Source of the DNA: a bacterium 1XD42-54
GTDB lineage: Bacteria > Bacillota > Clostridia > Lachnospirales > Lachnospiraceae
Direction: 5' to 3'
DNA length: 64,000 nucleotides
NCBI GenBank assembly: GCA_003612585.1
Contig: RAZH01000007.1
Span: 124,001-188,000 of the forward strand
A program made the translations under genes and the position numbers. Position 1 is the stretch's first letter; each line of letters starts with the position of its first letter. Positions 1 through 64,000 of the stretch are shown here, piece by piece. A model generated the notes under the pieces. It was not told where the DNA came from. It saw nothing but the letters and a program-made list of their open reading frames with translations, and made no database searches.

Positions 1-395
1 CCAGCTCGCAGTTCACTTCCATGGACTCGATGGGATAACTCTTTCGCGCCCGTCTTGTCACTACTTTGAAGGTCTGCTGATGCGTCTCATATACATGCTC
101 AAGAAATGCAATCACATCATTGCCAAGCTGTCTCAGCCCTGCTTCCTCTACCTTCATAACCGGGCAGATTCCTACAATACCGAATACGTACTGCAAAGCC
201 TGAATCGTTTCGTCATAATCATACGTTTCATTGCAGTCAATATAAATCCTTCCCTGCTCCTTGTATACATGAAATTCGCCTTCTACATCCCGGAGTGCAT
301 GGACAATACGGCTGACCAGCGCGTCCTCAAACAGATGACGGTTCTTTCCCTTGATGGCGATCTCTCCATATTTGATCAAAATTGTTTTAAATATC
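1..395 (-). CDS. thiI: tRNA 4-thiouridine synthase ThiI, N-terminal part (runs off the left edge)
   Basis: Reverse translation from ATG at 395 gives MIFKTILIKYGEIAIKGKNRHLFEDALVSRIVHAL..., a typical ThiI N-terminus; it precedes a cysteine desulfurase gene. Not in the ORF track because it is truncated. Confidence 0.85.
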
Positions 396-433
396 ATGGC
401 TCTATTCCCTCTTCGTTCTTCCTGTTTCCTTTT

Positions 434-1591
434 TTAATGACGCGCATACCGCCGCAATACAGGCAACAGCTCATTCAGTGTAGCAAGGCAGTATGTAATC
501 TCCTCCTCCGTCGTATAAGCGCTGAAGCTAAAACGAAGCGTAGATTCTAGCAGCTCCTGCCGCAGATGCAGTTCCTTCAGAACCGCGCTCACCGGAAGCT
601 TTTTATTGGAGGAACACGCAGAGCCCGCGGAAACATAAATCCCCCGCTCCTCCAGTGCATGAAGCAGCACCTCGCTGCGCACACCAGGAAATGCTGCGCT
701 GACAATATGCGGAGCGCTTTTGCTGCCTTCCTCTGAGTGAATCACCACGGAAGGAAGCTTGGCAAGTCCTTCCATCATAGTTGCCTTCAGCTTCAACAGA
801 TGCGCCGTATGTTCCTCCAGATGTTCATACGCTTCTTTCGCCGCCTGCGCCATGCCGGCCGCTCCCGGCACATTGTCCGTACCAGAACGCATCCCCTTCT
901 GCTGTCCGCCTCCAAGCAAAAGCGGATGGATTTTTACTTTATCATTTATATACAGAAAACCGATCCCCTTCGGTCCGTGTATCTTATGCGCACTGACTGA
1001 GAGCATGTCTATTTCCAGCTTTTTCGGATAAACCGGCAACTTACCGTACGCCTGCACGCCATCTACATGAAACAAAATCTTGGGATTCCGCTTTTTGATC
1101 AGTTTTGCAGCCTCTGCAACCGGTTCAATGGCTCCCACTTCATTATTTACATACATCATCGACACAAGAATCGTATCGTCGTCAAGCGCCTCTTCCAGAT
1201 CTTTCAGACTGATATGCCCTCTCTCATCCACCGGAAGATACGTCACCCGAAATCCCTGCTCCTCCAGATAGTGAAGCGGAAGCAACACCGCCGCATGCTC
1301 GACTGCTGTCGTAATCAGATGCTTCCCGGCTCTCTGATTGGCCATGGCAGCTCCAATCAGCGCCCAGTTATTGGACTCCGTGGCTCCAGAAGTAAAATAT
1401 ATTTCTTTTTCATGTACTTTCAGTGTCTTCGCAATCGTTTCTCTTGCCTCGCGCAGATAACGCTCTGCCTCCACACCTTTCATATGTTTGGAGGATGGGT
1501 TTCCGTAATCCTCCATCATTGTACGAACAACCACCTCACGCACTGCTTCCGTACATCGCGTTGTGGCTGAATTGTCCAGATATGCTTCCAC
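434..1591 (-). CDS. Cysteine desulfurase (NifS/IscS family)
   Basis: Motifs YLDNSATTR, SAHKIHGPKGIGFLY (PLP lysine) and SAGSACSS. Confidence 0.93.
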   Translation of the reverse strand: MEAYLDNSATTRCTEAVREVVVRTMMEDYGNPSSKHMKGVEAERYLREARETIAKTLKVHEKEIYFTSGATESNNWALIGAAMANQRAGKHLITTAVEHAAVLLPLHYLEEQGFRVTYLPVDERGHISLKDLEEALDDDTILVSMMYVNNEVGAIEPVAEAAKLIKKRNPKILFHVDGVQAYGKLPVYPKKLEIDMLSVSAHKIHGPKGIGFLYINDKVKIHPLLLGGGQQKGMRSGTDNVPGAAGMAQAAKEAYEHLEEHTAHLLKLKATMMEGLAKLPSVVIHSEEGSKSAPHIVSAAFPGVRSEVLLHALEERGIYVSAGSACSSNKKLPVSAVLKELHLRQELLESTLRFSFSAYTTEEEITYCLATLNELLPVLRRYARH

Positions 1592-1677
1592 CAGACTCCC
1601 TCTTTTCTCCTGTATTTTCGGATGACACCATTTTTACAGATATACAAACACGCAATCAGATGATCGAAATCTGCGCG

Positions 1678-2082
1678 CTACAGACTGCAAAATCCCTTGG
1701 CTGCCAGACATCCTTCCACCTCTGCGATGTCATTGCAGTGGAATACCATAATCGGGCTTCCCGATTCACGATTAAAGGACAGGTACAGATAATCGACAGA
1801 AATATTGCTGTCATTTAAGGCTGCCAGCAGCCGGCTCAGCTCACCAACCCGGTCCTGAATCTCAATCCCAAGCACATCCGTCACCTTACACATATATCCG
1901 ACTGCTTCCAGCGCCTGCACCGCACGGCGTGGGTCAGACACGACCATTCTTACAATTCCATACTCGGGGCTGTCATTCGTCACAGAACCTAGAATATTGA
2001 TTTCCTCTCTGCTCAGAATCTCCGTAATTTCCAGCATGGCTCCTTTTTTATTTTCTGCATAGATCGACACCTGATTTAACAT
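1678..2082 (-). CDS. ACT domain-containing protein
   Basis: Two ACT-like repeats (LNQVSIYAENKKGAMLEITEIL...; VLGIEIQDRVGELSRLLAAL). Confidence 0.75.
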   Translation of the reverse strand: MLNQVSIYAENKKGAMLEITEILSREEINILGSVTNDSPEYGIVRMVVSDPRRAVQALEAVGYMCKVTDVLGIEIQDRVGELSRLLAALNDSNISVDYLYLSFNRESGSPIMVFHCNDIAEVEGCLAAKGFCSL

Positions 2083-2223
2083 CTTTTCGTCCTTCTTTCC
2101 CTCGGTCTTGTCTGCTTTGCAATCCCTGCAATTCCGACACTTTTGTTGTTCTCCGTGATTCTAACACAGAAGCGCTGCGAAGGGCAAGCCTGAATTCAGA
2201 TCATTTCTCTGGCCAAACAAATA

Positions 2224-2252
2224 TTGACAATAATTTCTCATCATAGTACTAT
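2224..2252 (+). promoter_or_regulatory. Sigma-A type promoter upstream of rpoN
   Basis: TTGACA-17 bp-TACTAT. Confidence 0.6.
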
Positions 2253-2324
2253 CTATTTATATAAATATAACAATAATACTGTGATAAAAATACCGTAAAA
2301 AAGGAGACCAACAAGCGATATATT

Positions 2325-3638
2325 ATGGAAACACAGATGAACCCGAATCTCAAACAGACAACTTCCCCAAAATTGACTGAATTTACGGCAATCCTCCAGA
2401 TGAACCTGGCGGAGCTTCATCAGCACCTGCAAAATCTTGCGCTTGAGAATCCTCTGATGGATCTGGAATCCGCCCAGGCCACTCAGGCCTTTGATACCCG
2501 GAAGGTCTACGCTCCGGATGACCAGAACCGTGTCTATGCCAGACAGGACCGCAAGGACGCTCTCGATCCCTGGAACCTGGATATCTCCATGCGCGAAACG
2601 TTAAGCGACACGCTCATGGCCCAGCTTGGAGGTCTGAAGCTCGATACCCAGCAGCGCCGCGTACTGGCTTACATGATTTTGAATCTGGAACCGACCGGTT
2701 ATCTTGAAATGGATCTTGCAGATATTGCACAGGCCACAGGAGTGACTCCTGATGAGGCAGAAAGCCTGCTATGCATTCTACAAACCCTGGAACCGGACGG
2801 CATCGGCGCCCGGTCACTGCCTGAGTGTCTTGCCATTCAGTTGAAAAAAAATCATCCGGAAGATCACACAGCGCTTACGATCACGCAGAACTATCTGGAA
2901 CCTTTCGGAAAAAACCAGCTTCCGTCACTGGCCAAAAAGCTGCATGTACCGCTTGACGAGGTGCTGCGCGCAGGCCGCGTCATCCGCAGCCTCAATCCAA
3001 GGCCGGGCGCTGCTTTTGGCGAGCGCAGATATATGCAGTATATCCGTCCTGATCTGGCAGTTGTCAAATTTCAGGGATATTATGATATACTGGTAAATGA
3101 ATCTCTGCTTCCCACTATTCGATTAAACGAAGAATATCTCGACATGATGAAAAACAGCGAATCCAGCGAAGTGACTACCTATCTGAATGCGCAGAAACGG
3201 CAGCTTGACCGAATGTCCGAATGTCTTGAACAGAGAAACCAAACGCTTCTCGCACTGGGACGACTGATTGTCCAGAAGCAGCAGATCTTTTTCCAGAACG
3301 GACCTGGTCACCTTGTTTCCTTCTCATTGGCAGAAGCAGCGGCAGAGCTTCAAATACCGGAATCCGTTATCCGCTGCGCTGTAAAAGACAAGTTCCTGCA
3401 ATGCACGTTCGGTATCTTCCCGCTCAGTTATTTCTTTGTGCAGGGGCTTGAAAAGAAAGAAAGCATCCAACATAAAATCCGGGAAATCATTGCCAGGGAA
3501 GACAAAAAGCACCCTCTTTCCGATTCCAGTCTCGCAGAGATACTTGCCCTGGAAGGTCTGACCGTTTCCAGAAGACTGATCGCCAAGTATCGAAATGAAA
3601 TAGATATCCCGGAATCCGGCAGACGGCGCGAATTCTGA
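2325..3638 (+). CDS. rpoN: RNA polymerase sigma-54 factor
   Basis: Q-rich N-terminus with ALENPLMDLE; C-terminal RpoN box-like SRRLIAKYRNEIDIPESGRRRE. Confidence 0.92.
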   Translation: METQMNPNLKQTTSPKLTEFTAILQMNLAELHQHLQNLALENPLMDLESAQATQAFDTRKVYAPDDQNRVYARQDRKDALDPWNLDISMRETLSDTLMAQLGGLKLDTQQRRVLAYMILNLEPTGYLEMDLADIAQATGVTPDEAESLLCILQTLEPDGIGARSLPECLAIQLKKNHPEDHTALTITQNYLEPFGKNQLPSLAKKLHVPLDEVLRAGRVIRSLNPRPGAAFGERRYMQYIRPDLAVVKFQGYYDILVNESLLPTIRLNEEYLDMMKNSESSEVTTYLNAQKRQLDRMSECLEQRNQTLLALGRLIVQKQQIFFQNGPGHLVSFSLAEAAAELQIPESVIRCAVKDKFLQCTFGIFPLSYFFVQGLEKKESIQHKIREIIAREDKKHPLSDSSLAEILALEGLTVSRRLIAKYRNEIDIPESGRRREF

Positions 3639-3678
3639 GACGCGCCAACCCATCGCTGTTATCTATAATCATAAATAA

Positions 3679-3748
3679 AACTGCTGTAAAACAGCTTCGA
3701 CTGACCTGTGTAATTCTCTCCACACGTCACCTCTGTTTTACAGCAGTT
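3679..3748. repeat. 16-bp perfect inverted repeat with nested inner stem between convergent rpoN and metI
   Basis: AACTGCTGTAAAACAG (3679-3694) / CTGTTTTACAGCAGTT (3733-3748); inner TGACcTGTG/CACAcGTCA at 3702-3729. Confidence 0.75.
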
Positions 3749-3794
3749 CTGTTTTAAAATATTTATATTTCTTTTATGTCCCTCGAACTCTGCA

Positions 3795-4457
3795 TCACGT
3801 CCTGCGCCGGTCAAACCTGCGTGACAACATCATACCAATTCCCTGCATAATCTGTACCAGAAGCACCAGCAAAATAACAGTTACCAGCATGATATCAAAC
3901 TGATAACGGTTGTAGCCGTAGCGGACTGCAATCGCACCCAGTCCGTCCGCTCCAACGGTACCTGCCATAGCTGAATACCCCAGGATCGTTGCCGTCACAA
4001 TCGTCGCGTTCACCATCAGAGAAGTCCTGGCCTCGATCAGAAGCACCTTGAATACTATGGTCAGATTACTGGCGCCCATACTCTGTGCCGCCTCAATAAC
4101 ACCGTGGTCCACTTCCTTTAAGGATGACTCTACCATCCTGGCGATATACGGCGCTGCCGCAATGGTCAGGGACACAATCATGGCATTGGAACCATAACTT
4201 TTTCCCACCAGTATCTTGGTCAGTGGAATCAGAAGAATCAACAGAATCAAAAACGGAATACTCCGAAAAATATTTGAGATAAAGTCTATTACCTTGTACA
4301 CGGCTGCATTCGGCCGAATCCCATCCTTATCCGTCACGGTCAGCAAAATCCCAAGCGGCATTCCAAATACGTAACCGAGAAGCGTCGGTACCAGGGTCAT
4401 ATACAGCGTCTGGCCAATTCCTTCAATCAAAAGCATAACCATCTTCTCATTCAACAT
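3795..4457 (-). CDS. metI: Methionine ABC transporter permease
   Basis: MetI-like permease with EAAQSMGASNLTIVFKVLLIEA loop; adjacent to metN. Confidence 0.9.
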   Translation of the reverse strand: MLNEKMVMLLIEGIGQTLYMTLVPTLLGYVFGMPLGILLTVTDKDGIRPNAAVYKVIDFISNIFRSIPFLILLILLIPLTKILVGKSYGSNAMIVSLTIAAAPYIARMVESSLKEVDHGVIEAAQSMGASNLTIVFKVLLIEARTSLMVNATIVTATILGYSAMAGTVGADGLGAIAVRYGYNRYQFDIMLVTVILLVLLVQIMQGIGMMLSRRFDRRRT

Positions 4458-5457
4458 AATCGATCAACTCCTCCACTGCCAGTTTTGCGCCTTTTAAGTA
4501 CGCAATCATCTTATCGCCCAGTACCGGGTCCTCAGGAAGCTGCAAAATCATTTCTCCCGTCGCAACTCCGTCCAGATCCCGCGTATTCGCATAGAGAATA
4601 TTCACCGGCGTCTTAAATGCCAGCACCATATTTCCGATCACCGGCTCAAAAGAAGAATTTTCAGAAAAGACAATACGCACACAACGCCGCCCCTTCATCT
4701 CCGTCACCCGTTCAAAGCCCTGATAAATCAGTCGCTTGGCTTCTTTGGATTTTGGTGACTGGAAAATCTCTTCCACTGTGCCGTGCTCTGCAAGATTTCC
4801 ATGATCAATAATCGCCACATGGCTGCAAATTTCCTGTACGACAGCCATCTCATGTGTGATGACCACAATCGTAATGCCGTATTTTTGATTAATCTCCTTC
4901 AGAAGCTGAAGAATTGACTTTGTTGTCTGCGGATCGAGCGCGCTGGTCGCCTCATCACACAGCAGAATCTTCGGATCGGACGCAAGCACCCTTGCAATCG
5001 CCACCCTCTGCTTCTGACCGCCGGAAAGTTGAGCCGGATAGGCCTTCGCCTTTTCCTCCAGCCCGACAATTTTCAGATATTCCATCGCCTTCTGCCGCGC
5101 TTCCCGCTTCTTCATACCGGCAATTTCCAGTGGAAAGCAGACATTGTCAATCACACTGCGCTGCATGAGCAGATTAAAATGCTGAAAAATCATGCCAATA
5201 TCCTTGCGTGCCTCCCGCAGCTGCTTTTCGGAAAGCGATGCCAGATCTCTCCCGTCTACGACTACGTTTCCACCGGTCGGCCGTTCGAGGAAATTCAGGC
5301 AGCGTACCAGCGTACTCTTCCCTGCCCCGGACATACCAATAATACCGTAAATATCACCTTTATATATATCAAGATTCACATCCTTCAGCGCATGGACTTC
5401 CATATCACGCTGCCGGAACGACTTATCCAGATGTACGATTTTAATAATCGGCTCCAT
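4447..5457 (-). CDS. metN: Methionine ABC transporter ATP-binding protein
   Basis: Walker A GMSGAGKST, LSGGQKQRVAIARVLA, C-terminal NIL-type domain. ATG at 5457 preceded by AAGGAG; the ORF track starts upstream. Confidence 0.93.
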   Translation of the reverse strand: MEPIIKIVHLDKSFRQRDMEVHALKDVNLDIYKGDIYGIIGMSGAGKSTLVRCLNFLERPTGGNVVVDGRDLASLSEKQLREARKDIGMIFQHFNLLMQRSVIDNVCFPLEIAGMKKREARQKAMEYLKIVGLEEKAKAYPAQLSGGQKQRVAIARVLASDPKILLCDEATSALDPQTTKSILQLLKEINQKYGITIVVITHEMAVVQEICSHVAIIDHGNLAEHGTVEEIFQSPKSKEAKRLIYQGFERVTEMKGRRCVRIVFSENSSFEPVIGNMVLAFKTPVNILYANTRDLDGVATGEMILQLPEDPVLGDKMIAYLKGAKLAVEELIDYVE

Positions 5458-5519
5458 ATTCTTCTCCTTCGTGCTCTTTTCTCCCAAAACACCAATCTTT
5501 TCTGAGTATACCGTAAAAC

Positions 5520-5557
5520 GAAGGCAGTTGCAAGATAATAATCCCGCAACTGCCTTC
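5520..5557. repeat. 12-bp inverted repeat between metQ and metN
   Basis: GAAGGCAGTTGC (5520-5531) / GCAACTGCCTTC (5546-5557). Confidence 0.65.
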
Positions 5558-5604
5558 TGTTTTCATTCCTGTATTCCGTGTTATCTAAATTTTAAATGAA
5601 AGTC

Positions 5605-6432
5605 TTATTCAGCCTCTTCAAACGGAATCACTGCTCCATCATATGTATCATTGATGAACTTCTGAATTTCGTCAGATTTCAAAACATCCACGAGCGCAAG
5701 AATCTTTTCACTCTCTTCATTGCCCTGTTTTACAGCAATGACATTGACATAAGTCTTTGCTGCCTCAGAATCAGAAGCCTCGAAAGCAATAGAATCCTTT
5801 GCTACTGAAAATCCTGCATTCAGCGCATAGTTTCCGTTCATAACAGCAAATGCTACCTCGTCCACCACTCTCGGCACCTGAGCAGCCTCAAGCTCAAGAA
5901 TTTCCACATTCTTCGGGTTGTCTTCAATATCCATAACCGTAGCAGTCAGTCCTGCGCCTTCTTTTAACGTAATCACACCGTTATCCTGCAACAGCAGAAG
6001 AGCTCTCGCCTCATTCGTGGTGTCGTTCGGAACAGCAATCACGTCGCCATCCTCCAGCTCATCCAGTGCAGACTTTGTGCCCGGATAAATACCAAACGGC
6101 TCATAATGAATACCGCCTGCATTTACAAGATGCGTCCCTTTCTCCTCATTAAAACTGTCAAGATACGGGATATGCTGAAAATAGTTTGCATCCAGCTCCT
6201 CGCTCTCCACTACCTCATTCGGCAGAATATAATCGTCAAACTCTTTTACTTCCAGTGTCCATCCCTCTTCTTCCAGAAGCTTTGCAGCCTCCGCAAGAAT
6301 TTCCGCATGCGGTGTCGGAGATGCTGCAACTGTAATCGTTTTGTCCTCCTCAGCCCCTGCCAGAGCTGCCGGAACAAATGCAGCTGAAACAGCCAGTGTC
6401 AGTGCCAGTACTTTTGATAAATTCTTCTTCAT
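5605..6432 (-). CDS. metQ: MetQ/NlpA-family substrate-binding protein
   Basis: NlpA family sequence (VAASPTPHAEIL, ELDANYFQHIPYL, VPNDTTNEARALLLLQ); signal peptide without lipobox Cys. Confidence 0.9.
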   Translation of the reverse strand: MKKNLSKVLALTLAVSAAFVPAALAGAEEDKTITVAASPTPHAEILAEAAKLLEEEGWTLEVKEFDDYILPNEVVESEELDANYFQHIPYLDSFNEEKGTHLVNAGGIHYEPFGIYPGTKSALDELEDGDVIAVPNDTTNEARALLLLQDNGVITLKEGAGLTATVMDIEDNPKNVEILELEAAQVPRVVDEVAFAVMNGNYALNAGFSVAKDSIAFEASDSEAAKTYVNVIAVKQGNEESEKILALVDVLKSDEIQKFINDTYDGAVIPFEEAE

Positions 6433-6577
6433 AATATCTCCTTCTTTCTTTTCGATCGTCCGCTTTTGCGGCAGTTTACCGCCCCTTCTGGGAACAGAAA
6501 AACTTAAAGTTTATGATAACACCCGCGTTTAAAAAATGCAATACTTTACTTATGCAAAGCTCGCAACTAAACGCAGA

Positions 6578-7507
6578 TCAGTTTACAAACAACGGCGTGG
6601 AATAATAACGGTCGCCGGAATCCGGAAGCAATACAACAACTGTTTTTCCTTTGTTCTCCGGACGCTTCGCAAGCTGTATCGCAGCATGCAGCGCGGCTCC
6701 CGAAGAAATCCCGACCAGAATACCTTCCTGCTTTGCCAGAAGTCTGGCGCCGTCAAAAGCTTCCTCATCTGCAACTGTTATAATTTCATCGTAAACAGAC
6801 GTATTGAGAACCTCCGGAACAAATCCAGCTCCGATCCCCTGAATTTTATGCGGACCGCTCTTTCCTTCTGAAAGTACCGGTGAAGAAGCCGGTTCCATAG
6901 CCACAATCTTTACTTCCGGATTTTTCGATTTTAAGAATTCTCCGGTACCTGTCAACGTACCGCCTGTCCCGACACCCGCTATAAAAATATCTACCGTTCC
7001 ATCCGTATCCTTCCAGATTTCCGGGCCGGTCGTATTTCTGTGAGCTGTCGGGTTTGCCTGATTTACAAACTGCCCGGGAATAAAGCTGTCCGGAATCTCT
7101 TTTGCCAGTTCCTCCGCCTTTGCAATCGCGCCGCTCATGCCTTTTGTCCCGTCAGTCAGTACAATCTCTGCTCCGTACGCTTTCAGAATATTTCTGCGTT
7201 CTACGCTCATTGTCTCCGGCATCGTCAGAATGATACGGTACCCTTTCACCGCAGCAATCGCAGCCAGCCCGATGCCCGTGTTGCCAGAAGTCGGTTCAAT
7301 GATCACAGAACCTGCTTTCAGAATCCCCTTTTGTTCGGCATCCTCAATCATTGACTTTGCAACGCGGTCCTTCACACTTCCCGCCGGATTAAAATACTCC
7401 AGTTTCAGAAGCAGCTTTGCCTCCAGCCCCAGCTCTCTTTCCAGATTCTGTGCTTCCACAAGCGGAGTATTTCCGATCAGATCAAGCGCTCCTTTATAAA
7501 TGTTCAC
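6578..7507 (-). CDS. cysK: Cysteine synthase A
   Basis: [22 protein letters not shown] (PLP lysine), [11 protein letters not shown]. Confidence 0.95.
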
Positions 7508-7785
7508 CTTCTTATCCTCCCTTTTCCTATATGATTACTATGTTTTTGGTTGATTAGTATTATAGCACTTTTATTTCGCCTGTCAACCAGATTTTTCTTT
7601 TTTCTATCCTCTATATTTTATATATCTTTTCCGCAGATATTAAATGCATATGTAAATGTCACTGCATGAAGGCCAAAAAGTCACTCATTTTTTGTCGAAA
7701 AATAGTATTCTTATTAAGAACATTTGACATTCTCAATGTTTTGGTTTAAAATAAAAATACTTTGCACTTATTATTGGAGGAACCT

Positions 7786-9108
7786 ATGAAAACACTGTTG
7801 ATTATCTACATTATCATGATAAACCTGATCGGTTTCTTTATCATGGGGATCGACAAAAGAAAAGCCCGCCGCGGAAAATGGCGTGTTGCAGAGAGAACCC
7901 TTTTCACGATTGCTCTTCTGTTTGGCAGTATCGGCATCCTGACCGGGATGTATGTATTCCGCCACAAGACGAAGCACCTCACTTTCTCGATCGGTATTCC
8001 CGCCATTATGGTGATACAGCTCTTTCTCATTGGACTGCTGTTCTCCTGGAACACCAAACGTATGGGGCGCCCTGCTCAGGCTGTACAAAATGAGCTGGAT
8101 CTGATTCAAAAACTGGACCCTGATACAATTCAGTCCTTCGTCTCCTATGAAAATCTTATGAATTCCCATCTCGCTTCCGGCGTCATAAACCAAGAGACTG
8201 CCGATGCGGTCGACCTTTTTTTCCAAAATTTTACATACAACATTCATCAGGAAGAAATTGACGGAGACACAGCAATCGTCAGCGTAAATATCACAAACAT
8301 TGACATGCGCGCGCTGGCCCGCGATCTCTGCCGCAAAATCCTCAAAGAATCCGTAGCAATTTATCCGGAATCCCGCAGCACCACGACCAGCGATTACTAT
8401 CGTCTGCTCCGTGATACGCTGGCTCACAATACGTACGAACCTGTCGTGACCGCCGCGCATTTTCATTTAAAAAAAGACGATTCCGGCTGGATCATCCTGG
8501 CCGATCAGGTCCTGGAAGACGAACTGGTCAGCGGCTTTATTACTTATATGAATGACCCGAACATCCTCCCGGTCACAGAGATTGTTTCCATTCATCTGGA
8601 TGCGTTGAAGCAGCTCACACCGGAGCAGTGGAAAGAATATCTCTCTGTGGAAGATATCTTCGCTACCTACAACACAGACTTTTATCAGAGAATAGACGAA
8701 GAATACATCAAACAGCTGGCCTCTGCATTTGACTACGAAATCATAAAATGCACAGAATACGGTTCCTCAGCTGAAGTAGTAATTCGAATTAAAAGTGTCG
8801 ATATGAAAAATGTCCTCACCATTTATAAGAAACATCTGCTCGAATATGCGGGCTCAACAAAATCAATCCGTGATGACGCAGTTACGTTTTCAAATGAAAC
8901 TTCAAGATTGCTTCTGGAATCACTCAAAGAAAATACCAAAGTAAGTTCGACAGATATCGATATGATTTTTCATAATGACGGAAGGATCTGGGAAATCCAT
9001 TTCGGAAACGAATTTACAAATGCTCTGCTCGGAGATATGCGCGGCGCTATTGAAACCTTCAATTCCCTTTCCCGCGAAACCCTCTCAACAGAGACCGTAA
9101 ATAATTAG
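7786..9108 (+). CDS. DUF1294-like membrane domain fused to a long extracytoplasmic C-terminal region
   Basis: N-terminus NLIGFFIMGIDKRKARRGKWRVAERTLF resembles DUF1294. ATG at 7786 preceded by GGAGG. Confidence 0.65.
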   Translation: MKTLLIIYIIMINLIGFFIMGIDKRKARRGKWRVAERTLFTIALLFGSIGILTGMYVFRHKTKHLTFSIGIPAIMVIQLFLIGLLFSWNTKRMGRPAQAVQNELDLIQKLDPDTIQSFVSYENLMNSHLASGVINQETADAVDLFFQNFTYNIHQEEIDGDTAIVSVNITNIDMRALARDLCRKILKESVAIYPESRSTTTSDYYRLLRDTLAHNTYEPVVTAAHFHLKKDDSGWIILADQVLEDELVSGFITYMNDPNILPVTEIVSIHLDALKQLTPEQWKEYLSVEDIFATYNTDFYQRIDEEYIKQLASAFDYEIIKCTEYGSSAEVVIRIKSVDMKNVLTIYKKHLLEYAGSTKSIRDDAVTFSNETSRLLLESLKENTKVSSTDIDMIFHNDGRIWEIHFGNEFTNALLGDMRGAIETFNSLSRETLSTETVNN

Positions 9109-9113
9109 ACACG

Positions 9114-9166
9114 AAAAAAAGCGCTGTGCAAAAGGATGCCTATCCTTCCTGCAACAGCCCTTTTTT
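9114..9166 (-). terminator. Intrinsic terminator downstream of aspS
   Basis: Minus strand AAAAAAGGGCTGTTGCA...TGCACAGCGCTTTTTTT hairpin with T-run. Confidence 0.7.
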
Positions 9167-9175
9167 ATTGTTTCT

Positions 9176-10984
9176 TTAAGCTCCCTGATTCTCGTCTTTT
9201 TCCTCTTCTGTTACTGACAGGCAGAGTTCTTCAAGCTGCTTTTCATCAACGGTTCCCGGCGCCTCTGTCATCAGGTCCGATGCATCTTTCACCTTCGGGA
9301 ATGCGATCACTTCACGGATGCTGTCCGCGCCTGTCATCAGCATCATCAGACGGTCAAATCCAAATGCAAGTCCTGCGTGCGGCGGTACGCCATATTTGAA
9401 CGCATTCAGCAGAAAACCAAACTGTTCCTGCGCCTGTTCTTTTGTAAAGCCCAGGAGATCAAACATACGGCTCTGAATATCCCCCTGATGAATCCGGACG
9501 CTGCCGCCCCCGAGCTCTGTACCATTCAGTACGATATCATAAGCCTTTGCACGCACGGCTCCCGGATCGCTTTCCAGCTTGTCCAAATCCTCTTCCATCA
9601 ACATCGTAAACGGATGATGCATTGCCGTAAAACGGGCTGCCTCGTCATCCCACTCAAGAAGCGGGAATTCTGTTACCCACAGGAATTTATAATCATCCTT
9701 TTTCAGAAGGCCAAGATTTTTGGCCAGCTCAATACGAAGCGCTCCCAGTACGTCCCATACTACTTTATTTTTGTCTGCCGCAAACAGAAGCAGATCCCCA
9801 GGCTGTCCGTTCATCGCTTCAACGAGCGCATGCAGCTCTTCTTCTGTCATAAATTTCGCAAAGGAAGATTTATAACTTCCATCCGGATTGATTACCAGAT
9901 ACGCAAGGCCTTTTGCCCCGTACCCCTTTGCAAATTCTACCAGAGCGTCGATTTTCTTGCGCGGCATGCTTCCCTGGCCGTCTGCGTTGATACCCCGCAC
10001 GCTGCCGCCTGCTGCAAGCGCATTCGTAAACACAGAAAATCCGCAGTCCTTTACCAGCTCAGATACGTCATGCAGCTCCATGCCAAAACGAAGATCCGGC
10101 TTGTCCGAGCCAAAACGATCCATAGCCTCCTGCCATGTCATCCGCTGAATCGGAAGCTGTATCTCAATTCCGAGAACCTTCCGGAACAGTCGTGCCAGAA
10201 GCCGCTCATTCACATCAATGACATCATCCACATCGACAAAGGAAAGCTCCATATCAATCTGTGTGAATTCCGGCTGGCGGTCCGCACGCAGGTCCTCGTC
10301 GCGGAAACATTTTGCAATCTGGAAATAGCGGTCATAACCGGAACACATCAAAAGCTGTTTAAACAGCTGCGGCGACTGCGGAAGTGCATAAAAATGACCT
10401 GGATGTACGCGGCTTGGCACAAGATAATCCCTCGCGCCCTCCGGAGTACTCTTGATCAGAATCGGAGTCTCAATCTCCAGAAACCCTTCCTCGGTCAGGA
10501 AATTCCGCACCTCCATTGCCACACGGCTGCGAAGCATCAGCTTGTCCTGAATATCCGGTCTGCGAAGATCCAGGAAACGGTATTTCAGGCGAAGTTCCTC
10601 CTTTGTCTGGCTGTTTTCCTCAATCGGAAACGGCGGTGTCTCTGACTCGGACAGAATCCGAATCCCGGTTGCCCGGAGTTCAAGCTCTCCTGTCTTCAGG
10701 TTTTCATTTACTGCGCCTTCCCGCATTTCCACGCGTCCAACCACAGCAATCACATATTCATTGCGCAGCGTATAAGCCTTCTCAAAGCCCTCCGCCCCGA
10801 TATCCTTCTCGTCAAAAATGATCTGCAACAGACCGGAACGATCACGCAAATCCACAAAAATCAAGCTACCCAGATTTCTTCTTTTCTGTACCCAGCCCAT
10901 GACCGTCACTGTGCTTCCACAGTCTGCCTTACTCACTTCCGTACAGCGATGGGTCCTTTTCAACCCCTTCATAGCCTCAGCCAT
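9176..10984 (-). CDS. aspS: Aspartyl-tRNA synthetase
   Basis: Class II motifs (FRDEDLRADRQPEFTQIDMELSF; AGLAFGFDRLMMLMTG). Confidence 0.96.
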   Translation of the reverse strand: MAEAMKGLKRTHRCTEVSKADCGSTVTVMGWVQKRRNLGSLIFVDLRDRSGLLQIIFDEKDIGAEGFEKAYTLRNEYVIAVVGRVEMREGAVNENLKTGELELRATGIRILSESETPPFPIEENSQTKEELRLKYRFLDLRRPDIQDKLMLRSRVAMEVRNFLTEEGFLEIETPILIKSTPEGARDYLVPSRVHPGHFYALPQSPQLFKQLLMCSGYDRYFQIAKCFRDEDLRADRQPEFTQIDMELSFVDVDDVIDVNERLLARLFRKVLGIEIQLPIQRMTWQEAMDRFGSDKPDLRFGMELHDVSELVKDCGFSVFTNALAAGGSVRGINADGQGSMPRKKIDALVEFAKGYGAKGLAYLVINPDGSYKSSFAKFMTEEELHALVEAMNGQPGDLLLFAADKNKVVWDVLGALRIELAKNLGLLKKDDYKFLWVTEFPLLEWDDEAARFTAMHHPFTMLMEEDLDKLESDPGAVRAKAYDIVLNGTELGGGSVRIHQGDIQSRMFDLLGFTKEQAQEQFGFLLNAFKYGVPPHAGLAFGFDRLMMLMTGADSIREVIAFPKVKDASDLMTEAPGTVDEKQLEELCLSVTEEEKDENQGA

Positions 10985-11106
10985 CTTTTCTTCCTCCTAT
11001 TCAGGCAGATACATCCATACTTTATGCCGCTCTGCCGTAATCTCTTATTCCGGTACCGGTTTCCAATACAAACGCTGAACCGGCGGTATCTTCACAATTC
11101 GCTCCC

Positions 11107-12354
11107 TCACTGCTTCAGCAGCTCTGCGATTTCATCCAGCCCCACTTCCACCTGCTCTCCCGTCTCCATATCTTTGATACGGGCTTTGTTTTCTTCAAGC
11201 TCCTGGCTGCCGATAATCACAGTCTTTTTCGCACCGAGCTTATTGGCGTATTTCATCTGTGCCTTCACACTGCGGTCCATGTAGTCTGTCTCCACAATGA
11301 ATCCCTGTCTGCGCAGACTGTCTACCAGGCGGTATGCTCTTCCTCTCGCCTCTTTGCCGAGAATTCCCACATACAGAGCGACCGGGTCTGCCGGCGGGAA
11401 TTCCACGCCTTCCTTGTCCATAAAATACAAGATACGCTCAATTCCCATTCCAAATCCCACGGACGGGATATCCTGTTTTTCGTCAATCTCATGAATGAGC
11501 CCATCATAACGGCCGCCGCCGCAAAGCGTAAAGCCATTCGAATCCACAAATTCAAATACCGTCTTTGTATAATAATCCAGGCCACGGACAATGCCCGTAT
11601 CTACCGTATATTGAATCTGCATCTCATCCAAGAGCGCTTTCAGCTCCTCAAAATGAGTCCGGCACTCGTCATCCAGATAATCAATCGTTCTCGGTGCATG
11701 TTCTACAATCTTTTTACACGCATCCACTTTGCAGTCGATGACACGCAGCGGATTCTTCTGCATCCGTTCCCGACAGGTCGGACATAATTCACTTTCATGC
11801 TCCCTTAAATATGCAAGCAGCGCATCATTATACGTTTTTCGACAGTTTTTGCAGCCAATGCTGTTGATATGAAGCTTCGCATCCGAAAGCCCCAGCTTCG
11901 CAATTAATTCCGTAATGAGCGTGATCAGCTCTACCTCAGCGAGCGGACTGGACGAACCTACAAATTCCACGCCAAACTGATGGTGCTGGCGAAGCCGTCC
12001 GCTCTGCGGCTTCTCATACCGAAATGCCTGCGTCACGTAATACAGCTTAGCAGGCGCAGGCTGAGCGTACATATTGTGTTCAAGATAAGCTCTCATAACG
12101 CCCGCTGTGCCCTCTGGCTTCAGCGTAATACTTCTGCCGCCTTTGTCCTCGAACGTATACATTTCTTTTTGCACCACATCCGTCGTCTCTCCGACGCCGC
12201 GCTGAAACAGCACCGTGTGCTCAAACATCGGTGTGATGATTTCTGTCATGTGATACGTGGCAGCAATTTCACGCGCCTTTTTCTCCACAATCGCTCTTTT
12301 GCGCATCTCCTCGCCATACCAGTCCTGTACGCCTCTTGGCGCCTGTGTAATCAT
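11107..12354 (-). CDS. hisS: Histidyl-tRNA synthetase
   Basis: [52 protein letters not shown]. Confidence 0.96.
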
Positions 12355-12417
12355 AATTTTTCCTCCTCTGCTGCAATTCCTGTTTCTTGTATCTTTTAAA
12401 ACATGTTCTGCTTCCTG

Positions 12418-13086
12418 CTATTTAGGATTTTGCCTGTCTGCGGCCTCTGCCGCTTCTGCCTTCCATGGCAGCTCAGCCTTCCACAGCCTTTGCTCCAAAT
12501 CTGATGTATTCATAATACGTTCCAAATTTTCATAATGAACTACATTCATAAATGCCAGAAATACATGGATATCATAGTCCTTGGATTCTTCGATCATCAT
12601 CTGCATCGCAGTATTCACATCAAACGCCTTCCTGTATGGCCGGTCGTCCGTAAGAGCCGCAAACACGTCGCATACCCGAATCACACGCGCCCCGATCGGA
12701 ATGTCCTCCTGTACCAGATTCATCGGATATCCGGAGCCGTCGCAATTCTCGTGATGAAACATTACCATATCTACAATTTCTTTGGAATACCCCTTTTTTT
12801 CCAGTATTCTCGCGCTCAGCCGCGAATGAAGACGCACGTATTTCAGCTCCTCAATAATCAGAGTCTCTCCCTCGTGCCCCCTCACATATTTCGCAAGCTC
12901 CAGCTTTCCAATATCATGTAGAAAACCGGCAACTGCCAGATCATGACACTCTTCCTGCGTAAAATGCATCTGTTTTCCGACAAGATACGCCAGATTGCTT
13001 ACCTTGGTTCCGTGCAACAGCTCTGTGATAACCTCAGGACGAATGATCTGGTACTTTTTTTTGTATTCATGCCCGATATTACTCAT
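12418..13086 (-). CDS. HD-GYP domain phosphohydrolase
   Basis: HD motif (AGFLHDIGKLE) and HHENCDGSGYP motif. Confidence 0.85.
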   Translation of the reverse strand: MSNIGHEYKKKYQIIRPEVITELLHGTKVSNLAYLVGKQMHFTQEECHDLAVAGFLHDIGKLELAKYVRGHEGETLIIEELKYVRLHSRLSARILEKKGYSKEIVDMVMFHHENCDGSGYPMNLVQEDIPIGARVIRVCDVFAALTDDRPYRKAFDVNTAMQMMIEESKDYDIHVFLAFMNVVHYENLERIMNTSDLEQRLWKAELPWKAEAAEAADRQNPK

Positions 13087-14599
13087 GCAGCCCAGCCCGT
13101 TTCCTCTCTATCATTTCATTAATACGCTCAATATAATTTTTAATATCTTTTACATTTTCAATTCGCTCGATTCTGTCCTGCGCCCACACCATTTTCGTCG
13201 ACGCTCCGGCTCCAAGTGCCAGAATACTCTGAAGTTCCTCCATAATCAGAATATTGTAAATCCCGGCTTTGCCCTCTTTGGCATAACCGACATTTTCGAA
13301 ATTACCGGCCATATTTTTCTGCCGGTATAAATAATACGGCGCCATTCCGGCTTTCTGTGCATACGCGGCAGTCATATCCATAATTTCACGGTTGTTCGTC
13401 ATCGTCATTTCTTTATGCTCTTTTTTAAAAAGCCGCAGCCGCGCCGCACGCTTGACAGCCAGAGAATGCACGGTGATACTGTCCGGGTCAAGCTTTGCGA
13501 GCTCCTGCATCGTGTGCTCTACCTCCGGTTTTTCCTCTCCGGGCAGCCCCACAATCAAGTCCATATTGATATTGTCAAATCCCATCTCCCGCGCCAGAGC
13601 AAATGCCTGCACGGTTTCTTCCACCGTATGTCGCCGTCCGATCAAATCCAGCGTCGCCTGGTTCATCGTCTGCGGATTAATCGAAATCCTCGAAATTCCG
13701 TGCGCACGCAACACCTCAAGCTTCTCCCTTGTAATGCTGTCCGGCCTTCCGGCCTCCACCGTAAATTCCTGCAAATGCGCAAAGCAGAACCGCTCCTCCA
13801 GCTTTTGGAGCAGACGTTCCATCTGATACGGCTCCAGCGTGGTCGGTGTCCCGCCGCCAATATAAACCGTGTTCAACTCCCGTCCGGCAAACGCATCCGC
13901 CGCATAATCTATCTCCCTGCAAAGCGCATCCAGATAAAGGTCGACCTTATCTTTCCATAGATGTAGAGGACTTGAGCTGAACGAACAGTACATGCAGATG
14001 CTCGGACAAAACGGAATACCCACATACAGACTGTAGCCATTCTGGAAATTGATATCTTTTAGAATATGACGCTCCCTGTTTGCAATCGCAATCGACAACG
14101 CCGTTTTTTCATTGCTTACAAAGTACGTGTCCCGCATATACTGCGCAATCTCGGAATTTTTCCAGCCCTTTTCCAGAAGGTTCATCGGAATTTTTGTCGG
14201 ACGGATACCGGTAAGATTGCCCCATGGAAGTTTTTCTCCTGTAGCCAAAGAAAGCATACGGTAAAGCATACGCTTCAGTTCATTTTTTACCGCTTTGCGT
14301 TCCGTTCCCTCCGGTATAAAAGTCTCATCGGAAAGAACGTGTGTGATATCTGTCTCAAATTCTGCACAAATCTTTTCTCCAGAATCCTCCGGCACAAAAG
14401 AAATCACCAGCAGCGGCAGCTCTTTTGCTTCCGACTCCGGTGTTTCCTTCCCTGCGTCCATATTCCCGGCACAATCCTCTTTCTCTGAAACCGCCTCTCC
14501 CACATAACAGATACGCACATCCTGCTCCGGATAAAACGCTTTGACAAGAGAATGTATATCATATTCAAAATTCTGTCTGTTTAACTGTACTGTAATCAT
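13079..14599 (-). CDS. hemZ: Coproporphyrinogen III oxidase-like radical SAM protein (HemZ)
   Basis: Radical SAM motif GIPFCPSICMYCSFSS; VYIGGGTPTTL; HemZ-type N-terminal extension. Confidence 0.88.
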   Translation of the reverse strand: MITVQLNRQNFEYDIHSLVKAFYPEQDVRICYVGEAVSEKEDCAGNMDAGKETPESEAKELPLLVISFVPEDSGEKICAEFETDITHVLSDETFIPEGTERKAVKNELKRMLYRMLSLATGEKLPWGNLTGIRPTKIPMNLLEKGWKNSEIAQYMRDTYFVSNEKTALSIAIANRERHILKDINFQNGYSLYVGIPFCPSICMYCSFSSSPLHLWKDKVDLYLDALCREIDYAADAFAGRELNTVYIGGGTPTTLEPYQMERLLQKLEERFCFAHLQEFTVEAGRPDSITREKLEVLRAHGISRISINPQTMNQATLDLIGRRHTVEETVQAFALAREMGFDNINMDLIVGLPGEEKPEVEHTMQELAKLDPDSITVHSLAVKRAARLRLFKKEHKEMTMTNNREIMDMTAAYAQKAGMAPYYLYRQKNMAGNFENVGYAKEGKAGIYNILIMEELQSILALGAGASTKMVWAQDRIERIENVKDIKNYIERINEMIERKRAGLHE

Positions 14600-14608
14600 A
14601 ATCGTTCC

Positions 14609-15265
14609 CTAATAAGGATTATATTTTTTCTCGTATCCTATACTCGTTGACGCTCCGTGCCCCGGCAACACCAGCGTATCATCGGGAAGCACAAACAGTT
14701 TCGTATGAATTGCGTTTCTCAGCTCACGCATGCTGCCAGTCGGGAAATCTGTTCTCCCTACGCTGCAGCAAAACAGCGTATCTCCGGAAAACAGCGTCTT
14801 CTCTTCCTCTATATAATAACATGCACCCCCGGCCGTATGCCCTGGCGTATGCAGAACTTTGACCGTCACACCGGCTATGGAGACAGTCTCGCCATCCTCC
14901 AAAAAACAGTCTGGCGCCACGGTAAACCCATTGCCAAACGCTGATGAAAGATTCTGTTCCCTGCTGCCGCAGATTTCCTGTTCGGCTCGCAGCGCACAGA
15001 TCCAAACACCTTGCTTCGCTTTTTCTGCCATATTCCCGCTGTAAAAGCTCCGTATCGCCTCTGCCGCTCCGATGTGGTCAAAGTGCCCGTGTGTCAGCAA
15101 AATGGCCTCCGGGATGCCTCCTGATTCTTCAATCTTTCGAATCACCCGCTCCGGTTCTGCGCCCGGATCAATGACGATCATCTTTTTTGTTTCCTGATTT
15201 ATGACGAGGTAACAGTTCGTTGCCATCGCGCCAAGGACAAGCGTGTCAATTCGAAGTTTTCCCAT
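14609..15265 (-). CDS. MBL-fold metallo-hydrolase (glyoxalase II-like)
   Basis: THGHFDHIGA motif, HTPGHTAGG, SGDTLF. Confidence 0.88.
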   Translation of the reverse strand: MGKLRIDTLVLGAMATNCYLVINQETKKMIVIDPGAEPERVIRKIEESGGIPEAILLTHGHFDHIGAAEAIRSFYSGNMAEKAKQGVWICALRAEQEICGSREQNLSSAFGNGFTVAPDCFLEDGETVSIAGVTVKVLHTPGHTAGGACYYIEEEKTLFSGDTLFCCSVGRTDFPTGSMRELRNAIHTKLFVLPDDTLVLPGHGASTSIGYEKKYNPY

Positions 15266-15355
15266 ACGTTTCTCCTGTTTTTCAGTAATCTTCCTGTATT
15301 ATATAAATGCAGTTTTGCAACTGGCGACTTTGCCGGCCCTGTCATGCCGTCACAG

Positions 15356-17659
15356 TTATCCTGTTGTCCGCTCTACATCAAGTACGCTCTCCACCTGCCT
15401 GATTTTTTCAATCAGAGCGTTCAGCGTACCCTTATCTGCAACCTCAAAAGACATCGCAATTGTCGCGATTCCCTGCCGGCTCGTACGCGAATTTACAGAG
15501 GTGACGTCAATCTTTCTCTCTGTGAATATTTTGGTGATATCTACCAGAAGGCCTGTGCGGTTGTTGCAGTAGATCATAATCTCCGCCAGATAAAGCCCTT
15601 TATCGCCCATCTGTGCTTCCTGCTGCCACTCAGCGTCAATCAGGCGCACCCGCTCTTCCTCGGGAAGATTGATGATATTGATACAGTCCGTACGATGCAC
15701 AGTGACACCGCGTCCTCTTGTCACAAAGCCGACAATCTCATCACCCGGAATCGGGCTGCAGCACTTTGCAAAACGCACGCTGACATCATTGATCCCCTGA
15801 ACGGTAATTCCGCCCTTTGATTTCTTCACACGGACAGGAGACGTCTCTTTGGCATTTTGCACTGCCTCAATAATCTGCTCATCCGTGACCTCTTTTCTGT
15901 GATCCTGCTCATAGCCTTCCATGAGCTTATTGATCACCTGGCCCTCCTTCAGTCCGCCATGCCCCAGTGCCGCAAGCACAGAATCCCAGTCCCGGAAACC
16001 ATACTTCATCAGCACCCGGTCCATATACTCCTGCTTCATAAAATCAGACTGAACAACGCCTTTCGCTCTGCAATATGCAGCGAGCATTTCTTTGCCTTTA
16101 ACGATATTGTCTTCCTTTAATTCCTGCTTGAACCATTGGTTGATTTTATTCTTCGCCTGAGAACTCTTGACAATCTTCAGCCAATCCCGGCTTGGTCCTC
16201 TGGAATTCTGGGATGTGATTACCTCAATCCGGTCTCCATTTTGTATTACGTAATCAATCGTCACCAGCTTGCCGTTAACCCTGGCGCCGATCATGCGATT
16301 CCCGACCGCACTGTGAATGCTGTATGCAAAATCAATCGGTGTTGAACCGTTCGGAAGATTTTTCACGTCGCCGGATGGAGTAAAACAGTACACACTCTCC
16401 GAAAACAGATCAAAATCGCTTTTCAACAGACTCATGAATTCCCGGTTGTCTGACATCTGCCAGTCCAGCACCTGCCGCAGCCAGCTGAGCTTCTCTTCCT
16501 CGCTCCGCGTCCCGCCCTTTTTGCCGTCTGCCGCTTCCTTGTATTTCCAGTGCGCCGCGATACCGTACTCTGCGGTCCGGTGCATCTCGAACGTCCGGAT
16601 CTGAATCTCAAACGGCATACCGTTCGGTCCGATCAGCGTCGTATGCAAAGACTGATACATGTTCTGTTTTGGCATCGCAATATAATCCTTAAAACGACCT
16701 GGAATCGGCTTATACATTTCATGAATAACTCCAAGCGCCGCATAGCAGTCCTTAACGGTATCCACAATAATCCGGACTGCAAACAGATCATAAATCTGAT
16801 CCAGCGTTTTCTGCTGGTTTACCATCTTTTTATAAATGCTGAAAAAATGCTTGATGCGGCCATCAATCTGCGCTTTGATCCCGGCAGCGTCAATGTGGCG
16901 GCTTACCTCACTGACAATGCTGTTCACAAACGCCTGACGCGCATCCTTTTTCAGCGCAATCTTTTCCACTAAATCATAATAAACTTCCGGTTCCAGATAT
17001 TTCAGCGACAAGTCATCAAGCTCGATCTTAATCTTGGAAATACCAAGCCTGTGAGCGATCGGAGCATAGATATCCATCGTCTCCCGCGCCTTTTCCTTCT
17101 GTTTTTCCGGTCTCATATATTTCAAAGTACGCATATTGTGAAGACGGTCGGCAAGCTTGATCAGAATCACCCGAATATCCTTCGCCATTGCAAGAAACAT
17201 TTTTCGCAGATTTTCCGCCTGTACTTCCACCTTGTCAGCCGAATAGGACAACTGTCCCAGCTTGGTAACACCGTCCACCAGAAGCTCTACCTCTGCGCCA
17301 AACTCTTCCTTCAGCTGTTCAGAGGTCATCACCGTGTCCTCTACCACATCGTGAAGAAGCCCGGCCACGATGGTTTCTTTGTCAAGCTCCAGATCTGCCA
17401 GAATAATGCCCACACAAAGCGGATGGATGATATACGGTTCCCCTGATTTGCGCCGCTGATCCTTGTGAGCCTCATACGCAATCTGATAGGCTTTCTCGAT
17501 CAGAGAAATATCATCTGACGGATGATATTTCCTTACACTGTCAATCAGCTCGTGGTACAGAATATCCGGACTGGTAAAATCCTCCATCGTTTTTACATTT
17601 GCATCCGCTTTTTTTATCTCTTCGATTCTTTCCTGCTTTGTTCTCGCGTCCGTCGCCAT
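15356..17659 (-). CDS. relA: Bifunctional (p)ppGpp synthetase/hydrolase
   Basis: HD domain (LLHDVVEDT), synthetase (GRFKDYIAMPKQNMYQSLHTT), TGS and ACT domains. Confidence 0.96.
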   Translation of the reverse strand: MATDARTKQERIEEIKKADANVKTMEDFTSPDILYHELIDSVRKYHPSDDISLIEKAYQIAYEAHKDQRRKSGEPYIIHPLCVGIILADLELDKETIVAGLLHDVVEDTVMTSEQLKEEFGAEVELLVDGVTKLGQLSYSADKVEVQAENLRKMFLAMAKDIRVILIKLADRLHNMRTLKYMRPEKQKEKARETMDIYAPIAHRLGISKIKIELDDLSLKYLEPEVYYDLVEKIALKKDARQAFVNSIVSEVSRHIDAAGIKAQIDGRIKHFFSIYKKMVNQQKTLDQIYDLFAVRIIVDTVKDCYAALGVIHEMYKPIPGRFKDYIAMPKQNMYQSLHTTLIGPNGMPFEIQIRTFEMHRTAEYGIAAHWKYKEAADGKKGGTRSEEEKLSWLRQVLDWQMSDNREFMSLLKSDFDLFSESVYCFTPSGDVKNLPNGSTPIDFAYSIHSAVGNRMIGARVNGKLVTIDYVIQNGDRIEVITSQNSRGPSRDWLKIVKSSQAKNKINQWFKQELKEDNIVKGKEMLAAYCRAKGVVQSDFMKQEYMDRVLMKYGFRDWDSVLAALGHGGLKEGQVINKLMEGYEQDHRKEVTDEQIIEAVQNAKETSPVRVKKSKGGITVQGINDVSVRFAKCCSPIPGDEIVGFVTRGRGVTVHRTDCINIINLPEEERVRLIDAEWQQEAQMGDKGLYLAEIMIYCNNRTGLLVDITKIFTERKIDVTSVNSRTSRQGIATIAMSFEVADKGTLNALIEKIRQVESVLDVERTTG

Positions 17660-17707
17660 TTACTTTACTCACCATCTTCGTCAATATTGTAATTCTTCGA
17701 TCAAAAC

Positions 17708-18232
17708 TCACTTTCCGTCATAGCAGATTACGGAATCCACATCATATGCTGCCAGTTTCTTGCGGCCCTCCAGACCTGCAAGCTCCATCAGAAAGATCAC
17801 TTTCACAACCTCGCCGCCAAGCTGCTCAATCAGCTTGATCGCCGCCTCTATCGTACCGCCTGTCGCAATCAGATCATCAATCACAACTACCTTTTGTCCC
17901 GGCTTTATGGAATCTTTATGCATCTCTATTTCCGCTGTGCCGTATTCCAGATCGTATTTCATGGAAATGGTTTCGCATGGCAGCTTTCCTTTTTTTCGAA
18001 CCGGAACAAATGGTTTATGCATATTGTACGCAACCGGAACGCCAAAAATGAATCCGCGCGACTCGGTACCCACCACCACATCGAACTCAATATCCTTCAG
18101 CTTTTCCTGCATCAGATTGATCGAAAGCTGCAAGCCGTCTGCATCCTGCAAAATACTCGTCACATCTCTGAAAATAATTCCCTCCTCAGGAAAATCCGGG
18201 ATGCTCCTGACATATTCTTCAATCTTCTTCAT
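17708..18232 (-). CDS. apt: Adenine phosphoribosyltransferase
   Basis: VVVIDDLIATGGTIEAA PRPP motif; ATG at 18232 (MKKIEEYVRS) preceded by GGGGGG. Confidence 0.95.
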   Translation of the reverse strand: MKKIEEYVRSIPDFPEEGIIFRDVTSILQDADGLQLSINLMQEKLKDIEFDVVVGTESRGFIFGVPVAYNMHKPFVPVRKKGKLPCETISMKYDLEYGTAEIEMHKDSIKPGQKVVVIDDLIATGGTIEAAIKLIEQLGGEVVKVIFLMELAGLEGRKKLAAYDVDSVICYDGK

Positions 18233-18334
18233 TTTAACCGTTCCCCCCAAATCCTCAAATCATACATATTTCACCAATATTACAATACACGTTAGTATAA
18301 CATTTTCCCTTATTTTTCGCAAGGAGCAGATTCT

Positions 18335-18895
18335 CTATGAAAAAAAGCGCCGGTACACCCAGGATACACCTGCAAGAATCAAAATAACCGGCAGCAGTTT
18401 CCATAAAACGGCAAACACTGTACCAAGCACCAGAAAGAGAACAGCAAGCACCAGAAGCAATACGGCCCAGCTCTTCCAGCCGGTCTTGTATACCCTCACA
18501 TTTTTTCCGAAACGGCTGTCATAATTTCCGCCCGTTCCATTCCAATGGTCTCCGGCAGCGTCTTCTGTATACACCGTTTCCTGATAATTGCCATTGTCAT
18601 CCTGTGTATACACTGTTTTCTGATAAGTACTTTCTCCATTTTGCGAATATACAGTCCTGCGCTGCCCGTAACCGGCGCTTTGCTGCTCTTCCTTCTGCTC
18701 ATCTACCTCCAGGATCGTGCGGGCAATCAGCCGCGGATCGCCAAGCCCTGAGAGTACCTCTGCCTCCGTTTTTCCGGCTGCTGTTTCCCGCCTGATATAA
18801 TCCTCGTAATAACGCAGATTATCCAACACCTCTGCCTCCGACAGTTCTCGCCGCAGTGCACGTCCCAGTATATCCAAAAACTCCTGTCTGGTCAT
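18335..18895 (-). CDS. DUF1700-like membrane protein
   Basis: N-terminal FLDILGRALRRELSEAEVLDNLRYYEDYI plus C-terminal transmembrane helices. Confidence 0.7.
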   Translation of the reverse strand: MTRQEFLDILGRALRRELSEAEVLDNLRYYEDYIRRETAAGKTEAEVLSGLGDPRLIARTILEVDEQKEEQQSAGYGQRRTVYSQNGESTYQKTVYTQDDNGNYQETVYTEDAAGDHWNGTGGNYDSRFGKNVRVYKTGWKSWAVLLLVLAVLFLVLGTVFAVLWKLLPVILILAGVSWVYRRFFS

Positions 18896-19076
18896 TTTCC
18901 CTCCTGTAAAAATTTTATAAAAGGCGCGTAAAACCTACGCTCCCATAATTTAAGTTGCTGATGGTTACTAATATACTCCAAACCTGTTTCCAACGCAAGC
19001 CATCTGCAACAGAAAACTGCCGCAATGTGAAGAAGAGCGCCTTTCACTCAGCCCTTCCCCCTGCGGCAAGTTCCCC

Positions 19077-20813
19077 TTATTTCCTCTCTGCTTTTTCTCT
19101 TTTTAACGTCCGAATCCCTTCAATCGCTAGGACAACTGCCAGGATCACAAGCAGCGTACCAATCCCCGCTCGCGTCCACATCCATCCCGTCCCCGCCGCG
19201 CCTTCTGAAGCTGCGCTTTTCACATTAGTCACAATCGTCTGACACAGCGAAACGATCGTCACAACAAGCATGAATGCCATGGGCAAAAGAAACATTCGGT
19301 TGTTTTTCCCCATCTTTCCAAGCCACGCCGCAACCGCAAGAAGGCCAAGTGCCGCAAGAAGCTGATTTGCAGCGCCAAACAGTGGCCAGATATTGGCATA
19401 TCCAGTCATTCCAAGCGCGACGCCAAGCACTACCGTAATCACCGTCGCTACATACGGATTGGTCAGCGTTTTTTTGATTCCCTCAGTCTCCCCACGCGTC
19501 TGTCCCGGCTCAAGCCAAAATTCCTGGAACATATAACGCGCAAGGCGTGTAGCTGTGTCCAGTGAGGTCAGACAGAATGCAGATACTGCCAGAATCAGCA
19601 TCGAATAGATTACTTTCTGTGCACCTGCAAGAAACGGAATCGTCGCACACATGCGTGAAATACCCGTTGCAAACACAACCGTCGGGTTCGTAATCCCGTC
19701 CGGCCCCGGAACATACTCGTTCCAGATAAAACCGACTGCGCACAGAGAAATCAGCGCGAGCGCACATTCAATCAACATACCGCCATAAGCAATCGGTTTC
19801 GCATCCGACTCCCGGTCCAGCTGTTTCGCCGTTGTTCCAGAACCAACCAGAGAATGAAATCCGGAGATGGCCCCGCAGGCAATCGTTACAAACAATGCCG
19901 GAAATAAAGTGCCCAACGATACGCCGCTTCCTTTCTCTGCGCTGTCGAAAAAGCCAGTGAAAGCCGGAATATCAAGTGTCGGGTGTGCCCCTAGAATCCC
20001 CACCACTGCCACGATCATCATACCATAAAGCAAAAAAGAGCTTAAATAGTCACGCGGCTGCAACAAAATCCACACTGGTGTGACAGATGCAACTGCAATA
20101 TAAATCCCTACGATAATCATCCATACATTTGCACTCAGATAGATGGGATGCCAATTCAGACCTACTGCCATACATGCAAGGATAGCTCCTACACCAATTA
20201 CAGTAGATACGCCAAGCGAAGCATTTCTTCTGTATACCATCATCCCAAAAATAATCGCAACTACAATAAACAGTACAGAAATCATGGCCGTCGATGCGTT
20301 TGCCGCACTTGCCGCTTGATCCAGCACACCTGCGTCGTCGTAAGACGCCTTAAACGTATTGGCCACAATAGAAGCAAATGCCGCCACAACAAGAATCAGC
20401 GTCAGATACGAAAAAATGATAAATAATTTCTTTGCACGCGTGCCAATCGAGGCCGCAATCACTTCACCGATGGACTGTCCCTTATTTCTTACAGAGGCAA
20501 ACAGCGCTCCGAAATCGTGCACGCCTCCAAAGAAAATGCCTCCGATCAATACCCACAGCATCACCGGAATCCAGCCAAATACCGCAGCCTGGATCGGTCC
20601 GTTAATCGGTCCTGCTCCTGCAATAGATGAAAAATGATGCCCCATCAGCACCGGCGCTTTTGCCGGAACATAGTCATTCCCATCCTCAAGTTCATGTGCG
20701 GGCGTTCTCCTGGATACATCAACACCCCACTGCTCTGCCAGCCACTTTCCATAGAAAACATAGCCAAGAACAAGAACTGCAATACCAACCAGTAAAATTA
20801 CTACCGCATTCAT
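19077..20813 (-). CDS. cstA: Carbon starvation protein CstA family transporter
   Basis: DGNDYVPAKAPVLMGHHFSSIAGAGPINGPIQAA, multi-TM. Confidence 0.93.
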   Translation of the reverse strand: MNAVVILLVGIAVLVLGYVFYGKWLAEQWGVDVSRRTPAHELEDGNDYVPAKAPVLMGHHFSSIAGAGPINGPIQAAVFGWIPVMLWVLIGGIFFGGVHDFGALFASVRNKGQSIGEVIAASIGTRAKKLFIIFSYLTLILVVAAFASIVANTFKASYDDAGVLDQAASAANASTAMISVLFIVVAIIFGMMVYRRNASLGVSTVIGVGAILACMAVGLNWHPIYLSANVWMIIVGIYIAVASVTPVWILLQPRDYLSSFLLYGMMIVAVVGILGAHPTLDIPAFTGFFDSAEKGSGVSLGTLFPALFVTIACGAISGFHSLVGSGTTAKQLDRESDAKPIAYGGMLIECALALISLCAVGFIWNEYVPGPDGITNPTVVFATGISRMCATIPFLAGAQKVIYSMLILAVSAFCLTSLDTATRLARYMFQEFWLEPGQTRGETEGIKKTLTNPYVATVITVVLGVALGMTGYANIWPLFGAANQLLAALGLLAVAAWLGKMGKNNRMFLLPMAFMLVVTIVSLCQTIVTNVKSAASEGAAGTGWMWTRAGIGTLLVILAVVLAIEGIRTLKREKAERK

Positions 20814-20834
20814 GTTGTTTCCTCCTTTTCCTTT

Positions 20835-21356
20835 TCATGAATTTAGTATAGTGTTCATAAATTTCGCGTTCCCGCGTCCCATCCTGTTTGTCAGAACCTG
20901 AGTTCCTTCCCGGACGATGGCAGCTGTATGGAGGTTCATCCAGCCATACCATGAAAAATGAAAGCTCTTATAGACCCTGCATTTTTGCAATGCCTTCCTG
21001 GCCTCCATTGTACACGTATCGCAGACAAACACAACTGTAATATAGCTGTACATATGGCCCGGTTTTGGATCAATCAGTTTCATACCCTGCTCATATGCAT
21101 ACGATTTGCATGTCTCATATAGTTCCTTGGTGAGCGCAGGAACTGAAAAAACATAAACAAATTCATTGCTGTCTGCCTCCCACAGCTTTGCCTTTTTCAA
21201 AAGCACATATTTCTCAGAATGCGCAAAAAAATGGCAGCACCCCTTCAGCGGCAAACCATCGGCACGCTCCATCTCATATCGCTCAACATTGAAATATGAT
21301 TGATATCCTCTGAAAAGCCTGTCCAAAAGCTGTTCCCGGCTCAACGTCAGCTCCAT
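20835..21356 (-). CDS. Uncharacterized protein immediately upstream of cstA
   Basis: 173-aa ORF ending 22 nt before the cstA start on the same strand; no recognised domain. Confidence 0.6.
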   Translation of the reverse strand: MELTLSREQLLDRLFRGYQSYFNVERYEMERADGLPLKGCCHFFAHSEKYVLLKKAKLWEADSNEFVYVFSVPALTKELYETCKSYAYEQGMKLIDPKPGHMYSYITVVFVCDTCTMEARKALQKCRVYKSFHFSWYGWMNLHTAAIVREGTQVLTNRMGRGNAKFMNTILNS

Positions 21357-21527
21357 ATGCCTCTCCTTTTCCGTTTTTCTTAAATCATAAATTTTTTCTA
21401 AACTTCTAAATTTTTTCTAGAATTATAATCTAACATGCAAAAAATTGCAACACCCGCATCCAAAAAACAGGAGAACAATACCTTTTAGGTATTATCCCCC
21501 TGTTTTTTATTTTATTCTCATTTTATT

Positions 21528-22400
21528 CTAATCTAATGACTCGTGAAGACGTTTGATGGTTTTCTCAAAATCAGGCACAAGCATTTCATGATCCGAATAG
21601 TACAGATCATCGTAAGGTATGCGATCCTCCTGCAGATCATAGGACGCCAGCTCGGGAAGCTGGGCCATCAGTTCCAGCATTTCCACAGCGCTGTAATCAT
21701 GCTGAATGGACGGAATCACACGCGTTGCAAGAGCTGCCAGTTTTTCTGCATCTAAATTTTTCACTCCGGAAAAAATCTGTTTCAGGATATCTCTCTGGCG
21801 CTGTGTACGCTGATAATCGTTATTGCCCACATAACGGATACGGGCATACGCCACGGCCTGATTGCCATTCAGAACATACACGCCTCCACATGGAAGATAG
21901 TCCTCCCATGCCTCCATGCTGGTCAGATAACCGTTCAGCCATTTACATTCCGCATCTGTTATTTCTATCTCTACACCGCCTACGATGTCTATAACCTCTG
22001 CCATAGACCTGAAATCAACCACTGCATAATGATCAATCGACAACTCGTAGTTGTCTTCCAGCGTCTCCTGCAGTTTTTCAGGTCCTCCTACCGCATACGC
22101 ATAGTTCAGTTTATGAACTCCGTGTTCTGGAATATCGGCATACAAATCCCTCATAAATGAGGTCAGGATAATTTTTTCTTCCTCCGGCTTCACGGTTGCC
22201 AGAATCATCGTATCTGAATTTCCGTTCCAGCTGTCGTCCCGGTGGTCTGTTCCAATCAAAAGGATATTCATCGTTTCCGTCCGATTTTCAGCCGCCGTCA
22301 CCGAAAGCCCACTGGTCGCAATCACTGCCCCGCAAAGAAATGCTGACACAGCCCGGCAAACCCTGCCTGCTGCCAGCCCTTTTTTCCAACTTCTCTTCAT
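21528..22400 (-). CDS. LytR-CpsA-Psr (LCP) family protein
   Basis: NILLIGTDHRDD, SFMRDLYADIPEHGVHKLNYAYAVGG, RIRYVGNNDYQRTQRQRDIL. Confidence 0.92.
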   Translation of the reverse strand: MKRSWKKGLAAGRVCRAVSAFLCGAVIATSGLSVTAAENRTETMNILLIGTDHRDDSWNGNSDTMILATVKPEEEKIILTSFMRDLYADIPEHGVHKLNYAYAVGGPEKLQETLEDNYELSIDHYAVVDFRSMAEVIDIVGGVEIEITDAECKWLNGYLTSMEAWEDYLPCGGVYVLNGNQAVAYARIRYVGNNDYQRTQRQRDILKQIFSGVKNLDAEKLAALATRVIPSIQHDYSAVEMLELMAQLPELASYDLQEDRIPYDDLYYSDHEMLVPDFEKTIKRLHESLD

Positions 22401-22452
22401 GAATAATTCCTTGCCTCTCCTTTTTTATGAATTGAATCAATATCGAAAATCT

Positions 22453-24105
22453 TTAGTTTTTATCCTGCTCCGGTTTCACAAGGCCTACTAAAACCTCGCT
22501 CCCGCAGGCCTCCTCTATATTTACTGTGTGATTCACAATCCTCAGATAGCTGTTCAGTACCTCAACAAAGGTAAGCCCCTGCTCGAATCCACACTCTTTA
22601 TTTTTCAGGCGCTCCATATGGTTCGTCTGTGCCTTGGATACTCTTTTGATTATCTTGCGTTCCATCTTGCGCAGCGCCAGCCAGTTCTCCGGCGTAATGC
22701 TCTGCTCCCGAAACAGCTTCATCGTACCTTCCAGAAGCTTCAGATCCATATCACAGATTTCCAGCAGCTCGTCTTTCGCCGCACCGGAATAAATGAACCC
22801 GCCCTCCACACATTTCTCATTCTGTTCCATGATCTTTATCGCATGATCGCCAATCTGCTCCAGATCGTTGATGACATGGAATGCACAGCCCATATACTGA
22901 GACACCCTTGCCGGAAGCTCCAGTGAATTGATTGTGGTCAGATAATCCGTAATCTCGGAAGCCAGGTAGTCAACAATTTCTTCGCCTTCGCGAATGCGGT
23001 TTGCGTCCATCAGATCATGCGTAAGCAGTCCTTCTGAAGCCTTCGTAAGATTGTCACGCACAAAGCTTCCCATACGCTCCACTTCTTTGCCAACCTGCAG
23101 CGCGATAACGGCAGGGGAACCTACCGGCATATCCGGGTCAATATATTCAAGCCGGAATGCACTCTCGTGCGCCTGCTTCGGAACGATCATATAGGTCCAC
23201 TTTACAACGAAATTTACAAGCGGAAGCAAAATCACACCAGTCACTACCTTAAACAGTATATGATAAACAGAAATTTGGAACACACCGCCTGGCACATATG
23301 TCTCTATCAGACTCGTCAGCGGCGTAAGCATGGATATCGGAACAAAAAGAACGGCGCCGACAACATTGAAAATCAAATAAATAATGGCAGCACGTTTTGC
23401 ATTATTCTTGGCATTTAACGCCGACAAAAGAGGCGGCGCGGAAGATCCAACGTTGATTCCGCAGATGATAAAAGATGCAAAATACAATGGCATAAGCCCC
23501 TGCATCGCCAAAGCCTGCAAAACACCGACTGCGGCAGAAGAGCTCTGAATCACTGCACACAAAACCACACCTACCACAAAGCCCAGGAGCGGATTCTTTG
23601 CATTCATAATAAAATTCTGGAAAGGCGCGAAATCCTTCAGAGGAGACATCGCACTGCTCATTGTATGAAGTCCCTGGAACAAAAGACCGAAGCCCAGAAT
23701 TACCTGCCCGATATACCGGTTCCGTTTGCGCTTCGCATATAGAAGCATCGCGGCTCCAAGACAGATACACACCGGCGCAATGCCTGATACATCGAGCGCA
23801 ATCAAAACACTCGTAATCGTCGTACCAATATTGGCACCGAAAATAACTCCTGTTGCCTGCGCGAGATCCATGATCTCCGCATTGATAAAGCCCATCACCA
23901 TTACTGTAGTCGCAGAAGATGACTGAATCACCACGGTAACAAGGGCGCCCAGCAGAAAGCCGGCGATACGGTTACGCGTCAGCTTTTCCAACAGATCCTT
24001 CATTTTCGGACCTGCTGCCAGTTCGAGTCCTTCGCCCATATATTTCATACCGAACAAAAAGAGACCCAAACCTCCTGCCAATGAAATAATACTGCCAATT
24101 CCCAT
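22453..24105 (-). CDS. Na/Pi cotransporter family protein with C-terminal PhoU-like domain
   Basis: GLGLFLFGMKYMGEGLE, QSSSATTVMVMGF, second QSSSA repeat; start taken at MGIGSIISLAGG (24105), exact start uncertain. Confidence 0.88.
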   Translation of the reverse strand: MGIGSIISLAGGLGLFLFGMKYMGEGLELAAGPKMKDLLEKLTRNRIAGFLLGALVTVVIQSSSATTVMVMGFINAEIMDLAQATGVIFGANIGTTITSVLIALDVSGIAPVCICLGAAMLLYAKRKRNRYIGQVILGFGLLFQGLHTMSSAMSPLKDFAPFQNFIMNAKNPLLGFVVGVVLCAVIQSSSAAVGVLQALAMQGLMPLYFASFIICGINVGSSAPPLLSALNAKNNAKRAAIIYLIFNVVGAVLFVPISMLTPLTSLIETYVPGGVFQISVYHILFKVVTGVILLPLVNFVVKWTYMIVPKQAHESAFRLEYIDPDMPVGSPAVIALQVGKEVERMGSFVRDNLTKASEGLLTHDLMDANRIREGEEIVDYLASEITDYLTTINSLELPARVSQYMGCAFHVINDLEQIGDHAIKIMEQNEKCVEGGFIYSGAAKDELLEICDMDLKLLEGTMKLFREQSITPENWLALRKMERKIIKRVSKAQTNHMERLKNKECGFEQGLTFVEVLNSYLRIVNHTVNIEEACGSEVLVGLVKPEQDKN

Positions 24106-24354
24106 TTGTACTTTACAGGGAAGCAAAAACTTCTCCCTGCATCCTCCCTCAAACAAATTCAACTACCCACCGCCTGCAAAAGCAGAAGTTTGCCATTTGG
24201 ATATAGAATAACACAAAGAATGTCGAAATGTAAAGAGGATGTAATAAAATATAAAAAATCATGTAAAATTTTGTCGAATAACCGCAGTAAAACGCAAAAA
24301 GACCACCGCAAACTGCGGCAGTCTTCTCTTTGGAATCTCGCTTTAAAAAATCGC

Positions 24355-25323
24355 TCAGGCTTTGTTTTCGCTGCCAAGAACGTTTTTAATCTTATGAGCA
24401 ACCATCTCTTTCACAGCCTGACGAGCCGGTTTCAGATACTGACGCGGGTCAAAGTGATCCGGATGCTCTGCAAAGTATTTGCGGATATTTCCAGTCATAG
24501 CAAGACGGATATCGGAGTCAATGTTGATCTTGCAAACTGCAAGCTCAGCTGCATGACGAAGCTCATGCTCCGGAATACCGATTGCATCCGGCATGTTTCC
24601 GCCGTACTGGTTCACCATCTTTACAAAATCCTGCGGAACAGAAGAGGAACCATGAAGAACGATCGGGAAGCCCGGAAGGCGCTTGATACACTCTTCCAGT
24701 ACGTCAAAGCGAAGTGGCGGCGGAACAAGGATTCCATCTGCATTTCTGGTACACTGGGACGCTTTGAATTTGTATGCGCCATGGCTTGTACCAATAGCGA
24801 TTGCAAGAGAATCACAGCCTGTTCTGTCAACGAACTCTTCTACTTCTTCCGGACGTGTATAGCTTTCCTGTCCTGCTTCAACAACTACTTCATCTTCGAC
24901 ACCTGCCAGAGTACCAAGCTCAGCCTCAACGACTACGCCATGTGCATGTGCATATTCAACAACCTGCTTTGTCAGTGCGATATTGTCTTCGAAGGATTTG
25001 GAAGAAGCATCGATCATAACAGATGTGAATCCACCGTCAATACAGCTCTTGCAAAGTTCAAACGTATCGCCGTGATCCAAATGCAGCGCGATCGGAATCT
25101 GCGGATTCTCAGCAACAGCAGCTTCCACCAATTTTACAAGATAGGTGTGGTTCGCATATGCACGTGCTCCTTTGGATACCTGAAGAATCACCGGGCTGTT
25201 GAGCTCGCCTGCTGCTTCTGTGATACCCTGAACGATTTCCATGTTGTTAACGTTGAATGCGCCGATTGCGTATCCGCCGTCATAAGCTTTTTTAAACATT
25301 TCTGTTGTTGTAACTAAAGCCAT
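24355..25323 (-). CDS. fba: Fructose-bisphosphate aldolase, class II
   Basis: AIGAFNVNNMEIVQGI, HLDHGDTFELCKSCIDGGFTSVMIDAS zinc-binding motif. Confidence 0.95.
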   Translation of the reverse strand: MALVTTTEMFKKAYDGGYAIGAFNVNNMEIVQGITEAAGELNSPVILQVSKGARAYANHTYLVKLVEAAVAENPQIPIALHLDHGDTFELCKSCIDGGFTSVMIDASSKSFEDNIALTKQVVEYAHAHGVVVEAELGTLAGVEDEVVVEAGQESYTRPEEVEEFVDRTGCDSLAIAIGTSHGAYKFKASQCTRNADGILVPPPLRFDVLEECIKRLPGFPIVLHGSSSVPQDFVKMVNQYGGNMPDAIGIPEHELRHAAELAVCKINIDSDIRLAMTGNIRKYFAEHPDHFDPRQYLKPARQAVKEMVAHKIKNVLGSENKA

Positions 25324-25440
25324 AGTTTAATCCTCCTAAAATAAATTTCTTCCCTATTCTAACACACATTCTTTTTATTTACGATATTTTTTTCTCAAAA
25401 ACACCAAAAAAATTTTTTTGAAATTTTTTCTAAAAACCTG

Positions 25441-25469
25441 TTGACAGATCGAAAAAGATGTAGTATAGT
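25441..25469 (+). promoter_or_regulatory. Sigma-A promoter for tRNA-Gly
   Basis: TTGACA-17 bp-TATAGT. Confidence 0.8.
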
Positions 25470-25517
25470 CTTAGATGTTCCGAGGAACACGAAAACAAAG
25501 CAAACAAAACAGCATAT

Positions 25518-25589
25518 GCGCGAGTGGCTCAGTGGTGGAGTATCGCCTTGCCAAGGCGAGGGTCGCGGGTTCGAATCCCGTCTCGCGCT
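25518..25589 (+). tRNA. tRNA-Gly (anticodon GCC)
   Basis: Acceptor GCGCGAG/CTCGCGC, anticodon loop TTGCCAA, T-arm GCGGGTTCGAATCCCGT; CCA not encoded. Confidence 0.95.
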
Positions 25590-25591
25590 CT

Positions 25592-25626
25592 TAAAAAACT
25601 CTTAGTTTTAAGAGTTCTTTTTTTGT
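25592..25626 (+). terminator. Intrinsic terminator of tRNA-Gly
   Basis: AAAACTCTTA-gtt-TAAGAGTTCTTTTTTT. Confidence 0.75.
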
Positions 25627-25712
25627 CTGTAAACATAAAATTTTCCATTTCATAATACGATCACAAAGGAGTACAAAGTACAATCACGATTTCGATTCAT
25701 TTTGTTCACAAC

Positions 25713-25759
25713 AACAGGCAGTACCCTCCGGCCTGGCATCCCGGAAAATACTGCCTGTT
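25713..25759. terminator. Inverted repeat, likely terminator of the 25791-26651 gene
   Basis: AACAGGCAGTA (25713-25723) / TACTGCCTGTT (25749-25759). Confidence 0.6.
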
Positions 25760-25790
25760 TGAAACGAATTTCTGTTACTATCTATTCGAT

Positions 25791-26651
25791 CTATATTTGC
25801 TCCAGAGTCTTAAATACCGGCCGCATCGTTCCTGGGCTGGCTTTCTTCACTGTGCGCAGCACCTCTACGCGGTCTTCTCTCCTGCAAAGGGTCAGCAAGC
25901 AACGCGGAGCCTCCGTATCCACAGCTACAAGATCAATCCAGAGCTCTTCTGCCGCAGCCATTAGTTCTGCTGCTACAACCCCTGCTTCAAATCTGCACGC
26001 GTCTGCTTTCCGCGCTGATACCGGTCGGCTCATCAGACAAATGTGGTTCTCTTTGCAGACCACCTGTATATCCCTCTGCTTCGCCCATAAGCGTCTGTGC
26101 GCAGCCAATATTTCTTCCGCCCAGCCTTCTCGATTTTCCTGAAAAATGCAAGGACGTTCCTGTGAGTCTTCCGCCCCAGACGAAAACTGCCCAAGAGAAG
26201 AAGCGCCAAAAATTACGGCTGCCATGCAATGCTCGCCCGCCTTTGCTTTCTGCTGCATCCACACAGCCGGATTCTTCCATACAGCCGCCGGAATGCCCAG
26301 AAATTGCAGATAATTCACCAGCTGTCCGGCTACATATCCGCTGTTCAGATACCGGTTCTCCTGATCCTTCAGATACCTCCTGCCGTCTCCAATCCGTGCA
26401 CCTTCCTTCTCATCCTCTGCAAAGATCAGAAGAAAATACGGCGCGCAACCGGTTGCATGTCCCGCCTTTTTTCTGTCCGATTCCCCAGCAAATGCTATAC
26501 GGATATCAGAAGACTGCTTCAATCCATCCAGCTTCTCCGCATAAGCCATAATCTGCGCGAGAACCGATTTATCTATTCTCTGTGTTCGTATTTGTTCTTT
26601 CGTTTTTCTATTTCTTCTGTTAAAAAATAAACCCATTCTGCTGCCAGCCAC
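25791..26651 (-). CDS. Divergent nitroreductase-like protein
   Basis: Basic N-terminus then NSGYVAGQLVNYLQFLGIPAAVW resembling the nitroreductase FMN-fold helix region; weak. Confidence 0.4.
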   Translation of the reverse strand: MAGSRMGLFFNRRNRKTKEQIRTQRIDKSVLAQIMAYAEKLDGLKQSSDIRIAFAGESDRKKAGHATGCAPYFLLIFAEDEKEGARIGDGRRYLKDQENRYLNSGYVAGQLVNYLQFLGIPAAVWKNPAVWMQQKAKAGEHCMAAVIFGASSLGQFSSGAEDSQERPCIFQENREGWAEEILAAHRRLWAKQRDIQVVCKENHICLMSRPVSARKADACRFEAGVVAAELMAAAEELWIDLVAVDTEAPRCLLTLCRREDRVEVLRTVKKASPGTMRPVFKTLEQI

Positions 26652-26894
26652 CTTACTTTATTTTATGACACATTTTAACACAATTTTATCCTGTTTCTTT
26701 TGCATCATCTTATGTTACAGCGTTTCTCTTTGCTACGCTTCATTTACAATATTTTGCTTACAACATTCCTTTTTCGTAATGTTTGTTTTTATATTTTTAA
26801 TATTTGTTAATAGAATTGTAACATATAACTTTTTAAAAAGCTAGCAGTTTTTTTATTTTTTTCAAATTTATATATTTTTCAACATAAAGCATCA

Positions 26895-28271
26895 TCATCC
26901 TACAATATTTCTCAGCCAAACACCTTTTTTCACAAGTATGAAACCAATCACACATTTGATGATATCAAGCGACTGACAGAAAAGATACGTCATCAAAATA
27001 GGCAGCCCGGAATACCGGCTCAGACAGAAAGCCGCCGGGATGCTGCACGCCCACAGAAAACACGAATCAAATAAAAATGTGATCACAGTCTGCCCGCCGG
27101 AGCGTAAAGTAAAATACGCACCATGCAGGAAAGCCTGCACTGGCATAAAACAGGCGCCCACTATAATAAGTCTTGTTGCCAAAGCGCGCACTTCATCAGA
27201 AGTATTGTAAATCTGTGGAAAAACAGGTGCCAGCGCCAGCAAGATTCCGCCAATCAAAAAACAGCTCGACACAGAGAAGAAAATCAGCTTGCGGTCCGTA
27301 TCTCTGGCTTCTTCCATTTTTCCGGCTCCCAACAGCTGTCCTATTATAATCGCAATCGCATTTCCCATCGCCAGCCAGACAATATTGCAGACATTTGATA
27401 TGGTCGAAGAAATGTTCAGACCTGCAATCACCACAAGCCCATAGGTCGAATAACACTGAGTCATAATTGCCATTCCCGCTGACCATAAAAGTTCGTTCAC
27501 CATAAGCGGCGATCCTTTTTGCATGATCTTTATAACCAGACTGCCCGGAACTCTGAAGTTACGGTACACATTTCTGATAAACAAGAACTGATCTGCCCTT
27601 CGATGCGTCCAGAGTATGATAATCCCACATTCTACGAAACGCGATACCACTGTCGCGATCGCCGCACCGGAAACTCCCAGACAGGGAGCGCCGAACCTTC
27701 CGAAAATAAGCACATAATTCAAAGCCGTATTCGTCACAACAGCTGCTACACCGGCACGCATTGGGGCCACTGTCTCGCCAGTCTCCCGCAGCGTACTTGC
27801 ATAGATCTGCGCAAACACATAAGGCACCGTACCAATCAGCATAATACGCAGGTATTGTCCACCGAATGAAAGCGTAGCTGCAACATCACTGCTTCCATCC
27901 ACATCGTGCAGATAAAGTGAGATCAGCTGCTCCCCTTTAAAATACAAAAGTAAAATCCCGGCTGTCATCAAAACACAGCCGGAAATCACCTTGAACCGAA
28001 ACGTATCGCGCAACCCTTCGACATTTTTACTGCCAAAAAACTGTGCGCCAAAAATCCCTGCTCCGGACAGCAAGCCGAAAATTGTCACGTTAAATACAAA
28101 GAAAAGCTGGTTGGCCACAGCCACACCAGACATTTCCTCTGTCCCCACACGCCCGATCATAATGTTGTCCAGCATGGCGACAAAATTCGTAATACCATTT
28201 TGCACCATGATTGGCACCGCAACTGCCAGTACCATCAGATAAAACTTTTTATCTCCAATAAACTTTTTCAT
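26895..28271 (-). CDS. MATE family efflux transporter
   Basis: 12-TM MATE pattern (ITNFVAMLDNIMIGRVGTEEMSGVAVANQ); ATG at 28271 preceded by GGAGG. Confidence 0.9.
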   Translation of the reverse strand: MKKFIGDKKFYLMVLAVAVPIMVQNGITNFVAMLDNIMIGRVGTEEMSGVAVANQLFFVFNVTIFGLLSGAGIFGAQFFGSKNVEGLRDTFRFKVISGCVLMTAGILLLYFKGEQLISLYLHDVDGSSDVAATLSFGGQYLRIMLIGTVPYVFAQIYASTLRETGETVAPMRAGVAAVVTNTALNYVLIFGRFGAPCLGVSGAAIATVVSRFVECGIIILWTHRRADQFLFIRNVYRNFRVPGSLVIKIMQKGSPLMVNELLWSAGMAIMTQCYSTYGLVVIAGLNISSTISNVCNIVWLAMGNAIAIIIGQLLGAGKMEEARDTDRKLIFFSVSSCFLIGGILLALAPVFPQIYNTSDEVRALATRLIIVGACFMPVQAFLHGAYFTLRSGGQTVITFLFDSCFLWACSIPAAFCLSRYSGLPILMTYLFCQSLDIIKCVIGFILVKKGVWLRNIVG

Positions 28272-28285
28272 ACATCCTCCAACGC

Positions 28286-29767
28286 TCAACGTACACGCTG
28301 TATCACAAAAACTGTCGTTTTGCTTTTTTCATTTAAAAGAAACCTCTTCAAAAGCCTGTAAATAGGATTGGCCCCAAGCATATCAGAAACCAGCCCCGGC
28401 TCAGTTGAGTACAGAATCATCATGCCATCCATCTTCAGATGCACTCCTGCCTTTTCAAAAAAAGCCCGGTATAACCTTCTCAACTCATCGCGGCCCTCCG
28501 CCGCTGCCTGGGGCATATTTGTGATAATCTCATCAAACAGATACTCATGCTCAAACGTAAAAAAATCCTTATTGATATAATAAACCTGTTCGTCGGCACG
28601 CTTTGTATTTTCTCTCGCTTTTTCAATCGCTTCTCCGAAAATATCAATCCCGTACATCGTACCGGCCGGCACTGCTTTGCTCCGCTCAATCAGCATCGTT
28701 CCCACTCCGCAAAAGGGGTCCAGTATCTGAGCTTTTTCTTTCAGAAACGGCCTGGCAAGTTCTGCGGTAAGCGCTGCATTTACCGGTGCAATGGATGCCG
28801 CCACAAACTCTTTCCGGTAAGCAAACCGTTTCTCTGGGATCGTAAACAATTTAACCATCGGCGCAAATGTACCGTCCTTTCGTTCCAAAAGGCGAAGTTC
28901 CAGCTCATAGTCTGTAACAGAATTAATCAGCTTCCCATCGGAAACCTTTTCCATCGCATCGGAAATCCTACGAATATACGCTCCCTTTTTCTCCGGCTCA
29001 CACCGCCCCTTTAATTCAATCCGAAAGAAAAACGGCGGCTCGCCCCGATGCAGCTCACACAGAAAAGCAAGCAGTGCAGGCGCCAGGCGCGCCCCGGTGT
29101 CTGCCGGATTATCGATCGGAAGTACTCCTGCATCAAATGCAAATAGCAATTCACTGTATGTACGGAGGGGTAGGACAGCATCTACCGCCAGACCCTTTAC
29201 ACAAAGCCCTCCTGCCAGCATTTTAATCCTGGCTCCGGAAAGCTGTCTCGCCGTAGCCTCTCTTTGACAGCGGTTCGTTAGCAGCAGCAGTTCCTTTTTC
29301 TTTTTATATCCGCAAAACTGATGTTTCTTTGGCTTTTCATAGCGCAACATCATGCTCTGCAAAACCCGGAATTCCTCCGAAATATGCTTCTGCGATTCCT
29401 CTGATATTTCCATGTCGCGAAGCTCTCCCAGCCGCTTTCGAAGTTCCTCCAAAAAAGGCCTGTATTCCAACCCGGAAATCGCTTTCAGATAATCCGGTCT
29501 GATATATAAAGTAGTCTCTCTTTGATAGGCATCAAAAAGAATCGGAAGCATCTCCTCCGATTCCATCTCTCCAAGTATCAAAGCTGCATTTTTACGTATC
29601 TTCGGATCTTCAGACGCAAGCAAATTTGTCAGCAATGTAAAATCACCGCCAAACGCCTCTGCAAGTGCGCTGCGCCCTGCTCCGTCTTTTCCCGCATCCC
29701 GAAGCGCAATCAGATTTTTTCGTATCTCCACACCATTTTTCACATTTTCGTATAATTCCCGAATCAT
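28286..29767 (-). CDS. HEAT-repeat N-terminus fused to a SAM-dependent methyltransferase domain
   Basis: HEAT-like segment LLASEDPKIRKNAALILGEMES; MTase motif ILDPFCGVGTMLIERSKAVPAGTMYGIDI; motif IV reads TNMPQ. Confidence 0.7.
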   Translation of the reverse strand: MIRELYENVKNGVEIRKNLIALRDAGKDGAGRSALAEAFGGDFTLLTNLLASEDPKIRKNAALILGEMESEEMLPILFDAYQRETTLYIRPDYLKAISGLEYRPFLEELRKRLGELRDMEISEESQKHISEEFRVLQSMMLRYEKPKKHQFCGYKKKKELLLLTNRCQREATARQLSGARIKMLAGGLCVKGLAVDAVLPLRTYSELLFAFDAGVLPIDNPADTGARLAPALLAFLCELHRGEPPFFFRIELKGRCEPEKKGAYIRRISDAMEKVSDGKLINSVTDYELELRLLERKDGTFAPMVKLFTIPEKRFAYRKEFVAASIAPVNAALTAELARPFLKEKAQILDPFCGVGTMLIERSKAVPAGTMYGIDIFGEAIEKARENTKRADEQVYYINKDFFTFEHEYLFDEIITNMPQAAAEGRDELRRLYRAFFEKAGVHLKMDGMMILYSTEPGLVSDMLGANPIYRLLKRFLLNEKSKTTVFVIQRVR

Positions 29768-29812
29768 AACCCTCCCTGTATATGACTGTGCCCTGGCACA
29801 GCATTCTTCCTT

Positions 29813-30544
29813 TTATTTCTGCGCCGCTTTGCGGCATGTCTCTATGTAGTCCATTACTTCGTCTCGGAATTTCTCCCATTTGTCCTCGTGCTCCACATAG
29901 TACAGCGGGCACTCCTTTCCGGTTACATCGTAGTGCCGGATAATATTTTCGCGCGTAAGTCCATATTCTTCCACCAGATATGCAGTCAAATGCACACACG
30001 CCTGATACGTTTCCTCTGTAAACCGTCCGGACTCATCCAAATGACAGTTTTCGATGGAAACAGACAGATGATTCATCGAATTCGACGCATACGCAATTTC
30101 CCCCGGCGGGACGCACTCAATAATCTCTCCGTCAATGCCTACCACAAAATTTGCACTCATGGATACATCCTTCAGATCTTTCAGGCTTTCGAAATAGTCA
30201 TGATTCTGCTGCGCTGTAGTCCCCGGATTCGCAAGATAATGGACGACGATATTTTCAATCGCATCCACTTTATCTCCTGGTCTTGAGTATTCGTTGACGG
30301 TCAGATGCTGTTCATCAATATCGGGCTTCGGCACCACATTCGGACGCTTCTGCGTTTCTCCCTCCGTAATAGCCTCAAGCCTTACACCATCTCCATCCAA
30401 AAGCGCATCCACGTCTGTATCATCCTTCGGTATCAGCGAAAAGATCAGCCAGATAGCTGCACCTGTGAATACGGCTGCCAGCACCCATATCAATATATGA
30501 TCCCACCTGATTTTTTTCCTTTGTCCTTTTTCCTTTTTTCTCAT
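29813..30544 (-). CDS. N-acetylmuramoyl-L-alanine amidase (Amidase_2 type), membrane-anchored
   Basis: N-terminal TM helix; IVVHYLANPGTTAQQNHDYFES; ENIIRHYDVTGKECPLYYV. Confidence 0.88.
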   Translation of the reverse strand: MRKKEKGQRKKIRWDHILIWVLAAVFTGAAIWLIFSLIPKDDTDVDALLDGDGVRLEAITEGETQKRPNVVPKPDIDEQHLTVNEYSRPGDKVDAIENIVVHYLANPGTTAQQNHDYFESLKDLKDVSMSANFVVGIDGEIIECVPPGEIAYASNSMNHLSVSIENCHLDESGRFTEETYQACVHLTAYLVEEYGLTRENIIRHYDVTGKECPLYYVEHEDKWEKFRDEVMDYIETCRKAAQK

Positions 30545-30754
30545 AATAACCCCGGTATTAAAAATTTATCCACGATTTTCAGTATACAACATTTTACCGG
30601 GCCGTGCACGCTTTTTTTCATTTCACAGAAAGTCTTTTTCTTTCATAGAAAGTCTTTTTTCTTGCAAAAACATAAAAAATACATGACGTTTCCTCCTGTT
30701 TTGAAGATGGTCAGTCTGACAGGAAAATTATGGACCACAAAACAGGATAACAAA

Positions 30755-30800
30755 AGAGCCGCTGCACGCTTTCATATAACGCCTCTCGTGCAACAGCTCT
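30755..30800 (-). terminator. Intrinsic terminator hairpin downstream of guaB
   Basis: Minus-strand RNA AGAGCUGUUGCACG...CGUGCAGCGGCUCU, 14 bp including G-U pairs. Confidence 0.6.
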
Positions 30801-30821
30801 CATCTCGCTTTCTTATACGTC

Positions 30822-32327
<1,506 letters not shown>

Positions 32328-32379
32328 TTACTTACTCTAACAAATTCATTTTTCAATGTCAACCATTGATTAAAAGAAT

Positions 32380-32886
32380 TTAAAAGAGATTTACCTTTCT
32401 CGGACTGATTCGCCGAATATCATTTACCACCACATCATCAAATTCTACCTGAATGATCTCGCGGCCCTTTTCTTTGTTCAAAACCAGCGTATAGCTCTTC
32501 TGGTCCGGTCGTCCGGAAGTAAAATCCTTTATTTTTACCCCCTGTCCATTTACATAACTGTCCAGCGCATGAGACTTTGTCGGCGCCATAAGCTCCAGCT
32601 CCTGCATATCATAGCTGGCAATCCTTTTTCTTTTCTGGCGGGAATAGATTGCGTCAATATCTAATTCGCCGTTCACATACAGATATTCGTATTCCACATC
32701 CAGCTTCGGAAGCACAAATATCCAGAATACAACGCCCAAAACAACCCCCACAGGCAAAAGAAGCGGCGTCACCATAATTCCCCCAAGCAGGCAGAGTACT
32801 ACCAGCCCGATCAATGCTCCCTTTAAAATCCTGGCGCTTGCAGGCATTTCCCGCTTCACCAGTATTTCCCGATACAAATCACTCAT
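32380..32886 (-). CDS. Uncharacterized membrane protein (resembles DUF6106)
   Basis: MSDLYREILVKREMP... with two TM helices; ATG at 32886. Confidence 0.55.
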   Translation of the reverse strand: MSDLYREILVKREMPASARILKGALIGLVVLCLLGGIMVTPLLLPVGVVLGVVFWIFVLPKLDVEYEYLYVNGELDIDAIYSRQKRKRIASYDMQELELMAPTKSHALDSYVNGQGVKIKDFTSGRPDQKSYTLVLNKEKGREIIQVEFDDVVVNDIRRISPRKVNLF

Positions 32887-32940
32887 TTTTGGCCCTCCGT
32901 ATTTTTTCACAAAGTAAACTACATAAATTGTAACACAAAC

Positions 32941-33029
32941 AGGGCCGCTGCACAACAGGCATTTCCCCTGCCGGAAATACCCTTTCGGATTTTACCGGCA
33001 AATGAAATCTGCCCATGTACAACAGCCCT
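32941..33029 (-). terminator. Long structured terminator-like hairpin downstream of groEL
   Basis: AGGGCCGCTGCACA (32941-32954) pairs on the minus strand, with G-U, to TGTACAACAGCCCT (33016-33029); nested inner stems. Confidence 0.55.
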
Positions 33030-33083
33030 TTTTCACAGACGAGGTCGCCCGTTTTATTTTTTATCTATTTTTACAGTCTAGTT

Positions 33084-34733
<1,650 letters not shown>

Positions 34734-34743
34734 TCAATCTGTG

Positions 34744-35028
34744 TTATTCAACGACTGCGAGAATATCATTCTGTTTTACAATAATAAACTCTTCCTCGCC
34801 AAGCTTTACTTCATTACCAGCATACTTCGAATAAATAACTTTATCGCCAACCTTTACCTGCATCGTAACTTCTTTTCCATCTACCATTCCGCCCGGTCCC
34901 ACTGCAACGACCTCTGCCTCCTGCGGCTTTTCCTGTGTCTTACTGGTGAGGATGATTCCGGATTTCGTTGTCTCTTCTGCTTCAAACTGTTTCAACACAA
35001 CTCTGTCGCCCAACGGTACTAATTTCAT
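34744..35028 (-). CDS. groES: Co-chaperonin GroES
   Basis: MKLVPLGDRVVLKQFEAEETTKSGIIL. Confidence 0.97.
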   Translation of the reverse strand: MKLVPLGDRVVLKQFEAEETTKSGIILTSKTQEKPQEAEVVAVGPGGMVDGKEVTMQVKVGDKVIYSKYAGNEVKLGEEEFIIVKQNDILAVVE

Positions 35029-35071
35029 ATTTAATTCCTCCTTAGATGGTATTTCTCTTCTTCTCTACTTA

Positions 35072-35098
35072 TTAGCACTCGCTAAAGTCGAGTGCTAA
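35072..35098 (-). promoter_or_regulatory. CIRCE element (HrcA operator) upstream of groES
   Basis: TTAGCACTC-N9-GAGTGCTAA, perfect 9-9-9. Confidence 0.97.
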
Positions 35099-35254
35099 CG
35101 AACAATCTTATATTAGTTAAAATATGTAAATAATGCAACTTCTATTACAGCTATATATTTTTGATTATTCATATATTATCTTCTATTCTCTTTATTTTTC
35201 TTTGTTTTTCTCACTATTTCTTTTTTTCTTATGTCTTCAGGATACGTTTTCCTA

Positions 35255-35390
35255 TATAAGAACAAAAGTGTGCTTCGCACACCTCGCGTGTCAATAAATT
35301 TCAGAGCACAACTTTTGTTCCGCGCGCGAAGCTGCGCATCCTGCCGGAGGCTTTTATCGTATAGGAGACGAAGTTTCCTATACGATAAAA
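35255..35390. repeat. Compound inverted-repeat element, possible dispersed repeat
   Basis: GAACAAAAGT (35260-35269)/ACTTTTGTTC (35311-35320); TTTTATCGTATAGGA (35352-35366)/TCCTATACGATAAAA (35376-35390); small GTGTGCTTCGCACAC hairpin at 35268. Confidence 0.7.
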
Positions 35391-35417
35391 AAAGATGCCT
35401 GCCCAAAGGCAGACATC
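35391..35417 (-). terminator. Intrinsic terminator of codY
   Basis: Minus strand GATGTCTGCC-TTTG-GGCAGGCATC-TTTTTTT. Confidence 0.85.
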
Positions 35418-35439
35418 CGGCACTTCCATTTCACTGCTT

Positions 35440-36222
35440 CTACAGATTCCGTGCTCTCTTAATTTCATTTAATTCATCAAACACTACATCATTCAGTACT
35501 TTAATGTAGGTTCCCTTCATACCGGAAGAACGTGATTCAATTACACCGGCACTCTCAAACTTCCTCAAGGCGTTAACAATAACAGATCGCGTAATGCCTA
35601 CTCTGTCAGCTATTTTGCTGGCAACAAGAATTCCCTCTGCACCATCCAGTTCATCAAAAATATGAACGATCGCTTCCATTTCTGAAAATGAAAGTGTACT
35701 GATCGCAGATTTTACAATCTGCACTTTACGATTCTCTTCTGCATTCTCCTCGTTTACAGAACGCATCATCTCGAGTCCTACTACCGTCGTCCCATACTCA
35801 CTGAGTATGATATCGTCGATCTCATACTGGGATTCAAATTTATACATAAATACGGTACCCAGACGCTCACCTGCAATATCAATCGGATTAATAATCGCCT
35901 GATACTTTCTGATATTGTCTCCCACAAAACCCAAAGTTTCCAGATTCACATTTTCTTTTGTAGAAAGAACTCCGAGAAGCCTCTCATTCAGCATCGGATC
36001 AATGAAACCGCCCACTTTGTCAACGATAAGCTCTCCAATCTCCTCCACACCATCGCACAACCCTACTCCCAGTACCTTTCCTTTCCTGCTGATCACCAGA
36101 ACATTGGAATTCAATATGCTTGTCAGAACATTACAAATGTCATTAAAAACGACCTTGCTGGTATTATTGTTATGCAACAATTGATTGATCTTCCTAGTCT
36201 TATCCAATAGTTGAACACTCAT
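35440..36222 (-). CDS. codY: GTP-sensing transcriptional regulator CodY
   Basis: MSVQLLDKTRKINQLL; wHTH ILVASKIADRVGITRSVIVNALRKFESAGVIESRSSGMKGTYIKVLN. Confidence 0.97.
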   Translation of the reverse strand: MSVQLLDKTRKINQLLHNNNTSKVVFNDICNVLTSILNSNVLVISRKGKVLGVGLCDGVEEIGELIVDKVGGFIDPMLNERLLGVLSTKENVNLETLGFVGDNIRKYQAIINPIDIAGERLGTVFMYKFESQYEIDDIILSEYGTTVVGLEMMRSVNEENAEENRKVQIVKSAISTLSFSEMEAIVHIFDELDGAEGILVASKIADRVGITRSVIVNALRKFESAGVIESRSSGMKGTYIKVLNDVVFDELNEIKRARNL

Positions 36223-36278
36223 TACGGGCCTCCTTTACACAAAATCCTCCCACTTCATTATTCCATATCATAACACAG

Positions 36279-36293
36279 AGTTTTCAGAAAATC
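36279..36293 (-). promoter_or_regulatory. Candidate CodY box overlapping the codY promoter
   Basis: AGTTTTCAGAAAATC, 13/15 to AATTTTCWGAAAATT; lies on minus-strand TTGATT-17-TATGAT. Confidence 0.6.
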
Positions 36294-36332
36294 AACGTAT
36301 TTTCTCTATATTTTGTTACTATTTAACCTCTG

Positions 36333-38417
36333 TCACGAAACCCCTTTTTCTTCGTCTGTTTTCACACAAACATAACCGCAGGCTTTATCTGCGCAGACTA
36401 TTTTATTCCCTTTTTCTACCATATAGCCGCCACACTGCGGACACTTTTTCTGTACCGGTCGCTGCCAGGACATAAATTCACAGTCCGGATTATTCTCACA
36501 GCCGTAATAACGCCTTCCCTTTTTTGTTTTTCGAATTACCAGATCTTTGCCGCACATCGGACAGGGAACACCGATCTTCTCCAGATAAGGTTTTGTATTA
36601 CGGCAATCCGGAAATCCGGGACATGCAAGGAACTTGCCGTGCGGACCATACTTAATGACCATATTCCGCCCACATTCTTCACAGATCACATCGGTAACTT
36701 CATCCTCGATTTTTACCTTTTCCAGCGTCTGTTCTGCCTTCTTTACTGCTTCATCCAGGTCAGGGTAAAAATTCTCCACAACCGTTTTCCAGGAAATCGC
36801 CCCTTCTCCGATCGAATCCAGCAGCGACTCCATATTCGCGGTAAAGCTCACATCTACAATGCTCGGAAATGCCTCTTTCATAATCGAATTGACAACTTCT
36901 CCAAGCTCTGTCATATAAAGATTTTTATTTTCTTTGGCTACATAACGTCTTGCGATAATTGTTGTAATGGTCGGAGCATACGTACTGGGCCGTCCGATTC
37001 CCTGTTCCTCAAGCGCCCGTACAAGCGATGCCTCTGTATAATGGGCCGGCGGCTGTGTAAAATGCTGTTTCGTCTCAATATCTTTCGAAACAAGCTTCAT
37101 ACCCGGTTCAATCTTTCCGACCAGAACATTGTCATCCTCTTTTTCCTCATCGCTGCCCGTATATACACTTCGAAATCCTTCAAAGACCACTCTGGAGGCA
37201 GCAATATGAAAACGATAACCGGCTGCTCCAATATATACGGAAGTTGTTTCATATTTCGCCGCAGACATACGGCTCGCAGTAAAACGTTTCCAAATGAGCT
37301 GATACAGACGGAACAGATCACGGCTCAGAGAATCTTTTACGTTAAATGGCGTCCTTGTAATATCTGTTGGCCGGATTGCCTCGTGCGCATCCTGAATTTT
37401 CTTATCACTTTTGGATGACTGGCTGCTCTGTTGCACAAACGCATCCCCATACTGATCGGCAATATAATTTTTTGCAGCCAAATCTGCTTCCTCTGAAATC
37501 CTGGTAGAGTCCGTACGCAGATAAGTAATCAGCGCCGTCGTGCCACTCCCTTTCAGTTCTACGCCTTCGTATAACTGCTGCGCCAACCGCATTGTTTTCT
37601 GTGTAGAAAAATTCAGTACATTTGCCGCTTCCTGCTGCAATGTACTTGTCGTAAATGGAAGCGGCGCCTTTTTCGTCCGCTCACTCCTGCGTACCTCTTC
37701 TACCACATACTCCGCATTCTTTGTCTTCTGCAAAATTTCATCCAGCTCCGCCTGTGATGAAATCGTCATCTTTTTGTCTTTTCCGTAGAATTTGGCCGTC
37801 AGGCTTTTCTTTTCTCCTGGCGCTGTAAGTTTCACATCCAAGCTCCAGTATTCCTGCGGGATAAATGCATTAATCTCATCCTCCCGGTCTCCAATGATCC
37901 GAAGCGCAACAGACTGCACACGGCCGGCACTTAGTCCCCTCTTTACTTTCTGCCAGAGCAGCGGACTAATCCGATATCCCACCATACGGTCCAGAATGCG
38001 GCGTGTCTGCTGTGCATCCACCAAATCCATATCAATTGATCGCGCATGTTTGAGAGATTCCTTCACTGCGCTTTTTGTAATCTCATTAAAGGTGATACGT
38101 TTCTGCTTTTTGGGATCTAACTTTAATGCCTCTGCCAGATGCCAGGAAATCGCTTCGCCCTCCCGATCAGGGTCCGTTGCAAGATACACCTTGTCCGCTT
38201 TTTTCTCAGCCTTGCGCAGCGTTGCAAGAATATCTCCCTTCCCCCGAATTGTAATATATTTTGGCTCGCAGCCATGCTCCATATCAATTCCCATTTTACT
38301 TTTTGGCAAATCCCTGACATGCCCATTCGATGCAAGAACCTCATAATTCGAGCCGAGAAACTTTTTGATTGTCTTTACTTTTGCAGGCGACTCTACGATC
38401 ACCAGATATTTAGGCAT
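36333..38417 (-). CDS. topA: DNA topoisomerase I
   Basis: KYLVIVESPAKVKTIKKFLG; GYRISPLLWQKVKRGLSAGRVQSVAL; C-terminal zinc fingers. Confidence 0.97.
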   Translation of the reverse strand: MPKYLVIVESPAKVKTIKKFLGSNYEVLASNGHVRDLPKSKMGIDMEHGCEPKYITIRGKGDILATLRKAEKKADKVYLATDPDREGEAISWHLAEALKLDPKKQKRITFNEITKSAVKESLKHARSIDMDLVDAQQTRRILDRMVGYRISPLLWQKVKRGLSAGRVQSVALRIIGDREDEINAFIPQEYWSLDVKLTAPGEKKSLTAKFYGKDKKMTISSQAELDEILQKTKNAEYVVEEVRRSERTKKAPLPFTTSTLQQEAANVLNFSTQKTMRLAQQLYEGVELKGSGTTALITYLRTDSTRISEEADLAAKNYIADQYGDAFVQQSSQSSKSDKKIQDAHEAIRPTDITRTPFNVKDSLSRDLFRLYQLIWKRFTASRMSAAKYETTSVYIGAAGYRFHIAASRVVFEGFRSVYTGSDEEKEDDNVLVGKIEPGMKLVSKDIETKQHFTQPPAHYTEASLVRALEEQGIGRPSTYAPTITTIIARRYVAKENKNLYMTELGEVVNSIMKEAFPSIVDVSFTANMESLLDSIGEGAISWKTVVENFYPDLDEAVKKAEQTLEKVKIEDEVTDVICEECGRNMVIKYGPHGKFLACPGFPDCRNTKPYLEKIGVPCPMCGKDLVIRKTKKGRRYYGCENNPDCEFMSWQRPVQKKCPQCGGYMVEKGNKIVCADKACGYVCVKTDEEKGVS

Positions 38418-38447
38418 AGCGATTACCTCCAGAAAACACTACATTCC

Positions 38448-39485
38448 TCATTCTTTTCGCGCGTAATAACCGCGCTTTGTTTCTTTGATCAGGCCTTTCA
38501 ACTCCAGAGACAGCAGACATCCGCTTAATTCTGATAAAGAAAGTACCGTGCACGCTTCCAGCTCCCACAGGCTCTTTGCGCACAAGCCGAGACTACTATA
38601 CACTAATTTCTCCGCAGGTGCAAGTATTAAATCATCGGATAATTTCTTTTTTAAACATGAAATATCAGAAAAAATAGTTTCTATAAGACTTTCAACCGAC
38701 AAAACAACACCCGCTCCCTGTGCTATCAGTTCATTGCATCCCTCGCTCAGTTCATCCGTCGGACGTCCTGGAACTGCCATCACGTACTTTCCCTGTTCCG
38801 CAGCAAAATCCGCTGTAATCAAAGAACCACTCTTCCTGCGTGCTTCTATTACGACCACAAAGTCCGCAAGTCCACTGATAATCCGATTCCTCATCGGAAA
38901 ATTCTGTGGCATTGGCGGGGTACCTGGCGGATATTCTGAAATAAGCCCTCCACTTTGCTGTAGTCTTATATAAAGCTCTTTATGGCCGGCCGGATAGCAT
39001 CGATCAACGCCGCAACCCAGAATACCAAAGCTCTGGCCTTTGCTTTGCAAAGCTGCCCACTGTGCTGCTCCATCAATCCCGTAAGCTGCACCACTGACCA
39101 CCACGCCGCCGGCCCGACAAATCTTCTCTGCGAAAAGCTCTGCCCATTCTTTGCCGCGTTTCGTGCACATCCTTGCCCCGACAACCGCAACTGCTTTTTT
39201 ATCCTCCTGCGGGATGCTGCCCTTGTAAAAAAGTCCATACGGCCTGTCCGCCAAACCCTGAAGCCTCTTCGGATACATAGTATGTTCCCAACTGATAAAT
39301 TGTATTCCCTGTTCCCGATTCCTATGCACTGTTTTCTCCGGAGGCTCTGCTTTCGCACGGCTGACCTTTTCAATCCAGACACATCCCCTTTCTTTTAAAT
39401 AATCCAGTTCTTTTTCCTCTGTATGCCAGATATGCTCAGGACTCTTAAAAAAGCGCAGCAACATTTCCAGCTGCCCCCGATACAT
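38448..39485 (-). CDS. dprA: DNA-processing protein DprA
   Basis: VVGARMCTKRGKEWAE, SGAAYGIDGAAQWAAL, FPMRNRIISGLADFVVVIEA. Homologous-looking N-terminus continues upstream of this ATG. Confidence 0.92.
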   Translation of the reverse strand: MYRGQLEMLLRFFKSPEHIWHTEEKELDYLKERGCVWIEKVSRAKAEPPEKTVHRNREQGIQFISWEHTMYPKRLQGLADRPYGLFYKGSIPQEDKKAVAVVGARMCTKRGKEWAELFAEKICRAGGVVVSGAAYGIDGAAQWAALQSKGQSFGILGCGVDRCYPAGHKELYIRLQQSGGLISEYPPGTPPMPQNFPMRNRIISGLADFVVVIEARRKSGSLITADFAAEQGKYVMAVPGRPTDELSEGCNELIAQGAGVVLSVESLIETIFSDISCLKKKLSDDLILAPAEKLVYSSLGLCAKSLWELEACTVLSLSELSGCLLSLELKGLIKETKRGYYARKE

Positions 39486-39575
39486 TCCCGGAATGCTGCA
39501 TAACCACTCCCAGTACTGCTCGATCTCAACCCCACCTTTCTCTCCATTTTCGCCTTAACATCCACATCATGTATC

Positions 39576-41099
39576 TTATTGCAGCCCGTCCGCTGGCCGG
39601 TAATAAACCGCTTCTCCCAGATGGCGCAACCCGATCACCTCACAGCCTTCTAAGTCTGCAATTGTCCTCGCCACCTTAATAACCTTATGATATGAGCGCG
39701 CTGTCAGACGCTTCTGCTCGTACACATGTTTCAACTGCGCTTTTACCTCATCCTCCATCGGACAGTAATGTTCCAGCTCAGCGGCAGTCAATTCTGCGTT
39801 AAAACGAAAGCGACTCCCGTCATACCGTATCTTTTGCAGACTTTGCGCTGCCAAAACCCGCTTCCGGATTTGTGCTGTTGTCTCTTCACCGCTCTCCTGA
39901 ACTAATTCTTCATACTGTACCTGCTCTGCCTCTGCATGAAGATCAATCCGATCCAGCAAAGGACGACTGATCTTATGCAGATACCTCATCACTTCATGCT
40001 CATGGCAATGACATCTGGTCCGATCCGGATAATACCCGCATTTACAGGGATTTCGGGATGCCACAAGCATAAAATCAGCTGGAAATACATACTGGCCGCT
40101 GTTTCTGGAAATCCTTATTTCGCCCTCCTCAAGCGGCTGACGCAGGATCTCCAGCGCCTCTTTTTGAAATTCCGGAAGCTCATCCAAATACAATACCCCT
40201 CTGTGTGCCAGACTGATCTCTCCCGGACGCGGCACACCCCCTCCTCCTGTCAGTGCAACAGGCGACACCGTGTGGTGCGGCATCCGAAAAGGCCGTTCAC
40301 GCAAAATCCCGGTAGATGGAAGCAGACCCGCTACGCTGTGTATCTTTGATACCTCCAGAGACTCTTCGATGTCCATCAACGGCAATATCCCTGGAATCCG
40401 ACTTGCAATCATTGTCTTTCCTGAGCCCGGTGTCCCGCTGATCAAAAGATTGTGCATCCCCGCTGCCGCAATCTCAGCAGCCCGCTTTACAGTATGCTGC
40501 CCTTTGATATCTGCGAAATCAGGCATGGTACGAACAGGCATTTCTGAAAACATTTCTTCTATATTAATAGAAGCTATATGCAATTTGCGACACGAGATAA
40601 AGTGTTCTACTACTTCTTTTAAATGGCCGGCGCCAAAGACCTGTATTCCCTGAATCACCGCTCCCTCTCTGACATTTGCTTCCGGAATAATACAGCTCTC
40701 GCAGCCCGCCCGCCGCGCCTCCAGTACCATCCCCAGCACTCCGCATATACCTCGAATACTCCCATCCAGTCCCAGTTCACCTGCCAGAAAAATACGTTCG
40801 AGCATATCCCCTGGAAAAAAACCGTACGAAGCCATAACCGCAACTGCGATCGGCAGGTCAAACCCCGGCCCTGACTTTCGAATATCCGCCGGAGCCAGAT
40901 TTACCGTCACTTTTTTCGGTGCAAGAGAATAGCCCGAATTTTTGATCGCTGTCCGCACACGGTCCTGCGCCTCCCGCACCTGTGCATTTAAGAAGCCTAC
41001 CATCGAAAACTGTGGAAGACCATTTGCTACATCTACCTCAACCGAAACAATTCTGCTTTCAATCCCACAAATCGCTGCTGATCTCACTTTGCTGAACAA
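39576..41099 (-). CDS. YifB/ComM-family Mg chelatase-like ATPase
   Basis: ISGTPGSGKTMIASRIPGILP; FRMPHHTVSPVALTGGG; NPCKCGYY. Confidence 0.94.
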   Translation of the reverse strand: MFSKVRSAAICGIESRIVSVEVDVANGLPQFSMVGFLNAQVREAQDRVRTAIKNSGYSLAPKKVTVNLAPADIRKSGPGFDLPIAVAVMASYGFFPGDMLERIFLAGELGLDGSIRGICGVLGMVLEARRAGCESCIIPEANVREGAVIQGIQVFGAGHLKEVVEHFISCRKLHIASINIEEMFSEMPVRTMPDFADIKGQHTVKRAAEIAAAGMHNLLISGTPGSGKTMIASRIPGILPLMDIEESLEVSKIHSVAGLLPSTGILRERPFRMPHHTVSPVALTGGGGVPRPGEISLAHRGVLYLDELPEFQKEALEILRQPLEEGEIRISRNSGQYVFPADFMLVASRNPCKCGYYPDRTRCHCHEHEVMRYLHKISRPLLDRIDLHAEAEQVQYEELVQESGEETTAQIRKRVLAAQSLQKIRYDGSRFRFNAELTAAELEHYCPMEDEVKAQLKHVYEQKRLTARSYHKVIKVARTIADLEGCEVIGLRHLGEAVYYRPADGLQ

Positions 41100-41129
41100 A
41101 AAACCGCTCCTTTTAATTATATATATTAT

Positions 41130-41147
41130 GTGATATTATATTATCAC
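41130..41147 (-). promoter_or_regulatory. Palindrome overlapping the -10 of a putative comM promoter
   Basis: GTGATA-N6-TATCAC; minus strand TTGCAT-17-TAATAT. Confidence 0.45.
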
Positions 41148-41271
41148 GTCCCCTGCCAATATGCAACATTTAATTCCTATTTTTTTCAAAGAATATGTTT
41201 CAAACAATTGTTCACACTGATAACAGAGGTTGTTTTACTCAAAATTTTGTTACGAACTGAAAGGAGCCCCT

Positions 41272-41532
41272 ATGCCTGATAAATCCGACAAAACAAAAAA
41301 ATCAGCTGAAGATTTAAACTTCTCTGATTCCTGCTTTTCCAAAAGTATCTGTTCTTCCATGGACTGCACTGGTCTCATTCCAGCTCTTCCATCCTCCGAA
41401 GCAGAACTTGAAGCTTACGAAAAAATGTATCAATTTTGCCTCAATTGTGCTCCGGACCGCGCACAGACAAGCAACAAAGAAGAGCCACATTACACCAGCA
41501 ATTCAGCCAAAGTTCCTGCAAGCGGAGCCTGA
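41272..41532 (+). CDS. Small uncharacterized protein (86 aa)
   Basis: ATG at 41272 preceded by AAAGGAG; MPDKSDKTKKSAEDLNFSDSCFSKSICSSMDC...; lone plus-strand gene. Confidence 0.55.
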   Translation: MPDKSDKTKKSAEDLNFSDSCFSKSICSSMDCTGLIPALPSSEAELEAYEKMYQFCLNCAPDRAQTSNKEEPHYTSNSAKVPASGA

Positions 41533-41591
41533 AAAAAGTTGATTCTGATATTTTATTGAATATGGCAAAGGCTGTCCTCTGAAAAACATGC

Positions 41592-41629
41592 AAAATGGGC
41601 GTAAGGAACTTTTCCTTTCCGCCCATTTT
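41592..41629. terminator. Terminator-like inverted repeat
   Basis: AAAATGGGCG/CGCCCATTTT with inner AAGGAA/TTCCTT. Confidence 0.65.
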
Positions 41630-41727
41630 CATCATTTTGCAAATTTATTCGACATCCTATTCTTGTTTCCAATGCATATAAATACAGTATCTCTGTATAC
41701 AAATCCCTTCCCTTAGAAACCTTCCGC

Positions 41728-42159
41728 TTACAAAAATTCCTTTAAATCTTTCATAAAAGCTTCTTCTGTCTGAACCAGCTCTCTTGCAATTTTTTTGCTG
41801 TCTGCAGATGCTCCTCCGTACTGATTCATTGCGCCGCTGATATTCTGAATTCCCATATTACAGCCATCCATCAAAATCTGAGAAATCCTGCTGTTATCAT
41901 CATTAAGTCTCATTTTCATTTCCGTAGACAGCCAAGAATAAGCCGTTGCTGCCGCTCCCGGAGCTTTTACTGCCACACCGCCTGTCTCAAGAAGTTCGTC
42001 TGCTTTTTTCCCGATCTCCTCATGCTTTTCCCGGTAGTCCAGAATCACATCCTCCAACCGGCCTCCAGTTACATGCTGACAGATCTGGTTCATACTCCCC
42101 ACTGCCATTTTACAGCCCTGGCTACATTCTTCCAAAAGTTTTCTCGTCACTTCTTCCAT
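41728..42159 (-). CDS. Uncharacterized helical protein
   Basis: 143-aa ORF, helix-rich sequence; no recognised catalytic motif. Confidence 0.6.
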   Translation of the reverse strand: MEEVTRKLLEECSQGCKMAVGSMNQICQHVTGGRLEDVILDYREKHEEIGKKADELLETGGVAVKAPGAAATAYSWLSTEMKMRLNDDNSRISQILMDGCNMGIQNISGAMNQYGGASADSKKIARELVQTEEAFMKDLKEFL

Positions 42160-42339
42160 AAAATTCGTGCCTCCTTTGCATTTTCATGCATTTGTATCAC
42201 GCTTTCCAATACCCCTCTGTCAATATTAAAAAGCTTGGAAATACGTTCTACCTAGTTTGGCCCGTTTTATACCAGAATATACATTTCCCTATTGATACGG
42301 CAAAAACCTCGCGCTCATTTTTCCGGTGTGCCGACAATT

Positions 42340-42984
42340 TCAGGCATCTGCAACACCATTCTTTGCACAAATGTCAGCCAACACACAGCGGTCACAGTAT
42401 GGCTTTGTCCGTGCTGTACAGACATCGCGTCCATGATACACCAGCCGATGGCAAAAATCGCTGCCCTCCTCCGGCGGAATAATTTTCCACAGCGCCATTT
42501 CCACCTTTTTAGGCTCCTTTATCCCATCTACGAGTCCCATACGGTTCGTCAGGCGAATGCAGTGCGTATCAGTCACAATGGCAGGCTTTCCGAATACATC
42601 GCCCATGATGAGATTAGCGCTCTTGCGGCCCACACCCGGTAATTTCAAGAGTGCGTCAAAATCCTCCGGCACTTTTCCATCGTACTGATCCTTTAAAATC
42701 CGCATACACGCACTGATATCTCGTGCCTTGCTTTTCCCAAGTCCACATGGCCTTACGATCGCTTCTATTTCCTCCGGCTCGGCACTTGCCAGCGCTTCCA
42801 CATCCGGATATTTCTCATATAGCTTTTCCACCACTACATTCACACGTGCATCGGTGCACTGCGCCGCCAGACGTACACTTACTAAAAGCTTCCATGCATG
42901 ATCGTAATCCAGTGTACATCCGGCATCCGGATACTCTTTTTTCAGACGCTCGATTATTTCCAGAGCCAATTCCTCTTTTGTCAT
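42340..42984 (-). CDS. nth: Endonuclease III
   Basis: HhH LPGVGRKSANLIMGDVF; C-X6-C-X2-C-X5-C [4Fe-4S] ligands (CTARTKPYCDRCVLADIC). Confidence 0.95.
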   Translation of the reverse strand: MTKEELALEIIERLKKEYPDAGCTLDYDHAWKLLVSVRLAAQCTDARVNVVVEKLYEKYPDVEALASAEPEEIEAIVRPCGLGKSKARDISACMRILKDQYDGKVPEDFDALLKLPGVGRKSANLIMGDVFGKPAIVTDTHCIRLTNRMGLVDGIKEPKKVEMALWKIIPPEEGSDFCHRLVYHGRDVCTARTKPYCDRCVLADICAKNGVADA

Positions 42985-43682
42985 TGTTCTCCTCCGCTTT
43001 CAAGCAGCTTTTCCACATCCCACAAATGGCTGATCTCATAGTCAAGACGCACATTCGCCGTATTCTTTTTGTGATGCGGATTATACCAGCAACACAAAAT
43101 TCCCGCATTATTTCCGCCCCGCATGTCGCTGGTCAGCGAATCACCGACAATCAGAACCTCTCTGCGGTCTACCGGACCAATTACAGAAAATACATGTTCA
43201 AAAAAACCGATCTGCGGCTTTTCCACACCGATCTCGTCAGAGATGAAAACACCGTCCAGTAATTCCCCAAGCCGGGAGCCTTTCAATTTGCTTCTCTGTG
43301 CCTCGACTGTACCATTTGTCACCGCATACTGTGCCACACGTCCATGAAGCTTCCGGCACAGCTGCACAGAATTTTCATTTTCAAAAAAATATTCGCCGAG
43401 CTTTTCCTGATATGAATCATTAAAAGCCGGAATATCCGGACAGGCAATCCCTTCTTCCCGGAAAAATGTTTCAAAGCGGCCAAGAAGAACTTCTCTTTTC
43501 GACAATTCTCCCCGCTCCAAAGCTTCCCAGTAAACCCGGTTAATCTCCTCATAATGCTTCAGCATCGCCTCTGTACAGTCATGAAATCCAATCTCTTCCA
43601 GGCACAGCCGAATCCCGTTTTGCTCCGATTTTGAAAAATCAAGCAATGTCCCGTCCACATCCCATAAAACAATTTTTATCAT
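42981..43682 (-). CDS. HAD family hydrolase (YjjG-like)
   Basis: LWDVDGTLLDF, VTNGT, VGDSLTSDMRGGNNAGI. Confidence 0.9.
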   Translation of the reverse strand: MIKIVLWDVDGTLLDFSKSEQNGIRLCLEEIGFHDCTEAMLKHYEEINRVYWEALERGELSKREVLLGRFETFFREEGIACPDIPAFNDSYQEKLGEYFFENENSVQLCRKLHGRVAQYAVTNGTVEAQRSKLKGSRLGELLDGVFISDEIGVEKPQIGFFEHVFSVIGPVDRREVLIVGDSLTSDMRGGNNAGILCCWYNPHHKKNTANVRLDYEISHLWDVEKLLESGGEQ

Positions 43683-43689
43683 CTGTAAA

Positions 43690-45111
43690 TCACTCTTTTC
43701 CGTTAAAACAATAAGTACAAAGCTTACACGGTGAAATATTAATTGCTTCCCTTAAATCATCCAGCCGATGATATCGAAGCGTTGTAAAATTCTGCTCCTT
43801 CCTTACAGCCTCAAGCATCGCCTCATAACGTTTGCTGCACGGATTCGCATAATCATCCAAAACCTCCTGTGATACATGTTCCCCCTCACGTTCTCGTATC
43901 ACTCTTCTTGTAATCAAATCCAGCTCTGATTTTGAACGGGAGAAATTCAGATATTTGCATCCATACAGAAGCGGCGGGCAGGCAGGACGCACATGTACTT
44001 CCTTCGCTCCACTGGCATATAAAAATTCTGTCGTTTCACGCAGCTGCGTGCCGCGTACAATGGAATCATCAATCAAAAGGAGTTTTTTGTTCTGTATCAG
44101 AGCTTTCACCGGAATCAGTTTCATTTTTGCAATCAGATTTCTCTGGCTCTGCTGCGTCGGCATAAAGGAACGTGGCCACGTCGGTGTATACTTGATGAAA
44201 GGTCTTGCATACGGAATCCCTGACTCATTTGCATACCCGATTGCATGTGCGATACCGGAATCCGGAACTCCCGCCACAACATCGGGCGACACCTGGCCTT
44301 TGTCGCGCTTTGCCAGCATCGCACCACACTTATAGCGCATCTCCTCTACATTAACACCCTCATACGCAGAGGTCGGATAACCGTAATAAACCCACAAAAA
44401 GGAACAAATACGCATCTCTTTTCCCGGTTCGACAAGTGTCTTTACGCCATCCGGATCAATAAAGACAATCTCCCCCGGCCCAAGTTCCCGGTAATCGTCG
44501 TAGCCCAAATTGATATAAGAAAAACTCTCAAACGCGACACAGTATGCATCTTCTTTATGCCCAATGACGAGCGGCGTTCTTCCATAGCGGTCTCTTGCCG
44601 CGTACAGCCCCTTCTTCGTCATCAGCAACAGCGTCATAGAACCATCCACCAGTTCCTGCACATACCGAATCCCTTCTACAATACTCTCTTTCTTACAGAT
44701 CAGTGCAGCAACCAGCTCGGTCGCATTGACCTGTCCGCTGCTCATCTCCTGAAAATGTGTATTTCCGTTTTCATATACAAGCTTCAAAAGCTCGTCCATA
44801 TTGTTGATCTTTCCAACCGTTGTAATCGCAAAGCTTCCCAGATGAGACTGAATCAGGAGAGGTTGCGGCTCATAATCAGAAATGCATCCGATCCCGAGAT
44901 TCCCCTCCATCTCCTCCACATCACGCTCAAACTTCGTACGAAACGGAGAATTTTCAATATTATGAATCGCCCTCTGAAATCCCCGTTCTCCGCAAACAGC
45001 CATACCACCGCGTCTTGTCCCCAGATGTGAATGATAATCAATACCATAAAATAATTCCAGTATACAATTATTCTTGGAGGCAACTCCGAAAAATCCACCC
45101 ATACGTTTCAT
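43690..45111 (-). CDS. Amidophosphoribosyltransferase (PurF) paralog lacking the N-terminal nucleophile Cys
   Basis: PRPP motif LLLIDDSIVRGTQLRET; C-terminal CKLCTYCFNGK; N-terminus MKRMGGFFGVAS. ATG at 45111 preceded by AAAGGAG. Confidence 0.85.
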   Translation of the reverse strand: MKRMGGFFGVASKNNCILELFYGIDYHSHLGTRRGGMAVCGERGFQRAIHNIENSPFRTKFERDVEEMEGNLGIGCISDYEPQPLLIQSHLGSFAITTVGKINNMDELLKLVYENGNTHFQEMSSGQVNATELVAALICKKESIVEGIRYVQELVDGSMTLLLMTKKGLYAARDRYGRTPLVIGHKEDAYCVAFESFSYINLGYDDYRELGPGEIVFIDPDGVKTLVEPGKEMRICSFLWVYYGYPTSAYEGVNVEEMRYKCGAMLAKRDKGQVSPDVVAGVPDSGIAHAIGYANESGIPYARPFIKYTPTWPRSFMPTQQSQRNLIAKMKLIPVKALIQNKKLLLIDDSIVRGTQLRETTEFLYASGAKEVHVRPACPPLLYGCKYLNFSRSKSELDLITRRVIREREGEHVSQEVLDDYANPCSKRYEAMLEAVRKEQNFTTLRYHRLDDLREAINISPCKLCTYCFNGKE

Positions 45112-45285
45112 TCTCCTTTGCAATTTTATTCTATTACTTTATCATGAAGCTTTCCTGGCGTAAAGATTTTTTTAATATTCTATTTATTTTTGCTCTCCGT
45201 CACAAAAAATGCCTTTATTTCATACAAAATTTATAAATGCATCCTGCAAAACGCTTATTGCCAATGTTCAAAATAGGTAGATATA

Positions 45286-45318
45286 CAAAAAGACCGGAAA
45301 CCTTTCGATTTCCAGCCT
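45286..45318 (-). terminator. Intrinsic terminator of tRNA-Arg
   Basis: Minus strand hairpin around GGAAA...TTTCC followed by TTTTT. Confidence 0.55.
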
Positions 45319-45328
45319 TTCCAGATAC

Positions 45329-45402
45329 CGTGCGCTAGAGGATTCGAACCCCCGACCTTTTGGTCCGTAGCCAAACGCTCTATCCAGCTGAGCTAAGCGC
45401 AC
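45329..45402 (-). tRNA. tRNA-Arg (anticodon ACG)
   Basis: Minus strand GTGCGCTTAGCTCAGCTGGATAGAGCGTTTGGCTACGGACCAAAAGGTCGGGGGTTCGAATCCTCTAGCGCAC; acceptor stem 7/7. Confidence 0.95.
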
Positions 45403-45557
45403 ACATTTTATGTTTTCTTCAGCGTTGTTAATTATATACCTGTATTTTCATTTTGTCAACAGCTATTTCAAAAATTTTTGTCCGAATTTGTTTTTGTTTT
45501 TTCATAAAATCTCTGGAGCTGCTGCAAAAGTTATCATTCGAAGCAGCTCCATGTCTT

Positions 45558-46686
45558 TTATTCTTCTTCGTCCTTTTTCCCGCCAAGTGAGAGCCATTTC
45601 AGATAAGCATTAATAAAATGGTCAATACTTCCATCCATAACCGCGTCTACATTTCCGGACTCTGCACCGGTACGCAGATCTTTGACAAGCTTATACGGCT
45701 GCATAACATAAGAACGGATCTGATTTCCCCACCCGATCTCCTTCACTTCGCCACGGATATCTGACGCCTTCTCTGCATTTTCCTGCTGTTTCAGAAGATA
45801 CAGTTTTGCCTTCAGCATCTGCATCGCTTTGTCCTTATTCTGATGCTGAGAACGCTCATTCTGGCATTGTACCACAATACCGGTCGGCAAATGAGTGATA
45901 CGAATTGCCGATGAAGTTTTATTGATGTGCTGTCCGCCGGCTCCGCTCGAACGATACGTGTCTATCCGCAGATCATCTGCATTGACCTCCACATCAACAT
46001 CCTCCTCAATATCCGGCATTACGTCACAGCTCACAAAGGAGGTCTGACGTTTTCCTGCTGCATTGAACGGAGAAATCCGGACCAGACGGTGCACGCCTTT
46101 CTCTGATTTCAGATACCCGTATGCCTTTGGCCCGTTCACCTGGAATGTAACGGCCTTAATCCCTGCCTCGTCGCCATCCAGATAATCCAGAACTTCGACC
46201 TGATACCCTTTTTTGTCTGCCCAGCGCGTATACATCCGGTACAACATAGAAGCCCAATCACAGGACTCCGTTCCTCCGGCTCCTGCGTGCAGCGTCACGA
46301 TTGCGTTTGTTTCATCGTATTCACCGGAAAGAAGCGTCTTAATCCTGATATCTTCCAGTGTTTCCTGAAAACTTTGCAGCGTCTCTTCAATCTCCGGTAT
46401 CACCTCAGGGTCATTTTCCTCATAGCCCATCTCTATGAGCATTTCGATTTCTTCGTACTGATTCTCTAACTTCCGGTAAGTTTCGATATCGTCCTTCAGG
46501 GACTTCAGCGTCTTCATAGACTCCTGAGATTTTTCGGGATTATCCCAGAAATCCGGCTCTTCCATACGACGCTCCAACTCCTGAACACGCTGTGTCTTAT
46601 TTACCAGGTCAAAGTGAATCCCTCACTTCCACTAATGGTTTCGTATAGCTGTTCAAAAGAACTTTAAACTGGTCAAGCTCAACCAC
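45558..46686 (-). CDS. prfB: Peptide chain release factor 2 with programmed +1 frameshift
   Basis: GTG start at 46686; 25 codons to AGG GAT TCA CTT TGA C (TGA at 46611-46609), then +1 frame GAC CTG GTA AAT AAG... into the ORF ending 45558; GGQ motif SSGAGGQHINKTSSAIRITH. Confidence 0.95.
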
Positions 46687-46767
46687 AGTTTCACCCTCTT
46701 TCAATCTTTTTTATATCATTCCGGACAGACTGCCTGCAGCTTTCTGTCCGGAACCTTAATCCGTCTT

Positions 46768-49338
46768 TTACGCCTTGCGTCCACAGCACTGTTTGTATTT
46801 CTTTCCGCTGCCGCATGGACACGGATCATTCGGATAAACCTTGTCCGCAGCACGCTTTTTCGGTGCGCGTGGGCCGGAATCATCCTTATTCGTTCCAGTC
46901 ACCTTCGCAACCTCTTCACGCTCTACCTTCTGCTCTACCTTTACATGGAACAGCAGGCGAACTGTATCTTCCTGAATTGCAGATGTCATTGAATCAAACA
47001 TCTCGTAAGCGCTCATTTTATACTCTACAAGCGGGTCTTTCTGACCATACGCCTGAAGGCCGATTCCCTGACGAAGCTGATCCATATCGTCAATATGATC
47101 CATCCATTTCCGGTCAATCACTTTCAGAAGAATCACGCGCTCCAGCTCACGAATCTGCTCCTGCTCCGGGAACTCCGTTTCTTTTAATTCATAGAGCTTT
47201 ACAGCCTGCTCTTTGATCATCTGCTTTAATTCACTCTTATTGGAAATATCCTGAATTGCTTCCGCTGTGATCGGTTTAAGCGGAATCGTCTGCAACAGAA
47301 CAGAATTCAGCTCCTGCAAATCCCATTCATCACGATCCGTCGTCTCACCAAAACACAGATCCACAACATTATCGGAAATATCCATAATCATCTTAATAAT
47401 AGAATCGCGCATACTCTCGCCATCCAGCACACGGCGACGCTCCGCATAGATGATTTCTCTCTGCTCGTTGTTTACCTGATCGTACTCAAGAAGATTCTTA
47501 CGGATACCAAAGTTGTTGCTCTCAATCTTCATCTGTGCCTTTTCGATTGCATTGGAAAGCATCTTGTGCTCAATCTGCTCACCTTCCTGCACGCCTAGAG
47601 ACTGGAACACCTTCATCATCTTCTCAGAACCGAACAGACGCATCAGATCGTCCTCAAGCGAAATATAAAATCTGGACTCACCAGGATCTCCCTGACGACC
47701 GGAACGACCACGCAACTGATTGTCAATTCGGCGTGACTCATGACGTTCCGTACCGATAATTTTAAGCCCTCCGGCCTTCCTTGATTCCTCGTCCAGCTTA
47801 ATATCCGTACCACGACCGGCCATGTTCGTTGCGATCGTAACTGCGCCATGAATACCAGCGTCAGCTACAATCTCAGCCTCCAGCTCATGGAACTTCGCAT
47901 TCAAAACCTTATGCTGAATCCCCTCCCGCTTCAAAAGCGTGGAAAGCAGCTCCGACACTTCGATCGTAATCGTACCAACCAGCACCGGCTGTCCTTTGGC
48001 ATGCGCCTCTTTGACTGCCTCTACAACGGCACGGTACTTCTCTTTTTTCGTCATATAAACGGCGTCATTCAAGTCGATACGCTGCACCGGACGGTTCGTC
48101 GGAATCTCAACAACGTCCATACCGTAAATATCGCGGAACTCCTTCTCCTCGGTAAGTGCCGTACCGGTCATACCAGATTTCTTTTTGTACTTATTAAAGA
48201 AATTCTGGAATGTAATCGTCGCCAGCGTCTTGCTCTCGCGTTTTACTTTTACGTGCTCTTTTGCCTCGATCGCCTGATGCAGACCGTCCGAATACCGGCG
48301 GCCCGGCATAATACGTCCCGTAAATTCATCGACGATCATAACTTCATCGTCTTTTACCACATAATCCTGATCGCGGAACATCAAATTGTGCGCCCGAAGA
48401 GCCAGATCCACATTGTGCTGAATTTCCAGGTTTTCTGCATCTGAGAAGTTTTCAATCTGGAAGAATTTCTCTACCTTATGAACACCCTGCTCGGTCAGTG
48501 TAACAATCTTGTCCTTCTCATTGACAATAAAATCACCGGTCTCTGTAATCTCCTCGCCCATCAGCGCAGTCATCTTGGTAACCTCGCCGCTTGCTTCACC
48601 GCGCTGAAGCTGACGTGCCAGAATATCGCACACCTCGTACAGCTTTGTAGATTTTCCGGACTGACCGGAAATAATAAGCGGTGTACGGGCCTCGTCAATC
48701 AAAACAGAGTCAACCTCATCAATGATCGCATAGACAAGATCTCTCTGAACAAGCTGCTCTTTGTAAATAACCATGTTATCACGCAGATAATCAAAACCGA
48801 GCTCATTGTTTGTAATATAAGTAATATCGCAGGCATACTGCTCTCTTCGCTCATCGTTGTTCATCGAATTGAGTACTACGCCGACCTTCAGTCCAAGGAA
48901 CTCATGCACCTGTCCCATCCACTCAGCATCACGGTGTGCCAGATAATCGTTAACCGTAACGATATGCACGCCTTCACCGGTCAACGCATTCAGATAAGCC
49001 GGAAGCGTAGATACAAGCGTCTTACCTTCACCGGTACGCATCTCTGCAATACGTCCCTGGTGAAGAATGATTCCACCAATCAGCTGTACCCGGTAATGCT
49101 CCATGTTCAGCACGCGCTTTCCCGCTTCGCGTACAGTAGCAAATGCCTCAGGGAGAAGGTCGTCCAACGTCTCACCATTTGCATAGCGCTCTTTATACTC
49201 TTTTGTCTTGGCTCTCAGTTCCTCATCCGTAAGCGCCTGCATCGTAGGCCGGAGACTTTCTATCTTGTCCACAATTGGCATGATCATCTTCAGCTCACGC
49301 TGACTGTGGGTTCCAAAGATTTTTTCTACTATCTTCAT
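46768..49338 (-). CDS. secA: Preprotein translocase subunit SecA
   Basis: [28 protein letters not shown]-terminal [20 protein letters not shown]. Confidence 0.98.
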
Positions 49339-49516
49339 TTTGTATCTCCATTTCAACAATAATTTGCTTTTTATTGTATCACTTCCGAGGCATTAACACA
49401 ATTAAATTTTTTATGAACGCATTCCCGTTTTTATGAACATACGGTGGGCGAAAAATTCATTTTTTCTCTCCGTACCGCTCATCCTGTTCCGTGCAACGGA
49501 AAAACTGCATAAAACA

Positions 49517-49538
49517 GCCGCTGCACCAATGCAGCGGC
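49517..49538. terminator. Intrinsic terminator hairpin downstream of hpf
   Basis: GCCGCTGCA-ccaa-TGCAGCGGC. Confidence 0.7.
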
Positions 49539-49618
49539 CTTTTTCCTATCCTCATATTCTGTTTACAATTTGTTCAAATTTCAAATATCGCCGTTCTGTT
49601 TCACTTACGCCCCGCCAT

Positions 49619-50158
49619 CTAGCTGTACTCTGGTTCAATCAACCCATACGTGCCGCCTTTGCGTTTATAAACGACATTGACCTCTTCTGTCTCAGCATTG
49701 CAAAATACAAAAAATGTATGGCCAAGCAGTTCCATCTGAACACAGGCATCTTCCGGATACATTGGTTTCATGCCAAAATGCTTTGTGCGGATAATTCTGA
49801 CTTCGTCTAACGGATCGCTCTCCTTTTCAATAAATTCTTTCCGGAAATTACTACTCTCCTGATTTTTATCAACTATCTTCTCTTTGTATTTGCGAAGCTG
49901 ACGCTCAATTACCTCCTCAACCAAGTCAATGGAAACATACATATCATTGCTGACCTGCTCTGAACGGATAATATTACCTTTGACCGGAATGGTTACCTCA
50001 ATCTTCTGACGTTCTTTCTCAACACTCAAAGTCACGATAATCTCTGTATCCGGAGTAAAATACCGCTCCAGCTTTCCAAGTTTATCCCGAATGGCGGATT
50101 TCAAACCGTCTGTTACCTCGATATTTTTCCCACTGATCGTAAATTTCATTCTATCCAA
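49619..50158 (-). CDS. hpf: Ribosome hibernation promoting factor, long form
   Basis: KFTISGKNIEVTDGLKSAIRDKLGKLERYF; C-terminal domain RTKHFGMKPMYPEDACVQMELLGHTFFVF. Confidence 0.95.
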   Translation of the reverse strand: MDRMKFTISGKNIEVTDGLKSAIRDKLGKLERYFTPDTEIIVTLSVEKERQKIEVTIPVKGNIIRSEQVSNDMYVSIDLVEEVIERQLRKYKEKIVDKNQESSNFRKEFIEKESDPLDEVRIIRTKHFGMKPMYPEDACVQMELLGHTFFVFCNAETEEVNVVYKRKGGTYGLIEPEYS

Positions 50159-50298
50159 CTCCTTTGCTACAGATTCGTAATTTCGTCACTACTTTTCCTA
50201 ATTCCGTCATTACATGAGTACATTATACCACACTATCCATTTTTTTCAACCAAAAATACATTTTTATTAATTTTTTCGGTTTTTTTATATTTTTTTAT

Positions 50299-51084
50299 TC
50301 AATTTTCACAAAATTCAAGCACTTTGCGATAAGACAAATGCCCTCCAAACAAATCCAGTGCGCTTCCGACCGTCACATCGACACATCCCCTTCCAAGCCG
50401 TTTTAACAAGCAAAGGTCTGCATAGCTTCCAACGCCCCCCGCATAAGTTATTGGCTTCTTACCCCAGGTTCCTAAAAGCTCTGCCAATGGTTTTTCAATC
50501 CCCTCTGCCTTCCCTTCCACATCAGCTGCATGAATCAGAAATTCATCACAGTACCCGGACAATTCATCGAGGACCTGTTGATTCAGACGTACATCCGTAA
50601 ACTTCTGCCAACGGTCTGTAACAATATAATAATCATCGTCCTTTTTCCGGCAGCTCAAATCAAGCACGAGATGTTTTTTCCCTACCTCACGTACCAGACG
50701 TTGCAGATTGCCATAATGAATCTGTCCTTCCCGAAACACATATGAAGTTACAATCACATGCGAAGCTCCCGCGTCTAAAAACTGCGCCGCATTTCCTTCC
50801 TGAATGCCTCCGCCTACCTGCAGACCTCCCGGATATGCCGCCAGTGCACGTAAAGCCTGCTCTTTCGTATCTTCATAATATGGCGACGCAGAAGGATTCA
50901 GCAAAATCACATGTCCCCCTGTAAGACCTTCTCTTTGGTAAAACCGGGCATAAAACTCGGCATCCTGCTCCGATACAAAATTTTCCTTGGCCATATCACC
51001 TGCATCCTGCAGGCTTCCACCCACAATCTGCTTTACTTTTCCATTATGTATATCGATACATGGTCGAAATCTCATATATTCCAT
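50299..51084 (-). CDS. HisA-type isomerase of the eukaryotic (HIS6-like) family
   Basis: RPCIDIHNGKVKQIVGGSL, LQVGGGI, HLVLDLSCRK, EFLIHAADVEGKAEGI, VTVGSALDLFGG match yeast HIS6 motifs as recalled. Confidence 0.85.
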   Translation of the reverse strand: MEYMRFRPCIDIHNGKVKQIVGGSLQDAGDMAKENFVSEQDAEFYARFYQREGLTGGHVILLNPSASPYYEDTKEQALRALAAYPGGLQVGGGIQEGNAAQFLDAGASHVIVTSYVFREGQIHYGNLQRLVREVGKKHLVLDLSCRKKDDDYYIVTDRWQKFTDVRLNQQVLDELSGYCDEFLIHAADVEGKAEGIEKPLAELLGTWGKKPITYAGGVGSYADLCLLKRLGRGCVDVTVGSALDLFGGHLSYRKVLEFCEN

Positions 51085-51227
51085 GTCCTTTCCTTATGTA
51101 TTTGAAAATTTTCCCAGATCTGTCACGCTTCAACCAACAGGGAAAACCGGAAAAATTCTGCCGCAATCCGTTTCCGGTGCGGCAGAAGCTATCTTTGTTT
51201 TCTGTTTTTTACGCATGTAGTACGTGT

Positions 51228-51755
51228 TTATCTTTCTGTATTTCCGGTCAATGCATCGCCAGCATTTTCCACACCGTTAATCAGATCTTTTCCAGCATCA
51301 CCTACGCCATTTACAATGTCACGGCCCGCATCGCCAAGGCCTGTCCCCACATCCGTCCTTGTTCTGTTTGTATTGTCGTCTGTGTCAGTATCATTTACAT
51401 TGGTGCCATTCTCTAATGCATTTTCGTCTGTCACGCTGTTTACGTTATTGTCCGTATTATTGTCTGTCTCATCATCATCCAGTGCATCTCGATCTGTCTG
51501 AGAATTGTCTACACCGTTCACAGTACCGCCTGCGCCCGTCTCTGCATTGTTCTCAGTAGCGACAGTTCCTGTACCGTTTTTGTCATTATCGTTTTTATCA
51601 TTCTTGTCATTGTTGCCATTCATATCATTTTTGCCATTCTCTGTCATTGTAGCATTTTCATCCACTGTGTCGTTTTTGTCGTTACCGCAGCCTGCAAGAA
51701 GCGCCATACAGCACACACAGGCCAGACATAATGCGTACTTTCTCCAACGTTTCAT
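51228..51755 (-). CDS. Asn/Asp-rich low-complexity lipoprotein
   Basis: Signal peptide with lipobox MALLAGC; long N/D/T repeat region. Confidence 0.75.
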   Translation of the reverse strand: MKRWRKYALCLACVCCMALLAGCGNDKNDTVDENATMTENGKNDMNGNNDKNDKNDNDKNGTGTVATENNAETGAGGTVNGVDNSQTDRDALDDDETDNNTDNNVNSVTDENALENGTNVNDTDTDDNTNRTRTDVGTGLGDAGRDIVNGVGDAGKDLINGVENAGDALTGNTER

Positions 51756-51904
51756 AATTATTCTGTTCTCCTTTTCATTTATTCCTGTAACTGGCGGTCA
51801 AAACAGAGGTTGTCTTTGTATGACCGTTATGGTAATAAGTATATACGCTTTTATTGCTTTTATACCAATCTTACAGGAATAAATGACAGAAAAAGAAGAA
51901 CACT

Positions 51905-54334
51905 TTATTTAACAGTTACCTTACATTTTACAGAGACATTGCCTGCTTTTACCGTAATCACTGCTTTGCCTTTTTTCTTTGCCGTAATTTTTCCTTTGGA
52001 TGAAACGGAAGCTACGGATTTATTCGACGAAATAAACGTTATTTTAGCCTGGCTTCCGGATGGAGACAATTTTGGATTCAGTGTCTTGGATTTTCCGCGC
52101 TTCAGTGTAACCGATCCAGCAATATTTGTAATTTTCTTGGGCGCCATTTTCGGCACTGTAACGGTCATTACCGCCTTTTTACTTCCCGATTTTACCGTTA
52201 TTTTAGCTTTTCCGGACCCTTTTGCCGTAATTACACCCTTAGAACTAACCGACGCTACTTTTTTATTAGAAGAAGCGTACGTAACCTTCTCCTGGCTTGT
52301 AATCGGACTGATCACAGGCGCCAGCGCTTTCTTTTTGCCAAGCGAAAGCTTTAACGTTTTCGGAACTCCCGTAATCTTTGTAGTCCTTACCGCGCCTGAC
52401 TGCACCTTCACGGTAATACTCTTTTTCAGACCGGACGCCAGCGTCACTGTTACCGTTGCATTACCTGTCTTTTTCTGAGCTGTAATTTTTCCCTTACTGT
52501 TTACTTTTACGATTTTCGTGTTATCTGATTTCCAACTTTTGATCTTGTCGCCCTTTGCAAGCCCAGAAATCTTCACAGCCGATGTCGACTGACCTTTTTT
52601 CAGAGTAAGGCTCGTTACGTTGACTTTTATCGTCGGAATCCGGGCGCTCCCCGGATCATTTACTGTGTTTTTCGTGCCGCAGCCGTTCTCACAGAAAGCG
52701 GTCATGGTACCATCGCGATTCCATCCGGCGTTTTTATCTGATACGTAATTTGTAAACCTATGATTAATCAACTCTAAAACTTGTAACGTTTTCTCATTAC
52801 ACGCAGAACAATTCACATACTCTGTTCCATAATTTGCACAGGTTGCATTTTGACGCTGTATGGTCCATGTATGATAATGGGAATCTTCAGCCCCACTTTC
52901 ATATCCAACCCTTCTAAGTATAGGCGCAGCAAAGTTTTGTGTATAAAAACTACCCGAAAAATTAGTATAAATTGTTCGTTCTGCCTCAATTGTATATCCA
53001 CTCATTCCACGGGATGATGCGCCTGTCAGACAATAAACGGTACTTGGTGTGTTGCTGCTATTGTCATCCCATGTAGCATCTATCACATACCATTTTCCGT
53101 CATCCATTTTGACATAATTCCACATATGAGCGCCACCCGCATTTCCAACAACCAAGGCACTCTCTAATCCGGCCTCCTGACAAAGAAGTTTAAATGCTTT
53201 GGCATACCCTTCGCAAACAACCCGCTTTGTGGGAGAAAGAAAAACGCCCGCAGCTGAATGCGCATATGCCTTTGCCAGCGCAGTTGTCCCTTCATCGTAA
53301 ATCAGAAGATTACACAAATAATCATGAATCGCTTTCACTTTTCCACTGGCTGTAGAAACATCCCGCCCTTGTATTGCCGCTTGATATGCTGCTTTCACCG
53401 CTTGATCAAACGCCGCAACCTCCATGCCTGCACCTGTATAAATCATGCGCGGAGACAATGTAATTCCTGTCACCACACTTGGATAATTCATACTTGAAAA
53501 ATTATAAAGAAACATAGGTGCATCCATCCAGAATACCTCCGGATAGTCATACATAAATGCATCAAACGCTGACTGCATAATACGACGTACACTTTCCTGA
53601 GCCTTCGCCAGCTCTGTTGCATTCGCAATCGGGAACTGCTCCGCAAATGTAATCACAAGCTTTGAATCGTCACTCACCGCAACCCTAGCATCCACATAAG
53701 CGCCTTTCATCGCATCATATACATTCCTTGCTTCCCCAGAAAGCTGTCCGCCATAAGAATCTACATACTGGCCTGCATAAAAAGTACGGGCTTTGGCCGC
53801 CTGTGCATCCGACGCGTACCCACTCGTTGCAAGCTGCTCAACAATATTTCCTAAAAGCTCCGGCGCCACTTCCTCCGTAAGCCCTTCCTGATTGGGGTCT
53901 ATCGCTTCGGCAGCTACCAAAAAATCATCTACAAGTATCCCTTCCGGGCCAATTTCAGTTCCATCGTCTGACTGCTCAGCTCTCTCCTCTTCCGGCTGTG
54001 TAAAACCATCAGTTCCTTCTGGCTCAGACGGATCTCCTTCTGGCTGCACAATCGCGCTGTCTTCCTCCAGCACAGATTCTTCATCGCCCGGTTCCACAAA
54101 CAATTCGTCTGGCAGTGTATCTTCTTCCATTTCCACAGCTGCGTCATAATCCCAGGCGCTATCGCTTATCAGCTCGGTATCCTGCCCTGCTTCTGAAGGT
54201 TCGTTTTCCTCCGGCGCAGCCTGCATTTCTTCATACGCGTTTCCATCCAACGTCACTTCGCCTGCCGTAGCGCTTCCCACAGGTACTACTGCCATAAATA
54301 CAGCCAAGGCGATCGCCGTCAATTTTTTTCTCAT
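51905..54334 (-). CDS. Secreted/surface transglutaminase-like protein with C-terminal Ig-like (Big_2-type) repeats
   Basis: Signal peptide MRKKLTAIALAVFMAVVPVGSATA; acidic stalk; CEGYAKAFKLLCQEAGL ... AHMWNYVKMDDGKWYVIDATWDD; three Ig-like repeats. Confidence 0.85.
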   Translation of the reverse strand: MRKKLTAIALAVFMAVVPVGSATAGEVTLDGNAYEEMQAAPEENEPSEAGQDTELISDSAWDYDAAVEMEEDTLPDELFVEPGDEESVLEEDSAIVQPEGDPSEPEGTDGFTQPEEERAEQSDDGTEIGPEGILVDDFLVAAEAIDPNQEGLTEEVAPELLGNIVEQLATSGYASDAQAAKARTFYAGQYVDSYGGQLSGEARNVYDAMKGAYVDARVAVSDDSKLVITFAEQFPIANATELAKAQESVRRIMQSAFDAFMYDYPEVFWMDAPMFLYNFSSMNYPSVVTGITLSPRMIYTGAGMEVAAFDQAVKAAYQAAIQGRDVSTASGKVKAIHDYLCNLLIYDEGTTALAKAYAHSAAGVFLSPTKRVVCEGYAKAFKLLCQEAGLESALVVGNAGGAHMWNYVKMDDGKWYVIDATWDDNSSNTPSTVYCLTGASSRGMSGYTIEAERTIYTNFSGSFYTQNFAAPILRRVGYESGAEDSHYHTWTIQRQNATCANYGTEYVNCSACNEKTLQVLELINHRFTNYVSDKNAGWNRDGTMTAFCENGCGTKNTVNDPGSARIPTIKVNVTSLTLKKGQSTSAVKISGLAKGDKIKSWKSDNTKIVKVNSKGKITAQKKTGNATVTVTLASGLKKSITVKVQSGAVRTTKITGVPKTLKLSLGKKKALAPVISPITSQEKVTYASSNKKVASVSSKGVITAKGSGKAKITVKSGSKKAVMTVTVPKMAPKKITNIAGSVTLKRGKSKTLNPKLSPSGSQAKITFISSNKSVASVSSKGKITAKKKGKAVITVKAGNVSVKCKVTVK

Positions 54335-54363
54335 TTTTATCCCCTGCCTCCTGCAAACATCCG

Positions 54364-55230
54364 TCACCTTGCATCGCCCATAAAAAACAGTGCCACTGTT
54401 CCCGGACCGGAATGCGCGCCAATGGTAGGGCCTATCGGGCTGATCAGGAACTGGTCAACACCAAATCGTTTCTGCACCTGCTCCTTTACATACACTGCGT
54501 CCTCATAGCAGTCCCCATGACTGATAAAGACGATATCATTCTGTTCCCGGAAACTTCCCATTTTCTGTTCCATGCTGTCCACAAGCGCATTCAGCGACTT
54601 CCTTCGGCCACGTACCTTGGAAAGTGGAATCAAATGTCCCTCGCCATCGACATGCAATACCGGCTTAATATTGACGAGTGTGCCAAGGACAGCCGCCGTT
54701 TTTGAAACGCGGCCTCCACGGTAGAGATGAAACAGATCATCTACCGTAAAATAGTGACACACATGCATCTTATTCTCCTCCAGCCACGCTACCATCTCCT
54801 CATAAGAAAGGCCCTCTGCCTGCTTTTCGAGCGCTTTGTGTACCAGGAGTCCCTCACCCATAGACGCCGCCAGCGAATCAATTACCGTAATCCGGCAATC
54901 CGGACGCTCTTCCATCAGCTCCTCCGCCGCCAGCCGCACACTGTTATAAGTACCGCTTAAGCCTCCGGAAAATGCAATGTGAATAATCTGTTTGTGCAAC
55001 TGCAAAAATTCTACGAGTTTTTCCTTCGCCTCCTCCGGATTAATCTGAGAGGTTGTCGGCATGCACCCTTCCCGCATCTTTTTATAGAACTCCTGAGAAG
55101 AAAGCGAATTCTCTGCATCATACGTCTTGCCATCCAGCAAATACGTAAGCGACATCGTACGCAGATCGTGCTCCGCAATATACTCCTTTGGGAAATCCGC
55201 CATATTGTCAGTCGTAATCAAATAATCCAT
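54364..55230 (-). CDS. DegV family fatty-acid-binding protein
   Basis: MDYLITTDNMADFPKEY, AFSGGLSGTYNS, IGPTIGAHSGPGTVALFF. Confidence 0.93.
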   Translation of the reverse strand: MDYLITTDNMADFPKEYIAEHDLRTMSLTYLLDGKTYDAENSLSSQEFYKKMREGCMPTTSQINPEEAKEKLVEFLQLHKQIIHIAFSGGLSGTYNSVRLAAEELMEERPDCRITVIDSLAASMGEGLLVHKALEKQAEGLSYEEMVAWLEENKMHVCHYFTVDDLFHLYRGGRVSKTAAVLGTLVNIKPVLHVDGEGHLIPLSKVRGRRKSLNALVDSMEQKMGSFREQNDIVFISHGDCYEDAVYVKEQVQKRFGVDQFLISPIGPTIGAHSGPGTVALFFMGDAR

Positions 55231-55411
55231 TGAAATGCCCTCCAAATCAAAGCTTACTTTTATACCTGGTAAATTCATTTTTGAAATCATACCACGAACA
55301 GGAAAACTTTGCAAATACTAGTTAAATCTCAAAACAAAACAGTAACAGGCATAATGCCTGACCACACAAAATAAGATATATTAACTATAAAATTTTTTAT
55401 CGGAGTAAACC

Positions 55412-55927
55412 ATGAGTTCCAAGCCTAAAATCATTGTCCTCAAACTACGCGAAGTCATTTACACCCTGATGCTGCTTTTCCTCGTCATCCTGCTGGCTGT
55501 CTGCCTGTTTCTGATGTTTTCCGGAAAAGCGAAAAAAGAGAGTGCATCCACAGGCCTACAGACGGAAAACCAAAGTGCGCCAAGTACTGAAAACACGTCC
55601 GGGGAATCCTCAGACCGTCTCTCTTATCGCCCCGGCATTTACACAACACCAGTCACACTGGGGAATTCTGCCGCTGAAGTGGAAGTTACCGTGGATCAGA
55701 ACCACATCAACAGCATCCGCCTTGTAAATTTAAGTGAAACAACGGCTGCTGCCTATCCTCTTGTATCGCCTTCACTGGATCACATTGCATCTCAGATTCT
55801 GGAAAAGCAGAGCCTGGAGGGAATTACAAGTCCGCAGGAAAACCGCTATACCTCCCAGCTCCTTCTCTCTGCCATCAGTGACGCACTGCGCCTTGCACAA
55901 TCTGACGAAACAAATACGTCGCAGTAA
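55412..55927 (+). CDS. Membrane-anchored uncharacterized protein (weakly FMN-bind-like)
   Basis: N-terminal TM helix, extracytoplasmic domain YRPGIYTTPVTLGNSAAEVEVTVDQNHINSI. Confidence 0.65.
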   Translation: MSSKPKIIVLKLREVIYTLMLLFLVILLAVCLFLMFSGKAKKESASTGLQTENQSAPSTENTSGESSDRLSYRPGIYTTPVTLGNSAAEVEVTVDQNHINSIRLVNLSETTAAAYPLVSPSLDHIASQILEKQSLEGITSPQENRYTSQLLLSAISDALRLAQSDETNTSQ

Positions 55928-56035
55928 GTGAATTTGGAACCAAACTTGCAATGCAGCAAATATCGCACACGCGGACTGTAACGGTTCCCCGTAGGGGCAT
56001 TTCTCCAACAGTTCAACAAATGGGTCTGTATAACA

Positions 56036-56069
56036 AAACAGGAGGCCTTGCAGCACCTCCTGTTTTTTA
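56036..56069. terminator. Intrinsic terminator between convergent genes
   Basis: AAAACAGGAGG...CCTCCTGTTTTTT. Confidence 0.8.
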
Positions 56070-56070
56070 T

Positions 56071-56120
56071 CTTTTCTATGTTATGTTTCTTTTCTATGTT
56101 ATGTTTCTTTTCTATGTTAT
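56071..56120. repeat. Short tandem repeat, 18-bp unit, about 2.8 copies
   Basis: CTTTTCTATGTTATGTTT at 56071 and 56089, partial copy at 56107-56120. Confidence 0.9.
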
Positions 56121-56881
56121 TTATCTTTTGAAATCAGATAGTACGGAACTGCCACTAACAGAATACCGCCAATCATATTTCCAAGCGTAACAATACCAAG
56201 ATTATAGAAAAATCCTCCAAAATTCACAGCAGCGTCATGCGGGTTCATAAGGCCGATGGACATAAAAGTCATGTTTGCAATGCTGTGTTCAAAACCACAG
56301 GCTACAAAGGTAGCAACGCAGCAGAAATTCATCGCGATTTTCGCACCCTCGGATTTCAGTTTTGCACCGCACCAGATGGCAAGGCATACCAGCACATTAC
56401 ATAAAACCGCTTTTGCAAAAAGATTGAGCGGAGTTCCCGCCATCTTTGCAGCTGCTGTGCTTGTCAGGAACGTGCCAACCGCTTCATTGCTCATAATTCC
56501 AGTCGCCGTAAAAACAGCCGCGCCTACAACAGAACCGAGGAGGTTGCCGATGTAGCATACCACCCAAAGCTTGATTGTTTTTCCCCAGGAAACAGTTCCT
56601 GTCAGGCTTCCGACAGCCATTACAAAATTATTGCCTGTGAAAAGTTCAGCGCCTGCAACCGTCACAAGACAAAGGCCAACGGAGAAAATAATGCCGCAGA
56701 TCAGCTTCTGCATCGGCTCCCCTGCCATATTTCCGCCTACAATTCCCATCAAAATACTTCCAAATGCTATGTATAATCCCGCCAGAAATGACATCAAAAC
56801 ATAACCAAACGGATTTTTTTCCAATAATCCGACTTTTCCTCTGGCAGTATTGCCTACTGCTTCTATTTCATTTTTAAACAT
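56117..56881 (-). CDS. Formate/nitrite transporter (FNT) family protein
   Basis: FLAGLYIAFGSILMGIVGG, ELFTGNNFVMAVG, NLLGSVVGAAVF; ATG at 56881. Confidence 0.92.
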   Translation of the reverse strand: MFKNEIEAVGNTARGKVGLLEKNPFGYVLMSFLAGLYIAFGSILMGIVGGNMAGEPMQKLICGIIFSVGLCLVTVAGAELFTGNNFVMAVGSLTGTVSWGKTIKLWVVCYIGNLLGSVVGAAVFTATGIMSNEAVGTFLTSTAAAKMAGTPLNLFAKAVLCNVLVCLAIWCGAKLKSEGAKIAMNFCCVATFVACGFEHSIANMTFMSIGLMNPHDAAVNFGGFFYNLGIVTLGNMIGGILLVAVPYYLISKDK

Positions 56882-56977
56882 ATCGTTTCCTCCCTGCACA
56901 CGTTCCAATCAGTTTGCAGCCGCGCTTCCGTCTTTTCTACCCCTGCAACTGTCAGCTGACTGATAAAATATAGTTAG

Positions 56978-57009
56978 AAAGCCGGGCGCGTATCAAGCCG
57001 CCCGGCTTT
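56978..57009. terminator. Intrinsic terminator between fhs and the FNT gene
   Basis: AAAGCCGGGCG (56978-56988) / CGCCCGGCTTT (56999-57009). Confidence 0.75.
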
Positions 57010-57075
57010 TGGCCAAAACAATTTCAACACATCTGAATCTGATCTTCTCAAATCCACGTATGGTCTTTTCAGAAT

Positions 57076-58761
57076 TTAGAACAGTCCGGAAATCTTTCCT
57101 GTCTCGTCTACATCAATTCTCTCTGCAGCCGGAACCTTCGGCAGACCCGGCATTGTCATGATTTCTCCGGTCAGAGCTACGATAAAGCCTGCACCTGCCG
57201 AAATCTTCAGGTTACGTACCGTAACTTCAAAGTCCGTCGGAGCGCCAAGTTTTGTCTGGTCATCTGTCAGAGAATACTGGGTCTTTGCCACACAGATCGG
57301 GCAGTTGCCGTAGCCAAGTGCCTCAAGCTCTTTTGCCTGTTTCTGTGCATTTGCAGTCAGAACCACTTTCTTGCCGCCGTAGATCTTCTGTACGATCTGA
57401 TTCAGCTTATCTTCGATGCTTCCTTCCAGCTCATAGCTGTAAGTAAAGTCGTTCGGCTCTTCTACAAGACGGATTACTTCTTCTGCAAGGCGTTTTCCAC
57501 CTTCGCCGCCCTTTGCCCATACTTCAGAAAGTGCAACGTTTACGCCAAGCTCTCTACACTTGCTCTCTACGAGGTCAAGCTCTGCCTTTGTATCGGTCGG
57601 GAATGCATTGATTGCAACCACGCACGGAAGTTTGTATACGTTCTTGATGTTGCTTACATGTTTCAGAAGGTTCGGAAGACCTTTCTCAAGTGCTTCCAGG
57701 TTCTCATTGTTCAGATCAGCCTTCGCCACGCCGCCGTTGTATTTCAGTGCACGAACTGTAGCAACGATAACAACTGCGTTCGGTGTCAGTCCTGCCATAC
57801 GGCACTTGATATCAAGGAACTTCTCTGCTCCAAGGTCTGCACCAAAGCCTGCCTCTGTGATCGCATAATCACCAAGCTTCAGAGCCATCTTTGTAGCGAT
57901 TACGGAGTTACATCCGTGAGCGATGTTTGCGAACGGTCCGCCGTGTACGATAGCCGGTACATGCTCCAGAGTCTGAACAAGGTTCGGCTTCAGAGCGTCC
58001 TTCAGCAGTGCACACATAGCACCCTGTGCATTCAGATCGCCTGCTGTTACCGGCTTCTGCTCGGAAACCTTGCCATATGTATATCCAATGATGATCCGTG
58101 CAAGACGGTTCTTCAGGTCTGTAATGTCACTTGCAAGACACAGTACTGCCATGATCTCAGATGCTACAGTGATGTCATAACCATCCTCTCTCGGCATACC
58201 GTTCGTCTTTCCGCCAAGTCCGTCTACCACGAAACGAAGCTGACGATCGTTCATATCCACACATCTTCTCCATGTAATCTTACGCGGGTCGATGTTCAGC
58301 GCATTGCCCTGGTAAATATGATTGTCAATCATAGCTGCAAGCAGGTTGTTTGCTGCGCCGATTGCGTGGAAGTCACCTGTGAAGTGAAGGTTGATATCTT
58401 CCATCGGAACTACCTGTGCGTATCCGCCGCCTGCTGCTCCGCCCTTTACGCCGAATACCGGTCCGAGAGACGGCTCACGAAGAGCTACCATAACATTTTT
58501 GCCAAGCTTCTGAAGTCCGTCAGCCAGACCAACTGTCGTAGTTGTCTTTCCTTCACCTGCCGGTGTCGGGTTGATCGCGGTAACAAGAACCAGCTTGCCA
58601 TTCGGCTTGTCAGAATCTTTCAGAAGATTGTAGTCAATTTTTGCCTTGTAATTTCCATACTGCTCCAGATATTTCGGGTCAATGCCAGCCTTTGCTGCGA
58701 TCTCCGTAATCGGAGACATAACGGTTTCCTGTGCGATTTCAATATCAGATTTGAATCCCAT
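57076..58761 (-). CDS. fhs: Formate--tetrahydrofolate ligase
   Basis: [55 protein letters not shown]. Confidence 0.97.
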
Positions 58762-59031
58762 TGTAGTAAAATCCTCCTTAAATATATTTTAATTGTTTAT
58801 GAACTGTTTTGTTAAGGTACAAAAAAAGCACCTCAAGCGTCTGATGAATCTCATGCACCCAGCCGGCTTGCCGTTTTCCCGGCTCACGGAGGCAATCAGA
58901 AAAGGGTCTGAATCCAAACGAAGCAACCTCTGCAAAATACAGACTCTGCAAAATCCATCCGCCGCTTTTCTTTTACCATACCGATAACCGCACTAAAACT
59001 GCGCAAAGGGACACTTCATCCATCTTAACGC

Positions 59032-59127
59032 AGTAGCGGAAGCGATACTGTAACGCGGAGGAACTCCTTCGTTCACAAAAAGACCTTCCCATCTTGTGAC
59101 ACTTAACGTACTTGTATCTTCTCTACT
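59032..59127 (-). ncRNA. THF (tetrahydrofolate) riboswitch aptamer upstream of fhs
   Basis: Minus strand AGTAGAGAAGATACAAGTACGTTAAGTGTCACAAGATGGGAAGGTC...AACGAA...CGCGTTACAGTATCGCTTCCGCTACT; conserved CGTTAAGTG, ATGGGA, ACGAA, CGCG; stems AGTAG/CTACT, GATAC/GTATC, CACAAG/TTTGTG. Confidence 0.88.
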
Positions 59128-59218
59128 TTCTTTATAGAAGAAATAGATATAAAATTGTTGATGAAGATTTCTGTCTGCTGCTTTTGCTCTTTACACCTGA
59201 CGGTTGGACCTGATAAAT

Positions 59219-59252
59219 AAAAAAGACAACACTTGTTTTTCAAATGCTGTCC
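59219..59252 (-). terminator. Intrinsic terminator within the fhs leader (ZTP expression platform)
   Basis: Minus strand GACAGCATTTG-AAAAA-CAAGTGTTGTC-TTTTTT (11 bp with two G-U). Confidence 0.8.
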
Positions 59253-59330
59253 AGACGGTCGACAAGCCCTATTATCTTGATTACCTTGTGGTGCTCCACA
59301 AAATCCGTCAGCAATCAAAACCTTCAACTG
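59248..59330 (-). ncRNA. ZTP (pfl) riboswitch aptamer upstream of fhs
   Basis: Minus strand TTGATT-GCTGACGGATTTT-GTGG-AGCA-CCAC-AAGGT-AATCAA-linker-CCGTCTGGACA; P1, P2 and GACGG/CCGTC pseudoknot present. Confidence 0.8.
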
Positions 59331-59336
59331 TCGTTT

Positions 59337-59365
59337 ATTATAGCAGATAACTCCGGGCTCGTCAA
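59337..59365 (-). promoter_or_regulatory. Sigma-A promoter of the fhs leader
   Basis: Minus strand TTGACG-17-TATAAT. Confidence 0.8.
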
Positions 59366-59405
59366 GAAATTGACAAGAAAATATCAATGAAATTTTGTAT
59401 TAATT

Positions 59406-60155
59406 TCAGTGCAAAGCGTCCACGAGAAGCGCACAGATTTCCCGCAAAATATTGTGCGGCTGCATTCCAAGATCTGCTGAAGCCGGAATACCAGAAACAG
59501 ACTGATACCCTGCTGCCCTCGCGAATTTCACTGCGCGGTAAATGTGAAAATTATTGGATACTACGCCCACCTTCTTATTCTTTAATTCATACTTTTCATC
59601 AGAAAAACGAAGGTTCTCTTCCGTACTGGTAGACTGATCTTCCAACAACAACCGCTCTGCCGCAATCCCCTTCTGCATCATATACTGATACATACACTGC
59701 GCTTCTGATATCTCTTCGTCCGGTCCCTGCCCACCGGAAAGCACAAATATTGTGTCCGGATTTTCCTGCGCATAAGCAACAGCCCGGTCCAGTCTGCGGC
59801 GCAGAGCCCGTGAAGGAGCTTTCCCTCGCACCTGTGCGCCAAGCACAACGACGTAATCCAGACCTGACTCCGGTTTTACACTCATAGCCCCTACAATCCG
59901 GCTGCCAAATACTGCAATCACAACCATCCCTACCGCCACCAAGGCTCCCATTACCCCGATTACAAATCGGACGGTTGCTGACGGATTCCTGTCCTGGTGA
60001 AGGAGCAGCTGCCAGAGAAACATACAAAATCCACCTCCGACAAGCCAGATCCACACAATACTTGTTTGAAACCCTGCATATAAACCGATTGCAATATAAT
60101 ATAAAAAGCACAGGATGCCCAGAACCAGACATCCTGTTTGTAAATAATTTTTCAT
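59406..60155 (-). CDS. YdcF/SanA family (DUF218) membrane protein
   Basis: DYVVVLGAQVRGKAPSRALRRRLDRAVAYAQENPDTIFVLSGGQGPDEEISEA. Confidence 0.9.
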   Translation of the reverse strand: MKNYLQTGCLVLGILCFLYYIAIGLYAGFQTSIVWIWLVGGGFCMFLWQLLLHQDRNPSATVRFVIGVMGALVAVGMVVIAVFGSRIVGAMSVKPESGLDYVVVLGAQVRGKAPSRALRRRLDRAVAYAQENPDTIFVLSGGQGPDEEISEAQCMYQYMMQKGIAAERLLLEDQSTSTEENLRFSDEKYELKNKKVGVVSNNFHIYRAVKFARAAGYQSVSGIPASADLGMQPHNILREICALLVDALH

Positions 60156-60208
60156 ACCTTATCCTATTTCAATCTTTTTAAGCTTGTTGGACCGCTTACG
60201 GTAAATCT

Positions 60209-60709
60209 TTATCTGCCGCAGCAGAATTTATATTTCTTACCGCTTCCGCACGGACACGGATCGTTGCGTCCCACCTTGCGCCCTTTTACAATTGTATTCA
60301 TTTTTTTGGCCTCAAGGTAAAGCGCTTTTTTCTTCTCTGCGTCAAAAATCTTGTCCCATGCCGGCAAATTGTAAAGCCAGTCCGCTTTTGCGTCCACCAT
60401 GTTTTTATAAAGCAGTTCGTTGTCAAAATCAAGGCTGACAACCGTATCCTCTTCCATCTCCTCAATCGGATTCGGTTTTTTCAGGCTGTCGTTGATTCCA
60501 TCCAAAAAGCCTGTCATCTTCATAACTGGAATATCATATTTCTCTGCCAGCTCCTTTACTGTACCGGAAACAGCCTCCTCCGGGTTCTCAAGAAGCTGTT
60601 CATAAATCCCTTTCTCTGTCAGAAAGTAATCAGACCAAAACTGCTGAAGCTGCTTTTTATCTGTCTCCTGAGAGTATGCTATATCTCTCCATGTCTGTAA
60701 TAATCCCAT
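60209..60709 (-). CDS. SEC-C motif-containing protein
   Basis: C-terminal [20 protein letters not shown]. Confidence 0.85.
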
Positions 60710-60770
60710 AATGATACCATCCTTTGTTTCATAATTTTCTTCATAATGATCGTTAAAAAAATTCTTTCTT

Positions 60771-60816
60771 ATTATATAACACTTTATCTGTCATGACAAG
60801 TAAAACACAGTGTTTT
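60771..60816 (-). promoter_or_regulatory. Promoter of the SEC-C gene with upstream palindrome
   Basis: Minus strand TTGTCA-17-TATAAT; perfect palindrome AAAACACaGTGTTTT at 60802-60816. Confidence 0.6.
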
Positions 60817-60898
60817 CACAAAAGATACTTTTTTTCAGATATTTTTTTAAATTTTTTTCATTCCCTGTATATTCCCTCAAAAAGCGGTCATACTATAA

Positions 60899-61067
60899 CT
60901 AATCTCACAGGAAAACAGCTCATCGGAGCGATCGGAAGCTTTTCTTATGAGATTAGCGTATGCTCTTATCATTGGATCCCCCTCCGATGATAATACAAAA
61001 GATAAAAAAAATACTTATCCTCCCCTTTATTGAATCTGCAGATGTGAAAAATGTACATCTGCAGATT
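60899..61067 (+). ncRNA. Candidate structured RNA (sRNA or leader) of unrecognised class
   Basis: Hairpin CTAATCTCA (60899-60907)/TGAGATTAG (60948-60956), hairpin TTATCATTGGA-TCCCCC-TCCGATGATAA (60966-60993), terminator AATCTGCAGATGT (61033-61045)/ACATCTGCAGATT (61055-61067). Confidence 0.55.
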
Positions 61068-61070
61068 TTT
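61033..61070 (+). terminator. Strong intrinsic terminator upstream of the nhaC promoter
   Basis: 13-bp perfect stem, 9-nt loop, T-run. Confidence 0.85.
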
Positions 61071-61072
61071 CA

Positions 61073-61101
61073 TTGAAAAAACCGACATTTTTTGATATAA
61101 T
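61073..61101 (+). promoter_or_regulatory. Sigma-A promoter of nhaC
   Basis: TTGAAA-17-TATAAT. Confidence 0.75.
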
Positions 61102-61152
61102 TTCACAAAAATAACCTGTCAGTTCAGGAAAGAAAGGGAGAGGAATTAAGTT

Positions 61153-62667
61153 ATGGATGTTTCAATGTTTATCGGCACATGGTGGTCTCTCGTGCCGCCG
61201 CTTCTGGCCATCGTTCTGGCCCTCATCACAAAGGAGGTTTATAGTTCCCTGTTTGTCGGTATCGCTGTGGGAGCGCTGCTATACACAGGTTTTCAGCCAT
61301 GGGATGCCTTTGTCGCATTCTTTGACATCATGAAAAACAGTATGAACCTCAATATTCTGATTTTCGATGTACTCCTCGGAATGATTATCGTTCTGATGGC
61401 AAAATCAGGCGGCTCTGGAGCATACGGCAATTGGGCCGGCAAAAAAATTAAATCAAAAAAGAGTGCCCTACTCGCTACAACCGGCCTCGGCGTTCTTATT
61501 TTCGTAGACGATTATTTCAACTGCCTCACTGTCGGCTCTGTTATGCGTCCTGTCACAGACCGTTTTAAAGTTTCGAGAGCAAAACTTGCGTATATCATTG
61601 ACGCTACGGCAGCCCCGATCTGCATCATTGCGCCGATTTCCAGCTGGGCCGCTGCTGTGAATTCCTATGTTCCGGAAGACGCCGGTATTACAGGTTTCCA
61701 GCTTTTTCTCCGGACCATCCCCTACAATCTTTACGCGCTGCTCACGCTCGCCATGGTTCTCTACATAATTTTAACAGGCTTTGATTTCGGCCTTATGAAA
61801 AAACATGAACGAAATGCTGCAAAGGGCGATCTGTTTACGTCTGGCGCGGAAGAGTTCGAGCAGACAAAGCCGGAAGAGAATTTCACAAAAGGCCACGTCT
61901 TGGATCTCGTCCTTCCGGTTGCCGTTCTGATTATATCCGCCATCGGAGCCATGATCTACACAGGTTACCTCGACGGCGCAACAGACATCATAACTGCATT
62001 TGCAGGCTGCGATGCAGAGACAAGTCTAATTTTTGCCACAATGGTCACAGTCCTGTTTATGATGATTCTCTACCTTCCGCGTAAAGTCATTACCTTTAAG
62101 GGCTTTATGGACAGCTTTGTAGATGGATTTAAGCTGATGATCCCGGCTGTTGCGATTCTGATCTTCGCCTGGGCCTTGAAAGGTATGGGAGATGCGCTCG
62201 GCATTGCTGATTTTGTAAAAAATCTGGTTGGCACCAATGCCTCTGCAAGTGTCATTATTCCGGCCATCATGTTCATAATCGGTACTTTCCTCGGTTTTTC
62301 CACCGGTACAAGCTGGGGTACCTTCGCAATTCTCGTACCGATTGTAACAGCTATGTTCCCTGGCGCAGAAAATATGGAAATGATGGTTATCTCCGTATCT
62401 GCGGTTCTGGCCGGCGCTGTCTGTGGAGACCATGTATCACCGATCTCTGATACCACGGTTATGTCTTCAGCAGGTGCACAGAGTAACCATATCAACCACG
62501 TCTCAACCCAGATGCAGTATGCCGCGGTTGTCGCAATCGTATGCGTCATCGGTTACCTGGTTGCCGGAATCGTGAAAAACTGGTACATTACACTGATTTT
62601 CAGCCTGCTGCTTCTGCTCGTTGTCCTGACAGTTATGAAAAAGCGTTTTCCTGACAAAGCAGAATAA
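61153..62667 (+). CDS. NhaC family Na+/H+ antiporter
   Basis: VFVDDYFNCLTVGSVMRPVTDRFKVSRAKLAYIIDATAAPICIIAPISSWAA; GDHVSPISDTTVMSSAGA. Confidence 0.92.
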   Translation: MDVSMFIGTWWSLVPPLLAIVLALITKEVYSSLFVGIAVGALLYTGFQPWDAFVAFFDIMKNSMNLNILIFDVLLGMIIVLMAKSGGSGAYGNWAGKKIKSKKSALLATTGLGVLIFVDDYFNCLTVGSVMRPVTDRFKVSRAKLAYIIDATAAPICIIAPISSWAAAVNSYVPEDAGITGFQLFLRTIPYNLYALLTLAMVLYIILTGFDFGLMKKHERNAAKGDLFTSGAEEFEQTKPEENFTKGHVLDLVLPVAVLIISAIGAMIYTGYLDGATDIITAFAGCDAETSLIFATMVTVLFMMILYLPRKVITFKGFMDSFVDGFKLMIPAVAILIFAWALKGMGDALGIADFVKNLVGTNASASVIIPAIMFIIGTFLGFSTGTSWGTFAILVPIVTAMFPGAENMEMMVISVSAVLAGAVCGDHVSPISDTTVMSSAGAQSNHINHVSTQMQYAAVVAIVCVIGYLVAGIVKNWYITLIFSLLLLLVVLTVMKKRFPDKAE

Positions 62668-62733
62668 AAAAAGCGGAATAAAATACGGAACTGTATTAAA
62701 TAGAATCAATCCTGTATTTTGCAAAAACATAAT

Positions 62734-62776
62734 AAACGGGCTGGTGCATATCTTTCTCAAATGCACCAGCCCGTTT
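62734..62776. terminator. Bidirectional terminator between nhaC and the FGGY kinase
   Basis: AAACGGGCTGGTGCAT/ATGCACCAGCCCGTTT, 16 bp perfect. Confidence 0.85.
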
Positions 62777-62782
62777 TTCTTC

Positions 62783-64000
62783 TTAGCTCAAATGTTCAAT
62801 TGCCGCACGCTCAATCGCAATGCCTTTTCTGTAGCGGTCCGCAAATGTTTCAAACCCTTCCACATCTTTCGGATTCGGTTCCATACGCGTCCCTTTATTT
62901 CCTGCAAACACTTTTGTCTCAAGATACGCTTCTAAACTCTCGTCTTCTGCTTTGTTCAGCATATAAGCAGCAAGCAGTGCCATTCCCCATGGTCCACCTT
63001 CCCCGGCTGTCTCCATCACAGAAACCGGAGCATTGATCGCAGCTGCCAGGATGCTCTGGCCAACGCCTTTCGTCTTAAAGAAGCCGCCGTGTCCAAGCAT
63101 CTCATCAATAGCTACCTGCTCTTCTTTCAGAAGAATATCCATTCCAACCTTCAGGGCACCAAGCGCTGAATAGAGATGTGCCCGCATAAAGTTGGCAAGA
63201 TTGAAACGGCTTTTCGGAGTGCGCGCAAACAATGGCCTTCCTTCACTTACGCCTGTAATGTTTTCTCCGGAAAGATACCCGTATGACAGCAGGCCTCCGC
63301 AATCAGAGTCTCCCTCCAGTGCTTTCTCATACAATACGGTAAACAGCCGGTTTTTATCTGCTTGAATGCCAAAACATTCCGCAAACTCTCCCAGCAGACC
63401 TGCCCATGCGTTCAGATCAGACGTACAGTTATTCGCATGCACCATGCCCACAAGGCTGCCGTCCGGTGTGGTCACAAGATCAATTTCCGGATAAACTTTT
63501 TTCAATTCCTGTTCCAGAACCACCATCGCAAATACGGAAGTTCCGGCTGAGACATTACCCGTCCGCTGCTTTACACTGTTCGTCGCTGCCATTCCCGTAC
63601 CTGCATCTCCTTCCGGAGGACACACAGGCGTACCGCTTTGCAGCATACCGCTCTCATCGAGAAGACGCGCGCCTTCTTCTGTCAGCGTTCCTGCGCAAGC
63701 TCCTGCTGACAATACCTTTGGCAGAATATCTTTCAGCGTCCACGGATACTGTTTTTCTTCCACAAGCTCATCAAACTTCCGAAGCATCTCTGCATCAAAA
63801 TCTTTCGTCTTTGGATCAATCGGAAACATACCGGACGCATCTCCGATTCCCAGTACCTTTTCTCCGGTCAGCTGCCAGTGGATATATCCTGCCAGCGTTG
63901 TAAAAAAGGCAAGCTGCGGAACATGTTCCTCTTCATTTAAAATTGCCTGATACAGATGCGCAATGCTCCAGCGCTGCGGAATGTTGTAGGAAAACAGCTC
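62783..64000 (-). CDS. FGGY-family carbohydrate kinase, partial (N-terminus beyond the right edge)
   Basis: [51 protein letters not shown]; frame stays open to 64000. Confidence 0.88.

Follow-up and report, generated by a model that had tools for sequence, protein, structure and literature searches.

A ZTP-THF tandem riboswitch leader of fhs in Lachnospiraceae whose anatomy suggests an activating THF half

In this work, we analyzed the leader of fhs in a 64 kb stretch of Lachnospiraceae DNA (the window), where a ZTP and a THF-I riboswitch stand one after the other behind a single promoter. Comparison of this leader with those of relatives leads us to lean towards a model of two terminators, each controlled by one of the aptamers and in competition with that aptamer's last helix, so that the fhs gate would compute ZTP AND THF. 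The pairing itself, which an earlier note on this DNA had been unsure was described, is not new: Sherlock et al. 2022 tabulated ten ZTP/THF-I tandems and predicted for them an 'A AND NOT B' gate (PMC9481103). The signs in that table were assigned from the expression platforms, the THF half being OFF, and the article credits the first sighting of the tandem to the class-validating papers of Kim et al. 2015 and Ames et al. 2010 (PMC9481103). The published tandems and the leader described here share the two classes, their order, a one-carbon gene downstream and a ZTP half that is ON. They differ in that the THF half is assigned OFF in the published set, whereas here it ends in a terminator that shares bases with P1, which predicts ON, and in that the gene behind the tandem is fhs throughout this Lachnospiraceae group. 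In this group of gut bacteria, the layout suggests a second sensor that would switch fhs on and not off as published.

The fhs locus, its ZTP half and the distribution of the tandem

The gene is encoded on the minus strand (57076..58761) and specifies a formate--tetrahydrofolate ligase of 561 aa (PF01268, E 4e-273 in Pfam), preceded by the ribosome-binding site AAGGAGG read from the sequence (58773..58779, minus). A formate/nitrite transporter gene lies downstream of fhs on the same strand (Pfam). The Rfam models for both riboswitch classes score above their cut-offs on the minus strand, in agreement with the aptamer types named in the earlier note: the ZMP/ZTP aptamer RF01750 (59242..59325) reaches 51.6 bits against a cut-off of 39, and the THF-I aptamer RF01831 (59032..59127, P1 = AGUAG/CUACU) 62.7 bits against 36, with E = 8e-12 across the whole window. 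Besides these two, the only Rfam matches in the 64 kb are two tRNAs, and relaxing the threshold to E 5 brought up no further match of note in the leader. The aptamers are separated by 114 nt, and the THF aptamer ends exactly 270 nt before the fhs ATG, where about 270 nt had been noted. Only one ORF of at least 80 aa spans the gap between the aptamers (59387-59103, TTG start), and since it overlaps the promoter and the ZTP aptamer it was taken as spurious. Both aptamers therefore lie in one leader, less than 300 nt apart and with no credible gene between them, which is how a ZTP/THF-I tandem is defined.

The single promoter ahead of both aptamers, TTGACG-17-TATAAT (59337..59365, minus), was recovered by our scan where it had previously been placed, with 11/12 consensus bases and a TG preceding the -10 element. 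A TTGACR/TATAMT promoter ending 10-19 nt ahead of the ZTP aptamer is present in all 18 tandem leaders collected (see below), and this conservation argues against transcription of fhs without the leader from a second promoter, TTAACA-18-TAAAAT (58815-58786, minus), located just before the ribosome site. Even though the latter has 10/12 consensus bases, chance alone would give 2.2 sites of this quality in the stretch scanned, and we regard it as a highly improbable explanation.

The intrinsic terminator reported after the ZTP aptamer was found as well. This terminator, T1, is a hairpin of 12 pairs in the pattern scan (59252-59224, minus) with a U-run to 59219, and the fold of its region has a z of -3.25. 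Its 5' strand, GGACAGCA, has (G)GACA in common with the 3' strand of ZTP P3, so that the two overlap, and a T1 overlapping the 3' part of the ZTP aptamer is kept in 18/18 tandem leaders. This is the ON platform of RF01750: in the pfl motif, of which fhs was named as a common target, the terminator overlaps the 3' part of the aptamer with ON logic (PMC2864571). The ZTP riboswitches of fhs and purH have the same aptamer-overlapping terminator and ON logic but stand alone, without a THF element. The ON anatomy expected of its class is thus supported for the ZTP half, ligand binding is predicted, and ZTP bound to its aptamer would block T1. The genome of the window carries two ZTP and two THF elements in all. 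Its second ZTP riboswitch (G000:C11:555327-555430, minus; L097, G000:C11:553800-555800) has the purine targets to be expected behind it, first an IMP cyclohydrolase-like gene (PF07826) and next an AICARFT gene (PF01808).

We searched 60 genomes (the window's own, 35 more from its genus and 24 from the order) for pairs in which the coordinates from the two Rfam searches put a THF element after a ZTP element, on one strand and at most 300 nt away. The tandem was found in 18 of the 36 genomes of the Lachnospiraceae genus set, own genome included, hence in 18/60 overall with all 18 within the genus, and it precedes fhs in each of them. A pattern scan of GTDB genomes gave 49 matches, of which L109, L121, L122, L127 and L155 are chance matches outside fhs. 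It added further Lachnospiraceae fhs leaders, with records named Parablautia, Robinsoniella, Murimonas and Candidatus Choladousia among them, and Rfam confirmed the ZTP element in eight of the pattern-found leaders that were re-scanned. Two further families of the class have ZTP-THF tandems as well, L177 (G203) upstream of an ECF S component (Pfam), and L179 and L203 (G263) upstream of genes that are folT-like by reading.

A hairpin that shares bases with P1 of the THF aptamer

A feature absent from the previous description is a hairpin that starts inside the THF P1. This hairpin, T2 (ACUGCG...CGCAGU, 59034-58998, minus; 58995..59034 with the UUUU that follows), opens with three bases (59034-59032) that are at the same time the closing bases of P1. 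P1 ends in CUACU and runs on as ACU-GCG...CGCAGU, usually with a U-run behind, and the shared bases are found in 20/20 fhs leaders of an unbiased set picked by coordinates alone. Altogether, the P1-competing hairpin is present in 44/46 distinct fhs leaders and is followed by a U-run in 42/46 by a lenient criterion; at least five U stand immediately after the CGCAGU strand in 35/46, and in a few more with an offset of one or two bases. For 26 of these 46 leaders, CTACTGCG was fixed in the search pattern itself, so that the shared strand is given by construction and only the 3' strand and the U-run count there as evidence. In Murimonas, a drifted 3' strand (ACGUGGUA) still pairs with the fixed 5' strand.

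A U-run hairpin that shares bases with P1, and would be disrupted by P1 formation, has the topology of an ON switch. THF binding would stabilize P1 and thereby block T2. In static folding of the fhs leaders without ligand, the terminator state is favored over the P1 state by a median of 3.8 kcal/mol (the values for L060 and L138, -1.4 and -1.5, stem from a shifted 13-bp hairpin and not from T2), a gap that ligand binding could plausibly surmount. A conserved antiterminator that would turn the proximal T2 into an OFF terminator was not apparent when the fhs leaders were read by eye.

Several observations speak against this ON model. First, just three bases of P1 are shared, so that P1 might coexist with a shortened hairpin. 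Second, the U-run is weak in the species of the window and in its sister L138: the T2 tail, U5-U8 in most relatives, is eroded to U4 (UUUUAG) in both, whose leaders are 90% identical. The same two observations would fit T2 being a fixed attenuator insensitive to THF, or a THF half decaying in the window species, with ZTP alone controlling fhs. The fhs leaders L065 and L066 of the group also fit this explanation, as they keep the THF element only, and the loss of their ZTP half indicates that parts of the leader are dispensable. On the other hand, these same leaders have retained the THF aptamer, and the aptamer of the own genome, at 62.7 bits, keeps its conserved bases; we consider loss of THF control to be quite unlikely. 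At the place occupied by the ZTP element elsewhere, between the promoter and the THF aptamer, L065 and L066 have a hairpin (GCGGUCAGA...UCUGACCGC) that is long and plain and lacks a U-run.

Sign of the THF half in fhs, folT and folE leaders

THF-I riboswitches generally repress. The THF-I elements of folT and folE have the same aptamer as the fhs leaders, and the P1-competing hairpin is also frequent among them, but what accompanies it differs. At the non-fhs THF loci (folT or folE wherever Pfam-tested, mostly folT-like by reading), the hairpin occurs in 34/60 and a U-run in 1/60, compared with 44/46 and 42/46 in the fhs leaders; an overlap criterion of 4 T in 7 flagged 7/60 of the non-fhs loci, and the stricter U-run left the one. 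Conversely, complementarity of the hairpin region to the ribosome site has a median z of -3.4 in folT/folE leaders (n=49, usable start) and of -0.2 in fhs leaders (n=43; p 1.3e-6). In folT/folE, also within the genomes that carry these fhs leaders, the hairpin thus goes with ribosome-site complementarity, that is, translational control and OFF, whereas in fhs it goes with a U-run and transcription. An anti-ribosome-site element under P1 control gave no signal in the 43 fhs leaders, where the ribosome site can be several hundred nt away from the hairpin, and this mode of control was rejected for them. The other THF riboswitch of the window's genome, L067 (G000:C23:236687-236793, plus), precedes a folT-like ECF transporter S component, and its leader is of the anti-ribosome-site type.

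From this anatomy and the static folding, our reading is that a hairpin tied to ribosome-site control in folT/folE has turned into a terminator in fhs, inverting the sign. The published logic would instead have ZTP turn fhs on via T1 and THF turn it off through an unrecognized platform. It has in its favor that A AND NOT B was predicted for ZTP/THF-I tandems from their expression platforms (PMC9481103), that the folT/folE THF switches carry the anti-ribosome-site elements of the usual OFF anatomy, and that the tandems outside the family, L177 and L179, precede folT-like genes with such a platform. In the fhs leaders, however, a U-run follows the P1-competing hairpin in most species, the hairpin region has no complementarity to the ribosome site, and this site lies up to several hundred nt downstream, which makes the published logic rather unlikely for fhs. 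A THF-half terminator competing with P1, together with the absence of an anti-ribosome-site platform from fhs leaders, argues that the gate is more likely ZTP AND THF. The sign of the THF half in this group is then probably, with the balance close to even, opposite to the one assumed in the literature. Of the reading advanced in the earlier note, a two-input leader on one gene and the ON anatomy of ZTP hold; THF as a repressor is not supported, given that in almost every relative the P1-competing hairpin has the form of a terminator, from which activation would be expected.

Fhs attaches formate to THF, and ZTP signals a shortage of 10-formyl-THF. With both halves ON, transcription of fhs would require high ZTP, a sign of scarce 10-formyl-THF, together with the presence of THF, on which the enzyme acts. 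At low THF, it is folT and folE that would be released. We give an even chance to the wider proposal of a sign-inverted THF-I, one aptamer class that within a single cell turns down the uptake and synthesis of folate and turns up its use, the tandem computing ZTP AND THF. If so, one genome would employ a single kind of folate sensor in two senses, OFF where folate is made or imported and ON where it is loaded with formate. It would be a compact case of gating by substrate and need through RNA alone, Fhs being made at a shortage of its product in the presence of its substrate, and the truth table published for ZTP/THF-I would fail for fhs. The question of sign is directly testable on the several dozen natural leaders, which differ in whether they have the ZTP half and in whether their terminator is proximal or distal.

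A possible distal element in lineages with an eroded T2 tail

In the window, a possible distal terminator, which we propose tentatively and whose U7 was likewise absent from the previous description, is formed by UGCCUC (58894-58889) and GAGGUG (58834-58829) followed by C and U7 (58827-58821; whole element 58821..58894, minus), the stem of -21.2 kcal/mol closing just ahead of U7 in the window fold. A possible long-range antiterminator would consist of a 5' strand that abuts P1, GCGUUAAGAUGGAU (59018..59031, minus), and the 3' strand AUUCAUCAGACGC (58837..58849, minus); the two pair in the leader fold and also in the fold with P1 forced. Across species, a duplex permutation test showed a pairing preference of the hairpin's 5' strand for the downstream region of its own leader over those of other species (p 0.00035), several lineages being without this signal. 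In the window species, a P1 stabilized by THF would probably free the strand after P1 to act as antiterminator, and pairing of 59031-59018 with 58849-58837 would keep the distal U7 stem from forming. With the T2 tail eroded, it may be this distal element that does the work.

In L128, L144 and L150, three other lineages with an eroded T2 tail, the proximal hairpin has 10-11 bases that can pair (by reading) with the 5' strand of a strong distal terminator, and these elements can be viewed as a terminator/antiterminator/anti-antiterminator set, the antiterminator fold being reproduced among these three in L144 only. Forcing P1 gave the antiterminator fold in the own genome (G000), L138 and L144, and forcing the T2 hairpin in L144 gave the distal terminator fold; in L128 and L150, which have lost the U-run, the distal terminator persists in the static fold with P1 forced, which speaks against the ON model. 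All the routes proposed predict ON with THF, the evidence being thinner for the window's species than for the group.

A third aptamer between THF and fhs was considered, since GCCGGCUGGGUGC, located ahead of the distal element, resembles the ZTP 3' motif, and was discarded for want of an Rfam match even at E 5. A U-run (U5-U7) is conserved tens of bases ahead of the ribosome site in the window (58820-58833, minus, where it is flanked by AGGUGC/GUACCU) and in L054, L055, L056 and L049.
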